A DNA stretch of 62,187 nt from the NCBI GenBank assembly GCA_902826395.1, contig CADEER010000014.1:7554-69740 (forward strand), read 5' to 3'. This document shows positions 1 through 62,187 of the stretch, piece by piece. A program made the position numbers and the translations under genes. The notes under the pieces are model-generated. The model saw nothing but the letters and a program-made list of their open reading frames with translations, did no database searches and had not been told where the DNA came from. The stretch is from an uncultured bacterium (GTDB lineage Bacteria > Desulfobacterota > Binatia > HRBIN30 > CADEER01). Each line of letters starts with the position of its first letter. Within the stretch, counting starts at the first letter, position 1.

Positions 1-926
1 TTCTCGAGCTCTTCGCGAATCGAGTACATCTTCTGCCGCGCGTCCGAGATGTACACCTCGAGGTTGCGCCGGTGATTGGCGATGATGCTCGCCGAGCCGC
101 CGTCGAGGACGATGAGCGGCTTCAGCTTCGCCGCCTTGCCGAGCGCGTGCACGACTTCGTCGAGCAGCTCTTTCACGGTCGGCCGCTGCTGCAGCTCGCG
201 GCCGTACTCCCGCTGCAACGCTTTGGCGAGATGGTACATCACGTGGGCATTGCCCTGGGCGTGGTAGAAGTAGTTGTCGGTGTGCCAGGGGCGAACCGAC
301 GATCCGTCGGCTTCCTGCGACTTGTACAAGTTGGCGTGAGCGCCGCCGAGAATGTCCGTCCACGCCTGGAACAGGCGGATCGCTTCGACGTTGCGCACGT
401 TCATCGGCCGCGACGTCTGCGGCGTCTTGTGCAATCCCGCGACGTATTGCTCGAGCAACTGGACACCCTCGCGATAGCGGCTCTCGGCCGACGGGAACCA
501 AAACCTCTCCGCGTCGTTGCGGAACATCGTGTCGGCCTGCACCAGGCGCTGGTCGAACTCGTTCGATGAAATCTTCGTCAGATGGTCTTTGAAGACGCGC
601 GCCGATTCGCGCACCGTCTGAATGATGCCGAGCTGCCGGTTGGCGTTGTTGTCCGCCCACAGCGACGGGCCCCAGAGGATGAAGTCGTTCGGCCGCCATC
701 CCGTCCGGCCGTCGAGCTCGTGGCGGACGACGGCCGCCAGCGTCGTGGCGAAAACCTCACCCGGCACGATCTCCTTCTCCGGCGGATACGTCTGCTCGAT
801 GTCGAACGAGAGTCGGTTGTGCGTCTTCTGGCCGAAGTGCAGGACCAGCGGTCCGGCAGTGAAAGAGAGCACCAGGACGACGAGGATGACATAGCCGATG
901 ACACCGCGCTGGTCGTTGAGTCGCAT
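1..926 (-). CDS. DUF2333 family membrane-anchored protein, 3' end cut by window edge
   Basis: The frame opens at an ATG (926-924) and stays open to the left edge, so about 308 residues are visible and the C terminus is missing. One hydrophobic segment at about residues 9-26 suggests a signal anchor with the rest in the periplasm. Segments such as PSLWADNNANRQLG and RNDAERFWFPSAESRY match my recollection of the DUF2333 family, whose function is unknown. It diverges from the gene at 1029 across about 100 bp that must hold both promoters. Family assignment is from memory of conserved blocks; no search was run. Confidence 0.7.
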   Translation of the reverse strand, partial: MRLNDQRGVIGYVILVVLVLSFTAGPLVLHFGQKTHNRLSFDIEQTYPPEKEIVPGEVFATTLAAVVRHELDGRTGWRPNDFILWGPSLWADNNANRQLGIIQTVRESARVFKDHLTKISSNEFDQRLVQADTMFRNDAERFWFPSAESRYREGVQLLEQYVAGLHKTPQTSRPMNVRNVEAIRLFQAWTDILGGAHANLYKSQEADGSSVRPWHTDNYFYHAQGNAHVMYHLAKALQREYGRELQQRPTVKELLDEVVHALGKAAKLKPLIVLDGGSASIIANHRRNLEVYISDARQKMYSIREELE

Positions 927-1028
927 GGCCCAGTGGCTAGCACACCCGATGCTGAGGTGCACAAGGTCGCGACGGACTTGAGTCAGCTCCGCGCGGGGGG
1001 CGAGAATGCCGCCAACAAGGAGCCACAG

Positions 1029-1499
1029 ATGAACACAGTGGGAAACAGATGGAGATCGGTACTCGCAGCGGTCATCTCGGTCGTTTTGCTCGCGACGTGG
1101 GTTGCTGCTCTACCCGCCGAGACCGAGGCGCTGCTCGAGAAGTCGGAGTACGTCTACATCTCGTCGACGCGCAAGGACGGTTCGCTCGGCAAACCGGCGG
1201 AGATCTGGTTCCTCTATCACGACGGCGCCGTCTGGGTCGGGACGAGCCCCAAGTCGTGGCGAGTCAAGCGCATCGAGTGGGGACGGCCCGGGGCGAAGAT
1301 CTCGGTCGGCAAACCAGACGGACCCGCGTTTTCGGCGACCGGCGAAGTGGTCGCTGACGCCGAGGCGCAGGCGCTGCTAATGAAGACGTTCGCCGAGAAA
1401 TACCCCGGCGGCTGGAAGAGCCACGAAGAGAAGTTTCGCACAGGCTTCGCCGATGGCAGCCGCGTCCTCGTCAAGTACACGCCGAGCGGGGAACTGTGA
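1029..1499 (+). CDS. Secreted PNPOx-like split-barrel protein
   Basis: A 156-residue protein. The ATG at 1029 follows AAGGAG at 7-nt spacing, which decides this start over in-frame codons further upstream. Residues 10-28 are a hydrophobic signal sequence. The rest looks like a split beta-barrel of the pyridoxamine-phosphate-oxidase/flavin-reductase type: a YVYISSTRKDGSLGKPAEIW strand pair, then WFLYHDGAVWVGTSPKSWRV and a C-terminal VLVKYTP strand. Such domains bind FMN, F420 or haem and are usually cytoplasmic, so a signal sequence is unusual. The substrate is unknown and the fold assignment is by pattern only. Confidence 0.6.
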   Translation: MNTVGNRWRSVLAAVISVVLLATWVAALPAETEALLEKSEYVYISSTRKDGSLGKPAEIWFLYHDGAVWVGTSPKSWRVKRIEWGRPGAKISVGKPDGPAFSATGEVVADAEAQALLMKTFAEKYPGGWKSHEEKFRTGFADGSRVLVKYTPSGEL

Positions 1500-1885
1500 A
1501 TGGGGACCGGATCATGAGCGCGTGCGAGTTCGTCTGCAGCTTGCCGCCGGAAGAGCTGCCCCCAGATCGGTACGCCGAATGGCAACAACGGCCAGCGGAG
1601 CGATCAAGCGGCAAACGGTTGCTATCGCGGTCGCACGCAAGTCCATCGTTCACCCCCTTGTTCGTGCACAGGAGTAGTCCTCTGGTCCGAGGCTCGGTCA
1701 AGCTTGAATTGGCTCCCTGGGGGCCGCCGGCGCGGGCCTGGCCCCTCGGCGCGCCGGGGGTGGATTCGTGTTTGGGGAAGTGGCATAGTTCGCGACTTTC
1801 CGGCGCCTGGCCGGGCCGAAATCAAATGGAAAGTCGTCGACTGCGGCAAGATCGTCGGTCGATCGTCAGGAGGAGCGCTCCGATC
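1500..1885. other. 386-bp stretch with no supported gene
   Basis: One forward frame stays open from 1496 to 2146, but only its last 87 codons, from the ATG at 1886, have a ribosome binding site and a recognisable protein pattern. The upstream part translates to low-complexity Pro/Arg/Ser-rich sequence without a motif. A very GC-rich tract lies at about 1710-1765. The promoter of the 1886 gene and possibly of rpmH probably lies here, but no clear -35/-10 pair was found. Confidence 0.4.
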
Positions 1886-2146
1886 ATGGCGAGCAAGGGT
1901 ACGTGCAAGGCGGACAGCTGCGACAAGGACGTCCGCGCCAAGGGTTACTGCGACCGCCACTATCGCAAGTGGCGCAAGGGCGCGATGGGCAAGCCGCGCC
2001 ATCGCTCCTGCAACGAGAAAGACTGTGGCAAGGCGCCGCATCGCCGCGGACTCTGCGAACAGCATTATCTGAAAGCGTTCTCGAAGAAGGCTCCCGCGAC
2101 CGGAGCCGAAACAACCGCATCCGAGGCTGGCCAGGCCGCCGAGTAG
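1886..2146 (+). CDS. Small Cys/His protein with two tandem CX4CX9CX2H motifs
   Basis: An 86-residue basic protein. The ATG at 1886 is preceded by CAGGAGGAG about 11 nt upstream. It carries two copies of one motif 35 residues apart: C7-C12-C22-H25 and C42-C47-C57-H60, each ending in an HY(R/L)K-like segment. Each copy has three Cys and one His in fixed spacing, consistent with one zinc ion per repeat, although metal binding is inferred. The C-terminal 25 residues are Ala/Thr/Glu-rich and probably disordered. It sits 31 bp before rpmH and could be co-transcribed with it. I recall similar GYC-xx-HYxKW motifs in small proteins of Myxococcota and phages, with no agreed function. Confidence 0.65.
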
Positions 2147-2177
2147 GCCGCGGGCTCCCTACCATTCCGGGGTTCAC

Positions 2178-2336
2178 ATGAAACGCACTTATCAGCCAAG
2201 CAATCGACGTCGGAAGCGGCGTCACGGTTTCCGCGCGCGCATGGCAACACCGGGCGGCCGGCAGGTTCTCAAGCGCCGCCGCGCCAAAGGGCGCAAGCGG
2301 CTTACCGTCTCGATTCCACCGAAACAGCCATCTTGA
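2178..2336 (+). CDS. rpmH: 50S ribosomal protein L34
   Basis: A 52-residue, highly basic protein starting [20 protein letters not shown], the L34 signature, followed by the conserved [20 protein letters not shown] segment. L34 is the smallest large-subunit protein and binds 23S rRNA. Its stop overlaps the TTG start of rnpA by 4 nt (TTGA), giving the classical translationally coupled rpmH-rnpA pair. The C-terminal [11 protein letters not shown] tail is slightly longer than the usual 44-47 residues. In most bacteria rpmH lies next to dnaA; here dnaA is 40 kb away and faces it. Confidence 0.97.
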
Positions 2337-2701
2337 CGCAGGCCGCGGCGGATCGGGACATTTCGCAGGGCTACCCGCAGAAGTTCCGGATCCGCAAGCG
2401 CCGCGAGTACCTGGCGCTGCAAAACAGCGGCCGGCGGCGGCGTTCGGAGCACTTTACTGTGATCACTCGCGAGCGGCGTGAAGAACCTTCGCGGCTCGGC
2501 ATCACCGCCAGCCGCAAGACCGGCAATGCGCCGGCGCGCAACCGCATCCGCAGGCTGGTGCGGGAGTACTTTCGCCGGCATCGCACAGACATCGACCCAC
2601 CGCGCGACGTCCTGGTCATCGCCCGCCCCGGAGCACACCTCTTGCCGTATCTCCAAGTAGCGCGAGAGCTGAGCTCCGCGTTGGGGATGCGAGGCGAGTG
2701 A
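2333..2701 (+). CDS. rnpA: Ribonuclease P protein component
   Basis: A 122-residue basic protein that helps the RNase P RNA mature the 5' ends of tRNAs. The signature [13 protein letters not shown] helix is present near residue 73, and [20 protein letters not shown] matches the family core strand-helix. The likely start is the TTG at 2333, which overlaps the rpmH stop; the first 14 residues ([14 protein letters not shown]) are not conserved, and no ATG exists before the conserved [12 protein letters not shown] segment. The stop overlaps the GTG start of yidD. Confidence 0.93.
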
Positions 2702-2958
2702 TCGCCATGTCGTGGCTGCAGAAATTGCTGATCGGCATCATCGGGGCCTATCGGACCGTTGTGTCGCCGCTGCTCGGCGCCCACTGTCGGTTCCACCCGA
2801 CCTGCTCGGTATACGCCGCCGAGGCTATCGGCGAGCTGGGAGCAATGCGCGGCACGTGGTTGGCGATGTGCCGCATTCTGCGCTGTCACCCCTACAATCC
2901 GGGCGGTTACGATCCCGTCCGCAAGGCACCCAGCAGCCACACCGCAGTGGGGAGCTGA
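2698..2958 (+). CDS. yidD: Membrane protein insertion efficiency factor YidD
   Basis: An 86-residue protein with the YidD pattern: an amphipathic N terminus (QKLLIGIIGAYRTVVSPLLG), the CRFHPTCSVYA motif and a RILRCHPYNPGGYDPV block. It is thought to assist YidC in inserting inner-membrane proteins from the cytoplasmic face. A GTG at 2698 overlaps the rnpA stop by 4 nt; the ATG at 2707 is an alternative that removes three residues. It lies between rnpA and yidC, its conserved position. Confidence 0.95.
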   Translation: MIAMSWLQKLLIGIIGAYRTVVSPLLGAHCRFHPTCSVYAAEAIGELGAMRGTWLAMCRILRCHPYNPGGYDPVRKAPSSHTAVGS

Positions 2959-2973
2959 GCGAGCTCGAAATCC

Positions 2974-4668
2974 ATGGAACGCAACGCGCTGCTCGCCATC
3001 GTCATCTCGCTGCTGATCCTGCTCGTCTGGAACGAGGTCGTTCTCAAGCAGTACGCCCCGCTTGCCGAGCCGGGACAGGAGTCGGCTCAAGGCGAACCGG
3101 CGGCACCGGTTGCCGACGCCCCGCCACCCGCCGCGCCGGTGGACCCGCTCGTAACGGCGCCCGACGCGGCTCCGGCAGTCGATGCGCCGCCGGCAAGTCG
3201 GGACAGCGCGGCACCCCTCGTCGAAGGCGAGGACGTGGTGGTCGAGACCGATGTCTTTCGCGCCGTCTTCACTACCGCGGGCGCACGACTGAAGAGCCTG
3301 CGCCTCAAGCAATACGAAGAGACCGCCGAGAAGGGCGGCCCGCATCAGGAGCTGGTCCAGGTCGGACCGGGCTCTCCCCTGCCGCTGGGGCTCCATCTGC
3401 GCGGCAAGGGCGGAGAGGCAGACGACCGCGATGTTCTCTATTCGGTCGACCGCAAGGAGCTCACCCTCGCCGGAGACGAATCGGGGACCGTCGTCTTCTC
3501 GGGTCAGGTCGACGGCGCTACCGTCACCAAGCGGTTGGAGCTGACCGGCAACCGCTACCTGTGGAACCTCGACGTCGATGTCGACTCGCCGCCCGCCTAC
3601 GTCTCGGAGCTGGGGGTGACGTGGAACGGCTTGCTGGAAAAGCCGGGCGGCTGGCAGTCCGGCATCGCGCCCACCGCCAATCCGTATTCGTCGATTCTCG
3701 CCCTCGAAGACGACAGTCTGCACACCCGGACCGACGAGGAGCTGGCGGCAGGTGCCGCTTTCGAGGGTCCGACTTCGTGGATCGGCTTCAACGGCCAGTA
3801 CTTCTTTGCGGCCCTCCTCGACGACAGCAGAGTGGATCCCGCCGACGACCCGACGGCCCGCGCCTGGGCATCCAGCCGTGGCCACGAGGCGCAGGCAATG
3901 TTGCGTGTTGCCAGCACCGACTCGGCCAAGGTCGCCGTCTACACCGGGCCGAAGGACATCGACGAGCTCGAAGAGGCTGGGCACACGCTGCGCCGGGCGC
4001 TCGACCTCGGTTGGTTCACCATCGTCGCCCTACCGCTCCTGCAGTTGTTGCGCTTCCTCTATCGCTTCACCGGCAATCACGGCGTCGACATCATCCTGCT
4101 CACGGTGCTCATCAAGCTGCTTTTCTATCCGCTTACAAAGAAGAGCTTCCAGTCGATGAAGGCGATGCAGAAGCTGCAGCCCGAGATGGAGCGCATCAAG
4201 GAGGCGTACAAAGACAAGCCCGAGCAGATGAACCAGGCGGTCATGGAGATGTACCGCAAGCACAAGGTGAATCCGCTCGGCGGCTGTCTGCCGATGTTCC
4301 TGCAGTTGCCGGTCTTCATCGGCCTCTACAACGCGTTGCTCAACGCCGTCGAGCTGCGCCACGCCCCGTTCGTCGGCTGGATCCAGGATCTTTCGGCACC
4401 GGATCGCCTCGGCGACTTTCAGTTGCCGTTCGTCACCGGCGCCGGCATTCCGGTCCTGACCTTGATCATGGGCGCCAGCATGCTGGTGCAACAGAAGATG
4501 ACCCCGACCACCACCGCCGATCCGATGCAACAGCGCATGATGATGCTGATGCCGGTGGTTTTCACGTTCATGTTCATCAACTTCCCCGCCGGGCTGACGC
4601 TGTACTGGTTGGTCAACAACATCCTCACGATCGGCCAACAGTATCTGATCAATCGGCAGGAAGACTGA
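2974..4668 (+). CDS. yidC: Membrane protein insertase YidC/OxaI
   Basis: A 564-residue Gram-negative-type YidC. An N-terminal transmembrane anchor (about residues 5-24) is followed by a Pro/Ala-rich linker and a large periplasmic beta-sandwich domain to about residue 340. The conserved OxaI core comes next, with the segment containing YPLTKKSFQSMKAMQKLQP and the conserved VNPLGGCLPMFLQLPVFIGL. The five-helix C-terminal part ends NNILTIGQQYLINRQED. It inserts proteins into the inner membrane with or without SecYEG. The ATG at 2974 is 15 nt after yidD, and jag follows 18 nt later, so one operon is likely. Confidence 0.97.
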   Translation: MERNALLAIVISLLILLVWNEVVLKQYAPLAEPGQESAQGEPAAPVADAPPPAAPVDPLVTAPDAAPAVDAPPASRDSAAPLVEGEDVVVETDVFRAVFTTAGARLKSLRLKQYEETAEKGGPHQELVQVGPGSPLPLGLHLRGKGGEADDRDVLYSVDRKELTLAGDESGTVVFSGQVDGATVTKRLELTGNRYLWNLDVDVDSPPAYVSELGVTWNGLLEKPGGWQSGIAPTANPYSSILALEDDSLHTRTDEELAAGAAFEGPTSWIGFNGQYFFAALLDDSRVDPADDPTARAWASSRGHEAQAMLRVASTDSAKVAVYTGPKDIDELEEAGHTLRRALDLGWFTIVALPLLQLLRFLYRFTGNHGVDIILLTVLIKLLFYPLTKKSFQSMKAMQKLQPEMERIKEAYKDKPEQMNQAVMEMYRKHKVNPLGGCLPMFLQLPVFIGLYNALLNAVELRHAPFVGWIQDLSAPDRLGDFQLPFVTGAGIPVLTLIMGASMLVQQKMTPTTTADPMQQRMMMLMPVVFTFMFINFPAGLTLYWLVNNILTIGQQYLINRQED

Positions 4669-4686
4669 CCGCCCGGGGGGCTTTAC

Positions 4687-5535
4687 ATGGAATACGTCGA
4701 AGCCGAAGGAAACAGCATCGACGAAGCGATCGAGCGGGCGTTGCGGCAATTGGGTGTCGAGCGCGACCGGGTCGACGTCGAAATCATCGCCAATGCCACC
4801 AAGGGGCTGTTCGGCCTCGGCGGCAAGAAAGCCAAGGTGCGCGCCACGTTGCGCGAGCCGATCTCGATCAGCGCGGCGCCGACGCGCAGCCGCGACGGGG
4901 GTGCCGCGCGAGGCAGGGCCGGCGCGGGTCAGCGGTCGCGGGACGGCCGGGGCGACGCAACTCGCCGGAGCAGGCCGCGACGCGACGAGAGGCGCGAGCG
5001 CGACGTCGCCGATAGGGGGCGGCGCAAGGACGTCGAACGCTCAGAGCGTCCGGAACGACCGTCCGTCGAGATCGATGAGGAGACGCTCTCGCATGCACGC
5101 GGGGTGCTGGAGCGGACCGTGCAACTGATCGGCACCGAGGCGACGGTGAAAGTCACTCGCGACGATCTGGGGATCTCGCTCGAGATCGATGGCGACGAGA
5201 GCGGCATTTTGATCGGCCGCCGCGGGCAGATGCTCGACGCGCTCGAATACCTCATCAACCGCGTCGCCTCTCGCGACACCCGTCACACGACGCACCTGGT
5301 CGTCGACTCGCAAGGCTATCGGCAGCGCCGACGCGACGCGCTGGAAGAACTGGCGCGGAGCATGGGGGAGCGCGCCGAGCAGCGCGGTAAAGCCGTAACC
5401 ATGAATCCAATGAGCCCGCGCGATCGGCGGATCGTCCATCTCGCCTTGCAGGGCCATCCGGCGCTCGAGACGCGCAGCGCGGGCGAGGGATACTTCCGCA
5501 AGCTGTTGATCATTCCCGGCAATCGCCGCCGCTGA
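4687..5535 (+). CDS. jag: RNA-binding protein Jag/KhpB (Jag-N, KH, R3H)
   Basis: A 282-residue protein. Residues 1-58 are a Jag-N domain (EYVEAEGNSIDEAIERAL, then GLFGLGGKKAKV). Residues 60-118 form an Arg/Asp-rich linker with long runs of charged residues. A KH domain with the GDESGILIGRRGQMLDALEY loop and an R3H-like C-terminal region (MSPRDRRIVHLALQGHPALE) follow. It binds RNA and, in Gram-positive bacteria, affects cell division and elongation; the role elsewhere is less clear. It sits between yidC and mnmE as usual. Confidence 0.93.
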   Translation: MEYVEAEGNSIDEAIERALRQLGVERDRVDVEIIANATKGLFGLGGKKAKVRATLREPISISAAPTRSRDGGAARGRAGAGQRSRDGRGDATRRSRPRRDERRERDVADRGRRKDVERSERPERPSVEIDEETLSHARGVLERTVQLIGTEATVKVTRDDLGISLEIDGDESGILIGRRGQMLDALEYLINRVASRDTRHTTHLVVDSQGYRQRRRDALEELARSMGERAEQRGKAVTMNPMSPRDRRIVHLALQGHPALETRSAGEGYFRKLLIIPGNRRR

Positions 5536-5580
5536 CGACCCCGATCATCGCCGCCGACGTCGTGCCGGCCGGCCTCAGAG

Positions 5581-6942
5581 ATGTACGAGTTCGACACCAT
5601 CGCCGCCATCGCCACCGCTGCCGGAGCCGGCGCGATCGGTGTCATCCGCGTCAGCGGGCCGGCCGCGAGTGACATCGCCCGCGCGGTCACCGGGAGCGCC
5701 GCCGATCCAGCCACGTGGCCGAGTCACAAGCTCGTGCGGGTGGAGGTACTCGCGGCCGGCCGGCGAATCGACGACGGTCTGGCAGTACTGATGCGAGCGC
5801 CGCGCAGCTACTCCGGGGAGGACGTTCTGGAGCTGCACTGCCACGGCAGCCCAGCCGCGCTGCAGGAAATTCTGCGTGCTGTCCTCGCCGCCGGCGCGCG
5901 TCCCGCGGATGCCGGAGAATTCACCAAGCGCGCCTATCTGAACGGGAAGCTGGACCTCGCCCAGGCCGAAGCGGTGATGGATTTGGTTCGATGTCGAACA
6001 CCCACCGCCGCGGTACGCGCTGCCGACCAGCTCTCCGGCGCCCTGTCGCGGCATCTTGCGGAGCTGCGCGACCGCCTGGTTGGTCTGAAGAGCCACCTCG
6101 AAGTGCTGATCGATTTCAGCGACGAGGATGTCGATCTGGAGCCGGGCGCGGTCATCGCCGAAGCCGAGGCGCTGCGCGGGCACTTCGCCGCCCTATCGGC
6201 CACGTACCGTAGCGGCCGCATCTACCGCGACGGGTTGAGGGTCGCCCTGGTCGGCCGTCCCAACGTTGGTAAATCGAGCCTGCTCAACGCTCTCGCGCGG
6301 GCCAACCGCGCCATCGTCACCGACATTCCGGGCACGACGCGCGACGTCCTCGAAGAGCAAATCGACATCGGCGGGGTCCCCATCGTCGTCGTCGACACGG
6401 CCGGGCTGCGCGACGGCGCCGCGGGCGACCGGGTAGAGGAGCTCGGGATCGAGCGCGCTCGTACCACAGCGGCCGCGGCCGACCTGGTGATCGCCGTCCT
6501 CGATCGTTCGGTTCCATGGGCCGAGCCGCCCTACCTCCCGGATGCCGAGCAGCGCTTGATCCTGGCGATCAATAAGGTCGATCTGCCGGCGGCCTGGACC
6601 GAGGCGCCCCGGCACCTGGTCGACCGCGCCGCCGCCGCAATCGCCGTCTCGGCCGTGGCAGGCACCGGGCTCCCCGACCTCGAAGTAGCAATCGCAGCCG
6701 TCGCCGGCCGCAGCGGGCAGGACGCAACGCCGCCGCTCACCAATACTCGACAGCGGGATGCCATCGACAAGGTCGAGAGGAGCCTCGCCGATGCGGTCGT
6801 CGCCGCTCGCTCTGGCGCGCCGGCAGACATCGTTGCCGTCGATGTTCAGCTCGCGCTCCAACACCTCGGTGCCGTCACCGGCGAGATCACCAGCGACGAC
6901 GTGCTCGACGCGGTGTTCCGCGACTTCTGCCTGGGGAAGTGA
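5581..6942 (+). CDS. mnmE: tRNA modification GTPase MnmE
   Basis: A 453-residue protein that, with MnmG, installs the cmnm5 group on wobble U34 of tRNAs using 5-formyl-tetrahydrofolate and GTP hydrolysis. The N-terminal folate-binding domain begins [20 protein letters not shown]. The GTPase domain has GRPNVGKSS, the DTAGLRD switch and the NKVD specificity motif. The protein ends with the functional CLGK tail carrying the essential Cys. Its partner mnmG is 5.4 kb downstream, separated by accessory genes rather than adjacent. Confidence 0.97.
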
Positions 6943-7131
6943 AGGCCTCGTGACAGGGCGCCGGCCCCGGAAGTCGTTGGCCGGTGATGGAATGACGGGC
7001 GGACGCAACGGGCTCGATTCCGTCGGCTGGCAGGGTCCGGGCGCTGGATGATAAACGAGATGATCGGATAGCCGGCGGGGCATGTCCGCGCTGTTGCGGG
7101 TATCGCCGGAGTCCCAGTTAGTCGAGGCCAT

Positions 7132-8394
7132 TTGCCCAGTCTGTTGCTCCTGTCGATCGCGGCCCTGGTGGTGTTGGGCTCGATGCTCGCCTTGGCCGAG
7201 GCGTCGATCACCCGGACGACGCCGGCCCGCGCAGCGTCGTTGCGTGGAGAGGGGCGGCGCAACGCCGAGCTACTCGACGAGATCGAGGGAGATCCGGCCA
7301 GATTCCTGAATGCCCTGTACCTGGCGGTGATGTTCGCCCAGAACGGCTCTGCAATCCTGGTCGCGCTCCTTGCCGAGCGCACATTCGATCAGCTCGGCCT
7401 GACGCTCGCGTCGATCGGCTTCACCCTCGCCTACTTCGTGGTCGTCGAGGCCATGTCGAAGACGTTTGCCATCTTGCACAGCGACCGCGTGGCCCTGAGC
7501 CTGGCACCGTTTGTCTGGCTGGTCGGCCACACCCTCTCCCTGCCCACCCGGGCGCTGATCGGAATCGCCAATATCCTGCTACCTGGAAAGGGGCTGCCGA
7601 CGGGCCCGTTCGTCACTCAGGCCGAGATTCGTTCGATGGCTGATGTCGGCCACGAGGCCGGCAGCATCCACTCGCACGAGCGAGAAATGATTCATTCGGT
7701 CTTCGAATTCGGCGAGCGGGTGGCGCGCGACGTCATGACCCCGCGCCCCGACGTCGTCGCTCTCTCCTTCAACGATACGCTGGAGACGACGGCCATGCGT
7801 CTGGTCGAGCGCGGGCTCACCCGCCTGCCGGTCTACCGCGGCGACCTCGAGCACGTCGAGGGCATGGTGCACGCCAAGGACATTCTCGATCTGCTCCGCC
7901 GCGGGGCGCGCCGGGCGTCACTCGCCGACATCTTGCGACCTGTCATCTTCGTCCCTGAATCGAAGCGAGTTTCAGAGCTGTTGCGCGAGATGCAACGCGA
8001 CAAGGTGCATCTCGCGATGGTCAGCGACGAGTATGGAGTGATCACCGGACTCGTCACCCTGGAGGACTTGCTCGAGGAGTTGGTGGGTCAGATCCGCGAC
8101 GAGCACGACCGCGAGGTTCCGGAGTTGCAGTCGCTCGGCGACGGCCGGTACCGCCTGAACGCTTCGCTGCCGATCATCGAGCTCAACGCAGCGCTCGACC
8201 TCGACCTGCCGCACGAGAATTGGAACACCGTCGGCGGACTGCTGTACGGCCTCGCCGGGAACATTCCTCGCGCTGGCGAGGGGGTGGAGGTCGACGGCCT
8301 GCGGTTTACGGTCGAGACCGTTCAGGGTCGCCGCATCCTCTCCGTATTGTTGACGCCCAGCCAAACCTCCGCTGCAGCGACCGACGACGGCTAG
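7132..8394 (+). CDS. CNNM/CorC-type membrane protein with CBS pair (hemolysin C family)
   Basis: A 420-residue protein: an N-terminal DUF21-type membrane domain with about four hydrophobic segments (residues 1-140), two CBS domains (about 190-315, including RVARDVMTPRPDVVALS and the DEYGVITGLVTLEDLLEELV motif), and a C-terminal CorC_HlyC domain. The family is linked to Mg2+/Co2+ efflux or tolerance; the hemolysin name is historical. No ATG exists near the conserved N terminus; the TTG at 7132 with GAGG 4 nt upstream is the best start. Its stop faces that of the Rieske gene 26 bp away. Confidence 0.9.
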   Translation: MPSLLLLSIAALVVLGSMLALAEASITRTTPARAASLRGEGRRNAELLDEIEGDPARFLNALYLAVMFAQNGSAILVALLAERTFDQLGLTLASIGFTLAYFVVVEAMSKTFAILHSDRVALSLAPFVWLVGHTLSLPTRALIGIANILLPGKGLPTGPFVTQAEIRSMADVGHEAGSIHSHEREMIHSVFEFGERVARDVMTPRPDVVALSFNDTLETTAMRLVERGLTRLPVYRGDLEHVEGMVHAKDILDLLRRGARRASLADILRPVIFVPESKRVSELLREMQRDKVHLAMVSDEYGVITGLVTLEDLLEELVGQIRDEHDREVPELQSLGDGRYRLNASLPIIELNAALDLDLPHENWNTVGGLLYGLAGNIPRAGEGVEVDGLRFTVETVQGRRILSVLLTPSQTSAAATDDG

Positions 8395-8420
8395 TCGGCT
8401 CGCAACGCGCGATCAGGCAA

Positions 8421-9521
8421 TCAAGCCTGGAACCGCACTTCGCGCACGACCGCGAGTTCACCCGTTCCATCGGCGGCCGGCAGCGAGCCTGCTTCGGCGT
8501 CGCGCAGGAGGCGCCAGATGTGGGGTCCGAGAAGGTCGATCTCGGTGGAGACGAACTGCTCGCCGCCGAAACGGCGCACGGTCTCCGTCTGAGCGCGCAG
8601 GACGGCGGCATCCTGCCTTAGAACGCGCATCGCCAACGGGGTCACGAGCGGTCGAATCAACGCGGTGGGCAGGCGCAAGCGAAAGGCGACGACCGCGTAC
8701 ATACGGGTCGTGAAGTCGTCGAGCGGCGTGCACAGCGACGTCACGAGCAAATGGTTTTCGCTGCCGAGGCGGTACTCGACTTGTGCAATCGACGGCAGGA
8801 CGAATCGGTCCCAATGCTCGACGACTCCCCCCTGCGGTGCCAGCAGGCGGCCGAGAAAGCCCTCGGGGCGCGGCTCGCCGATGTATTCGGCTTCGACGCG
8901 ATCGGGGCCGCGTCGCACGACAGCGCGAATCTCGTTGCGCTCGCCGCTGCCGCGGAACAGGCCGCGGTGCAGAAAGGCGGTGTGCGGAACATCGAGAGCA
9001 TTTTCGGCGGTAGCATGCAGGGTGCCTGGGAAATCGAGGACGCGCACGATCGTCGCGTAACCAGGGCCCGGTGCCGCCGCGAATGCCGGCGGCTCGCACG
9101 CCGGCTCAACGTCGGGCTCGCCCCACACCCAGACAAAGCCGTCGCGTTCGCGTGTCGCGTGAGCGGCAACGCGGCGTCCACGCGCCTCGCCGTTCTCGGA
9201 TCCCTGCAGCCCCGGCACCAGCCGGCACCGGCCCTCGCCGTCGAACTGCCAGCCGTGGTAGCCGCACTCGAGATTGCCCGAGGCGGCGATGCGTCCCATC
9301 GACAGAGGGATGTTGCGATGGGGACAGCGATCGAGGAGCGCGCCGGCACGCCCTGCCGCATCGCGAAACAGCACCAGCGGCACCCCGATCACCGTTCGCG
9401 CCTGAGGTTTGCGATGGAGATCGCGACTCCGGCAGGCGGCGTACCAATAACGCGCCAGTCGCGCCACCGAGACATGTTCTTTGGTCGGCGGCGGTGCCAG
9501 CTTGGTTGCGAGCGTTGCCAT
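8421..9521 (-). CDS. Rieske non-haem iron oxygenase
   Basis: A 366-residue protein. The Rieske 2Fe-2S ligands are C66-H68 (CPHRN) and C86-H89 (CGYHGW). The catalytic domain has ENALDVPHTAFLH, supplying D177, H180 and H185 near a mononuclear iron site. The architecture resembles VanA, pheophorbide a oxygenase and related demethylases or hydroxylases more than two-subunit ring dioxygenases. No reductase or ferredoxin gene is adjacent, so the electron donor is elsewhere. The start has a strong GGAGGAAGGA site. The substrate cannot be told from sequence. Confidence 0.88.
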   Translation of the reverse strand: MATLATKLAPPPTKEHVSVARLARYWYAACRSRDLHRKPQARTVIGVPLVLFRDAAGRAGALLDRCPHRNIPLSMGRIAASGNLECGYHGWQFDGEGRCRLVPGLQGSENGEARGRRVAAHATRERDGFVWVWGEPDVEPACEPPAFAAAPGPGYATIVRVLDFPGTLHATAENALDVPHTAFLHRGLFRGSGERNEIRAVVRRGPDRVEAEYIGEPRPEGFLGRLLAPQGGVVEHWDRFVLPSIAQVEYRLGSENHLLVTSLCTPLDDFTTRMYAVVAFRLRLPTALIRPLVTPLAMRVLRQDAAVLRAQTETVRRFGGEQFVSTEIDLLGPHIWRLLRDAEAGSLPAADGTGELAVVREVRFQA

Positions 9522-9652
9522 CGCGATCCTTCCTCCCGGGCCGGGAAGCTAACAGGCCGGCGTCCGCCCGTCACACCTCTCAGCTCAATCGGCTTGCAGG
9601 GTCAATCGCAAAAGTAGTATTCCTTCGCGGCCCTGCTCGAAAGGATCGCGCC

Positions 9653-10498
9653 ATGATCAGAACGGCATTAGTCCGTAGTCTATTCGTCATAGCCGGGTTG
9701 GCCATTGTAGGTTGCTCGGCCAATGTCACGGTCGAAACCCAGCCGAATCCCGCCGTGCCGGGGCAGCCGGTGACGATTACGCTCACGGTCGAGAACCCGC
9801 AGCCGTGCCCGCTCACCGGCGCGGAGGCGACGCTGTTGGTGCTCGCCGAAGAAAGCCCCTTCGCTGTATCCGGCGATGCACTGACCTCCGGCCGCGCCAC
9901 ACCGGGGAGCGACCTCGAGTTGTTCTGCGACGCCCTCAACGATCCGGCCGAATCGCTCTGCGCAGAGTTGACCGACCCGGACATCCCATCCGAGTTGGCG
10001 GGGTTGTGTTGCGATCTTCCGGAGTTTGCCGCCGCGAATCCGGAGTTGTGTGATCCCGTGGCCACTACGCCATCGGAAGACAGTATCCGCGAGGCGATCA
10101 TCGAGAAGGCCCGCGAGCTGGGATTGCCGGTGGACAAAATCCTCGGCGCAGGGAGTGGTGTGGCTGCAACTTCGGGATCGACGGTCGAGTGCATGGTATT
10201 GACGGAAGAGGACGACGGCGCCTTCTTCGAATGCATCCTCGGTGACATTCCCGCCAACGGGTCAGTGACGGCAACCGCCACTTTTACCCCGGGCATCGCT
10301 GGACGCTATTTCAGCCTTGCCTTGGTGCAAGGGGATTCCGACTGCGCCACCAACGACGGCGGCACCGGTTGCGGCCCGTTCCTGGTAGGCGCCTCTGCGA
10401 TGGCGCCAGCGACATCGCCGGCAGGCCTCGCGGCACTGATCTTCGGCCTGATCGGCATCGGGGGCTGGGCCATTCGCGCCCGCCGACGATCCGCTTGA
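9653..10498 (+). CDS. Cys-containing lipoprotein with C-terminal sorting-like tail
   Basis: A 281-residue protein. The N terminus has a type II signal peptide with lipobox IVGC (C21). The middle begins with an Ig-like strand pattern (PNPAVPGQPVTITLTVENPQP) and a Cys-rich segment with ELAGLCCDLPEFAAANPELC. The C terminus is a tripartite tail: a small-residue motif (SPAGLAALI), one transmembrane helix and RARRRSA, as in PEP-CTERM, IPTL-CTERM and MYXO-CTERM proteins. A lipobox and such a tail together are unusual, since each alone would anchor the protein. Function unknown. It diverges from the Rieske gene. Confidence 0.65.
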   Translation: MIRTALVRSLFVIAGLAIVGCSANVTVETQPNPAVPGQPVTITLTVENPQPCPLTGAEATLLVLAEESPFAVSGDALTSGRATPGSDLELFCDALNDPAESLCAELTDPDIPSELAGLCCDLPEFAAANPELCDPVATTPSEDSIREAIIEKARELGLPVDKILGAGSGVAATSGSTVECMVLTEEDDGAFFECILGDIPANGSVTATATFTPGIAGRYFSLALVQGDSDCATNDGGTGCGPFLVGASAMAPATSPAGLAALIFGLIGIGGWAIRARRRSA

Positions 10499-10511
10499 GT
10501 CGCGAGGAAAC

Positions 10512-10547
10512 CGCGCACGGGGCACCACCACCGGTGCTCCGTGCGCG
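10512..10547. terminator. Bidirectional terminator hairpin
   Basis: A 15-bp stem (10512-10526 with 10533-10547, one G-U pair) and a 6-nt loop lie between two convergent genes. The forward strand continues with ATCCTTTCG and the reverse with GGTTTCC, so the U-tracts are weak but present. It probably ends transcription from both the lipoprotein and the MFS gene. Confidence 0.7.
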
Positions 10548-10556
10548 ATCCTTTCG

Positions 10557-11855
10557 CTACATCGCCGCGGTTTCCTCCAACTCGCGCCCGGCCGTTTCCG
10601 GCAGCACGGCCCAGATGATCGCCAGCGCCATCAACGGGAAGACGGCCGTCGCTGCGACCGTCGGCCCCCAGCCGAAGGATTGAGCCGCGAAGCCGATCGC
10701 CAGAGGCGAAGCGAGGTAGGCAGTACGACCGATGAGGTTGTTTGCCCAAGCGAACGCCTCGCCGCGCAGTTCGGTCGGAAACAACTCCGTCGCGATCGCG
10801 TTGAGCGCCGCCAGGGTCGCCGACGTCCCGAAAACACCGAACACCAGCGCCGCCGTCAACGCCGTGCGATCGACCAGGGTGAAACATCCGACAGCCCCCA
10901 GCGCCGCGGCGGTGAAGATCACCGTCGCTCCCCAGCGGCGGCCGATCAGATCGAGCAACCTGCCGGAGAGGAACACGAGCGGCATCGCGACGATCGAGGC
11001 GATGGCCAGCGCGGTGCCGACCTCGGCATCGCTCATGCCGCGCTCGCCGATTGCGAACTCCTTCCAGAAGGCGATCGCATTCTGCGTGCAGAAGAAAGTG
11101 AGCGCGTAGATCGCCGCGAGTTGCAGGACTCGGTTGCGGTACGGTGTGCGCAGAATCCGGCCAAAGGAGCCGTCGCCGGTGCGTCCTGCTGCCTGCTGAC
11201 GCGCAAAACGCTCGGTTTCGCGCAGACGACGCCTGGCGATGGCAATGATGATCAGTGGAATGGTGCCTACCAGGTACACGAGGCGCCATCCCAACGACGT
11301 CTCGAGCAGTAGAGGCACCACGGCCGCGCAGGCGATGGCGCCGAGCGCGGCGCACCCCTGGATCACGCCGATCACCATCCCACGGCGCTCGGCTGGGTAC
11401 TCTTCGGCGGCATAGACCATTGCAACGGAGTACTCGCCGAGGAGGAAGATGCGGGCACAGAGCTGGCAAATGGCAAACGTCCACACATCGGGCGACAGCG
11501 CGGTGAGCAGCGAGAACAGGGTGTAGCCGACGATCGTAACGTTGAGGACCCGCCGGCGTCCCCACTGATCGGCCTTGTTGACGATGAAATAGGCCAGCAC
11601 GTTGCCGACACTGGTGATCGAGATCAGCAGACCAGCGTAAGCCGTCGACAGGCCGAAGTCGGCTCGCAGATTCGGTAGAATCTGCGCCAGTGCGAAGAAG
11701 TCGTAACCCTCGAAGAAGGTGGCGACGCTGAGAAAGAAGAGCAGCCAGCGCTGATAGGGCGTCAGTCGCATGCCGCCGGCCGCCGTCGTGACAGCAACAC
11801 CGCCGACCGGCTCCGACGGGGCGACGCGGGTGAGTGATGGGTCGGCGGCTGGCAT
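10557..11855 (-). CDS. MFS transporter
   Basis: A 432-residue protein with twelve predicted transmembrane helices. The MFS loop 2-3 signature is present as NKADQWGRRRVLN, the mid-protein repeat as GRLLDLIGRRWG, and SPDVWTF/EYPAERRGM mark other conserved positions. It resembles the sugar or aromatic-acid/H+ symporter branch (SP/AAHS), but the substrate is not evident. The ATG at 11855 has GAGAGGAA 5-8 nt upstream and is preferred over an in-frame TTG 15 nt further up. It is transcribed away from mnmG. Confidence 0.85.
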   Translation of the reverse strand: MPAADPSLTRVAPSEPVGGVAVTTAAGGMRLTPYQRWLLFFLSVATFFEGYDFFALAQILPNLRADFGLSTAYAGLLISITSVGNVLAYFIVNKADQWGRRRVLNVTIVGYTLFSLLTALSPDVWTFAICQLCARIFLLGEYSVAMVYAAEEYPAERRGMVIGVIQGCAALGAIACAAVVPLLLETSLGWRLVYLVGTIPLIIIAIARRRLRETERFARQQAAGRTGDGSFGRILRTPYRNRVLQLAAIYALTFFCTQNAIAFWKEFAIGERGMSDAEVGTALAIASIVAMPLVFLSGRLLDLIGRRWGATVIFTAAALGAVGCFTLVDRTALTAALVFGVFGTSATLAALNAIATELFPTELRGEAFAWANNLIGRTAYLASPLAIGFAAQSFGWGPTVAATAVFPLMALAIIWAVLPETAGRELEETAAM

Positions 11856-12142
11856 TGAGCTTCCTCTCAAAGATTCGACAGCTTGGCGGGACGAGCGATG
11901 AACGCGTCGATAGTCTCCCCATGAGTCTCCCGATGTTCTGGGACCGTCCGCCGCGGAGACAACGACGTTTCAGACTCAAGCTGTAGCTGTCGCAATGCCT
12001 TGTAAGAGTGGGTGTGCGGCTTACAGGGCAGGTCCTTCCCTCCGCGATTGCTCCAGAGTGGCCTCAATTTGCCGATCCGTGGCACGTGGGTTGCTGGACA
12101 AATATCCCCGAGCGAACTTTTCGTCGATAAGGGGTGACCGTC

Positions 12143-12268
12143 ATGAATACGCTGCTCTCGAAATCCGGACGCATTGGCTATCTCGTTCTCTATTTGATGG
12201 GTGTGCCGGTCGGGCTTCTGCTGTTTCTGTGGGTGATTCTCGGCGACAATATCCTCGGCGCCGGCTGA
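12143..12268 (+). CDS. 41-residue single-pass membrane protein
   Basis: A short frame running from ATG to TGA, starting MNTLLSKSGRIGYLVLYLMG and continuing through VPVGLLLFLWVILGD. One transmembrane helix at about residues 12-33 is preceded by K7 and R10, and the C terminus is short and polar, suggesting N-in topology. AAGGGGTGA lies about 7 nt before the start. It lies 126 bp before mnmG in the same direction. The clean amphipathic-hydrophobic pattern argues for a real gene. I do not recognise the family. Confidence 0.55.
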   Translation: MNTLLSKSGRIGYLVLYLMGVPVGLLLFLWVILGDNILGAG

Positions 12269-12394
12269 CGACTTCTCCTGAGGCCAGCGAAAAGGGCTCG
12301 GCGTCAGCATTGGATGACGGGCGGTTGATCGCTCCGGTCCCGTAGAATTACGGAGTCGCTTACCTCATGATTGGCGCGTCTTTTGAACGCGCAC

Positions 12395-14272
12395 ATGAGA
12401 TCACCCGACCCAAACTTTGACGTCATCGTCGTCGGAGCCGGTCACGCCGGCATCGAGGCCGCGCTGGCCGCGGCCCGAATGGGCTGCACGACGCTGATGG
12501 TGACGCTCAACCTCGACCACATCGGCCAGATGTCGTGCAATCCTGCGATCGGCGGGATCGGCAAGGGCCATCTGGTCAAGGAGATCGATGCTCTCGGCGG
12601 TGAGATGGCGCGTGCCATCGACGAGACCGGCATCCAGTTTCGCCAACTGAACACGCGCAAGGGGCCAGCGGTACGCGCGTCACGCGCGCAAGCCGACAAA
12701 CAGGCTTACCGGGTGCGGATGAAGCACCGCGTCGAGAACGCGCCCAATCTCCGCACCTATCAGGCCGGCGCACGACGCTTGCTCGTCGATGATGGATGCG
12801 TGCGCGGCATCGAGACCGAAATGGGCGAGCTGATCCACGCTCGTGCCGTGGTGTTGACGACGGGCACGTTTCTCAACGGCTTGATCCATGTAGGCCAACG
12901 CAACCAGTCCGCCGGGCGCGCAGGGGATTTTGCCGCGATTGGTCTCAGCGAATCGTTGATGGAGGTCGGCCACCGCATCGGTCGCCTCAAGACCGGCACC
13001 TGTCCGCGCCTCGACGCCCGCAGCATCGATTACAGCCGGCTCGAGGAACAACCGGGTGACGTCCGTCCGGTGCCGTTCTCCTATTCGACCGAGCGAATCT
13101 CCCAACCGCAGGTCTCCTGCCACATCACGTACACCAACATCCGAACGCACGACGTGATCCGCAGCGGCCTGGATCGCTCGCCGATGTACAACGGCACGAT
13201 TCAGAGTCGCGGGCCGCGCTATTGCCCGTCGATCGAGGACAAGGTCGTTCGCTTCGCCGAACGCGATCGCCATCAGATCTTCCTGGAGCCCGAAGGGCGG
13301 AGCACTGTCGAAGTCTATCCGAACGGTCTCTCGACCAGTCTGCCGCTCGAGATCCAGGTCGCCATGGTGCGAACCATCCCGGGCCTCGAGCAAGCGGTCG
13401 TCATGCGACCTGGCTACGCGATCGAGTATGACTATTCTGATCCGACGCAGCTCTACGCATCGTTGGAGTCGAAGCTGGTCCGCAAACTCTACCTCGCCGG
13501 GCAGATCAACGGCACCACCGGCTACGAAGAAGCCGGAGCACAAGGCCTGATGGCAGGCATCAACGCCTCGCTCGCGTTGCGCGGCGAGCAGCCGTTCACC
13601 TTGCGCCGCGACCAGGCTTACATCGGGGTGATGATCGACGACCTCATCACCAAAGGAGTTGGTGGCGAGCCGTATCGAATGTTCACCTCTCGCGCCGAAC
13701 ACCGGCTGCTGCTGCGCGAAGACAATGCCGATCTGCGACTGCGCGCCCTCGGGCACAAGGTGGGGGCGGTGAGCGATGACGAACACCGCCAGACGGAAGT
13801 CCGTCGCGATCAGATTGAGTCGATGAGGCGATCGCTCGCCGAGCGCAAGGTCCCTGCAAGCGAAGAGACAAACTCGCGATTGCGCGCCTCTGGAAGTGCG
13901 CCGATCCAGAATAGTGTAGCGCTGCTCGAGCTCCTCAAGCGCCCCGAGCTGAGTTTTGCGGAGGTCTGCAGTATCGGCGCCATCGACTGCAGCGCAGTTC
14001 GCGCCGACGTCGCCGCGCAGATCGAGATCGACATCAAGTACGAGGGCTATGTGAAGCGGCAGGACAGCATCATCGCCCGTCTCGGCCGCATGGAGAACGC
14101 CTCGATTCCCGCTGGGCTCGACTTCGCTCGCATCCCTGGCTTGTCCCGCGAAGTGGGAGAGAAGCTGGCCTCGATCCGCCCGACCTCACTGGGGCAGGCT
14201 TCGCGGATCTCAGGAGTGACGCCAGCCGCCATCTCTCTGCTCGCCGTCCACCTGAAGCGCACCGCGCCCTGA
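12395..14272 (+). CDS. mnmG: tRNA uridine-34 modification enzyme MnmG
   Basis: A 625-residue FAD protein, partner of MnmE in forming cmnm5U34. The N-terminal FAD motif is [20 protein letters not shown], followed by the conserved [24 protein letters not shown] block; the second Cys motif ([11 protein letters not shown]) and the C-terminal EIKYEGY-like segment ([13 protein letters not shown]) are intact. The ATG at 12395 gives the usual family length; a TTG 24 nt upstream adds eight unconserved residues. Translation ends 10 nt before the stop of a reverse-strand gene. Confidence 0.97.
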
Positions 14273-14281
14273 GACCAAGCC

Positions 14282-14707
14282 TCAGCCTGGCAGAGGCTGA
14301 TCCGGCGATGCGCGGAATCTCTGCCTAGCAACCAATAGCCCGGCCGATAGAAGCCCCAACGTCAGCAGAGCCAGGGGCCCCGCTCCAAGAAGCGGCGCCA
14401 TCTTCGAGCGGTCGATGGTCGCCGTGAAGCAGGCGCATGACGGCCCACATTGACAACTGGCGCCCTGGCACTGTGGAGAGCTGGGGTCAGGCCCACACGG
14501 CTCCGGCCCGCACGGAGGGCAACACGATATGCAGCCGAAGTCGCTGCAACCCTCCGGTACGCACAAGACTTCCTCGCCTCCGCACAAAGCCAACGGTACA
14601 TGGTCCGGTCCACATGCCGCAGCCGCAGCCGGGTCGACCGCCGCAGCAGCCGGTCCCGCGATTGCAAGCACCACCAGTATCGCCAATACCAATCGTGATC
14701 GGCTCAT
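14282..14707 (-). CDS. Secreted Cys-rich protein with C-terminal sorting-like tail
   Basis: A 141-residue protein. Residues 1-22 are a Sec signal peptide ending AIAGPAAAA. The mature core has 14 Cys in about 65 residues, with repeated CGP units, suggesting several disulfides or metal sites. The end resembles a CTERM sorting signal: APLLGAGPLALLTLGLLSAG as helix, then ARQRFRA. This tail is like that of the lipoprotein at 9653, so both may be handled by one rhombosortase- or exosortase-like system, which is not in the window. Function unknown. Confidence 0.6.
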   Translation of the reverse strand: MSRSRLVLAILVVLAIAGPAAAAVDPAAAAACGPDHVPLALCGGEEVLCVPEGCSDFGCISCCPPCGPEPCGPDPSSPQCQGASCQCGPSCACFTATIDRSKMAPLLGAGPLALLTLGLLSAGLLVARQRFRASPDQPLPG

Positions 14708-15022
14708 CGCGCCCTCGCTTCTTTCTACCGCCCGGGCTAGCAGCCGCCGCGTATCGAATCAAATCATTCAATGTCCATGTTCGCCAGATAGATTATTGGA
14801 GCTAGTTGTAATAGCAATATCCTTGGTCGTTCATAAATATACGAGCGATAGCGCCTGTAATGAGCACCACGGCGGGCTCGTGATCTCGGCGCTCACTCTC
14901 GAATACCGGCTCGGCGATCCGACCTCACCGCGGCGGACAAGTTGCCGCTGATGAGCCGCTGTGATCTGCCTTTGCCCAACCGACCGAGCGCCTTCGTGCC
15001 ACTGTCAGGGAAGCGGAAACTG
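14708..15022. other. 315-bp divergent intergenic region
   Basis: It separates the reverse Cys-rich gene from rsmG. Positions about 14750-14850 are clearly AT-richer than the surroundings and probably hold promoters for both directions, but no convincing -35/-10 pair stands out. In-frame TTG (14942) and ATG (14951) codons could extend RsmG at its N terminus; those extra residues are not conserved in the family. Confidence 0.4.
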
Positions 15023-15679
15023 ATGCGCGACAATCAGCTGTCTGAGCCGATCGATTCCGGACAGTGGCACGAGCTTCGGTCATGGAGCCGAGCGCAGGGG
15101 CTCGAGCTACCCGATGGTGCCTTCGAGCAACTGGCTAACTATTTGAAACTACTAAGGGTTTGGGCTGCTCGAGGCGCGTTGGTCGGCGCCGCTGAGATGC
15201 CGGTTATGGTGCGCAAACACTTCGCCGATTGCCTGTTCGCCGCCAGTGTTTGTCCGGTCAGCGGCCGCGCGGTTGATCTCGGTAGCGGTGCGGGGCTGCC
15301 CGGCCTTCCCATCGCAATAGCGAGACCGGAATTGCGCGTCGATCTGGTCGAATCACGGGCCAAGAAGGCGTCGTTCTTGACGTCCGCGGCGCGCTCGGTG
15401 GCAAACGCTCATGTCTTATGTACACGAATCGAGGATCTCACCGTTGCTAGTTATGACGTTGCTTTTGCGCGGGCGCTGGCGCCACTGGATCGGCTGTTGC
15501 CGCTAGCGCGTCGCGTCCTCCCCGCCGGAGGTGCCCTGTTGGCGATGAAGTCAGCTTCGTTTAGCGGCGAGCTGGCGAGGGTCGATCTGCCCGCAGCCCG
15601 GCTGCACTTGGCCGCGACTACCCGCTATCGACTGCCAACCGGCGAAGAGCGCGTAATCCTTCGATTTCATGCGGTCTGA
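15023..15679 (+). CDS. rsmG: 16S rRNA (guanine-527-N7) methyltransferase RsmG
   Basis: A 218-residue class I SAM methyltransferase. The SAM-binding loop is AVDLGSGAGLPGLPIAIARP, followed by DLVESRAKKASFL and the FARALAPLDRLLPLARRVLP block of the GidB fold. It methylates N7 of G527 of 16S rRNA; loss gives low-level streptomycin resistance in other bacteria. The ATG at 15023 has GGGAAGCGGA upstream and fits the family length. It lies between mnmG and parA as in many genomes, but a reverse gene intervenes before parA. Confidence 0.93.
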   Translation: MRDNQLSEPIDSGQWHELRSWSRAQGLELPDGAFEQLANYLKLLRVWAARGALVGAAEMPVMVRKHFADCLFAASVCPVSGRAVDLGSGAGLPGLPIAIARPELRVDLVESRAKKASFLTSAARSVANAHVLCTRIEDLTVASYDVAFARALAPLDRLLPLARRVLPAGGALLAMKSASFSGELARVDLPAARLHLAATTRYRLPTGEERVILRFHAV

Positions 15680-15689
15680 GCGATACTCT

Positions 15690-16022
15690 CTACAGCCCTA
15701 TCTGATAACGGACCTTCATCTCCTGGTAGCGGGCGAACGCCTTGCCGTCGAGCTCGGGAACCAAGAAGCGGTCGAGCAGCGGTATAAGCTCGCTTCGAAG
15801 AAACTCTCCGCGTGCCATCCATTGGAAGTAGCGGCGGCCTCCGTGGTCGTAAGGTCCGTAAAGCCGAGATCCCGGCAGTCGCCCTTCGAGCCACCGGAAG
15901 AGATTCACGTGGTCCGTGTGCATCCTGAGCGTGATCTGCGGCTGCTTGCCATCTCCACCAAAATGACCTTCGCCGACGAGCAGGCCCAACAGGTAGCCGA
16001 CTTCGAAATCGGAAAGCTGCAT
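15690..16022 (-). CDS. Single-domain LAGLIDADG homing-endonuclease-like protein
   Basis: A 110-residue protein with one LAGLIDADG helix, GYLLGLLVGEGHFGGDG, where the GEG carries the catalytic acid position. It continues with the alternating strand-helix pattern of the fold (PQITLRMHTDHVNLFRWLE, then GRRYFQWMARG). Single-motif members act as homodimers. The ATG at 16022 has GGGAGGG 7 nt upstream; an ATG at 16046 lies within a parS-like half-site and has no such signal. It is not inside an intron or intein, since rsmG and parA on both sides are intact. It may be a free-standing endonuclease or a domesticated DNA-binding protein. Confidence 0.7.
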   Translation of the reverse strand: MQLSDFEVGYLLGLLVGEGHFGGDGKQPQITLRMHTDHVNLFRWLEGRLPGSRLYGPYDHGGRRYFQWMARGEFLRSELIPLLDRFLVPELDGKAFARYQEMKVRYQIGL

Positions 16023-16058
16023 AAGTCGCCCTCCCGGATTCGACATGTTTCACCGTCA

Positions 16059-16074
16059 TGTTTCCCGTGAAACA
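16059..16074. promoter_or_regulatory. parS centromere site
   Basis: TGTTTCCCGTGAAACA differs at one base from the 16-bp palindrome TGTTTCACGTGAAACA, the near-universal ParB binding site. Further half-sites reading TGTTTCAC occur at 16046-16053 and 16093-16100, and a degenerate palindrome centred on CACGTG (16111-16116) follows. The site lies about 160 bp upstream of parA, so it may also serve in autoregulation of parAB. Confidence 0.85.
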
Positions 16075-16230
16075 AGTCCACGGCGTGGGATTTGTTTCAC
16101 CGTCGGTTAACACGTGAAGCGATCGCCGTAAACCGCCCTCGACAGAAAAATCCCAGAAAAATTTGTCTCGCCCGCTCAGCTTGTGCTAGGACCTCTTCAA
16201 ACCGAAAAAACGAGGCGAGTCGGAGCAGCA

Positions 16231-17187
16231 GTGGGCCGGGTTGTTTGCATCGCCAATCAGAAGGGCGGCGTCGGTAAGACGACGACAGCCATCAATTTGT
16301 CCGCGAGTCTCGCGATGCTGGGCTATCGCGTCCTTTTGGCCGATCTCGATCCCCAGGCCAACGCAACCAGCGGCTTGGGGGTTCACGGCCTCGGCGATCG
16401 CGCCACCACGTATGATCTGCTCATGGGCGAAGCGCCGGCAACAGATGCGATCCTGCCTACGCCCCAGCCCGGGCTTTCAATCTTGCCCGCTCAGCGCGAT
16501 CTCGTCGGTGCCGAAGTCGAGCTCGTACAGGCGCTCGCCCGAGAGCGTCGGCTACTCGAAGCCCTGCAACCGATTCGCGACGATTACGACGTGATCATCG
16601 TCGATTGTCCTCCATCGCTCGGTCTTTTGACCATCAACGGACTCACCGCAGCCGACGGCGTTCTGATCCCATTACAGTGCGAGTACTACGCACTCGAGGG
16701 ACTCAGCGCGTTGCTCGATACCATTCGGTTGATCCGTGAACGTCTCAACCCGGATCTGGCCATTGATGGCATTCTACTGACCATGTTCGATACCCGAAAC
16801 AGCCTTTCGCACCAAGTTGCAGACGAGGTTCGCCAACACTTCGGTGACGACGTCTGCGCGACGACGATTCCGCGCAACGTACGCCTCAGCGAGTCGCCGA
16901 GCCACGGCGTGCCCGCCGCTCATTACGATGCGACTTCGAAAGGCGCGCAAGCTTATTTGGATCTCGCGAAGGAACTTATGCCGGCCGACTCCAGTCGGCC
17001 TCGCGAACCCAACGATAGAGAGGTGGTGGCCCATGGATGCGAGACGCAGAGCCTTGGGGAGGGGCCTGGGTGCGTTGATCACCCCGGAGCCGACATCCCC
17101 AGAGCCGAACGTGTCGATGGAGATTCCGTCGACCGTTCCGATCGAGACAATATCGCCCAATCGATACCAGCCAAGAGAGATATTTGA
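16231..17187 (+). CDS. parA: Chromosome partitioning ATPase ParA (Soj), with unusual C-terminal extension
   Basis: A 318-residue protein. It has the deviant Walker A KGGVGKTT near residue 11, the DLDPQANAT motif (about 38-46), and Walker B VIIVDCPPSLGLL. The core ends at about residue 250 (YLDLAKELM), the normal ParA length. A tail of 68 unconserved residues (Arg/Asp/Gly-rich) follows and runs 155 nt into parB in another frame. The GTG at 16231 has CGGAG 5 nt upstream and gives the canonical start MGRVVCIANQ; a GTG at 16183 lacks a site. It binds ATP and DNA non-specifically and moves ParB-parS complexes. Confidence 0.93.
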   Translation: MGRVVCIANQKGGVGKTTTAINLSASLAMLGYRVLLADLDPQANATSGLGVHGLGDRATTYDLLMGEAPATDAILPTPQPGLSILPAQRDLVGAEVELVQALARERRLLEALQPIRDDYDVIIVDCPPSLGLLTINGLTAADGVLIPLQCEYYALEGLSALLDTIRLIRERLNPDLAIDGILLTMFDTRNSLSHQVADEVRQHFGDDVCATTIPRNVRLSESPSHGVPAAHYDATSKGAQAYLDLAKELMPADSSRPREPNDREVVAHGCETQSLGEGPGCVDHPGADIPRAERVDGDSVDRSDRDNIAQSIPAKRDI

Positions 17188-17902
17188 CGAGCAGGCAATC
17201 GGTGAGCTTGCCGAGTCTATTAAACAGAAAGGCTTGTTGCAGCCCCTACTGGTACGGCCCTCCACGACTGCCGGTCACTATGAATTGATCGCCGGTGAGC
17301 GCCGCTTTCGCGCCGCCAAGCTGGCGGGTCTTCGCGACGTCGCCGTACAGATTCGCGACGTCGATGATCGGGAAGCCCTTGAACTGGCGATCATCGAGAA
17401 CGTGCAGCGCGAGGATCTGAACCCGGTCGAGGAGGCGCGAGCGTACCGGCGACTGGCGCGCGAGTTCGAGATGACTCAGGACGACATCGCGCTGCGCGTC
17501 GGCAAGACCAGGGCAGCTATCAGCAACAGCTTACGCCTCCTTCAACTCGATTCGCAGACCTTGCGTCAGCTCGAGTCCGGCGTTCTATCGGCGGGCCATG
17601 CTCGGAGCCTGCTCGGGATCGAAGCGGGAGAAGAGCGGGCGAAAGTGGCGGCAGAGATCGTCGGGCGACGCCTGAATGTTCGAGACGCCGAGAGGCTCGT
17701 GCGCCAACGCTCAAAGCGCGTTCAAGATGCCGACCGCGCGGCGTTGGAAGGTTCGCTGAGCCGCGCTTTGGGTACAAAGGTGCGTATCCGCAGCCGCAAC
17801 GGAACCAAGGGCAGAATCGAAATCGAATTCTACTCTCTCGATCAGTTCGACGGGTTGGTAGCGCGGCTTTCGCCCGACGACCGTGCGGTGGCTTCTTTTT
17901 GA
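17033..17902 (+). CDS. parB: Chromosome partitioning protein ParB (Spo0J)
   Basis: A 289-residue protein. The N-terminal ALGRGLGALI segment is the conserved ParA-stimulating peptide. The CTP-binding motifs are GERRFRAAKLAG and ENVQREDLNPVEEARAY. A helix-turn-helix follows (MTQDDIALRVGKTRAAISNS), and the C-terminal dimerisation part contains the DRAALEGSLSRALGTKVRI segment. The ATG at 17033 has GAGAGGTGG upstream and lies inside the parA frame. It loads at parS and spreads as a CTP-dependent clamp. Confidence 0.96.
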   Translation: MDARRRALGRGLGALITPEPTSPEPNVSMEIPSTVPIETISPNRYQPREIFDEQAIGELAESIKQKGLLQPLLVRPSTTAGHYELIAGERRFRAAKLAGLRDVAVQIRDVDDREALELAIIENVQREDLNPVEEARAYRRLAREFEMTQDDIALRVGKTRAAISNSLRLLQLDSQTLRQLESGVLSAGHARSLLGIEAGEERAKVAAEIVGRRLNVRDAERLVRQRSKRVQDADRAALEGSLSRALGTKVRIRSRNGTKGRIEIEFYSLDQFDGLVARLSPDDRAVASF

Positions 17903-17911
17903 CCCCTCGTT

Positions 17912-17940
17912 TTGACACGATGGGCGCTGCCCGCTATAAG
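17912..17940 (+). promoter_or_regulatory. Strong sigma-70-type promoter before bactofilin/atp genes
   Basis: TTGACA (17912-17917), a 17-nt spacer and TATAAG (17935-17940): five of six matches at -10, perfect -35 and ideal spacing. The predicted start is near 17947, 36 nt before the bactofilin ATG, which has AGGAGAAG. It may drive bactofilin and, by read-through, the ATP synthase genes that follow without an obvious terminator. Confidence 0.8.
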
Positions 17941-17955
17941 CGAGGCGCCCATTTT
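17920..17955 (+). terminator. Hairpin with short T-run after parB, overlapping the promoter
   Basis: A perfect 8-bp stem (17920-17927 with 17945-17952) and a 17-nt loop are followed by TTT. It probably ends parAB transcription. The stem and loop contain the spacer and -10 element of the promoter listed above, so the two signals share the same bases. Confidence 0.55.
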
Positions 17956-17982
17956 CCCCCCCACTAGGATTAGGAGAAGAAA

Positions 17983-18510
17983 ATGGCGCTGTTCACCAGA
18001 GATGAAAAAACCGTCAAGGCGAATATTCCTTCCCCAGAGATGAAGACCGCCAACGATCCACCGGCCGCCGCGCCGCGTCCTACACCCAGGGGAGATTTGA
18101 ACGCTCACCTGGGCCAGGGGGCGATCATCGAGGGCAAGCTGACGTTCAAGGGCAGTGTTCACATCGATGGACGCGTCGAAGGTGAGATTCGTGCCGACGA
18201 CACCGTGGTCCTTGGTGAGTCCGCGGTCGTCGTCGCGAAGATTACAGCGGCAAAAGTGATCGCCCAAGGCCGCATCGAAGGTGACATCGAGGCATCTCAG
18301 CGCATCGAGCTGCGGGCGCCTGCGTCGGTCACCGGAAACATTCGCACTCCGAGCCTCGTCATCCACGAAGGGGTGACCTTCGAAGGGCGTTCGGATATGG
18401 GAGGCAAAGCCGCCGCTGCCACTACCGACGGCGCCGACAAGCGCGTAGCGATTTTCCCCACCGAAGACCGGAGCGGCGGCAACCGCCGCAAGACAGAAGC
18501 CGCGAACTAG
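17983..18510 (+). CDS. Bactofilin (polymer-forming cytoskeletal protein)
   Basis: A 175-residue protein with a central DUF583 beta-helix (about residues 42-135) made of short repeating turns such as GSVHIDGRVEGEIRADDTVV and AKVIAQGRIEGDIEASQRIE. The N- and C-terminal ends are polar and probably disordered. Bactofilins polymerise without nucleotide and, in Myxococcus, organise ParABS and other polar factors, so the position directly after parAB is telling. A strong promoter precedes it. Confidence 0.93.
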   Translation: MALFTRDEKTVKANIPSPEMKTANDPPAAAPRPTPRGDLNAHLGQGAIIEGKLTFKGSVHIDGRVEGEIRADDTVVLGESAVVVAKITAAKVIAQGRIEGDIEASQRIELRAPASVTGNIRTPSLVIHEGVTFEGRSDMGGKAAAATTDGADKRVAIFPTEDRSGGNRRKTEAAN

Positions 18511-18612
18511 CGGCTTTCGCTCCAATACCAACCGCACGAAACCCAAAGAAACATCGATGAGGAGTAGGCGATCCTGCTCAGGGTACAACCCTGCGCCGCA
18601 TCGCATCCATTC

Positions 18613-19041
18613 ATGAATCTGACGCCCGACTTCACGCTGGTCCTGCAGGTCATCCTCTTCATCATCGTATGGAGAGGTCTCAGTCGTCTCGCCTTCACCC
18701 CTACCAGCGAGGTACTGGCGCAACGCGTGCAGCGAACCGTCGCCGCAGAGAGGGAGGCCGTCGCGATGGTCTCGTCTGCCGGCGCCGACCGCGATACCTA
18801 CGACCGCACCGTGCAAGAACGCCGAGCTCAGATGGCGACCGAGATTGCCAGCGCCCGCAATGCAGCGCAGGAAGAATCGTCTCGAGCGCTCAACGACGCC
18901 CGCGAGGCGGCTAACAAGGGCTTGGCTGCTCAGCGAGCCGTTGTTGCCGAGCAGATCGACTCCGCGCGCGCCAAGCTCAGCAGCAGCGCCGACGAGATCG
19001 CCGCACAGATGTTGGGCCGAGTTACGGGAAACGCGTCGTGA
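18613..19041 (+). CDS. F-type ATP synthase subunit b' (peripheral stalk)
   Basis: A 142-residue protein with one N-terminal transmembrane helix (FTLVLQVILFIIVWRGLS), a PTSEVLAQR hinge, then a long charged alpha-helix for the dimeric peripheral stalk. It pairs with the b subunit encoded immediately after. Two different b-type genes in tandem are typical of Deltaproteobacteria, Cyanobacteria and phototrophs. Its stop overlaps the GTG start of atpF by 4 nt. Confidence 0.88.
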   Translation: MNLTPDFTLVLQVILFIIVWRGLSRLAFTPTSEVLAQRVQRTVAAEREAVAMVSSAGADRDTYDRTVQERRAQMATEIASARNAAQEESSRALNDAREAANKGLAAQRAVVAEQIDSARAKLSSSADEIAAQMLGRVTGNAS

Positions 19042-19607
19042 CAATGAGACGACTGATCGTTTCGGTGCTGATCCTCGTGCAGCCGGCCCTGCTCCTCGGT
19101 GCCGAGGGGGGTCATGGCGAGCACCATGGCATGTCGACGCCCCTCAAGCTCCTCGTCATGTCGATCAACGCCGGCATCTTCTTCTACCTACTTCGCTCGT
19201 CGGCTTGGCCGATGATGAAGGAATGGGTCGGCGAGCGGCGCCGCAACGTGGTGTCGGCACTCGAGAAGGCCGACACCGCCAAACGCGAGGCCGAAGCTCT
19301 GAAGCGACAGTGGTCCGAGCGCCTTGCCAACCTCGATCGCGAAATTGAGGGGATGCGCGCCCAAGCCCACAAACAGATCGCGGCCGAACGCGAACAGATT
19401 CTCGACTCGTCGAGAAAGCTGGCCGAGAGCATACGCCGCGATGCCGAGCGGGCTGCCGAGCAGGAGATCCGCAACGCGCAAGAGCGCCTCCGCGCCGAAG
19501 TCGCAGCGCAGGCCTTTCGCATCGCCAGCCAGGCGGCACCGTCTCGTATCGGTCCAGCCGACCACAAGCGATTCATAGACGACTTCCTGTCGCAGGTGTC
19601 GAAATGA
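19038..19607 (+). CDS. atpF: F-type ATP synthase subunit b
   Basis: A 189-residue protein. Residues 1-22 look like a cleavable signal sequence (LIVSVLILVQPALLLGAEGG), followed by a His-rich patch (HGEHH), the true membrane helix (LKLLVMSINAGIFFYLL) and a long coiled-coil to the C terminus. Extra N-terminal signals on b are known in deltaproteobacterial operons. GTG at 19038 or ATG at 19044 are alternative starts. The stop overlaps atpH by 4 nt. Confidence 0.88.
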   Translation: MTMRRLIVSVLILVQPALLLGAEGGHGEHHGMSTPLKLLVMSINAGIFFYLLRSSAWPMMKEWVGERRRNVVSALEKADTAKREAEALKRQWSERLANLDREIEGMRAQAHKQIAAEREQILDSSRKLAESIRRDAERAAEQEIRNAQERLRAEVAAQAFRIASQAAPSRIGPADHKRFIDDFLSQVSK

Positions 19608-20152
19608 GCGGGTCGATCGCACGGCGCTACGCCAAGGCGATCCTCGCGGTCGCCGAGGCGGAGAACGAACTCGAGAAAACGGGTGAAGAGCTGCTCGCGT
19701 TGGCCTCGATCACCGCGGCTCCAGTGGTAAGCAAAGCGATCGTCAATCCGCTCATGTCGGAGACCGTCCGTCGCGATCTCGCAACAACGATCGGACGCGA
19801 GATTGGCGCTCGCCAGACGATGCTGAATTTCGTTCGCCTGCTCGCCGATCACAAGCGCTTGGATCAACTCGGGAACATCGCCATTCAGTACCGGCGTCTC
19901 CTGGATGAAAAGCTCGGGCGGGTGCGCGCGCGCATCATTTCGGCCACGAATCTCGACCCGAACGACATCGCGCGCATCGTAGCCGTTTTCGAGCAGCGCA
20001 CCGGCAAGAAGGTGCTGGCAGAAACCAGAATAGACGAATCCCTGCTGGGCGGCGTCGTCGTGGACATCGAGGGCAAGGTCTTCGACGGCAGTTTGAAGAA
20101 TCAGCTCGAAACGCTCGCCGCGAAGATCGCGGGGGGCCATTCCTACATCTGA
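19604..20152 (+). CDS. atpH: F-type ATP synthase subunit delta
   Basis: A 182-residue protein with the OSCP/delta pattern: an N-terminal helical domain starting [18 protein letters not shown], and the C-terminal signature with [20 protein letters not shown]. It joins the peripheral stalk to the top of the F1 alpha3beta3 ring. It overlaps atpF by 4 nt, and 88 bp separate it from atpA. Confidence 0.95.
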
Positions 20153-20240
20153 ACCTTTCGGGCGGGTCGCCCGGCGTTCACGCAACCGAGTACGAAGTCT
20201 CGCCGGCCGTTTCCGGCCATGCGAGGAGGGAGCACGAAGA

Positions 20241-21749
<1,509 letters not shown>

Positions 21750-21792
21750 GTACCGGGTGGCGACAGGAACCGAATAAAGCCAAGGACCCTCG

Positions 21793-22668
21793 ATGCCCTC
21801 GCTCAAGGTAATCCGCAAGCGGATCAGCTCGGTCAAAAGCACCCAGCAGATCACGCGAGCGATGAAAATGGTGGCCGCCGCCAAACTGCGGCGCGCGCAA
21901 GACGCGGCGACGCAAGCGCGTCCCTATGCGGACAAGTTGGCAGAGCAGCTCGCGGCAGTGGCGGCACGCGTCGAGGACGTAAGCGCCACGCCGCTACTCG
22001 CCGTTCGCGACGAGGAGAAAGTCATCGACCTGATCGTCGTCACCAGCGACCGCGGGTTGTGTGGCGGTTACAACGCCAATCTACAACGTCGCGCCGAGCA
22101 GTTTCTCGCCGAGAAGTCGGGCGCCGAGGTACGCCTCACGGTCATCGGACGCAAGGGAGCTTCCTACTTCAAAAAGCGCGGTCTAACGCGCCGCGAGGAG
22201 CACACTGGTCTGCCGGCCGGACCGGACCATTCGCTGGCCATCCAACTGGGTAATCGTGTGTCTCGTGAGTACGCACAGGGAGAATCCGACGCGGTCTACG
22301 TGCTCTACAGCAAGTTCCAGTCGGCGATTTCTCAGATTCCGACCGTGGAGAAACTGCTGCCCGTCGCGAGCGCGACTCCCGGCGACGAGTCGAATCGCGA
22401 CGTGCTCGTCGATTACATCTACGAGCCAGATCCGACGACTCTGCTCCAGCGGCTCCTCGCGCAGTACATCAACACACTCATCTATCGATCGTTCTTGGAA
22501 GCAATCGCGAGCGAGTTCGCGGCGCGCATGACCGCCATGGACAGCGCGACTTCAAACGCCTCGGACATGATCGATCGCCTGACGTTGGCGATGAATCGCG
22601 CGCGCCAGGCGGCGATCACCACGGAGCTGATGGAAATCACGTCCGGCGCCGAGGCGCTCAAGGGCTAG
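21793..22668 (+). CDS. atpG: F-type ATP synthase subunit gamma
   Basis: A 291-residue central rotor subunit. The N-terminal helix begins PSLKVIRKRISSVKSTQQIT and the C-terminal helix carries the TLAMNRARQAAITTELMEI signature. The globular domain includes the GLCGGYNANL loop. It rotates inside alpha3beta3 and couples proton flow to catalysis. Confidence 0.97.
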   Translation: MPSLKVIRKRISSVKSTQQITRAMKMVAAAKLRRAQDAATQARPYADKLAEQLAAVAARVEDVSATPLLAVRDEEKVIDLIVVTSDRGLCGGYNANLQRRAEQFLAEKSGAEVRLTVIGRKGASYFKKRGLTRREEHTGLPAGPDHSLAIQLGNRVSREYAQGESDAVYVLYSKFQSAISQIPTVEKLLPVASATPGDESNRDVLVDYIYEPDPTTLLQRLLAQYINTLIYRSFLEAIASEFAARMTAMDSATSNASDMIDRLTLAMNRARQAAITTELMEITSGAEALKG

Positions 22669-24126
<1,458 letters not shown>

Positions 24127-24189
24127 GACAAGTGGCGAGCCGAGCTACCACATGCGCCGCGCGAGGAGGCGGCGGCGCGGAGTTTCATC

Positions 24190-24588
24190 ATGGCTGATCG
24201 ATTCCAACTCCGCGTCGTCACCCCGACCCGCGAAGCCGTCAACGAAAGCGTGTTCGAGGTTACCGCACCCGGCACCGTCGGCGAGTTCGGCATTCTCCCC
24301 GACCACGCAGCCTTTCTGTCCTCCCTCGAGATCGGTGTGATCCGATACCGTGGTCCGGCGGGCGAGCGGCGTATAGCGATTCGCGAAGGCTTCGCCGAGG
24401 TCCGTGACAACGTCATGACGGTCCTTACCGAAGAGGCAGTCGCCGACGTCGACGGCGAGAAAGCCAAAGCCGACTTGCAGGCCGCACGGTCCCGTCTCGA
24501 AAACCTCTCGGTCTTTGCCGACGAATACGCCGACGCCGACGCCGAACGCCGCTGGGCGGAAGTCCGCCTCTCCCTGAACCGCTCCTGA
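24190..24588 (+). CDS. atpC: F-type ATP synthase subunit epsilon
   Basis: A 132-residue protein with the N-terminal beta-sandwich (APGTVGEFGILPDHAAFLSS) and a C-terminal helical hairpin. It contacts the c-ring and can inhibit hydrolysis when the C-terminal helices extend. It is the last gene of the F1 cluster. A GC-rich dyad lies just after the stop but without a T-run. Confidence 0.95.
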   Translation: MADRFQLRVVTPTREAVNESVFEVTAPGTVGEFGILPDHAAFLSSLEIGVIRYRGPAGERRIAIREGFAEVRDNVMTVLTEEAVADVDGEKAKADLQAARSRLENLSVFADEYADADAERRWAEVRLSLNRS

Positions 24589-24643
24589 GCGGTCGGCCGC
24601 CAGCCCGGCGGACCCGATCTTCGCCCGGTTCGTCCGTCTCGCG

Positions 24644-24672
24644 TTGCACATGCATGCACATGCATGTATTAG
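24644..24672 (+). promoter_or_regulatory. Promoter with tandem 10-bp repeats as likely VapB operator
   Basis: TTGCAC (24644-24649), a 17-nt spacer and TATTAG (24667-24672). Two exact copies of CACATGCATG (24647-24656 and 24657-24666) fill the spacer and include ATGCAT palindromes. The -10 ends six bases before the vapB ATG, so transcription should start at or near the start codon itself; no Shine-Dalgarno sequence is present. A repressor bound to the repeats would block RNA polymerase, as expected for autoregulated toxin-antitoxin genes. Confidence 0.7.
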
Positions 24673-24678
24673 ACCCGC

Positions 24679-24918
24679 ATGCGGACGACGATCGAGATGT
24701 CGGACGACATTCGAGGTCGCTTGCTCGAGATCGCGGCTCGCCGCGGGATGAAGGGCTTCTCGAATTTGGTCCAAGAAGCCCTCGAAACCTATCTGGCGGA
24801 CCGCGATTCGGAGAACGAACGGGTCCGGCGCGCCGTCCTTCTGAAGGGCGCGTTTCGCGAGAAGGACGCGAACAACATGCGTGAAGTCATTCACGCCCTT
24901 CGCCGGGTAGCGCCGTGA
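24679..24918 (+). CDS. VapB-like ribbon-helix-helix antitoxin
   Basis: A 79-residue protein. The N terminus MRTTIEMSDDIRGRLLEIAA has the ribbon-helix-helix pattern, with GFSNLVQEALETYL as the second helix; the C-terminal part would wrap the toxin. Its GTG/TGA junction overlaps the toxin gene by 4 nt, the usual coupling. The tandem repeats upstream are the likely operator. The translation start has no ribosome binding site and probably uses a leaderless message. Confidence 0.82.
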   Translation: MRTTIEMSDDIRGRLLEIAARRGMKGFSNLVQEALETYLADRDSENERVRRAVLLKGAFREKDANNMREVIHALRRVAP

Positions 24919-25307
24919 TCCTCGCGGATACCGACGTTCTGGTGGACTTCCTCGCCGGGGTCGAGCCGGGCGCTGCGCGCGTCAGGCTCGAGCTCGAGCA
25001 CGGACAGCTCTTCACGACACCGATCAACCGGTTCGAGCTCTTGAGCGGCGCCAGCTCCGCACGCCAGACCCGCCTGATTCGCCAGCTCCTCGATGCGATT
25101 CCCTGTCCGTCGATCGACCAGTCCATCGCCGACCAAGCTGCGGAGATGCACCGCACCTTCGCGCAGAGCGAGCGACCTTTGTCGATGAACGTCTGCCTGA
25201 TCGCCACCGTCGCGACGGTCAACCGCGCGCAGCTCTTGACCCGCGAACGGACCGCCTTCGAGGGTATACCCAATCTCGCCTTCGCTTCGTTCGCCGCCGG
25301 CGAATGA
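24915..25307 (+). CDS. VapC-like PIN-domain toxin, possibly catalytically impaired
   Basis: A 130-residue PIN protein starting MILADTDVLVDFLAG. D5 and E41 (in FELLSG) match two of the acids that bind Mg2+. At the third position, where the family has Asp before xLIA, this protein has V93 (MNVCLIATVA), and the fourth site reads TRERTAF with Glu. Active VapC toxins cut tRNA or rRNA. Loss of the third acid suggests weak or no nuclease activity, while antitoxin binding may remain. Residue alignment is by eye. Confidence 0.8.
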   Translation: MILADTDVLVDFLAGVEPGAARVRLELEHGQLFTTPINRFELLSGASSARQTRLIRQLLDAIPCPSIDQSIADQAAEMHRTFAQSERPLSMNVCLIATVATVNRAQLLTRERTAFEGIPNLAFASFAAGE

Positions 25308-25413
25308 TCGCCGAGGCGGATCGATTGCGTTCCGCCATCGACTAGACGCCTTGAAAGGTTGCCATCGCCTTGCTGTCATACCGCCGCACGCCGCGCTCGA
25401 CTGGAGTTGCAGA

Positions 25414-26067
25414 ATGAAGCACACCGCAATCAATGACGGCCTATACGAATACCTCCTGGCGCACGGTCACAATGCCGACCCCGTCCTGGAAGAGCTGGCG
25501 CGCGTCACTCGCGAGAGGATCGGCGATTGGTCGATCATGCAGATCGCGCCCGAACAGGGCACTTTCATGGAGATCCTGGTTCGCATTAGCGGCGCGCGCA
25601 CCGCGGTCGAGGTCGGTACGTTCACCGGCTACAGCTCCATCTGCATCGCACGCGGTTTGCCGGACGACGGCACCCTCCTCTGCTGCGACGTCAGTGACGA
25701 GTGGACGTCGATCGCTCGCGACTACTTTGCGAAAGCCGGCGTCGCCAGCAAGATTCGATTGGAGATCGCGCCCGCGCTCGGCACTTTGCAGGCGCTGCCG
25801 GCCGATTACCCAATCGATTTCGCCTTCATCGACGCCGACAAAGTCAGCTACGAGAGCTACTACGAAGAGATCCTGAAGCGGTTGTCGCCCAACGGTCTGA
25901 TCGTCTTCGACAACGTCTTGTGGGGCGGTTCCATTGCCGACACTTCCAACCAGAGTCCGGACACCGTCGCTCTGCGACGGCTGAACGATCACATCGCCGC
26001 CGATCGCCGTGTTCAGGCGGTTATGCTCTCAATCTCCGACGGTCTGACTCTGGTCCGAAAGAAGTGA
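25414..26067 (+). CDS. SAM-dependent O-methyltransferase (CCoAOMT-like)
   Basis: A 217-residue class I methyltransferase of the cation-dependent family 3. The SAM loop is AVEVGTFTGYSSICIARGLP; the metal-site acids fall in FAFIDADK and FDNVLWGG, characteristic of this family. Members act on catechols, CoA thioesters or small natural products; the substrate is unknown. The ATG at 25414 has GGAG 7 nt upstream, and an in-frame start 63 nt earlier lacks one. Confidence 0.9.
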   Translation: MKHTAINDGLYEYLLAHGHNADPVLEELARVTRERIGDWSIMQIAPEQGTFMEILVRISGARTAVEVGTFTGYSSICIARGLPDDGTLLCCDVSDEWTSIARDYFAKAGVASKIRLEIAPALGTLQALPADYPIDFAFIDADKVSYESYYEEILKRLSPNGLIVFDNVLWGGSIADTSNQSPDTVALRRLNDHIAADRRVQAVMLSISDGLTLVRKK

Positions 26068-26119
26068 GCCGAGGACGTTACGATCGTCTCCCGCGCATCA
26101 CCTCAGGGCCCTCAACTCC

Positions 26120-26998
26120 ATGGAACGCAATGCCGACACGGTCTTTCACCGAACCTTCACTGCTCCTTACCTGTTCGACGAGATCACGGAACGCGGCGCG
26201 CTGAAGCTTACCAGCGTCCTGCGCGTCACCGCGCCGCGCCATTTCGAGCTTTGGCTGAGTGAGGTCGGCGGGCCGGACTTCTTCACGTCGACCGGCCTTT
26301 TCATACCGATCGCCGCCTTCGACCTCTTCGTGTCGGACGCTCCGATTCGGCTCGGCGCAGAGTTCGATGTCGCGATCACCATTCGGCTCGGCCGGCAACT
26401 GGCTGACGATGGCACCTTCCGTCGCCTGGTCAGCGAAAGCGTAGGCGAGATCCATTCTCTACATGCCGAGACGGGCGAACGAGTTCTCTTGGCGCGCAAC
26501 ATCAAGCACAACGCACTGAGTCGGAACGACCCGGACCCGGCCAAGCGGCGTGTCACCGAGCTCCCAACGACGATGAATCTGGGAGCTTCTCCGCAACGGG
26601 TTCTCTCATTTCCCGGCATCGACGAGCTCGCCCGTCCGCCGGCCGGATACTCCGTGCTCGCCTCACTCGCCGATTCTCAATCTCGGGTCTGGTCGTACCA
26701 GCAAACCGACATGAATCGACATGTTCACGCGATGGAGTACGTGCGCATGCTCGACCTGTTCGCAACCGAGCACCTCTATCGCCTTGCCAAGCCGCCGCGC
26801 GACCATCTGATCGAGCGCACGCGGGTATCGTTCCGCAAACCCTGCTTTCCCGGCGAGGAATACATCTGCACCGGGACCTATTGCCGCGGCGGCGAAGCCG
26901 GTCCCGACGTGATTTGCGCGCAGATGCACAAGGGCCAGTCGCCAGCCGGCGAACCGGCCGTCGCAGCACAGATGTTCGTCCGCCCGCGCGGCGTCTGA
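26120..26998 (+). CDS. Double-hotdog acyl-ACP thioesterase-like protein
   Basis: A 292-residue protein made of two hotdog halves. The C-terminal half contains [19 protein letters not shown], matching the D-x-N-x-H-V-x4-Y motif of acyl-ACP thioesterases, where Asn and His are catalytic. The N-terminal half lacks this motif and may be structural. The length and tandem arrangement fit FatA/FatB-type enzymes and their bacterial relatives that release fatty acids from ACP. The substrate could also be an acyl-CoA. Confidence 0.72.
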
Positions 26999-27051
26999 CA
27001 ACAACGCGCCGACGAGTCGCACCGGCGCAACGAAGTCTGTAGCGTGGCCAC

Positions 27052-29109
27052 ATGTCGAGTGGGCAACACACGAATCGGCTGATCGACGAGTCCAGTCCAT
27101 ACCTGCTGCAGCACGCGCACAACCCCGTCGACTGGTACCCTTGGGGCGACGAGGCCTTTGCCGTGGCCCGCCGCGAAGGCAAACCGATCCTCCTCAGTGT
27201 CGGCTACTCCGCCTGCCACTGGTGTCACGTCATGGAGCGTGAGTCGTTCGAGAACCCATCGATCGCCGCTCTGATGAACGAGCACTTCGTGAACATCAAG
27301 GTCGATCGCGAGGAACGACCGGATGTCGACCACATCTACATGAGCGCGGTCCAACTCCTTACCGGCCGCGGCGGCTGGCCGATGACCGTGTTTCTACTCC
27401 CCGACGGCAAGCCGTTCTACGGCGGGACCTACTTTCCCCCGGAGGACCGGCACGGAATGCCGGGATTTTCCCGCGTCCTCGAGGTGATCGCACGCAAGTA
27501 CCGCGAGGCTCCGTCGGAAGTGGAGGCCGCGGTAGGCGAGATTACCGCGCGCCTCGCGCAACTGGAGTCGGTCAGCGGATCCGAGAAGCTGCCCGGCGAA
27601 AACCTTCTCGTCGCCGCCGCGGATTCACTGGCGCGCGCTTACGACGAGGATCACGGCGGCATCGGCCAGGCGCCCAAGTTTCCGAATACCGCTCCGCTCG
27701 ACCTTTGGTTGCGGGCGTCGCACGCGACCGGCGATCCGCGCTACGCGAACATGACGCTGCACACCCTGCGCAAGATGGCGCGCGGTGGCGTGTACGATCA
27801 GCTCGGTGGCGGCTTCCACCGATACTCGGTCGACCGCGTGTGGCTGGTCCCGCATTTCGAAAAGATGCTCTACGACAACGCCCAACTGGTACCGGTATAC
27901 CTCTCCGCGTTCCAGATCAGCGGCGATGCGTTCTTCGCCGATGTTGCCCGTGGCACCCTGGATTACGTGCTTCGCGAGATGCGCGATCCGAACGGTGGTT
28001 TCTATTCCACCCAAGACGCCGACAGCGAAGGTGTCGAAGGAAAGTTCTTCGTCTGGGATCGCGACGAAATATACCGGCTGCTCGACGAGCCAACCGCGGA
28101 GATCGCTTGTCGTTACTGGGACGTCACGGACGAAGGTAACTTCGAGGACCACAACATCCTCCACGTAACTCTCGATATCGAGCAGATTGCACGGATGTTT
28201 CGTCGCTCCCCCGAGGACATCTCTCACCTGATCGCAAATGCTCGAACTACGCTTCTCGCGGCTCGCAACGCCCGCATCGCGCCCCAGCGCGACGAGAAGA
28301 TGCTCACGTCCTGGAATGGCCTCATGATCTCGGCATTTGCCCGTGCCGCTGAGGTCTTCGCCGACGCCACGTACGCAGAAGTTGTGCGACACGCGATCAG
28401 TTTCGTGGATACGCATCTGCGGCGCGCCGATCGCCTGCTCGCCACGTACAAGGGAGGCGTCGCCAAACTGAACGGCTACCTCGACGACTATGCGTTCTAC
28501 GCAAATGCCCTCGTCGATGCTTTCGAAGCGTTGCAAGACAACAGCTACCTCGATTCGGCTCAGCGCCTTTGCCATGCCCTGACGCGCCATTTCTGGGACG
28601 AAGAGCGCGGCGGATTCTTCTTCACCAGCGACGATCACGAGAAGCTGATCGTACGTTCGAAGCCTGCTTTCGACGGATCGATCCCGTCAGGCAACTCGGT
28701 CGCGGCGTCGGCTCTACTCCGCCTCTACCATCACACCGGGGACCCGGTCTTTCTGAAGCCCGCCGAACGAATCCTGGAGCTGTTTGGATCATCGGCGGCG
28801 AATCAGCCTTTCGGACTGGCGAACATGATCGCCGCGATGGATTTCCATCGCCGCGGGCCGAAGGAGATCGCGGTCATCGTTGATCGCCAACGAGCCGCTT
28901 CCGATCCCATCGTGAAACGGATTCGCGCTGCGTACATCCCCAATCGAACGCTCACGCTCCTCGATCCCGATCCGTCTGCAGCGCGACCCGCGATCCTGAC
29001 GGGGAAGGGCCAAATCGACGGCAAGACGACCGTATACGTCTGTCAGCACATGACCTGCTCGGCGCCGGTGACCGAATGGGACCAGTTGGCGCCGCTGATC
29101 GCTCGGTAG
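27052..29109 (+). CDS. DUF255 thioredoxin-domain protein (YyaL/SPATA20 family)
   Basis: A 685-residue protein. The N-terminal thioredoxin-like domain starts [20 protein letters not shown] and has the [10 protein letters not shown] motif (CxxC as CHWC), followed by [20 protein letters not shown]. The remaining two thirds resemble a six-hairpin alpha/alpha barrel of the glycosidase/mannose-2-epimerase type. The family is widespread from bacteria to humans, with no agreed activity. Length is typical. Confidence 0.93.
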
Positions 29110-29131
29110 GCGAAACCGCCAGGGCGAGGAC

Positions 29132-30124
29132 ATGGAATATCCGGACAAGCGGCGTCTAAACCCGACCAGCAAGCGCGCGCAGAAGCTGTTGGCCGACTGC
29201 GTCGAGGCTGCCGGCGAGCTGCTCAATCACGAGGCCACCGTCGGTGATCTGAAGATCATACGAGCCGTCCTGCGCGAGATGTCGACCGGTTTTCGCATGT
29301 TCGCGCCGTATTTCGATCGGCGAAAGATCACGGTGTTCGGATCGGCGCGGACTCCGCTCGACGATCCCGACTACCAGTGTGCCGTCGAGTTCGGCCGGCG
29401 CATGGCCGAGGCGGGATTCATGGTGATCAGCGGCGGCGGTCCCGGCATCATGCAGGCCTGCCTCGAGGGCGCTCAGCGCGAAAACGCCTTTGGCGTGGGC
29501 ATTCTTCTACCTTTCGAACAGTCGGTAAACGCCGTCATAGACGGCGATCTGAAGGTCGCACTGTTCAAGTATTTCTTCACCCGCAAGCTCTTCTTCCTCA
29601 AGGAAGCCGAAGCCGTGGCGCTGTTTCCCGGCGGCTACGGCACACAGGACGAGGCGTTCGAGACTCTGACGCTCGTACAGACCGGCAAAGCACCACCGAT
29701 GCCGATCGTCTGCCTCGAAGCAAAGGGCGGTAGCTACTGGCCGGAGTGGAAGCGCTTCGCCGAGACCGAGCTACTCGACCGCGGTCTGATCAGCGAGCAG
29801 GATCTGTCGCTCTACAAGATCACAGACGACGTGGAGGTCGCCGTGCGCGAGGTCACGGGATTCTACCGCGTCTACAATTCTTCGCGCTGGGTGCGCGATC
29901 TGCTCGTCCTGCGTCTCAACCGAACGTTGGCGGACTCACAGATCGCCGAGCTCAATGAGCAGTTCGCCGACATCGTGACGAACGGCGTGTTCGAGCAGCG
30001 AGGCCCATTCCCGATCGAGCGCGACGATCCGCACGTCTGGCACCTTCCCCGACTCGCCTTCGCCTTCGATCGGCACCAGTTCGGCCGCCTCCGACAGCTC
30101 ATCGATCGGATCAATCAGCTCTGA
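29132..30124 (+). CDS. LOG family (TIGR00730-like) Rossmann-fold protein
   Basis: A 330-residue protein. It shows the LOG motifs SGGGPGIMQACLEGAQ and PGGYGTQDEAFE, with conserved Arg/Glu residues for nucleotide 5'-monophosphate binding. Classic LOG enzymes release cytokinin-type bases from nucleotides; others cleave AMP or IMP. The C-terminal extension of about 80 residues beyond the core is seen in a larger LOG subgroup. It overlaps the convergent HxlR gene by 10 nt. Confidence 0.85.
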   Translation: MEYPDKRRLNPTSKRAQKLLADCVEAAGELLNHEATVGDLKIIRAVLREMSTGFRMFAPYFDRRKITVFGSARTPLDDPDYQCAVEFGRRMAEAGFMVISGGGPGIMQACLEGAQRENAFGVGILLPFEQSVNAVIDGDLKVALFKYFFTRKLFFLKEAEAVALFPGGYGTQDEAFETLTLVQTGKAPPMPIVCLEAKGGSYWPEWKRFAETELLDRGLISEQDLSLYKITDDVEVAVREVTGFYRVYNSSRWVRDLLVLRLNRTLADSQIAELNEQFADIVTNGVFEQRGPFPIERDDPHVWHLPRLAFAFDRHQFGRLRQLIDRINQL

Positions 30125-30585
30125 TCGCCGTCGCGGCTTGCAACACCGCGCCGACGCACGCCGACGCGGCGTGGATCTAGCACCTCGCCACAGTGGTCGC
30201 AGGTGAGCCGCGGCACCGTCGGGTGCCCGCAGTCGGTGTGCAGGATCTGCAGCGGTGGACCCTTTTCATCCGCCATCCACCGATCGCCCCAGGCGAGTAG
30301 AGAGGTCAGCACCGGGTACAAGGCGAGGCCCTTTTCGGTGAGTCGATACTCGTAGCGGGGCGGTCTTTCCTCGTAGCGGCGCCGCTCGAGAATTCCCTCA
30401 TCGACGAGCTTGCGAAGGCGCCCCGCCACGATGTTGCGCGATGCGCCTACGTTGCGCTGAAAGTCGTCGAATCGGCGGGTGCGCAGGAACGCTTCGCGGA
30501 TGATCAACATCATCCACCTGTCACCCACGACGGAAAGGGCTCGAGCAACCGAGCACTCCTGTCGTCCGACATCGGTCCACTTCAC
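30115..30585 (-). CDS. HxlR-family transcriptional regulator
   Basis: A 156-residue winged-helix protein. The N-terminal ECSVARALSVVGDRWMMLII matches the HxlR signature, with the family Cys at residue 11; the wing segment is RRRYEERPPRYEYRLTEKGL. After the core, a C-terminal extension contains HTDCGHPTVPRLTCDHCGE, a likely zinc-binding knuckle. It is 13 nt downstream of the molybdopterin oxidoreductase gene and may belong to the same operon and regulate it. Confidence 0.88.
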   Translation of the reverse strand: MKWTDVGRQECSVARALSVVGDRWMMLIIREAFLRTRRFDDFQRNVGASRNIVAGRLRKLVDEGILERRRYEERPPRYEYRLTEKGLALYPVLTSLLAWGDRWMADEKGPPLQILHTDCGHPTVPRLTCDHCGEVLDPRRVGVRRRGVASRDGDQS

Positions 30586-30598
30586 GAGAGTGCCTCCC

Positions 30599-32959
30599 TC
30601 AGGCGGCGCAGACGCGCACGCGCACCAACCGGTGGTGTGGACAGCCCGTGAACCGATCGCGGTCGGCGGTATCGGTGATCTCGTTGCAGTTGGCGCCGAT
30701 CACCTGCGGCTCCTCTGCCCGGCTCTCCGAATACTGCATCCCGAAGCCATTCGGCATCCAGACATAACCCGGCACTTTCAAATTTCGGTCGACCGCCACC
30801 GGCAACTCGATCGCGCCACGGCGTGTCTCGACGCGAGCGAGCTGACCGCTCGTCAGTCCGAGCGCGCTGGCGTCCTCGGCGCTCACGTGTAGCTCGCACG
30901 CGGCGCCGGTACCTTTCCGCCACGACGGATCGCGTTGAATGGTGTTCGCCGTCCAACGAGTGCGCAAACCGCTGCCGAGGATGAACGGAAAGTCCGGATC
31001 CGAACTTCCCTCGTCCGCAATCGCCTTGTGCAGCTCGGGCTCGATCTCGGGAGGCAGCAAGCGGACCTTCTTGTCGCCAAACCCTATGTGGCTCTCGAGA
31101 TTGTTCTCTTCCTCGAGGCGCGCCACCTCCACCCCCTCCGGATGAGCCAGGATGCGTCGAAAGATCTCTTCCGCCAACTCGCTTGGCGTCTTGGCTTGCC
31201 ACGCGTCGCCGAGCACGCGCAGGACGGCATCGCGCCGGCCCATTGCGTTCGCCTGGCACTGAGCCCAAACCGCAACCAGACTCGGCGCCGCGAAGTGATG
31301 GCCAATACCGCGGTACCCCCAGAACAGGAGATGCGCCTGCGCATCGAAACCAGCCGCTTCGAGGTCGCCCATTTTGCCGAGAATCGCCCCGAGGAGCGCC
31401 AGCCGCGCTTCGGCGGTCTCAGGGCGTCCGATCTCGGCCAGCTCGGCAGGCAGAGGCGCGATGACACCCATCGCCTCGCCGAGACGGGTGTAGATCTCGG
31501 GCTCCGGCAGCGCCTCCTCCGGTGCCGGCAGCACTGGCGGGCGCAACTGCGCGTCGATCTGCGGATGGCGCTTTGGAAACAGCGCGATCTCCCATTTCTC
31601 GTAACCGACCGGCGTCGGAAGAACGTAGTCGGCGAGGCGGGCCGTTTCGCTGAACGCCGGTTCGATCACTACCAGCAAGTCGAGCGCATCGAACGCCGCT
31701 CGCCAGGCGTTGGTATCGGAGTACGACAGCATCGGGTTGGCGCCTTCGACGATCACCGCCCGAATCCGCTCCGGGTGATCATTGAGCACCTCTTCGGGCA
31801 ACAAGGTCGGCGAGAACATCGGAATCGGACCGAGGGCGCGAATCCCGGCGATTCCCGAAACCAGGGCGCGCTCCGGCGGCTCTGCGGTGGGCGGCGGAGG
31901 TGGGAAGAAGCTCTCGACGAACACGTCGCCGCCGCGGCGGCCGAGGTTGTCGGTGAGCGCGAGATTCAGCCTGATCAAGTAGGAAATCAGTGTCGAATAC
32001 GGAGTCTGCTCGACGCCGAGGTCGTACATGATCGCACCGCTGGGAGCGGTCGCCAGTGCGCGTGCTTCCTCCATGATCCGTGCGACTTCCAATCCGCTGC
32101 GGCGCGCCATCTCTTCGACGTCGACCCGGCCCAGGATGTCGCGGAGCTGGTCGTATCCGGTCGTGCTCGAAGCGATGAACGCGGCGTCGTAGAGCTCGTT
32201 CTGCACGATCGCCGCCGCCATTCCGATCAGCAGGAACACATCCCCGCCCGGGCGCACCCGCAGGTGACGGTCGGCACCACGCGTCGTCTCCGTGTCGCGC
32301 GGGTCGACAACGACGACCGTGCAGTCGGCATTCTTGCCGAGCGCTTTGAAGGTCTCCGTCGGGTTGTGGCCGCGGTTCGAGATGCGGGGATTGGTGCCCA
32401 TCACCAGAACGTAGCTGGCATGGTCGAGATCCGGGTGTAGCGACACCGACGGCGGGCAGTCGAGCATCCACTGGTCGACCAGATGGTGCTGCGTCTTCTC
32501 CTGGGCATACGCGTTGAAGAGGCGGCGCGTACCCACGGCGCGCATGAACGACGTCGCATAGCCCGCATCCATGTGGTTCGCCTGGCCGCCCACTCCCACG
32601 ACCGCGATCGATCGCCCACCGTGTTCCTGGCGCAACTGCTCGAGCCGAGCCGCGATCTCCGAGATGGCAACCTCCCACGAGATCTCTTCGAAGGTGCCGT
32701 CCGAACGGCGCCGCAAAGGGTGGTGCAGTCGTTGCGCGTGATGGGCGTATCGATCGCAGGTGACGGCCTTGTTGCACATATACCCGCGGCTGATCGGGTT
32801 CGAATCGTCGGCCCGGATCGCCGCGATGCGCCCATCTTCGACGTCGACGCGGATCCCGCAGTTGTGGCTGCAAAGCACGCATACGGTGGCCAGATCTCGG
32901 CCGTTCAGCGGAATCGGCTCGCGTGAGACCGAAGCGTGTACCTGACGGGCGGTTTCCAT
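30599..32959 (-). CDS. Molybdopterin-dependent oxidoreductase of the formate dehydrogenase/DMSO reductase family
   Basis: A 786-residue protein. Residues 25-65 bind a 4Fe-4S cluster (CVLCSHNC, then GYMCNKA). The bis-molybdopterin domains follow, with VLVMGTNPRISNRGHNPTET and VVVVDPRDTETTRGADRHL, and a C-terminal cofactor-binding domain (GLTSGQLARVETRRGAIELP). At the position where formate dehydrogenases carry Cys or Sec, the local sequence is AYAQEKTQHH, with neither. The enzyme is soluble; there is no Tat signal. It has a strong AGGAGG site. The aldo/keto reductase gene lies 82 bp upstream in the same direction. The substrate is unknown. Confidence 0.82.
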   Translation of the reverse strand: METARQVHASVSREPIPLNGRDLATVCVLCSHNCGIRVDVEDGRIAAIRADDSNPISRGYMCNKAVTCDRYAHHAQRLHHPLRRRSDGTFEEISWEVAISEIAARLEQLRQEHGGRSIAVVGVGGQANHMDAGYATSFMRAVGTRRLFNAYAQEKTQHHLVDQWMLDCPPSVSLHPDLDHASYVLVMGTNPRISNRGHNPTETFKALGKNADCTVVVVDPRDTETTRGADRHLRVRPGGDVFLLIGMAAAIVQNELYDAAFIASSTTGYDQLRDILGRVDVEEMARRSGLEVARIMEEARALATAPSGAIMYDLGVEQTPYSTLISYLIRLNLALTDNLGRRGGDVFVESFFPPPPPTAEPPERALVSGIAGIRALGPIPMFSPTLLPEEVLNDHPERIRAVIVEGANPMLSYSDTNAWRAAFDALDLLVVIEPAFSETARLADYVLPTPVGYEKWEIALFPKRHPQIDAQLRPPVLPAPEEALPEPEIYTRLGEAMGVIAPLPAELAEIGRPETAEARLALLGAILGKMGDLEAAGFDAQAHLLFWGYRGIGHHFAAPSLVAVWAQCQANAMGRRDAVLRVLGDAWQAKTPSELAEEIFRRILAHPEGVEVARLEEENNLESHIGFGDKKVRLLPPEIEPELHKAIADEGSSDPDFPFILGSGLRTRWTANTIQRDPSWRKGTGAACELHVSAEDASALGLTSGQLARVETRRGAIELPVAVDRNLKVPGYVWMPNGFGMQYSESRAEEPQVIGANCNEITDTADRDRFTGCPHHRLVRVRVCAA

Positions 32960-33041
32960 TGATGTTCCCTCCTAGTCAGTTTCGAAATGAGACTTAGTGG
33001 GCGAGCCAAGGGCTCGTCAACCCACGAGGGCTGCTTCCCCC

Positions 33042-34604
33042 TCAAGCCGTGAGGCGAAGGGTCCGGTGGGAGTCGAGCATCTTTTCCCGGATCGGCACGC
33101 CGATCGGGCACTGGTTGGTGCACGGCGCCGGGCAGGTGATGCACTGGCTGGCGTTGGCCGAGGGATCGAGCTTGGCGTAGAGCCGCATCCCTTCCTTCTC
33201 CTGGCCGTAGTCCCGGAAATACATGCGGTAGCGAAGGATATCGTTGATCGCCAGATCCTGCGGGCACGAATCCAGGCACACGCCACAGTGCGGTTGGCAG
33301 TAGTCGCCGCGCGTCAGCTCGTCGTAGCGTTGGAGCAACGCGATGTCGGCGTCGCGAACCGGTTGTCCAGACGCGTAGAGATACTCATCGACACAGCCGA
33401 GCTTCGAGAACGACACCACAAGGCAAGAGACGGATGGATTGGAGAGCACCCAGCGAAAGGCCGCCTGCGAGTACGCATCCCGCTCGGCGCGGAAGTCGGC
33501 GAGATTGGTGTGCTTGGCGCCTTTCAAGGTCTTCATCGCCACGACGGCTACGTCGGCTGCCTTCGCCTTGTCGAGGATGTGTTGGAAGTTCGGATACATC
33601 CCGAAGTGGTACGCCAGCATCATCACGTCGAAGCGACCGGAGTCGATCGCCGCGTTGGCGACTTCCTCCAAGTTGGGCGTGTGGGTGCTGACACCGAGAA
33701 AGCGCGCTTTGCCCTGTTCCTTCAGACGATCGAACGCCTCGTGGATATTGGGCGCCATCAACCGATCCAAGCGATCGCACGAATGGATGTGAACCAGGTC
33801 GACGTAGTCCGTGTTGAGCCGCTGCAGACTGCCTTCGACTGCCTTGATCACTTCCCCGACAGGAGTGTCGTTGTGCAGGTGACCATCCGCGACGCAAAAC
33901 TTCGTGGCCAAGAATAAATCCTGGCGCGGGACATCCTTGATGGCGATACCGAGCTCGTTCTCCGAGCCATGCTCAGAATAGTCCGGGGAAGTATCGAAGT
34001 AGTTGACGCCGCGCTCGATCGCCAACTTCGCCACTTCGCGACCCTGGAAGTTGCCGGTGCCGACGGCGATGTCCGAGACCATCGCGTCGGTTCGTCCTAG
34101 GCGCCGCCGAGTGGCTATGCGAGAGCCTTTCCACTCGGGGAGAATCGCCGGAGCGGTGGCCTCGACTTCGGCGTTGAAGAACTGGTCCACCGTGTCCAGC
34201 CAACCGCGATTGCGCAGTACAACGACTCCCATGCCGCTGCCGAGCGCCGCTGCCGTGGCGCCGCCGGCACCAATAGCGCGCAGGACCTTCCGCCGCTCGG
34301 CCGGCTCCGAACCTTTCCCGATGGTTCTCATCCAGATCGGGAAGTCGCGCCAACAGCTCTCGCAAACCATCCGGCGGCTGCGCCAGATCAGTGCCAGTGC
34401 GGCCGCGACCAGCACCGCCGCGGGCAGGATCGCCTTCCACAACGGCAACGCATCCCGCCGCATTCCTTCGACGAGGTCGTGCAAGAGTTGCCCGCCGAGG
34501 GTGTAAGCCAGGAACAATCCCAACGCGAAGATCGCAAGTGGGATCAGAAAATGCAGACCGACAGTTCGCTCACGCCGTTCCTGTCCGCAGGATGTACACG
34601 CCAT
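33042..34604 (-). CDS. Membrane-anchored aldo/keto reductase with C-terminal iron-sulfur domain
   Basis: A 520-residue fusion. Residues 1-90 form a small module with CTSC, two transmembrane helices and CESC, suggesting a zinc ribbon split by membrane segments. An internal Tat-like stretch (AERRKVLRAIGAGGATAAAL) follows. The aldo/keto reductase barrel runs from about 165 to 435, with the tetrad Asp/Tyr in FDTSPDYSEHGSE, Lys in FLATKFC and His in DLVHIHSCD. The C terminus has two Cys clusters (CQPHCGVCLDSCPQDL and CITCPAPCTNQCPIG) for Fe-S centres. The start at 34604 has AGGAGG. Confidence 0.82.
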   Translation of the reverse strand: MACTSCGQERRERTVGLHFLIPLAIFALGLFLAYTLGGQLLHDLVEGMRRDALPLWKAILPAAVLVAAALALIWRSRRMVCESCWRDFPIWMRTIGKGSEPAERRKVLRAIGAGGATAAALGSGMGVVVLRNRGWLDTVDQFFNAEVEATAPAILPEWKGSRIATRRRLGRTDAMVSDIAVGTGNFQGREVAKLAIERGVNYFDTSPDYSEHGSENELGIAIKDVPRQDLFLATKFCVADGHLHNDTPVGEVIKAVEGSLQRLNTDYVDLVHIHSCDRLDRLMAPNIHEAFDRLKEQGKARFLGVSTHTPNLEEVANAAIDSGRFDVMMLAYHFGMYPNFQHILDKAKAADVAVVAMKTLKGAKHTNLADFRAERDAYSQAAFRWVLSNPSVSCLVVSFSKLGCVDEYLYASGQPVRDADIALLQRYDELTRGDYCQPHCGVCLDSCPQDLAINDILRYRMYFRDYGQEKEGMRLYAKLDPSANASQCITCPAPCTNQCPIGVPIREKMLDSHRTLRLTA

Positions 34605-34712
34605 CGTACCCGGCCTCCTTCGACCAATGCCGGAGCGTACAGCGGAGCGGAGAGCTAAGTCCACTCGCACCGCCCCGGCTCGCGGCGCGCTCAGCGATAC
34701 GAGTTCGACGGC

Positions 34713-37229
34713 CTACGATTCGCCGTCGGGCGAACTTTCCTCGGGATCGGGCGCGTCGCCATCCGCGCCGTCTCCTCCTTCGCCCGCCGGAGCCATCGAG
34801 TCTTCGGCCAGCAGCGCAACTCCCACGACCTTCTCGCCCTCGGCGACATCGATCAGGCGCACGCCCTGGGTCGCGCGGCCGATGATCGAGATATCCCTCA
34901 CCGGCGTCCGGATTACTTTGCCGCCATCGGTGATCAACATGATGTGGTCGTCTTCGCCCACCATCCGCACTCCGACCACCGGCCCGACGCGATCGGCAAC
35001 CCGCAAGGTCAGGATTCCCTTGCCGCCACGCCCGGTCACTCGGTACTCGGACATCTCGGTGCGCTTGCCATAGCCGCGCTCGGCGACGGTCAGGAGAGTC
35101 GACGCGAGATCGACGACGTCGACCGCTACGACCTCGTCGTCGCCGTCGAGTTGAATGCCGCGGACTCCGGCGGCGGCGCGACCCATCGGGCGCACCTCCT
35201 GCTCGCGGAAACGGATCGCCTGACCTTGTCGCGTCGACAAGATCACTTCCTGGCCGCCGTCGGTCAGCCGCACCCCGATCACCGAATCTCCTTCGTTGAT
35301 CTTGATCGCGATGATCCCCGACGGACGCGGCTTCGAGTATTCCTGCAACGGCGTCTTTTTCACCGTTCCCAGCTTGGTCGCGAACAGGACGTTCTTGCCC
35401 TCTTCGAAGTTCCGCACGGCGAGATACGCCGAGACTCTCTCGTTCTGCCCGAGCGACAGCAGGTTGACGATCGCCTTGCCCCGCGCCGCTCGGCCGACCT
35501 TCGGGAGCTCGTGCACCTTCTTCCAGAACAATCGCCCCTCGGTCGTGAAGAACAAGAGGTGGGCGTGCGTCGACGCGACGAACACCTGCTCGATGAAGTC
35601 CTCTTCCTTGGTCGAGGCGCCGATCTTGCCTCTCCCGCCGCGCCGTTGCGCGCGGTACTCGCTCACCGGATTCCGCTTGATGTAACCCTCGTGCGAAACG
35701 GTGACGACCATGTCTTCTTCGGCGATCAAGTCCTCGGCGCAGATCTCCGACGAGTGATCCAGGATCTCCGTTCGGCGTTCGTCACCGAAGAGATTCTTCG
35801 CCTCTTGCAGTTCGTCGACGATGATCTTGGCGACCTCCGCTTCGTCGGCGAGGATCTGCTTGAAGCGATCGATCAGTTTGCCGACCTCGGTGTGCTCTTC
35901 GATGATCTTGTCGCGTTCGAGATTGGTGAGGCGCTGCAGGCGCATGTCGAGGATCGCCTGCGACTGTCGCTCCGACAGTCCGAAGGTTGCCATGAGGCCG
36001 TCGCGTGCGGCGCCCGGATCGGCGGCCGCCCGAATCAGGGCGATCACCCGATCCAGCGAGTCGAGTGCGATCTTCAAACCTTCCAGGATGTGCAACCGCT
36101 CTTCGGCTTTGCGCAGATCGAAGCGCGTGCGGCGCGTCACGACCTCTTTGCGATGGGCGATGAAGACGCGCAGAGCCTCTTTGAGGTCGAGAAGCTTGGG
36201 GCGTCCCTCGACGATGGCGAGCAGGTTCACGCCGAACGACTCCTGCAGCGCGGTCTGCTTGTAGAGACTATTGAGCACCACTTCTGGAACCGCATCGCGC
36301 CGCAACTCGATGACGACGCGCATCCCCTGTCGATCCGATTCGTCGCGCAGGTCTGTGATGCCTTCGACCTTCTTCTCGTTCACCAACTCGGCGATGCGCT
36401 CGATCAACCTCGCTTTGTTGACCTGGTACGGGAGCTCGTGGACGATGATCCGGCTCTTGCCGCTCTTCTCGTCCTCCTCGATCTCCGTCCTTGCACGCAT
36501 CTGCAGAACGCCGCGTCCGGTCAGATACGCTTCGCGGATCGCCGCCCGCCCGTGAATGAACCCCGCCGTCGGGAAGTCCGGCCCGGGGATATACTCCATC
36601 AACTCGTGGATACTCAGGCTCGGGTTCTCGATCAGAGCGATCAGCCCGTCGACGACTTCGCCGAGATTGTGCGGTGGGATATTGGTCGCCATGCCCACCG
36701 CGATCCCGGATGAGCCGTTGATCAACAGATTGGGCACGCGAGACGGTAGCACCACCGGCTCTTCGATGGTGTCGTCGTAGTTGGGAGCGAAGTCTACGGT
36801 CTCGCGATCGATATCGGCGAGCAGTTCGCTGGCGATGCGCGCCATGCGCACCTCGGTGTACCGCATCGCCGCCGCCGAGTCGCCGTCGATCGATCCGAAG
36901 TTCCCCTGGCCGTCGACGAGCGGGTAACGCAGAGAGAAGTCCTGCGCCATGCGAACGATGGTGTCGTAAACCGCGGTGTCGCCATGCGGATGATACTTAC
37001 CGATGACGTCGCCGACGATGCGTGCCGACTTCTTGTACGCGCGGTTCCAATCGTTGCCCAGGTCGTGCATCGCGAACAGGGCCCGCCGGTGCACCGGCTT
37101 CAGGCCGTCGCGCGCATCGGGCAAGGCGCGCCCGATGATGACCGACATCGCGTAGTCCATGTAGGACTGACGCATCTCGTCTTCGATCGATACCGGAATC
37201 CGGTCGCTCGGTTTGGTTTCTTCCGCCAC
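34713..37229 (-). CDS. gyrA: DNA gyrase subunit A
   Basis: An 838-residue type II topoisomerase subunit. The catalytic Tyr is Y124 (AMRYTEVRM). The quinolone-resistance region reads [14 protein letters not shown], with Thr85 and Asp89 at the positions of E. coli Ser83 and Asp87; Thr is a common natural variant. The C-terminal beta-pinwheel DNA-wrapping domain has the GyrA-box-like segment [12 protein letters not shown]. It cuts and rejoins DNA to introduce negative supercoils. Its start is 89 nt after the gyrB stop. Confidence 0.98.
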
Positions 37230-37318
37230 CTGCTACCCCTTGGCCGTACCTGGCCGCCGCGCTTGCCGCGTTCGCGGCACTCGAGCCGAGCTCAACCCGG
37301 TCTCCCTCCGACAGCGGA

Positions 37319-39829
<2,511 letters not shown>

Positions 39830-39964
39830 CTAAACCATTATTAAGCTTTTGAAAAGTAACGGATTTTTCACGGATCAAACGCTGGTTCTACGGCTCGCGA
39901 AAGAGGGCTCTACGGCACGCTTCGGAGGGCAATGCTCGGGCGCTGGAAGAAGCTCCGAAAAGGG

Positions 39965-39990
39965 AAAAAAGCCCGTACCCCGATACGGCT
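39965..39990 (-). terminator. Terminator after dnaN
   Basis: Read on the minus strand, a hairpin with stem AGCCGTA / TACGGGCT (one bulged G) is followed by six T residues. It lies 6 nt after the dnaN stop. The rest of the 39749-39964 gap holds an AT-rich tract (39835-39870) that probably contains the gyrB promoter. No recF or other gene fits in this gap. Confidence 0.7.
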
Positions 39991-39995
39991 GTGGG

Positions 39996-41108
39996 TCAGA
40001 GCCGCATGGGCATGACGATGTAGCAGTAGTCGGCGTCGCCGGCGAGTCGCAAAACCCCGGGGCTGACCTCGTCGTTCAAGCCGATCTCGACCTCTGATTC
40101 GCCTGGTACCACCGACAGGAGGTCCATCAGGTAGCGCGCATTGAAGCCGACGTTCACGTCGCCACCACTGTAGTCGACTTCGACTTCCTCGCTTCCCTCA
40201 CCCACGTCCGGGTTGATCGTCGAGAGCAGCATCTTTCCCTTCTCGAGCTCGAGTTTGACGCCCTTCGTCCGCTCACTCGAGACGATCGAAACACGACGCA
40301 GGCCAGCGAGCATCGCGGCCGACTCGACCTTCGCAGTCTTGGGCGACTTCTTGGGAATCACCTGGTTGTAGTCGGGAAACTCACCTTCGATGAGGCGCAT
40401 CGACATCTCGACCGGCCCGCGGATCACATATGCAACCCCGTCGGCGAGGATCAAATCGATCTCGTCTCCGTCTGCTTCCAACACCTTGCGGATCTCGACG
40501 ACCGCCTTGCGCGGAACGATCACGCCTGCGCCGGCGACCGCGCCTTCCACCGCTCGACTGATGACGGCCAAGCGGTGACCATCTGTAGCGACGAGTCTCA
40601 GACGGCCTTCATCGGCGCCTTCGATCAGAATGCCGTTCAACGTGACGCGCGTCTCGTCGGTCGATATCGCGAACGATGTCAACTCGAGCATCTGAGAGAG
40701 CACATCGGCCGTGATCTTCACCGCCAGCTTCGCGCCATCGGGAGTAGCCTTGGGCACGTCCGGGAACTCTCGAGGATCGAGACCCACCAGGCGGAAGCGA
40801 CCCTTTCCCGCCTTGACCTCGATCCAGTTGTTCTCTTTGCCGCTGATGACGATGTCGCCGTCCGGAAGCTCTCGAACCACCTCGTACAACTTGCGCGCCC
40901 CCGCTGTGACGGTACCAGGACTCTTCACCTTCGCCGTGCAAGCCCGACGGACGGCAATCTCCTGATCGGTTGCGGAGATCGTCAGGGTATTGCCAGCAGC
41001 TTCGAGTAGAACGTTGTTGAGGATGGGAATCGTCGTGCGGCGGTCAACGATTCCTTGCGAGAGGTAGAGTCCCGCAAGAAGCTCACTTTTCGAGATGCTG
41101 AATTCCAT
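39996..41108 (-). CDS. dnaN: DNA polymerase III beta clamp
   Basis: A 370-residue sliding clamp. It starts MEFSISKSELLAGLYLSQGI and keeps the three-domain pattern, with SATDQEIAVRR near the first domain end, LVATDGHRLAVISR in the second, and the conserved C-terminal YCYIVMPMRL. It tethers the replicative polymerase to DNA. It follows dnaA after a 241-bp gap that carries origin elements. Confidence 0.98.
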   Translation of the reverse strand: MEFSISKSELLAGLYLSQGIVDRRTTIPILNNVLLEAAGNTLTISATDQEIAVRRACTAKVKSPGTVTAGARKLYEVVRELPDGDIVISGKENNWIEVKAGKGRFRLVGLDPREFPDVPKATPDGAKLAVKITADVLSQMLELTSFAISTDETRVTLNGILIEGADEGRLRLVATDGHRLAVISRAVEGAVAGAGVIVPRKAVVEIRKVLEADGDEIDLILADGVAYVIRGPVEMSMRLIEGEFPDYNQVIPKKSPKTAKVESAAMLAGLRRVSIVSSERTKGVKLELEKGKMLLSTINPDVGEGSEEVEVDYSGGDVNVGFNARYLMDLLSVVPGESEVEIGLNDEVSPGVLRLAGDADYCYIVMPMRL

Positions 41109-41349
41109 TTCCGGAGACCCTCAGTCTGGAGGCTTACTATTACTCTGAATTCAATGGCCTAAAAACAGTAGTAGTAGGGCCTGTGGATTTGGGGAATGCG
41201 TTGCCACAGATGGTCGAAATGCGTTTTCGAGTGGGGAGGAACGGGGTGATATTCTGTCATCGCGGCGTACCCAGATCGATGTTCACACACAACATGCACC
41301 GGTTCTCCGCAATCTTTCCGCAGTCTGTACACAGGGCCGGGACGAGACT
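41109..41349. other. Putative core of oriC in the dnaN-dnaA gap
   Basis: The minus strand has the DnaA box AAATCCACA (41190-41182), GC-rich GGCC (41181-41178), then CTA triplets with a final CTG (41177-41166). This is the order DnaA box, GC cluster, DnaA-trio of the basal unwinding system. An AT-rich stretch (41134-41165) follows where strand opening would occur. Further weak boxes lie at 41279-41287 (ATGTTCACA) and 41325-41333 (CTGTACACA). The dnaN promoter and the dnaA terminator must also lie in this gap. Confidence 0.7.
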
Positions 41350-42705
41350 TCAGTCACGGCTCTCCAATTTCGATGCGAGTTTCTCGATCGTGTCGCGCAA
41401 GACCGCATCGTGGCGCAGGCGTCGCTCGATGACGTGGATCGCGTGGATGACGGTCGTGTGATCGCGCCCGCCAAACCGATCACCGATGACGGGGAATGAA
41501 GCCTGGGTGTGATGGCGGCAGAGGTACATCGCGATTTGTCGGGGGTGTGTCAGATGGCGGGTGCGGCTTTTTGAGAGCAGGTCGGAGCGTTGGATGTGGA
41601 AGAAGTCGCTGACGGTGTTCTGAATCGATTCGATGCTGATGCCGCGCGCCGTGCGGTTGTCCAAGAACGACTTCAGGACGCGGCGCGCGAGGTCGAGGGT
41701 TATGGTGTTGCCGTTCAGCGAAGCGTATGCGCACAAGCGCGTCAGACTTCCCTCCAGCTCGCGCACGTTGGACTCGAACGTTTCGGCCAGAAACATGGCA
41801 ACATCCGAGGGCAACGCCAAGTCGTCGCTCTCCGCCTTCTTTTCCAGAATCGCCAGCCGCGTCTCGATGTCAGGCGGCTGGATGTCCGCAATCAGCCCGC
41901 TTTCGAAACGGTTGCGAAGTCGCTCTTCGAGGTGCGGTATCTCCTTAGGGAACTTGTCGGAGGTCAGTACGATCTGTTTGCGGGCCTCGTAGAGCGAGTT
42001 GAAGGTGTGGAAAAACTCTTCCTGGGTCCGCTCCCTGCCGGCCAGAAACTGCACGTCGTCGATGATGAGGAAGTCGACCCGGCGAAAGCGGCGCTTGAAC
42101 TCTTCCATGCGGTCGCGCCGGAGCGCCGCGATGAGCTCGTTCATGAACGAATCGGAAGAAAGATAGACGACTCGCGTCTCCGGACGATCGTCCAGCACTC
42201 TGTTGCCGATTGCGCAGACCAGATGGGTCTTGCCCAAGCCGACGCCGCCGTAGATGAACAACGGGTTGTAGGTGTCGCCGGGTTGACTGGCGACGGCGAG
42301 GGACGCGGCGTGTGCGAACTGGTTGCTCGCGCCCACGATGAAGTTGCCGAACGTGTACTTGGCCTGCAGAGCAGCGCGATCCTGGCTCGGGCGGTCGGGA
42401 CGAGATACCGGCCGCGGGGTGGGAAACAGCTCTTGCTGACCGCCCTTCGCCACCGTGATGTCGAGGTGGCGAATCACACCGCCGCTGTGCTGTGACAGCG
42501 CGCCTTCCAGGAGCTTGCCGCAGCGCTTGCGGGCCAGATCGGCGCTGCCGCGGTCGGTGGCCTCGGCCGTGTAGGTGTCGCCGCGCTTGCCCAGCGGCCG
42601 CAAGCTGTCGAGGAGCAGCTGTGTATCCTCGTCACCGAGAACCGACACGACGGACTCGATCGCTTGCTGCCAGGTCGGATCAGCCGTCGCAGCCACCTTA
42701 TCCAC
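41350..42705 (-). CDS. dnaA: Chromosomal replication initiator DnaA
   Basis: A 451-residue AAA+ initiator. The Walker A motif is GGVGLGKTH, Walker B is DFLIIDDVQFLAG, and the C-terminal DNA-binding domain carries the GGRDHTTVIHAIHVIE signature. Domain I is short but recognisable (WQQAIESVVSVLGDEDTQLL). The frame is open 201 nt further up, but the upstream sequence is unconserved. A GTG at 42705, inside a perfect DnaA box, gives normal length; a GTG nine bases later is possible. No good Shine-Dalgarno sequence was seen for either. Confidence 0.95.
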   Translation of the reverse strand: MDKVAATADPTWQQAIESVVSVLGDEDTQLLLDSLRPLGKRGDTYTAEATDRGSADLARKRCGKLLEGALSQHSGGVIRHLDITVAKGGQQELFPTPRPVSRPDRPSQDRAALQAKYTFGNFIVGASNQFAHAASLAVASQPGDTYNPLFIYGGVGLGKTHLVCAIGNRVLDDRPETRVVYLSSDSFMNELIAALRRDRMEEFKRRFRRVDFLIIDDVQFLAGRERTQEEFFHTFNSLYEARKQIVLTSDKFPKEIPHLEERLRNRFESGLIADIQPPDIETRLAILEKKAESDDLALPSDVAMFLAETFESNVRELEGSLTRLCAYASLNGNTITLDLARRVLKSFLDNRTARGISIESIQNTVSDFFHIQRSDLLSKSRTRHLTHPRQIAMYLCRHHTQASFPVIGDRFGGRDHTTVIHAIHVIERRLRHDAVLRDTIEKLASKLESRD

Positions 42706-42706
42706 A
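42698..42706 (+). promoter_or_regulatory. Consensus DnaA box on the dnaA start codon
   Basis: TTATCCACA, a perfect consensus DnaA box, overlaps the proposed GTG start of dnaA. DnaA bound here would affect its own expression. It is in the same orientation as the two weaker boxes upstream. Confidence 0.8.
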
Positions 42707-43011
42707 GGGGATATCCGGTCGAAAACCCGTTTCGGAACAACCTGTTGCGAAAGTTTACCCAGACGATTCCACAGCGAAATCCACAGGTGGACCCGAGGCG
42801 GAGACCTGAACGGAGATAAGCAGCTTTGTAAAAGTGCGACCGGTGTAGAGCGGGACCGGTGACTTATCCCGAACGGCAAAACGGGGCAAGTGCGGAAACC
42901 ACGCAAAGCACCAAAAAAGTCGGGTCGCGTCGCGTTGAGGCATCACCTGGGTGCCTCGTGCGTATCGCCGGAGTCGTTGCCAGGCCGGGTGCAAGCGGGT
43001 AGCGGAAGCCA
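42706..43011. other. Divergent dnaA-hemL region with further DnaA boxes
   Basis: A 306-bp region. Two near-consensus DnaA boxes, GATTCCACA (42765-42773) and AAATCCACA (42777-42785), lie 12 bp apart in the same orientation as the box on the start codon. A TTATCCCGA element lies near 42863. The promoters of dnaA and hemL must be here. No protein-coding frame is supported. Confidence 0.55.
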
Positions 43012-44289
43012 ATGGATACGTCGGACAAGCTCTTCGCCGCCGCTTGTGAAGTCATCCCCGGGGGCGTGAACAGTCCCGTTCGCGCTTGGCGCGCGGTTGG
43101 TGGATCACCGCGGTTCATCCAGCGCGCCGCGGGTTCGACGATCACCGATGCCGACGGCCGCACCTACATCGATTATGTCGGCTCGTGGGGACCGATGATC
43201 CTCGGTCATGCACATCACGCGGTGCTGCAGGCGATCCATCGAGCGATGCGCGATGGCACCAGCTTCGGAGCGCCGACGCCGCGCGAGATCGAAATGGCGC
43301 GTGCGATCTGCGCGGCGGTCCCTTCGGTTGAGAAGGTTCGACTGGTGAGCTCGGGCACCGAGGCCGCCATGACGGCGCTGCGCGTCGCTCGCGGCTTCAC
43401 CGGACGCCAGAAGGTGGTCAAGTTCGCCGGCTGCTACCATGGCCACGTCGATTCCCTGCTCGTGCGCGCCGGATCGGGGGCGCTGACGCTCGGCGTGCCG
43501 GACAGCGCGGGCGTGACGGCCGACAGCTCGCGGCACACCCTGATCGCGCGGTTCAATGACATCGACGACGTGCGTGCGCTCTTCGCGGATCACGGAGGCG
43601 AGATCGCCGCCGTGATCGTCGAGCCGATCGTCGGCAACATGGGCGTCGTGGTACCGGCTCCCGGGTTTCTCGAGGGGCTGCGCCAGGAGACCGCCGCACA
43701 TGGAGCACTCCTGATCTTCGACGAAGTGATGACCGGCTTCCGGGTTGCTTACGGAGGCGCGCAGGCGGTCTACGGTATACGGCCCGATCTCAGCTGTTTC
43801 GGCAAGGTCGTGGGGGGCGGTTTGCCGCTCGCCGCAGTGGGTGGACGTCGGGACGTGATGGACGTTCTGGCGCCGATCGGGCCCGTCTACCAGGCGGGAA
43901 CCTTGTCGGGAAATCCGCTCGCGGTCGCTGCCGGTCTCGCCGTTCTGGAAGAGATCCGATCGCCCGCTGTCTTCGCCCGTCTGGAGGAGAGCGGCCGGCG
44001 CTTGGAGGAGGGTCTGCGCGAGTCTCTGGCCCGCACGGGTGTGCGCGCCTGCATCAATCGCGTCGGCTCGATGTGGACGTTGTTCTTCGGCGTCGATCAG
44101 GTGCGCGACTTCGACGATGCGACCGCAAACGACACGGAGCGCTTTGCGAGGTTCTTTCAGGGCATGCTGCGCCGCGGTGTGTATCTGCCGCCGTCGGCGT
44201 TCGAGGCAGCGTTCATCTCTCTCGCCCACAGCGACGACGACATCGATCGCACGATCAAGGCGGCCGCGGATACTCTGGCCGAGCTCTGA
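43012..44289 (+). CDS. hemL: Glutamate-1-semialdehyde 2,1-aminomutase
   Basis: A 425-residue PLP enzyme that converts glutamate-1-semialdehyde to 5-aminolevulinate in the C5 tetrapyrrole pathway. The N terminus has VIPGGVNSPVRAWRAVGG. The PLP lysine is in CFGKVVGGGLPLAAVGG, and the cofactor phosphate region is VSSGTEAAMTALRVARG. Its presence implies the C5 route for haem. It diverges from dnaA and leads into the Fo genes after 30 nt. Confidence 0.96.
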   Translation: MDTSDKLFAAACEVIPGGVNSPVRAWRAVGGSPRFIQRAAGSTITDADGRTYIDYVGSWGPMILGHAHHAVLQAIHRAMRDGTSFGAPTPREIEMARAICAAVPSVEKVRLVSSGTEAAMTALRVARGFTGRQKVVKFAGCYHGHVDSLLVRAGSGALTLGVPDSAGVTADSSRHTLIARFNDIDDVRALFADHGGEIAAVIVEPIVGNMGVVVPAPGFLEGLRQETAAHGALLIFDEVMTGFRVAYGGAQAVYGIRPDLSCFGKVVGGGLPLAAVGGRRDVMDVLAPIGPVYQAGTLSGNPLAVAAGLAVLEEIRSPAVFARLEESGRRLEEGLRESLARTGVRACINRVGSMWTLFFGVDQVRDFDDATANDTERFARFFQGMLRRGVYLPPSAFEAAFISLAHSDDDIDRTIKAAADTLAEL

Positions 44290-44319
44290 GAGCCCGCGGA
44301 GCCACGAGAGGATATCGCC

Positions 44320-44523
44320 GTGCCCCAAAGCGAAAGAATCGCCAATGCCGCGAAGTTCGCCGGCATGGGTGTGAGTCTCGGCGCAACCGTCCTGGCGGCC
44401 ATCTGGCTGGGCAATTGGCTCGACGAGAAGTGGGGCACCTCTCCCCTGTTCCTGATGCTGTTCCTGGTTGGCGGTATGGCCGGCTTCTTCCGGCGTCTGT
44501 TGTGGATGCTCAAGCGGCCTTGA
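44320..44523 (+). CDS. atpZ: AtpZ/AtpI-type ATP synthase assembly protein
   Basis: A 67-residue protein with two transmembrane helices. The first has the family pattern GMGVSLGATVLAAIWLGNWL, the second LFLMLFLVGGMAGFFRRL, with DEKWGTSP between. AtpZ/AtpI proteins assist c-ring assembly or Mg2+ supply. The likely start is GTG at 44320. It stands before atpI and atpB, as in many deltaproteobacterial genomes. Confidence 0.82.
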   Translation: MPQSERIANAAKFAGMGVSLGATVLAAIWLGNWLDEKWGTSPLFLMLFLVGGMAGFFRRLLWMLKRP

Positions 44524-44656
44524 GAACGACGGCTCGAGGCGAGACCGCGTCCACGGTTGCCTTGGGCCGAAAAAGGAAATAGCAGTCCTCGGTCGAGGAG
44601 TGGGTCGCCAGCGGTCGCCACGGGCCGCACCTCACACCGCAAAAGCAGGACTGAGC

Positions 44657-45046
44657 ATGGGCGTTCAGCTCGAACAAATCGAAAAGCTACATTTGGGGTT
44701 GATCGGGCTGGTCGCAGCGGCAGCGTGGCTCAGCGGCTGGATGGGTGCGGGAAGCATCGTCCTGGGCGGTGGCGTCATGGCTGCCAACGTCTGGCTCCTC
44801 AAGCAGATTGCACGCCGAGCTCTAACTCCGCAGGTGGCCACCCAGCGTCCAGGGGTAGTCTTGCTTCTGGTGCTGGCAAAGTTTTCTATCTTCCTCGCGC
44901 TGCTCGGCTTGTTGTTCTGGCGCGTACCGCTGGACCCGATGGCTTTCGCAGTGGGGGCAACGCTTTTGATGATCGCGTGCGTGGTCGTAGCGCTCGCCGC
45001 GTCGCCGGGCTCGACGATGGAGCACCGGGCGGAAGGACAGGGATAA
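44657..45046 (+). CDS. atpI: ATP synthase subunit I (AtpI)
   Basis: A 129-residue, four-helix membrane protein. The helices are GLIGLVAAAAWLSGWMGAGS, the region after SIVLGGGVMAANVWLLKQIA, then VVLLLVLAKFSIFLALLGLL and AVGATLLMIACVVVALAAS. The pattern fits the AtpI chaperone that helps form the c-ring. The start at 44657 follows a 133-bp gap after atpZ; atpB begins 12 nt after its stop. Confidence 0.75.
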   Translation: MGVQLEQIEKLHLGLIGLVAAAAWLSGWMGAGSIVLGGGVMAANVWLLKQIARRALTPQVATQRPGVVLLLVLAKFSIFLALLGLLFWRVPLDPMAFAVGATLLMIACVVVALAASPGSTMEHRAEGQG

Positions 45047-45057
45047 AGGAGAACAGC

Positions 45058-45789
45058 GTGGACCACGGATTCACCTGGCCATCGGCGATACCGATTCTCA
45101 ACTGGCTGCCCGACCACACGGCGACAGCTCTGTTGGTCGTGCTCGCGATGCTCGCGTGGGCGAGCGCGGCGAGCAAGCAGATCGCGGCGGCGCCCGACGC
45201 GGTCATTCCCGACGAAGGCTTCTCGATGCGCAACCTGTTCGAGATCTATCTCGAGGGGTTCCAGACGATGTTGATCGAGCCGGTGCTGGGCGACCGCGGG
45301 CGGACGTACCTGCCGTTCTATGCGTCTTTGTTTCTGTTCATCCTGATCAACAACCTGGTCGGCTTGATTCCCGGGTTTTCGCCCGCGACGAGCAACGTCA
45401 ACACCACCCTCGGCCTCGGTCTGCTGTCTTTCGTCATGTACAACTACTACGGCTTCAAGGAGTCGGGCGCGTCGTACTTGAAACACTTCCTCGGCCCGGT
45501 GATCTGGATGGCGCCGCTGATGGGCACGCTCGAGATCATCGATCACTTGATCCGACCGGTGACGCTCAATCTGCGACTCATGATGAACATGTTCGCCGAC
45601 CACCTGGTGCTCGATATCTTCACCAACCTGACCTACATCATCATCCCGGTGGTCTTCCTGGCATTGGGAACTTTCGTCTCGATCGTCCAGGCCTACGTTT
45701 TCACGCTGCTGAGCCTGGTCTACGTCGGCATGGCCACGACTCACCACGACGCACACGGCCACGGCGACGACGATCATCATCACCACTGA
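45058..45789 (+). CDS. atpB: F-type ATP synthase subunit a
   Basis: A 243-residue membrane subunit forming the proton half-channels. The essential Arg lies in RPVTLNLRLMMNMFADHLVL, the conserved helix facing the c-ring. The C terminus is very His-rich (HHDAHGHGDDDHHHH), a tail not needed for catalysis. The GTG at 45058 with AAAGGAG is the best start; the frame is open further up with no support. Confidence 0.96.
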   Translation: MDHGFTWPSAIPILNWLPDHTATALLVVLAMLAWASAASKQIAAAPDAVIPDEGFSMRNLFEIYLEGFQTMLIEPVLGDRGRTYLPFYASLFLFILINNLVGLIPGFSPATSNVNTTLGLGLLSFVMYNYYGFKESGASYLKHFLGPVIWMAPLMGTLEIIDHLIRPVTLNLRLMMNMFADHLVLDIFTNLTYIIIPVVFLALGTFVSIVQAYVFTLLSLVYVGMATTHHDAHGHGDDDHHHH

Positions 45790-45892
45790 CCCATAGCTTC
45801 AATCAACCGCGCACGCGCTGGGCACTCGGAAGAGGATGCAGAGGAGAGGCGGGCCCGCGAAAGCGGTGCGCTATCACAAGAAGGAGAGTCAC

Positions 45893-46207
45893 ATGTCGAA
45901 CAAGTTGAAGACCCTCGCGTTGACCGCGTTCGCCGCGGTCGCAGCACAGCCGGCGCTTGCCCAGGGGGCGGCCGGTGACAGCTCGCGCGGCTGGATCGCC
46001 ATCGCGGCCGGCCTCTGCATCGCCATCGCGGCGGTCGGCGCGGCGAGTGGACAGGGCAAGGCAGTCGCGGCGGCGATGGAGTCGATCGGCCGCAATCCGA
46101 ACTCGGCCGACCGGATCCAGACGCCGATGATCATCGGCCTCGCGCTGATGGAGGCACTCGCCATCTACGCGCTCGTCATCGCGTTCTTCCTGCAGGGCAA
46201 GATTTAG
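45893..46207 (+). CDS. atpE: F-type ATP synthase subunit c
   Basis: A 104-residue hairpin subunit with an added N-terminal signal-like sequence ([20 protein letters not shown]). The ion-binding Glu is E87 in [13 protein letters not shown], and Q54 lies in the first helix (ASGQGKAV). The Ser/Thr that follows the Glu in Na+-binding rings is Ala here, so proton coupling is more likely. The polar loop is [12 protein letters not shown] terminator follows 120 nt later. Confidence 0.95.
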
Positions 46208-46327
46208 CGCGCAAAGCTCGCTGACTCCCGCGGCGACCCTCGTTCCGTCGGTTGCGTGCACGGTGTCAGGGAGCGGAGAGACCGCGCGCGCCACTGAAGG
46301 ACGCGCGAAGCTCGTCGCTAAGAATCG

Positions 46328-46357
46328 AAGGGGCGAGGGATTGATCCCTCGCCCCTT
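46328..46357 (+). terminator. Strong hairpin terminator after atpE
   Basis: A perfect 14-bp stem (46328-46341 with 46344-46357) is followed by CTTTCGTCT. The stem is GC-rich in its upper part. It closes the hemL-atpZ-atpI-atpB-atpE group and separates it from the orphan ParB gene. Confidence 0.8.
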
Positions 46358-46447
46358 CTTTCGTCTCTGGACGTTCGGAGCGACCACCGAAAAGCTTGCG
46401 ATTGCAGAGAGACGCGGTCTATCGTCCGCGCCAAGGGGTGGTCTTCC

Positions 46448-47305
46448 ATGGCGGCTGAGGCAGTACGAACACTGGCGGCGGGGAGTCTGCGCGGCGGCCA
46501 GCGCACGGTAGTCAGCGCGGTACCGATCGAGAAGATCTTCCCCAACCCGGCGCAGCCGCGCCGGCATTTCGACGAGGACTCACTCGCCGAGCTCGCGGCA
46601 TCGATTCGCAAACACGGCTTGCTGCAGCCGATCATCGTGCGGCGCGAGGGTGCTGGCGGAGCGGACGAGCGCTACCTGATTATGGCCGGCGAGCGGCGCT
46701 ATCGAGCGTGCGGCATTGCCGGCTTGCGACACCTGCCGGTTCTGGTGCGCGACGACGATCCCATCGAGGTCGCGATGATCGAGAATCTGCAGCGCGAAGA
46801 TCTCTCGGCGCTGGAAGAAGCCGAGGGGCTGAGCTCGCTCATCGATCAGTTCCATTACACGCACGAGGCTCTCGCCGATCTGATCGGCAAGAGCCGGCCC
46901 TATGTCAGCAACACCCTGGCGCTCTGTCGCTTGCCGCAGCCGATCAAGGACGAGTACCACCGGGCGCCCGACGTCTCGCGCGAGATCCTCATATCGGTGG
47001 CTCGCGCCGAATCGGCGGAGCGGCAAGACATGCTGTGGCGCCTCGCGAAGATGCGCCGGTTGTCGGTGCAGAAGTTCCGCACTGCCCAGGCTGGCGAGGA
47101 CACGGTGCGCGGCGACGTCGACGAGGTCGGCAAGCTGGTTCGCCGGCTAGGCCGTCGGGTCAAGGCCGCGCTGGCGGTGCGCCTCGAAGGTGAGCAGAGA
47201 CGACGCATCATCCGCTCTCTCCAGCGGGCGCGGGCGCAGATCGATCGGGCGCTCCAGCGGCTCGAGGTCAGTGAAGATCAGCGAGAGAACGGCGCACCTC
47301 GCTGA
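46448..47305 (+). CDS. Second ParB/Noc-like protein without a ParA partner
   Basis: A 285-residue ParB-family protein. It keeps the N-terminal CTPase motifs (HGLLQPIIVRR, GERRYRACGIAG, ENLQREDLSALEEAEGLSSL) and the helix-turn-helix (YTHEALADLIGKSRPYVSNT). It lacks the ALGRGLGALI ParA-stimulating peptide of the parB at 17033, and no ParA gene is near. The C-terminal region is Arg-rich (RRLGRRVKAALAVRLEGEQR). Its binding site may differ, as with Noc. Its 3' end overlaps a convergent gene by 38 nt. Confidence 0.82.
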   Translation: MAAEAVRTLAAGSLRGGQRTVVSAVPIEKIFPNPAQPRRHFDEDSLAELAASIRKHGLLQPIIVRREGAGGADERYLIMAGERRYRACGIAGLRHLPVLVRDDDPIEVAMIENLQREDLSALEEAEGLSSLIDQFHYTHEALADLIGKSRPYVSNTLALCRLPQPIKDEYHRAPDVSREILISVARAESAERQDMLWRLAKMRRLSVQKFRTAQAGEDTVRGDVDEVGKLVRRLGRRVKAALAVRLEGEQRRRIIRSLQRARAQIDRALQRLEVSEDQRENGAPR

Positions 47306-48233
47306 GCTGAGCCGCGATCTCCGGCTGCGAAGGCGCGGCAATCTTGACGTCGCGCAGGGTCAAGGCGCCGGCGGTCGGCTGATCTTCGGGCAGCAGGGCG
47401 AGGTGCGAGGACATCAGCCCCAGCCTGCGTCCGACAGGCGGCGAGAGCAGATATTGGACGAGATCGAGAGCCCGCTGCCTGTCCGCGGCGCGCTTGTTCA
47501 GCGCCAGCGTCGTAGCCCGCGCGATGGCGCCGGCGGCATCCTGATCGGGGATCAGGATGCCGATTCGCCGGCCGAGCTCGCGCGCACCGAACGCCACCTC
47601 GCCGTCGAGGACTCCGATCGGTGGCCCGTCGCCGGCTACGGCTTGAACGACGTCGCGCTCGCTGTCGACAAAGATGGCACCGGCGGCGCCGAGGTCGCGA
47701 AAGAACGCGGCGGTCGGTTGAGAACCCTTGGAGGCGAACAGCGCGGCGATATGCCAGCTCGCCGAAGGCGAGGTCGGCTTGGCGATCGCGAGGCGCGACG
47801 CAAAAGCCGGATCGATCAGCTCCTCGAAGCGAGTGGGGACCGTGGCTTCGTCGACGCGCTGCGGATCATAGGCGATGACGCGCAAGTCCGCCGTCACGGC
47901 GACCCATAGTCCCTGCGGATCGACCAACCGCGCCGGCCGATTTCGCAGGGCGGACGACGGCAGTGGCGCCAGCCGCCCACTCTCGGCCTGCTCAAACGTA
48001 ATCCATGGATCGGCAGTCCACAGCACGTCGAAGTCATCGCCGACCGGCGCCGCGCGCTCGACGAAGCGCATATCGAGATCGGCGCCGGTCTCGCCGGCGA
48101 ACGTCGCCAGAATCGGGTGTGCGATGCTGCGCCGAACCGACACGACGACCGTCAACTTTGGCTCGGGTGTACAAGCCGCCAGACAGGACACCGCGACCGC
48201 GACGAGAAGAGCGCTGCGCAAGGGTGATCGCAT
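47268..48233 (-). CDS. ABC-type extracellular solute-binding lipoprotein (Fe3+-type family)
   Basis: A 321-residue protein with a lipoprotein signal (RSALLVAVAVSCLAACTPEP; lipobox LAAC). The mature protein follows the two-lobe binding pattern: KLTVVVSVRRSIAHPILATF and TGADLDMRFV near the start, then DVLWTADPWITFEQAESGRL and hinge strands typical of iron(III)/thiamine-type proteins. No permease or ATPase gene is adjacent. An in-frame start 186 nt upstream lacks signal-peptide sense. The ligand is unknown. Confidence 0.75.
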   Translation of the reverse strand: MRSPLRSALLVAVAVSCLAACTPEPKLTVVVSVRRSIAHPILATFAGETGADLDMRFVERAAPVGDDFDVLWTADPWITFEQAESGRLAPLPSSALRNRPARLVDPQGLWVAVTADLRVIAYDPQRVDEATVPTRFEELIDPAFASRLAIAKPTSPSASWHIAALFASKGSQPTAAFFRDLGAAGAIFVDSERDVVQAVAGDGPPIGVLDGEVAFGARELGRRIGILIPDQDAAGAIARATTLALNKRAADRQRALDLVQYLLSPPVGRRLGLMSSHLALLPEDQPTAGALTLRDVKIAAPSQPEIAAQLSEVRRSLADLH

Positions 48234-48387
48234 TCGGCGCAAGCAAAGCAGCAAGCGTGAGCGCGGTCGAGAGGGCGCACGCACCTTGGAGTCGCGCGCC
48301 GACGCGACTACTGTCGTGAGATCGGTGCAATTGCGGAACACGGTTGCCGAGATTGAGCCGGTGTGATTCGACCCGGAGGGCAGAGCG

Positions 48388-48729
48388 ATGAGCGAAGAAG
48401 CCGAAAACCTGTACGACAAGGCCGTTGATCACGTCGCCGACGGCGATCTCGAAGCCGCCGTCGCTGCCTACCGCGAGGCCATCCGCATCGACGAAACCTT
48501 CGCCGATGCGTGGGAGGGCTTGTCGATGGCGCTGGCGGATCTCGACCGCTTTGCCGAGGCGCTCGAGGCGGCGCACAAGGTCGTCGAGCTGACCCCCGAC
48601 GAACAACTCGCGTACACGAACCTGTCGCGCATCTACCAGCGCGCGGACGACGTTCCCAAAGCCGAAGAGTGGGCGGCAAAGGGCCGCATCATCGAGTGGA
48701 AGCGGCAGCTAAAGGAATCGGGAGACTGA
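48388..48729 (+). CDS. TPR protein
   Basis: A 113-residue helical protein with three tetratricopeptide-like repeats: AENLYDKAVDHVADGDLEAA, FADAWEGLSMALADLDRFAE and QLAYTNLSRIYQRADDVPKA. It has no signal sequence and is probably a cytoplasmic adaptor. It ends 9 nt before the DUF971 gene, so the two are likely co-transcribed. Confidence 0.82.
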   Translation: MSEEAENLYDKAVDHVADGDLEAAVAAYREAIRIDETFADAWEGLSMALADLDRFAEALEAAHKVVELTPDEQLAYTNLSRIYQRADDVPKAEEWAAKGRIIEWKRQLKESGD

Positions 48730-48738
48730 TCGGCACCA

Positions 48739-49065
48739 ATGGCACACCCCATCGAAGTACACCGCCGCGCCGACGAACGTGTCGTGAGAATCACCTGGAG
48801 CGACGACCACGCCGGCGAGTATCCGTTCGCATACCTGCGCGGCTGGTGTCCGTGCGCGGGGTGTCAGGGACACGGCGGCGACAAGCGCTACATACATGCG
48901 GGCAACACCGATCTCGACAAGATCTCGGTCGTCGGCAATTACGCTCTCCAGTTTCACTGGGGCGACGGTCACGAGACCGGCATCTACACCTATCGCTATC
49001 TCCGCGAGCTGTGCCCGTGCGACGCGTGCTCGAGCGCAACGAGCGCCGAAAAGGCCGAAGACTGA
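48739..49065 (+). CDS. DUF971 family protein
   Basis: A 108-residue protein with the DUF971 pattern: VVRITWSDDHAGEYPFAYLR, then WCPCAGCQGH and a second Cys pair ELCPCDACS, with NYALQFHWGDGH between. The domain is the N-terminal part of gamma-butyrobetaine hydroxylases and also occurs alone, with a Cys4 zinc or iron site. The role of the single-domain form is not known; some genomes pair it with Mrp/ApbC iron-sulfur genes, not seen here. Confidence 0.85.
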   Translation: MAHPIEVHRRADERVVRITWSDDHAGEYPFAYLRGWCPCAGCQGHGGDKRYIHAGNTDLDKISVVGNYALQFHWGDGHETGIYTYRYLRELCPCDACSSATSAEKAED

Positions 49066-49237
49066 ATTCTCGCAGGCGCGACGCAGGTCGGTTGGCACAG
49101 ACCCTGCGCTGCGATCTGCGAGTACGACTCCTCGAAAGTCGTACGCCGCCGCGGTGAGGGGCGAAAAGTCATACTTTTCCTCGATCGGGACGGCGGTCTC
49201 GGTCGGGCAAGGTAGCTCACGCGAGGAGGATTGAAGC

Positions 49238-50476
49238 GTGAGTACGCCGGACAATAAGAGTCTTTTCGTGGGCCTGCTGGGATCGGTGATCGCAGCGATT
49301 CTGTTCGTTCTCTCCTGTCCGCCCTTCGAGCATGCTGCGGCTGCCTGGTTGGTGCCCGGCGTTCTGCTGGTCTCGGTACGACGTCTGCCCTACCGGCACG
49401 CGTTCGAAGCTGGCTTCCTCTTCGGGGTTCTCTCGGCTGGACTGATCGGCCGCTGGCTGCCGGATTCTCTCGTTCTCGGCTTCGAGCTGACGCCCTTCCT
49501 GGCGAGCCTGATCGCGTACGGCGGCATTTCGATCGGCATCGGGATCCCCTGCGGCCTGCTGACCCTCGGCTACGCATACGCGTCGCGCCGCGTCTCCGCG
49601 GTCGATCTGCCGATCGTCGGCACGTTCTTCTGGATCGCGGCGGAATGGCTGCGCGACCAATACCTCGGCTGGGCGATGCTCGGTCACTCGCAGTTCAGAG
49701 AGCTGTGGCTGATCCAGGTTGCCGATCTCGGCGGTGTGTTCGCGGTGTCTTTCGTCATGGCGCTGGTGAGTATCTCCGTAGCCGAATTGATCTCGGCGAC
49801 GGCGAACCGCGCCGTCGGGATCGCTGCCGGTGCGCGCGCCCTCATCCTGCCCGCGGCGGCTCTGGTGGTCTCGTTTCAGTACGGCGCGATGGCGCGGGAG
49901 ATCTACGAAGCATCGCCGGCCGAGTCGGTGTCGAACGTCGAGTCGTTCGAATCTACCACAGCGGCGGTATTGCCGGCGTCGTGGAGTCCGAATGCGCCGG
50001 CGCAGTTCATCACTGCGGCGTCACCCGCTGACCGCGGTCCCGCGGTGGCTTTGCCCGATCTGCGCGTCCGCCAGGTTTCGACCATCGAAGAAAATGGCGT
50101 CCGCGTCAGCCCGCTGCTCTGTCAGGATCTATTGAACGGGGACCTGGTGCACCAGGTCGTGGAAGCGGGGGCCGACGTTCTCATCAACAACTGCAGGGTG
50201 CCTTGGATGGCCGATGCCTCGAGCGGTGCCAATGCCCAGCATCTGGCTGTTGCCGTGTTCCGCTCGGTCGAGTCGCGACGCTTCCTCGTCCGCGCCACCA
50301 ACGACGGCGCCGGCGAGCTGATTACCGCCGCCGGTGAAACCCATCGCGAGAAACCGAGTGGTCAGTCGCTGGCGATCGCGGAAGGCACGACCAACTACCT
50401 GCGTTACGGCAACACCTGGATTCTTGCGGGCTTCGGCCTGGCGTTGATCGTCGTCGGCCGCGGCCGGCGAAGCTGA
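49238..50476 (+). CDS. Degenerate apolipoprotein N-acyltransferase (Lnt) paralogue
   Basis: A 412-residue membrane protein. The multi-helix N-terminal part matches Lnt, with GWAMLGHSQFRELWLIQVAD close to the equivalent part of the full Lnt at 57583. The nitrilase domain is shortened: the WPE motif with the catalytic Glu and the LVPF motif with the catalytic Lys are absent. C295 remains in LLCQDLLNGDL, but the neighbouring Glu of CYE is replaced. It ends with one more transmembrane helix and GRGRRS. It is unlikely to be an active acyltransferase. Confidence 0.78.
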   Translation: MSTPDNKSLFVGLLGSVIAAILFVLSCPPFEHAAAAWLVPGVLLVSVRRLPYRHAFEAGFLFGVLSAGLIGRWLPDSLVLGFELTPFLASLIAYGGISIGIGIPCGLLTLGYAYASRRVSAVDLPIVGTFFWIAAEWLRDQYLGWAMLGHSQFRELWLIQVADLGGVFAVSFVMALVSISVAELISATANRAVGIAAGARALILPAAALVVSFQYGAMAREIYEASPAESVSNVESFESTTAAVLPASWSPNAPAQFITAASPADRGPAVALPDLRVRQVSTIEENGVRVSPLLCQDLLNGDLVHQVVEAGADVLINNCRVPWMADASSGANAQHLAVAVFRSVESRRFLVRATNDGAGELITAAGETHREKPSGQSLAIAEGTTNYLRYGNTWILAGFGLALIVVGRGRRS

Positions 50477-50506
50477 GAGCCCGGCGCCGGCTCGCGCCAC
50501 CCGAGC

Positions 50507-51028
50507 CTACTTCTTCGTCGTCCAGCCCATCATTTCCCGGTCTTCCTTGGTCATCTTCTCGCGAATGCGCGAGCCCTGACCGAGATGGCGCACGCTTCTG
50601 GCGCCGCCGTCCGAGAAATACTCTTCGTAGGCCTTGGCGGGGATGTGCGGCACCGGCTTGTCGTCGCCGATCTCGACGCCGAGGAGCTGCTCGACGAAGT
50701 CGGTGTTGTACATGCGCACCGCGTCGTAGTCGGTGAGCAGGGCGCAAACCTCGACGCAGATGAAGCAGCCGATGCACTCCTGGAAACGGTCTTGCACCGG
50801 CGAAAGACCGCGGCCGGGCAACGTGCCTTCGGGCAGGTACTCGATGCAGGCGACGGGACAGAATTCAGGGCACTTGCCGCACGGGTAGCAGAGATTCACG
50901 TCCATGAAGGCGACCTGGCGCGGCCGCTTCTTCTTGTCGGCGATCTCTTCCGGCAAGGGCGCCTCGGGGATCCGGTCCTCCTTGAGGCGTCGTATGATCA
51001 GCTCGACGGCTTCGTTATCAGTGGCCAT
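50507..51028 (-). CDS. Dicluster 4Fe-4S ferredoxin-like protein
   Basis: A 173-residue protein with two Cys clusters: CYPCGKCPEFCPVACIEY and CIGCFICVEVCALL. The spacing fits two 4Fe-4S clusters, with the first more widely spaced. N- and C-terminal extensions (SDGGARSVRHLGQGSRIREK) are not ferredoxin-like. It starts at an ATG 165 bp from the divergent esterase gene. It may be the electron donor of a nearby redox enzyme, but no partner is adjacent. Confidence 0.82.
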   Translation of the reverse strand: MATDNEAVELIIRRLKEDRIPEAPLPEEIADKKKRPRQVAFMDVNLCYPCGKCPEFCPVACIEYLPEGTLPGRGLSPVQDRFQECIGCFICVEVCALLTDYDAVRMYNTDFVEQLLGVEIGDDKPVPHIPAKAYEEYFSDGGARSVRHLGQGSRIREKMTKEDREMMGWTTKK

Positions 51029-51193
51029 GCAACTTACCCCCGGGTTGTAGCGCGAAGCGGGGATGGTGCCTCGCTCGCCTTTGTACTGCAAGGGGGAGCC
51101 GCACGCGCGTTCACCACCACGGTTCGCCGGCGAACCTTTCCCTGCAACGCAGAGAGGGGTAGGGTCCGGCCCATCCTTTCGAGGGGGAGACGC

Positions 51194-52819
51194 ATGGGTT
51201 CGAAGGTCTTGAGGCTTGGCCGAGGTGTACTGTTGATCGCGGCGGTGCTCGTCGGCTGTGGCAGCGACGATGACGCGTCCTCGCCGAGCGTTGTCGAACA
51301 GCTCGAGGCGGCCGGCATCGGGCAGTTTCTGGGCGGCGACGTTCCGACCCCGACCGTCGATGGCGATTGGCTGCGCTACGAGTTCACGCCGACCGAGGGT
51401 GGCCCCGTGTGCCTGTTCGGCGACCCGTACCTGGTGTTCGTCCGCCCCGGCACCAACGACAAGGTGCACTTCTACCTCGAGGGCGGTGGCGCCTGTTGGA
51501 ACGAGGCGACCTGTTTCGGGCAGAGCGGTCTCGGCGCAAAAGAGACCGCGGATCCTATCGCGCCCCTCGGTGTCGTCGGCGGCACTCTCGGGCAGGGCGA
51601 GAGCAATCCTCTGGACGGCTGGAACGTCGTGTACGTGCCCTATTGCGACGGCTCGGTGTTCTCGGGCGACAACGTCGTCGAGTACGACAGCGGCACCGTC
51701 TACCACCGCGGCCGGGTGAACATCTCGGCGGCGCTCGACATCATGCGCGACAGCTTTCCGGCCCCGAGCGAAATCGTCGTCAGCGGCAGCAGCGCCGGCG
51801 GCTACGGCACCTTCTCCGGCTACGGCGAGATGCGCGTCGCGTATCCCGACACCCCGATCCTCGTTCTAAACGACTCCGGACCGGGGCTACAAAACAACGA
51901 CGACCCGCAGTCGATCGCCGAGCGCAGCGAGAACTGGGATTTCGAACGGTTCATCGTCGAGGGGTGCACGCGCTGCGGCGAACAGGTCGCCTACCTGATC
52001 GACTGGGCACTCGAAAACGACCCCGATTCGCGATTCGCTCTGTTCAGCTACCAGCGCGATTTCGTCATCTCGGACTTCCTGATGATCGAGCGCACCGAGT
52101 ACCGCGACCTGCTGCTCGATGTGAGCGGCGAGATCGCCGCCCGCAACCCGCAGCGATTCAAACGCTTCCTGCGCGACGGGGAATCGCACACGATCCTCCT
52201 AGGTGTCGGCCTCGGCCCGGACTTCGCCGTCGGTGTCGACGGCACTTTCGCGGAACAGGAGATCGACGGCACGACCCTACCGGACTGGATCGCCGACTTT
52301 CTGGTCGACGGACCCGAGTGGCGCGATCTCGTCGAGCCCGAGGGCGTGTCCGTCGCCGCCGGCGAGGAAGCAATCCTGACGTTCCCCGACCTCGGCGAGC
52401 AGGATCACGGCAGCATCGACTTCACGCTCACGCCGCAAGGGGACAGCCCGGACACGGGCGACACATCCTTGGTACAGATCCGCCAGCCGCACGAGTGGGA
52501 GAACCGCATGCAAGTCGTCAAGAACGGCGACAACATCCGTTTCATCGTCACCGACAATACCGGTCACGAAGCCGACATCAGCTACAAGATTCCGGACTGG
52601 GTTTCGGGAGGCGCGCACCGCATCCAAGCCACGTGGGACAACGGCGTCACGACTCTCTACGTCGATGGTGTACGGGTGGGCAGCAACACCTACCCGGGTG
52701 ATCTGCAGTTCAGGCCAAATACACCGATGCACATCGGCAGTCCCCTGGACGGGACCTCTTATGGGGGCGCCGGCGCCGACATCGGCAACTTCAAGATCTA
52801 CGGTCAGCGCACGCAGTAG
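51194..52819 (+). CDS. Pectinacetylesterase-family lipoprotein with C-terminal LamG-like domain
   Basis: A 541-residue protein. The N terminus is a lipoprotein signal (GVLLIAAVLVGCGSDDD). The catalytic domain has the pectinacetylesterase/notum pattern: VHFYLEGGGACWNEATCF, VVYVPYCDGSVFSGDN and the nucleophile VVSGSSAGGYGTF, with Asp and His expected later (SHT in DGESHTILLG). From about residue 395, a LamG/concanavalin-like beta sandwich follows (AHRIQATWDNGVTTLYVDGV), likely for carbohydrate binding. The substrate may be a plant or microbial polysaccharide ester. Confidence 0.78.
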   Translation: MGSKVLRLGRGVLLIAAVLVGCGSDDDASSPSVVEQLEAAGIGQFLGGDVPTPTVDGDWLRYEFTPTEGGPVCLFGDPYLVFVRPGTNDKVHFYLEGGGACWNEATCFGQSGLGAKETADPIAPLGVVGGTLGQGESNPLDGWNVVYVPYCDGSVFSGDNVVEYDSGTVYHRGRVNISAALDIMRDSFPAPSEIVVSGSSAGGYGTFSGYGEMRVAYPDTPILVLNDSGPGLQNNDDPQSIAERSENWDFERFIVEGCTRCGEQVAYLIDWALENDPDSRFALFSYQRDFVISDFLMIERTEYRDLLLDVSGEIAARNPQRFKRFLRDGESHTILLGVGLGPDFAVGVDGTFAEQEIDGTTLPDWIADFLVDGPEWRDLVEPEGVSVAAGEEAILTFPDLGEQDHGSIDFTLTPQGDSPDTGDTSLVQIRQPHEWENRMQVVKNGDNIRFIVTDNTGHEADISYKIPDWVSGGAHRIQATWDNGVTTLYVDGVRVGSNTYPGDLQFRPNTPMHIGSPLDGTSYGGAGADIGNFKIYGQRTQ

Positions 52820-52865
52820 CCGACCCGCTTGCGTAGCAGCCGACCGACGGGAACTGGGAATCTCT

Positions 52866-53480
52866 CTAGAAGCCCTGCACGTACGGAAGGCTCTGCGCGG
52901 TTGCCTTGACCTCGGCGGCGGCCGACAGCAGTACGCGCGTCGCGTCCCAAGTGCCGTCGACGAGCTGCTTGCGCACGCCGTCGGGGATCTCGACTCGGTA
53001 GGTCTCGCCGCCGTAGGTGGCGGTGCGGGTCTCGACGTCGAGAGTGAGCTCCTGCTTCGGGTCGCGCTCGATCGCCGCCAGTAGCTTCTCGATCGTGGCG
53101 GCGTCGGCGGTGGCGATGGGCATGCCGTTGGCGATGCAGTTGCCGTAGAAGATGTCGGCGAACGTCTCGCCGATCAGGGCCTTGATGCCCCAGCGCAGCA
53201 GGGCCTGCGGAGCGTGCTCGCGCGACGAGCCGCAGCCGAAGTTTTTGTTGACGACGGCGATGCGGTCGCCTTTGGCGCTGTAGCGCGGGTCGTCCATGAC
53301 GTGTCCCTTGAGCGAGCCGTCGGCGCGGTATCTCTCGTCGTAGAACGCCAGTGCGCCGAGGCCGTCGAAGGTGATCGCCTTCATGAAGCGCGCCGGAATG
53401 ATGCGGTCGGTATCGATGTCGTTGCCGCGCAGCGGAATCGGCCGTCCGGCCACTCTCGTAACGGGAATCAGAGCATCCAT
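52866..53480 (-). CDS. leuD: 3-isopropylmalate dehydratase small subunit
   Basis: A 204-residue small subunit of the leucine pathway isomerase. The swivelling domain has NDIDTDRIIPARFMK near the start and the substrate loop NFGCGSSREHAPQAL. It works with LeuC to convert 2- to 3-isopropylmalate. It lies 7 nt after leuC. The leuD-leuC pair stands alone here; leuA and leuB are not in the window. Confidence 0.96.
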   Translation of the reverse strand: MDALIPVTRVAGRPIPLRGNDIDTDRIIPARFMKAITFDGLGALAFYDERYRADGSLKGHVMDDPRYSAKGDRIAVVNKNFGCGSSREHAPQALLRWGIKALIGETFADIFYGNCIANGMPIATADAATIEKLLAAIERDPKQELTLDVETRTATYGGETYRVEIPDGVRKQLVDGTWDATRVLLSAAAEVKATAQSLPYVQGF

Positions 53481-53487
53481 GGCAACC

Positions 53488-54891
53488 TCACTTCAGGATT
53501 TCTCGGACGTCGGTCACGGCGCCTTCGAGGGCGGCCGCCGCGACCATGGCAGGACTCATCAGAAGCGTGCGGCCGCTCGGGCTGCCCTGGCGGCCCTTGA
53601 AGTTGCGATTGCTGGACGACGCGCAGACCTGATCGCCGATCAGCTTGTCGGGGTTCATCGCCAAGCACATCGAGCAACCCGGCAGCCGCCACTCGAATCC
53701 CGCGGCACGGAATACCTCGTGCAGGCCCTCCGCCTCCGCCTGGCGGGCGACGTCCTGCGAGCCGGGCACGACCAGCGCTTTCACGTTCGGCTTCACCTTG
53801 CCGAGCGCGGCGACCTTGGCGGCCTCGCGCAGGTCGGAGATGCGGCCGTTGGTGCAGGAGCCGATGAAGGCGACATCGATGCGGGTTCCGGCGATCGCCT
53901 GGCCCGGCTTCCATCCCATGTAATCGATGGCGTCGCGCACCGTCTGCGCCTCGTCGTCGGCGACATCGTCGGCGCTGGGAATCCGCTCGCCGACACCGAT
54001 CGCCTGGCCCGGGTTGATCCCCCAGGTCACAACCGGCGACAGACTCGACCCATCGAGTTGCACGACGTCGTCGTATGTGGCGCCCGGCTCCGACGCCATG
54101 CCGCGCCACCACGCGACGGCGCGCTCGAACGCCTCGCCTTGCGGGGCGAAGCGACGGCCGCGCAGGTATTCGAACGTCGTCTGGTCGGGATTGACGTAGC
54201 CGCAGCGAGCGCCGCCCTCGATGCTCATGTTGCAGACCGTCATCCGCTCTTCCATCGTCATGCGATCGAAGACGCTGCCGGCGAACTCATAGGCGAAGCC
54301 CACGCCGCCCTGGACGCCCAGCATGCGAATGATGTGCAGCACCACGTCCTTGGCATAGACGCCGTGCGGCAGTACGCCGTTCACCTCGACGCGGCGCAGC
54401 TTCGGCTTGACGATGGCCAGACACTGCGAGGCGAGCACGTCGCGCACCTGGCTGGTGCCGATGCCGAACGCGATCGCGCCGAAAGCGCCGTGCGTGCTGG
54501 TATGGCTGTCGCCGCAGGCGATCGTCATCCCCGGCTGGGTCAAGCCGAGCTCCGGTCCAATCACGTGCACGATGCCCTGGCTGCCGGACGCGCGATCGAG
54601 CAACTGAATGCCGAACTCTCGGCAGTTCCTCTCGATCGCGGACATCATTCCCTCGGCCTGTTCGTCGCTGAACGGCCGCACCTCGGTATCGGTGGGGATG
54701 ATGTGGTCGACCGTCGCTACCGTCCGGTCCTGAAACGGCACCGCGAGGTTGTCCTCGCGCAGCATCTGAAACGCCTGCGGGCTGGTCACCTCGTGAACCA
54801 GGTGCAGACCGATGAAGAGCTGGGTCTGGCCGCTCGGCAGCTCTCGAACCGCGTGGGCCTGCCAGACTTTGTCGAATAGTGATTTCGCCAT
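53488..54891 (-). CDS. leuC: 3-isopropylmalate dehydratase large subunit
   Basis: A 467-residue 4Fe-4S enzyme. The three cluster Cys lie in [18 protein letters not shown] and [12 protein letters not shown]. The substrate-binding [20 protein letters not shown] is intact. The ATG at 54891 gives the family length; the frame stays open upstream, but those residues are not conserved. A stable hairpin lies 92-124 nt before the start. Confidence 0.96.
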
Positions 54892-55198
54892 GAGAAGCCT
54901 CTCCGCGCTCCGACCCCGGCGGCCGGAGCGAACTGCAATACCTAGCCCGTCGGGCAGAGTGAGTCCACGCGGGGCTATCTGCGCCGCCCGACTCTCGCAA
55001 ACGAGAAGTCGCGGCCAGATCGACCGTCCGCGGGTAATCAACCCGCAAAGACACTCGCCCAGCAAGCCGCGGGCCGACTTAGGCTGGAGTCGTAGGAGAC
55101 CCCGCACAGCGTCGCAAAATCATACCGCCGAACGATCGTGACAAGCGCATCGCCCGGTCAGAGTACGCACAACTACTTACCGGAAAAAGGGGAACTAC
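54892..55198. other. Divergent 307-bp region between leuC and a secreted-protein gene
   Basis: It contains one 13-bp hairpin (54983-55015) and short GC-rich dyads at 54907-54929. The forward gene has AAGGGGA just before its ATG. No clear -35/-10 pair was found on either strand. Confidence 0.4.
54983..55015 (-). promoter_or_regulatory. Leader hairpin upstream of leuC
   Basis: The stem has GCCGC pairing with GCGGC and GACTCTCG pairing with CGAGAGTC-like sequence carrying one bulged A, closed by a 4-nt CAAA loop; a 2-nt bulge separates the two halves. It lies in the probable leuC leader. No T-run follows, so it is not an obvious attenuator; it may be an operator or RNA stability element. Confidence 0.4.
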
Positions 55199-56344
55199 AT
55201 GGCTGTACTCCGAACAAATCTCCTACTGGCCGTCGCCGCGATCGCAGCGCCGCTGATCGGGAGCGTCGCCCCCGCCGAGGCAGGTTGCGCATGCGATCAC
55301 CCGCCGCCGATCCGCGGCTTGGTCTACCCCCGCTTCGCGCAGCCGGGGCAGACGGTCAACGTGTACACGACCGCCATTCGCAAGAATCGACCGGGCTGCG
55401 TGCAGACGGGAGCACTCTCTTTCGACACCGTCGAAGGCGACGGTGACCCGTACAGCGAGAACGCGCAGGTCTCGAATCTCGCCCCGACCGGTCCCGCCGA
55501 GACGCGCATCTGGGCCAAGGGCTGCAGCGAAACCGCTCTCGGCACTGCGAAGGAGACGATCCAGAGCAGCCACCTGACGGTGCTCTCGCAGCGGCTGCCG
55601 ATCGTCGAGGCGAGCGGCACCTTCTATTACACGACACTGGCCGCGGTCGATGCCGAGGGAACGATCCTCGTGCCGTTCGATTTGTCGGAGGTACGCGATC
55701 CCACTCAATTCTTCGTCACGATGTGGGGTCTGCCGTTGCGCTTCGATGAGAGCGGCGTCGTCTATTTCAACGCTGACGAGTTCAATCTGAAGCTGTTCGA
55801 ATCGGCGGTGCTCGACCCCGACGACTATCAGTGGGGGCGCTACTACGGCGTGCTCGTCGAGCCCTCGGGCGATCCGTTGCTGCACAGCGACGTGCTCTCG
55901 TACTGGCGACACGAGTTCCACACCTACGAGGAGGCGCACCGACCCGGGGGCACGCACGAGGAACAGCCGAACGGCCTGCATCCCGACGGCACCGTTCACG
56001 TCGATCACGACCTGCTCGTCGCTGCGATCAGCGGAACGATCAACGGCCGCAAGCCGAAGCCGGGCGTCATTCCGCTGGTGATTCAGGTTCAGCAGATCAT
56101 CTCGAAGGATCCGCTGCGCTACGACGAAGTGCAGGCGCAGCCTCCCGCGGTGTTGTCCGACAACGTCTTCTACGTAGTCGTCGACCAAACCGGCCTGCCG
56201 ACCGTGCAGGCGATCGACGGTATCACCGACGTTCTGGACGAGCTCGATATGGCCTCCATGACGCGTGTCCACAAGGCCGTCGAGAAGGTCGAGACAAAGC
56301 TGACGGCGACCGTCGGCGGACTGCTCTCGAAGCGCCGACCCTGA
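55199..56344 (+). CDS. Secreted protein of unknown function
   Basis: A 381-residue protein. Residues 1-28 form a Sec signal peptide (LLLAVAAIAAPLIGSVAPAE), with AEAG at the cut site, then a Cys pair (CACDH). The rest is rich in beta strands with no domain I recognise. A His-rich acidic patch at residues 240-275 (HEFHTYEEAHRPGGTHEEQ, then VHVDHD) might bind metal. It has AAGGGGA upstream. The histidine kinase gene begins 51 nt downstream. Confidence 0.65.
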   Translation: MAVLRTNLLLAVAAIAAPLIGSVAPAEAGCACDHPPPIRGLVYPRFAQPGQTVNVYTTAIRKNRPGCVQTGALSFDTVEGDGDPYSENAQVSNLAPTGPAETRIWAKGCSETALGTAKETIQSSHLTVLSQRLPIVEASGTFYYTTLAAVDAEGTILVPFDLSEVRDPTQFFVTMWGLPLRFDESGVVYFNADEFNLKLFESAVLDPDDYQWGRYYGVLVEPSGDPLLHSDVLSYWRHEFHTYEEAHRPGGTHEEQPNGLHPDGTVHVDHDLLVAAISGTINGRKPKPGVIPLVIQVQQIISKDPLRYDEVQAQPPAVLSDNVFYVVVDQTGLPTVQAIDGITDVLDELDMASMTRVHKAVEKVETKLTATVGGLLSKRRP

Positions 56345-56394
56345 CTCGGGCGAAGCTTCCATCCACTGCTCACAGCTCAGGGAGAAGAGCTCAC

Positions 56395-57561
56395 ATGGCA
56401 AGGCGAAGAAATCAGGTAAGCAGCAACCAAACCATCCTGATCGTCGACGACCAGGAGGAGATCCTGTGGTCGGTGCGCGCATTGCTCGAGCGCGAAGGCC
56501 ACCGCGTCCTGACGGCCGGCTCGGCCGAGGCGGCGCTCCAGGTATTCCGTGGCCAGGACGTGCAAGTCCTGCTGATCGACTACTTCATGCCGAGGATGAC
56601 CGGCGGCGACCTGGTACGCGAGATCCGCCGTTTCGATCCGTTCGTTCAGATCATCCTGCAGACCGGCTACGCCGGCGAGAAGCCGGCTAGACAGATGATG
56701 AACGATCTCGCGATCCAGGGGTACCACGACAAGGCCGAGGGCCCGGAAAAGCTGCTGTTGTGGATCGACGTGGCCGTCAAGGCCCATCAATTGGTGTCCA
56801 GAGTTCGCGACACCGAAAAGCTGCAGCGCGAGTTGGTGGCCAACGTGTCGCACGAGTTTCGCACCCCTCTGAACATCATCCTCGGCTACTCGGAGCTGTT
56901 GATCTCGGGCGACTTCGGCAGCCTGCCGGAGGAAGCGATCGGTGCGCTGCGACGCCTGACGGGCGCGACTACGGACTTGTCCGGGTTGGTGATGGATCTG
57001 CTCAGCTACGCGAAGGTAGAGGCCGGCGCCGCCGAGGCGGAGATCGGAACGATCGACACCGGCTCGCTGGCCGCCGAGCTGGAGCGGCTCGGTTCACTCC
57101 TCCTCGAGCGGAAACCGGTTCGCTTCTCCATCGACGTTGCAGGAGCGCCACGCGAAATCGAGACGGACGAGACCAAGCTGAGGGTGATCCTGCGCAACTT
57201 GGTGACCAACGCGGCGAAGTTCACGGCGCGCGGCGAGGTCTCGGTGAAAGTAACCGCGACCGCGACCGGGATCGCCTTCTCGATCAGCGATACCGGCAGT
57301 GGAATCGCCGGCTGCGACCTCGAGAAGATCTTCGACCCCTTTCGGCAGATCGACGGATCGGCAACCCGCCGGCATGGCGGCATCGGTCTGGGACTCGCCC
57401 TGTCGCGCAAACTGGCGCAGATCCTCGGGGGTGAGATCGCCGTCGAGAGCGAGCTCGGCCGCGGGTCGACCTTCACTGTATGGTTGCCCTTCGCGCCGGC
57501 TGCTGCGGTTGTCGATCATGCCGCGCAGGCTCCACAAACGGCATCCTGGGCGGCAGCCTGA
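56395..57561 (+). CDS. Response-regulator/histidine-kinase hybrid
   Basis: A 388-residue cytoplasmic protein. An N-terminal receiver domain has D62 as phospho-acceptor (LLIDYFMPRMTGG), acidic VDDQEE and K113. A HisKA domain follows with H153 in ANVSHEFRTPLN, then a HATPase domain with N-box NLVTNAAKF and the G-boxes DTGSGIAG and GGIGLGLALSRKLAQ. Receiver-first kinases take input from another kinase rather than from a sensor. The lnt gene begins 22 nt later, so they are likely co-transcribed. Confidence 0.92.
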   Translation: MARRRNQVSSNQTILIVDDQEEILWSVRALLEREGHRVLTAGSAEAALQVFRGQDVQVLLIDYFMPRMTGGDLVREIRRFDPFVQIILQTGYAGEKPARQMMNDLAIQGYHDKAEGPEKLLLWIDVAVKAHQLVSRVRDTEKLQRELVANVSHEFRTPLNIILGYSELLISGDFGSLPEEAIGALRRLTGATTDLSGLVMDLLSYAKVEAGAAEAEIGTIDTGSLAAELERLGSLLLERKPVRFSIDVAGAPREIETDETKLRVILRNLVTNAAKFTARGEVSVKVTATATGIAFSISDTGSGIAGCDLEKIFDPFRQIDGSATRRHGGIGLGLALSRKLAQILGGEIAVESELGRGSTFTVWLPFAPAAAVVDHAAQAPQTASWAAA

Positions 57562-57582
57562 CGAGCCCGCGCGAGGACGGAG

Positions 57583-59079
57583 ATGATCGACGGCCTGCGC
57601 TGGATCGGGGTACTGAGCGCCGCGGCGCTCTACGCGGCCGCGTGTCCGCCCCATCAGCTCTGGCTGGGGGCCTGGTTGGTACCGGGCATCTTTCTAACCG
57701 CGGTTGCCGGCGGCTCCGTGCGCGGGGCGCTGGCGCGCGGCACCGCCTTTGCGCTCGTTTTCGGCTACGGCATGACGAGCTGGGCGGTCGGCGCGTCACT
57801 CGAGTACTTCGATTTCAGTCCGTGGGTTTCCTGGCTGTTTGCAGCCGGAGTCTGGCTCGCCTGCGGTTTCCCGTACGCCCTCCTGGCGGTCGCGTACTGC
57901 GCCCTGCACGATCGGGTGCCGAGCCGCGCACGGCCGGTTCTTGCGGCGTGGCTGTGGGTCGGCGCCGAGCTCATACGCGCCGAGCTGCTATCGGGAATGC
58001 CGTGGGAGCTGCTCGGACACACGCAGTTTGCGAACCTACCGATCATTCAGGTCGCTGACCTGGGCGGCGTCTACGCCGTCTCCTTCGCGATGGTATTGGT
58101 GAGCGTCGGCGTCGCGGAGATGGTGCGCGAATCCCTGCGCAGCGGCTCGCTGCAATGGAGAGTGGCCGTTCTACCCGCCTGCGTGATCGCGTCCGTCGCG
58201 GCGTACGGAATGATGCGACTGGCGGAGGAGCGCGACGAGCTGGAGCGCACCGAGATGCAGGTCGCGGTCGTACAGGGCAACGTGCCGAACTCCATGCGCT
58301 GGAAGCAATCGCACTTCGAGCACGCGCTCGAAGTGTATGAAGGACTGTCCGACCGCGCCGCTGCATTCGATCCCGACTTGATCGTCTGGCCCGAGAACGC
58401 TGTCAGCTTCTACGTCGATCGCGAACCCGCCCTGCGCGAGCGCCTCGGCCGCGTCGCCGGTCGCGCCGATGCCGGGCTGATCTTCGGCGCTCCGCGTCAC
58501 GACGACGCCGCGGGTGTGGTGCGCAACTCGGCGTACTGGATGGGGCCGTCGGGAAACATCGACGGAATCTACGACAAGCAGAAGCTCGTCCCTTTCGCCG
58601 AGTATGATCCGCTCGAGTCGACGCCGCCGACCGGCGAGCTGGTCTACCGCGGCAGCACTTCGCCGATGCTCCTCGCCGCCGATGTCGGTGCGGTCATCTG
58701 CTACGAGATCATCTTCCCCTCGCTGGTGCGCGACCTGGTGAAGCGCGGTGCGCGGCTGCTCGTGAACCTGTCCAACGATTCGTGGATGGACGTCGGCGAC
58801 GGGGTGGCGCCGCGACAGCATTCGTCAATGGCAATCTTCCGCGCTGTCGAAACGCGGCGCTATCTAGTGCGCGCCTCTGCGAGCGGACATTCCGGGTTCG
58901 TCAGCCCGCGGGGGAGATCCTACTCGTCGCTGCCCAACCAGGTGGCGGATGCGGCGGTCGCCAGCGTCGGCTTTCGAGACGGTCTGACGCCGTACGTGCG
59001 CTGGGGAGATCGCTGGATACTCATCGGCATGATCGGTTGCGCAGCCACGGTTGCGCGCAACCGGAAGGTGCCCGCATGA
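57583..59079 (+). CDS. lnt: Apolipoprotein N-acyltransferase
   Basis: A 498-residue inner-membrane enzyme that adds the third acyl chain to lipoproteins. The N-terminal multi-helix membrane part is followed by a nitrilase domain with the full catalytic triad: E271 in IVWPENAV, K332 in YDKQKLVPF and C373 in VICYEIIFPS. The stop overlaps the downstream kinase start by 4 nt (ATGA). Several lipoproteins in this window are potential substrates. Confidence 0.93.
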   Translation: MIDGLRWIGVLSAAALYAAACPPHQLWLGAWLVPGIFLTAVAGGSVRGALARGTAFALVFGYGMTSWAVGASLEYFDFSPWVSWLFAAGVWLACGFPYALLAVAYCALHDRVPSRARPVLAAWLWVGAELIRAELLSGMPWELLGHTQFANLPIIQVADLGGVYAVSFAMVLVSVGVAEMVRESLRSGSLQWRVAVLPACVIASVAAYGMMRLAEERDELERTEMQVAVVQGNVPNSMRWKQSHFEHALEVYEGLSDRAAAFDPDLIVWPENAVSFYVDREPALRERLGRVAGRADAGLIFGAPRHDDAAGVVRNSAYWMGPSGNIDGIYDKQKLVPFAEYDPLESTPPTGELVYRGSTSPMLLAADVGAVICYEIIFPSLVRDLVKRGARLLVNLSNDSWMDVGDGVAPRQHSSMAIFRAVETRRYLVRASASGHSGFVSPRGRSYSSLPNQVADAAVASVGFRDGLTPYVRWGDRWILIGMIGCAATVARNRKVPA

Positions 59080-61673
59080 GCTTGGCGAAGTATCGGTTGC
59101 CGCGAATCCTGTGCATCGTCGCAGGCGTGATCGCTCTCGGCATCATGACGCGAGTGACCTACGACAGTCTGAACTGGTTGGGGAAGAAGTTCCCCGGGTT
59201 CATGATCCTCGAGAACCGCGTCATCCCTTCGATCTCGCTTCCAGATTGGGGAGACAACTCGGAGCTCTATCAGACCCAGGTGATGGCGGTGGACGGCATC
59301 ACCGCGGTCAGCGCGGAGCAGATCTACGACTATCTCGCCGGCCGCCCGGTCGGCGCGCCGGTTGCTTTTCTCGTCCGCGATGCGAGCGACGCGCGACGCC
59401 AGGTGGTGCGGCGGGTGCGGGTGTTCGACGGCGGCGATTACCTGCTGCTCTTCGGGACCTTCCTCGTCAACGGTCTCTTGTTCTCGTCGATCGGCATCGG
59501 CCTGGTGTTGATGGTTCCCGGTAGGCGTGCCGCCTACGGAGTGTTGAGCACGTGTCTGTGTACTGGCGTCTTCATCATCACCGCTGTCGACTTGTACGGA
59601 CCGCCCTACGCCTTCTTCCGCCTGCACGCGGTCTCGGAAGCGATGGCCGCTGCCAGCTTCATTCACCTCGCCGCGGTATTTCCGGTCAATCGCCTGGGGC
59701 GGCGGCCGGGCAGCCGACTCGCCAAGATCTATTTGCCGTTCGCGCTGCTCGCCATCCCGTACGCGATCCTCCTGGATGACGCGGCGGCGTACACAGCGCT
59801 GCACCTGATCGCCAGCGGCGCGTTCGGCATCGCAGCAGTCGGCATCATCTTCAGCGTCTTCTGCGAGCTCGTGTTCTCGCGCTCTGCTCTGGCGCGACGG
59901 CGCATTGCGCTGGTGGCCCTCGGAAGCTTGGTGGGAGTTCTGCCGCTGGTGATGGTGTGGGCCATGTCGAGCGTCGTCGGCGGAGCGATCCCGCTCAATT
60001 TGGTTTCGATGAGCGCTTTCGTTTTCCCACTGAGTATCGCGTTCGCAGTGCTGAAGGACGACTTGTTCGAGATCGACGTTTTTCTGCGCCGCACGGTCAG
60101 CTACGGCGTGGTGATGGTGGCGATCGGCATCGTCTACTTTCTCGTGTTCTTTGGTTACGAGCGCTTCGGACCGGACAAGAGCCCGATCAGCCACTCCCCG
60201 GCTGTGCTCGCTCTGCTCAATCTCGGGCTGCTCTTTCTGATGGCGCCGATCCGCTCGCGCGCCCAGTCGCTAATCGACCGGTTGTTCTTTCGCCGGACGT
60301 ATCTGGTCGAACACGGACTCGCCTCGCTCAGCGAGCGGCTGGCGACGGTGCGCACGCTCGGCGAGGTGGAGCGTCACCTGCGCGCCGTGCTCGACGAAAC
60401 TCTGTGTCCGAGCGAAGCGTGGATTCTGCGCGCCCAGGACGCGACGCGCTTCGTCGCGATCGGCGGTGCGGAGATCGACGTGCCGCCCCGCGTGGTGAGC
60501 GAAGTGCAGCAGAAACTGCGCGTCGCGCGCTGCGCGCTCGTCGTGAGCGAAGAGGTGTTCTGGCGGGCGAACCGGATCGAAATCCTGCTTCTCCTTCGCA
60601 CGGAAGATGCCGAGCTGCGCCTGCTCGCACTCGGGCCGAAGCTGTCGGGCCGCACCTACGATTCGTACGACCTCGGCTTCCTGGAGACCGCCGCGAACCA
60701 AATCGCGCTCGCCGTGGCCAACGCCGCCGCCTTCGAGAAGCTGGGAGACCTCAACCGCCATCTCGAGACGTTGAACGAGGGACTCGAGGCACAGGTGAAG
60801 ACGCGTACCATCGAGCTTCACGACGCAAACGAGAATCTCAACTCGTCGCTCGACAAGCTGCAGCTCGCGTATCGCGAGCTCGAAGTGAATCAGGCCGTGC
60901 TGGTACGGGCCGATCGCCTGGCGACGTTGGGACGACTGACCGCGGGCATCGCGCACGAGATCAACACGCCGTTGAGCGCGATCCTGAACGCCCTCAAGAT
61001 CATCGGTGACCTGGCGGTGGAGTACGACGAATCAGTCGATGATCCGGCAGTGAATTCGGACGACCACCGCGCCATCGCGCGCGAGATTCTGACGACGGCG
61101 TCGTCCGCCCGGCAGTGGGGCAACCGCGCCGCGGCATACGTGAGCAACGTCAAGCAGCACGGACGCGAATCGCGCACCGGCAGCGACGAGCGCATCGTCC
61201 TGCGCGAAGTGGCCGATCGCGCCGTCGAGCTCCTTTCGCATCGACTGCGTGCCGCCGAGTGCCGCATCGAGATCGTCGAAGCGACACGAGACGCCGACGC
61301 GTGGGGCGACGCGGGGCGGCTCGGTCAGGTTCTCGTCAACCTGCTCGCCAACGCGATCGACGCGTACGAAGACAACGGCCTCGTGCAGTGTGCCGTGCGT
61401 GTCATCCTCGGTCGCGACGCCGACGGCGCCGCGATCGTCGAAGTTGCGGACGATGCCGGGGGCATTGCCGCCGACGTTCTGCCGTTCATCTTCGACGAGC
61501 TCTACTCGACCAAGGAACCGGGGCGCGGCACCGGACTCGGCCTATGGATCTCGCGCAACATCGTCGAAGAGGGTTTCGGAGGAACCCTGACGGCGGTGTC
61601 GGCCGGCGGCGGGTCGCGATTCACGGCGCGCTTTCCCACCCGTGCCATTGGCGCGCAGCCCGCCGCCGCCTGA
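59076..61673 (+). CDS. Membrane histidine kinase with PDZ-like, multi-helix, GAF and kinase domains
   Basis: An 865-residue sensor kinase. An N-terminal transmembrane helix is followed by a PDZ-like periplasmic part (about residues 60-125, VMAVDGITAVSAEQIYDYLA). About seven further helices run to residue 400. A GAF-like domain (about 420-560) and a coiled coil (560-620, with LNEGLEAQVKTRTIELHDAN) lead to HisKA H627 in GIAHEINTPL and a HATPase domain (NLLANAIDAYEDN, then GTGLGLWISRNIVEEGFGG). The 4-nt overlap with lnt ties their translation. No response regulator of its own follows. Confidence 0.88.
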   Translation: MSLAKYRLPRILCIVAGVIALGIMTRVTYDSLNWLGKKFPGFMILENRVIPSISLPDWGDNSELYQTQVMAVDGITAVSAEQIYDYLAGRPVGAPVAFLVRDASDARRQVVRRVRVFDGGDYLLLFGTFLVNGLLFSSIGIGLVLMVPGRRAAYGVLSTCLCTGVFIITAVDLYGPPYAFFRLHAVSEAMAAASFIHLAAVFPVNRLGRRPGSRLAKIYLPFALLAIPYAILLDDAAAYTALHLIASGAFGIAAVGIIFSVFCELVFSRSALARRRIALVALGSLVGVLPLVMVWAMSSVVGGAIPLNLVSMSAFVFPLSIAFAVLKDDLFEIDVFLRRTVSYGVVMVAIGIVYFLVFFGYERFGPDKSPISHSPAVLALLNLGLLFLMAPIRSRAQSLIDRLFFRRTYLVEHGLASLSERLATVRTLGEVERHLRAVLDETLCPSEAWILRAQDATRFVAIGGAEIDVPPRVVSEVQQKLRVARCALVVSEEVFWRANRIEILLLLRTEDAELRLLALGPKLSGRTYDSYDLGFLETAANQIALAVANAAAFEKLGDLNRHLETLNEGLEAQVKTRTIELHDANENLNSSLDKLQLAYRELEVNQAVLVRADRLATLGRLTAGIAHEINTPLSAILNALKIIGDLAVEYDESVDDPAVNSDDHRAIAREILTTASSARQWGNRAAAYVSNVKQHGRESRTGSDERIVLREVADRAVELLSHRLRAAECRIEIVEATRDADAWGDAGRLGQVLVNLLANAIDAYEDNGLVQCAVRVILGRDADGAAIVEVADDAGGIAADVLPFIFDELYSTKEPGRGTGLGLWISRNIVEEGFGGTLTAVSAGGGSRFTARFPTRAIGAQPAAA

Positions 61674-61683
61674 AGTCGACCCT

Positions 61684-62187
61684 TCAAGACACGGCGCGCA
61701 GCGTGCCCCGATCGGCGGGCAGAGCGCACACGCCGCCCTCGGTGAAGCCCTCGGCGCCGTAGCCTAAAGCGTGGTTGAGGCGGGCGCGCATGTTCTCGTG
61801 CGCGATCGCCGCCGCGAGCTCGACGATCTGGTCGTCGTCGAAATAGCGCCGCAGCTCCTGCACGCCCGCGCCCGCGGGCGGAGCCGGGGTGTCGGTGCAG
61901 AGATCCGCGAAGCGCAGAACGCACTTCTCGCGGTCGGAGAAGTGAGAGCTCTCCTCGTAGCGGTGCAGGTCGCGCAGTTGCGCCGGCGAGGCACCGTGCT
62001 TGCGCACGATCGCCGAGCCGATATCGAGACAGAACTGGCAACCGACGCGCGACGCGACCCGCAGCTCGGCGAGCCCGCGCGTCTGAGCGTCGACCTTGTC
62101 GGCGCGCTCCATGGCGAGCTCGAGCATCATACTGCCAAACAACACCGGCGTACTGCGCGCATAGCCGCGCAACGGCTCGACGGTGCG
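61684..62187 (-). CDS. Carboxymuconolactone decarboxylase/AhpD-like protein, 5' end cut by window edge
   Basis: The frame stays open to the right edge, so the N terminus is missing; 167 residues are visible. The core motif is ELRVASRVGCQFCLDIGSAI with the CxxC redox pair and the downstream His/Glu helix, as in AhpD and carboxymuconolactone decarboxylases. It lies convergent with the kinase gene. The family includes alkylhydroperoxidase partners and lactone decarboxylases; the CxxC favours a redox role. Confidence 0.75.
   Translation of the reverse strand, partial: RTVEPLRGYARSTPVLFGSMMLELAMERADKVDAQTRGLAELRVASRVGCQFCLDIGSAIVRKHGASPAQLRDLHRYEESSHFSDREKCVLRFADLCTDTPAPPAGAGVQELRRYFDDDQIVELAAAIAHENMRARLNHALGYGAEGFTEGGVCALPADRGTLRAVS

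Follow-up and report, generated by a model that had tools for sequence, protein, structure and literature searches.

Elements between dnaA and dnaN

The question raised by this locus is whether the gap between dnaA and dnaN contains the site at which chromosome replication starts, and by what kind of element the DNA would be opened there. In the window, which here means the whole stretch of 62,187 nucleotides that was analyzed, dnaA, dnaN, gyrB and gyrA are on one strand and hemL and parB are on the other. The features discussed below are as follows.

39996-41108, minus strand: dnaN (TIGR00663), with its ATG at 41108
41134-41142, minus strand: candidate inverted (convergent) trio array TAA TAG TAA
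41143-41165, no strand assigned: A+T-rich spacer between both trio arrays, from its sequence the presumed unwinding region; its length is conserved relative to the array
41166-41177, minus strand: DnaA-trio array CTA CTA CTA CTG
41178-41181, minus strand: GC cluster GGCC, between box and trios
41182-41190, minus strand: trio-proximal DnaA box AAATCCACA, 2 mismatches to TTATCCACA
41190-41198, minus strand: upstream degenerate DnaA box CATTCCCCA, 4 mismatches to TTATCCACA
41350-42705, minus strand: dnaA, probably starting at the GTG at 42705, which lies within a DnaA box; the start was placed from relatives
42698-42785, plus strand: three DnaA boxes, TTATCCACA (42698-42706), GATTCCACA (42765-42773) and AAATCCACA (42777-42785)

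As read from the window, the minus strand from 41198 to 41166 is CATTCCCCAAATCCACAGGCCCTACTACTACTG, in which the elements are ordered as CATTCCCCA/AATCCACA-GGCC-CTA-CTA-CTA-CTG. A minus-strand order of DnaA box, GC cluster and DnaA-trios had been proposed in the initial annotation, and its coordinates were exact (41190-41182, 41181-41178, and 41177-41166, respectively). The DnaA box proposed there was present, but it differed from TTATCCACA at two positions, and the second box with four mismatches, which shares one base with the first and thus gives a tandem layout, had been missed. In three sister genomes of the genus, the tandem layout reads TTTCCCCATATCCACA and the trio-proximal box is ATATCCACA, while the upstream box of G004, a genome of the same family, is CTTTCCACA. 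The four trios are three 3'-GAT-5' followed by one 3'-GAC-5', and the array is 57 bp from the ATG of dnaN. The stretch from 41134 to 41165, described earlier as AT-rich, was only moderately so (A+T content near two thirds), and towards dnaN it ends in the candidate inverted trio array, which the initial annotation had not mentioned.

According to published rules, a basal unwinding system (BUS) has a DnaA box with ≤2 mismatches to TTATCCACA that is ≤16 bp from the trios, ≥3 consecutive trios of 3'-NAN-5', of which GAT is the commonest beside the box, and frequently a second tandem box with up to 4 mismatches (Pelliciari et al., 2021; PMC8287927). At this locus, AAATCCACA has 2 mismatches and is 4 bp from four consecutive trios with GAT adjoining the box, and CATTCCCCA, with 4 mismatches, is in tandem, as is CTTTCCACA in G004. 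The location at the origin, the order kept in relatives and a DnaA with the isoleucine, the arginine finger and domain IV also agree with a BUS. The trio-proximal box, however, is weak and its partner weaker still. The motif is very probably a canonical BUS at oriC.

DnaA and helicase-loading proteins

The DnaA encoded by the window was aligned over its full length with B. subtilis DnaA of structure 8btg (2e-121). In this alignment, with residues counted by hand, the equivalents of Ile190 (single-strand binding) and Arg264 (arginine finger) were identical, and the box-reading signature GGRDHTTV of domain IV was kept. In published tests, loss of these residues abolishes unwinding (PMC8287927). 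The helicase-loading protein genes were also searched. DciA (PF05258) was present at G000:C44:4437-4694, and no DnaD/DnaB-type protein (PF07261) was found in the 95% complete draft genome by a search in which the B. subtilis control was positive. Given the presence of DciA and no detected DnaD-type protein, helicase loading is probably carried out via DciA.

The BUS has been tested in diverse species, B. subtilis and six others (PMC8287927). By analogy with these seven species, DnaA would bind double-stranded DNA at the tandem boxes (41182-41198), and the DnaA oligomer would then be guided over the GC cluster onto the trios. There it would hold the plus strand, 5'-CAG TAG TAG TAG-3', in single-stranded form. 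The A+T-rich spacer would open towards dnaN, and the helicase would be loaded there.

Uniqueness and conservation of the motif

The array word at 41177-41166 is not a chance occurrence, as it was found once in the window compared to 0.04 matches expected from shuffles. Moreover, CCACA-N4-CTACTACTR had a single match in the 6.09-Mb draft genome, which is the one upstream of dnaN. All of the other five genomes of the order with this strict pattern also have a match just upstream of dnaN, and one of the five has an extra stray match.

The three genus sisters possess TTTCCCCATATCCACAGGCCCTACTACTACTAT at the equivalent place, an almost letter-perfect motif, and share the near-identical block ATCCACAGGCCCTACTACTACT, although the leader closer to dnaN has diverged; conservation weakens from the inverted array to the dnaN start. 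In a second genus of the family the motif reads CTTTCCACAGATCCACAGCCCCTACTACGTACTG and is recognizable in this fourth family member. At the class level, a box-like word followed by a spacer and a run of CTA-type triplets was found at dnaN in 48 of 72 loci from 34 genera, a count that depends on the rule used and was 41 under another, and about a third of the class loci do not have the canonical form. The same architecture was found in metagenome-assembled genomes (MAGs) of other groups, among them L011, which is labelled Pyrinomonadaceae. The initial annotation had, beforehand, staked its reading on persistence of the triplet run in relatives, and the run was retained. The dnaN relatives of this lineage are mostly from MAGs labelled Deltaproteobacteria.

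Loci that deviate from this layout were also observed. In family f10 (L036-L040), CTA arrays are upstream of dnaN and the DnaA boxes are poor or distant, and in two genomes of this group no TTATCCACA-like box was seen near dnaA. In L076, L086, L087, L089, and L092 (families f7, f15, and f16), a TATCC-type box upstream of dnaN precedes triplets on the opposite strand that resemble TAATAATAGTAG, which looks as though the opposite-orientation array alone remains. Finally, L014 (2830-3000), a MAG labelled Deltaproteobacteria, has tandem boxes and then TGATGATGATGA with a facing ATCATCAGG; both arms have changed together, and this is a candidate deviant trio without the middle adenine.

A candidate inverted trio array

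Across the A+T-rich spacer and in opposite orientation to the trios, the minus strand reads TAATAGTAA (41142-41134), which ends at a distance of 44 nt from where the forward trios begin. All of the following tests on this array were post hoc, designed once the pattern was seen, and their counts include related genomes. Of 148 class genomes, 12 had a strict facing-array pattern, and these came from four genera and three families; none of the 148 had the control pattern ending in the rearranged ATGAT. The matches were just upstream of dnaN wherever the position of dnaN was known. In a phylum-wide search, G217 was the sole genome outside the class with a match at dnaN. The matches of G241 and G441 both look like chance, and that of G241 is not near its dnaN hit. 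Among loci with a forward array, TAGTA ranked first of 30 letter permutations and AGTAGT first of 90. In 16 loci, the distance from the end of the inverted array to the forward array was 45 ± 5 nt, a narrowness partly built in by limiting the search to positions 15-75, and that to the dnaN ATG was 12-121 nt.

The inverted similarity between the two arms in 34 genera was 8.79, compared to 8.01 ± 0.17 for mononucleotide shuffles, which the direct-repeat control did not exceed. With dinucleotide shuffles, a stricter test, the inverted array of 36 loci was overall not significant (median p 0.33; Wilcoxon 0.10); p < 0.05 was reached in 19% of these loci, compared to 6% for each control orientation, and the signal was strong in family f1 only.

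The inverted array may be read as trios on the second strand, form a hairpin or be a purine-rich leader. In B. subtilis, helicase loading on the second strand involves DnaD on the DnaD recognition element (DRE; PMC10201434). With DciA present and no DnaD-type protein detected, this DnaD/DRE route appears unavailable here, which makes a convergent arrangement worth testing. We tentatively propose, as a possibility that is still doubtful, that the A+T-rich spacer is flanked by two convergent DnaA-trio arrays, one per strand. Each of the two single strands could then be held by DnaA and receive its own helicase loader, with no need for DnaD. If true, the facing arrays would be a sequence-coded route to a bidirectional start. 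No description of inverted, palindromic or opposing trios was found in searches of the open-access literature.

The facing arrays may instead form a hairpin or cruciform in which pairing, not trio reading, is conserved, an explanation that concerns the inverted array only and is compatible with a BUS. The arms do fold well in the f8 genomes and G002 (z -2.5 to -4.7), and those of L014 have diverged together to TGATGATGA and ATCATCA. However, the segment in the window folds no better than its shuffles (z +0.5), and pairing between arms of the same genome barely exceeds pairing across genomes (p 0.054). We consider a conserved hairpin unlikely.

GC skew and the replication start

Across the window, the cumulative G-C curve is lowest at 40962, about 200 bp from the motif and not far from the 41 kb that the initial annotation implied. 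Sense-strand skew was -0.083 in dnaA and +0.085 in dnaN, which are read in the same direction, and the same contrast, negative in dnaA and positive in dnaN, was found in eight relatives. As the source genome is a draft, chromosome-scale skew was sampled in a complete, single-contig genome of the same class (G077, one sample per 210 kb) and in a 1.07-Mb contig of G004. In G077, negative skew prevailed on one side and positive skew on the other, with a sign change near dnaN (2.48 Mb), a second change near 0.2-0.4 Mb, about half a chromosome from dnaN, and one deviating sample at 2.05 Mb. Contig 2 of G004 was weakly asymmetric: its skew was negative up to dnaN and close to zero from there on. The sign change between dnaA and dnaN, with which G077 agrees and G004 agrees weakly, indirectly places the motif within the chromosome origin.

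The position of the flip also bears on two other explanations. The first is that the element is a promoter or leader of dnaN, a signal for transcription or translation with an incidental resemblance to a BUS. The element is indeed 57 bp before the ATG, and an A+T-rich stretch ahead of a gene can be a promoter. What is conserved, however, is a block of DnaA box and CTA repeats, the arrays keep their own spacing in relatives whereas the distance to the ATG varies (see above), and the skew flips at the dnaA-dnaN gap; a promoter or leader is very improbable. Equally improbable is a true opening site in the box cluster at the dnaA start (42698-42785) with the dnaA-dnaN element as an auxiliary: this cluster has the only perfect TTATCCACA of the window and a box spacing (12 and 67) identical in the three genus sisters, but no trios were seen beside its boxes, the flip is between dnaA and dnaN and not upstream of dnaA, and one box contains the likely GTG start codon of dnaA, which suggests dnaA autoregulation.

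The motif order, its conservation and the skew flip support the earlier reading of the element as a BUS placed between dnaA and dnaN as in B. subtilis. With a BUS at this position, the replication start of a little-studied lineage would be narrowed to about 60 bp.

Comparison with known systems

A BUS was predicted in 85% of 2070 species by Pelliciari and colleagues (PMC8287927). Thus, the kind of system found here is already known. No description of a BUS for this lineage was found in the literature, and our results would extend its distribution by many genera. Similar to the BUS of B. subtilis oriC are the element order, the location between dnaA and dnaN, the tandem boxes, the TAG-type trios and the DnaA residues (PMC6669920; PMC8287927). 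Different from B. subtilis, the boxes are more degenerate, a DnaD-type protein was not found and a candidate inverted trio array is on the other strand.

The DUE of Thermotoga maritima oriC has an extended trio of three TAG repeats that is essential for single-strand binding, and the TAG repeats are shared with the locus of this study (PMC10316083). In the portions of that report available, however, the trio elements of T. maritima occupy a single strand and are flanked by a TTATT motif and box 1, and a facing array is not described.

The DRE of B. subtilis is on the strand opposite to the trios, as is the inverted array here, and was proposed to recruit the second helicase (PMC10201434). It is read by DnaD, however, which was undetected in this genome, and the inverted array resembles trios and not just TnnT. 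The inverted array was also considered as a DRE and set aside, as PF07261 was not found in the 95% complete draft. Should DnaA bind the facing arrays, they would be relevant to how bacteria without DnaD bring a second helicase to the other strand.
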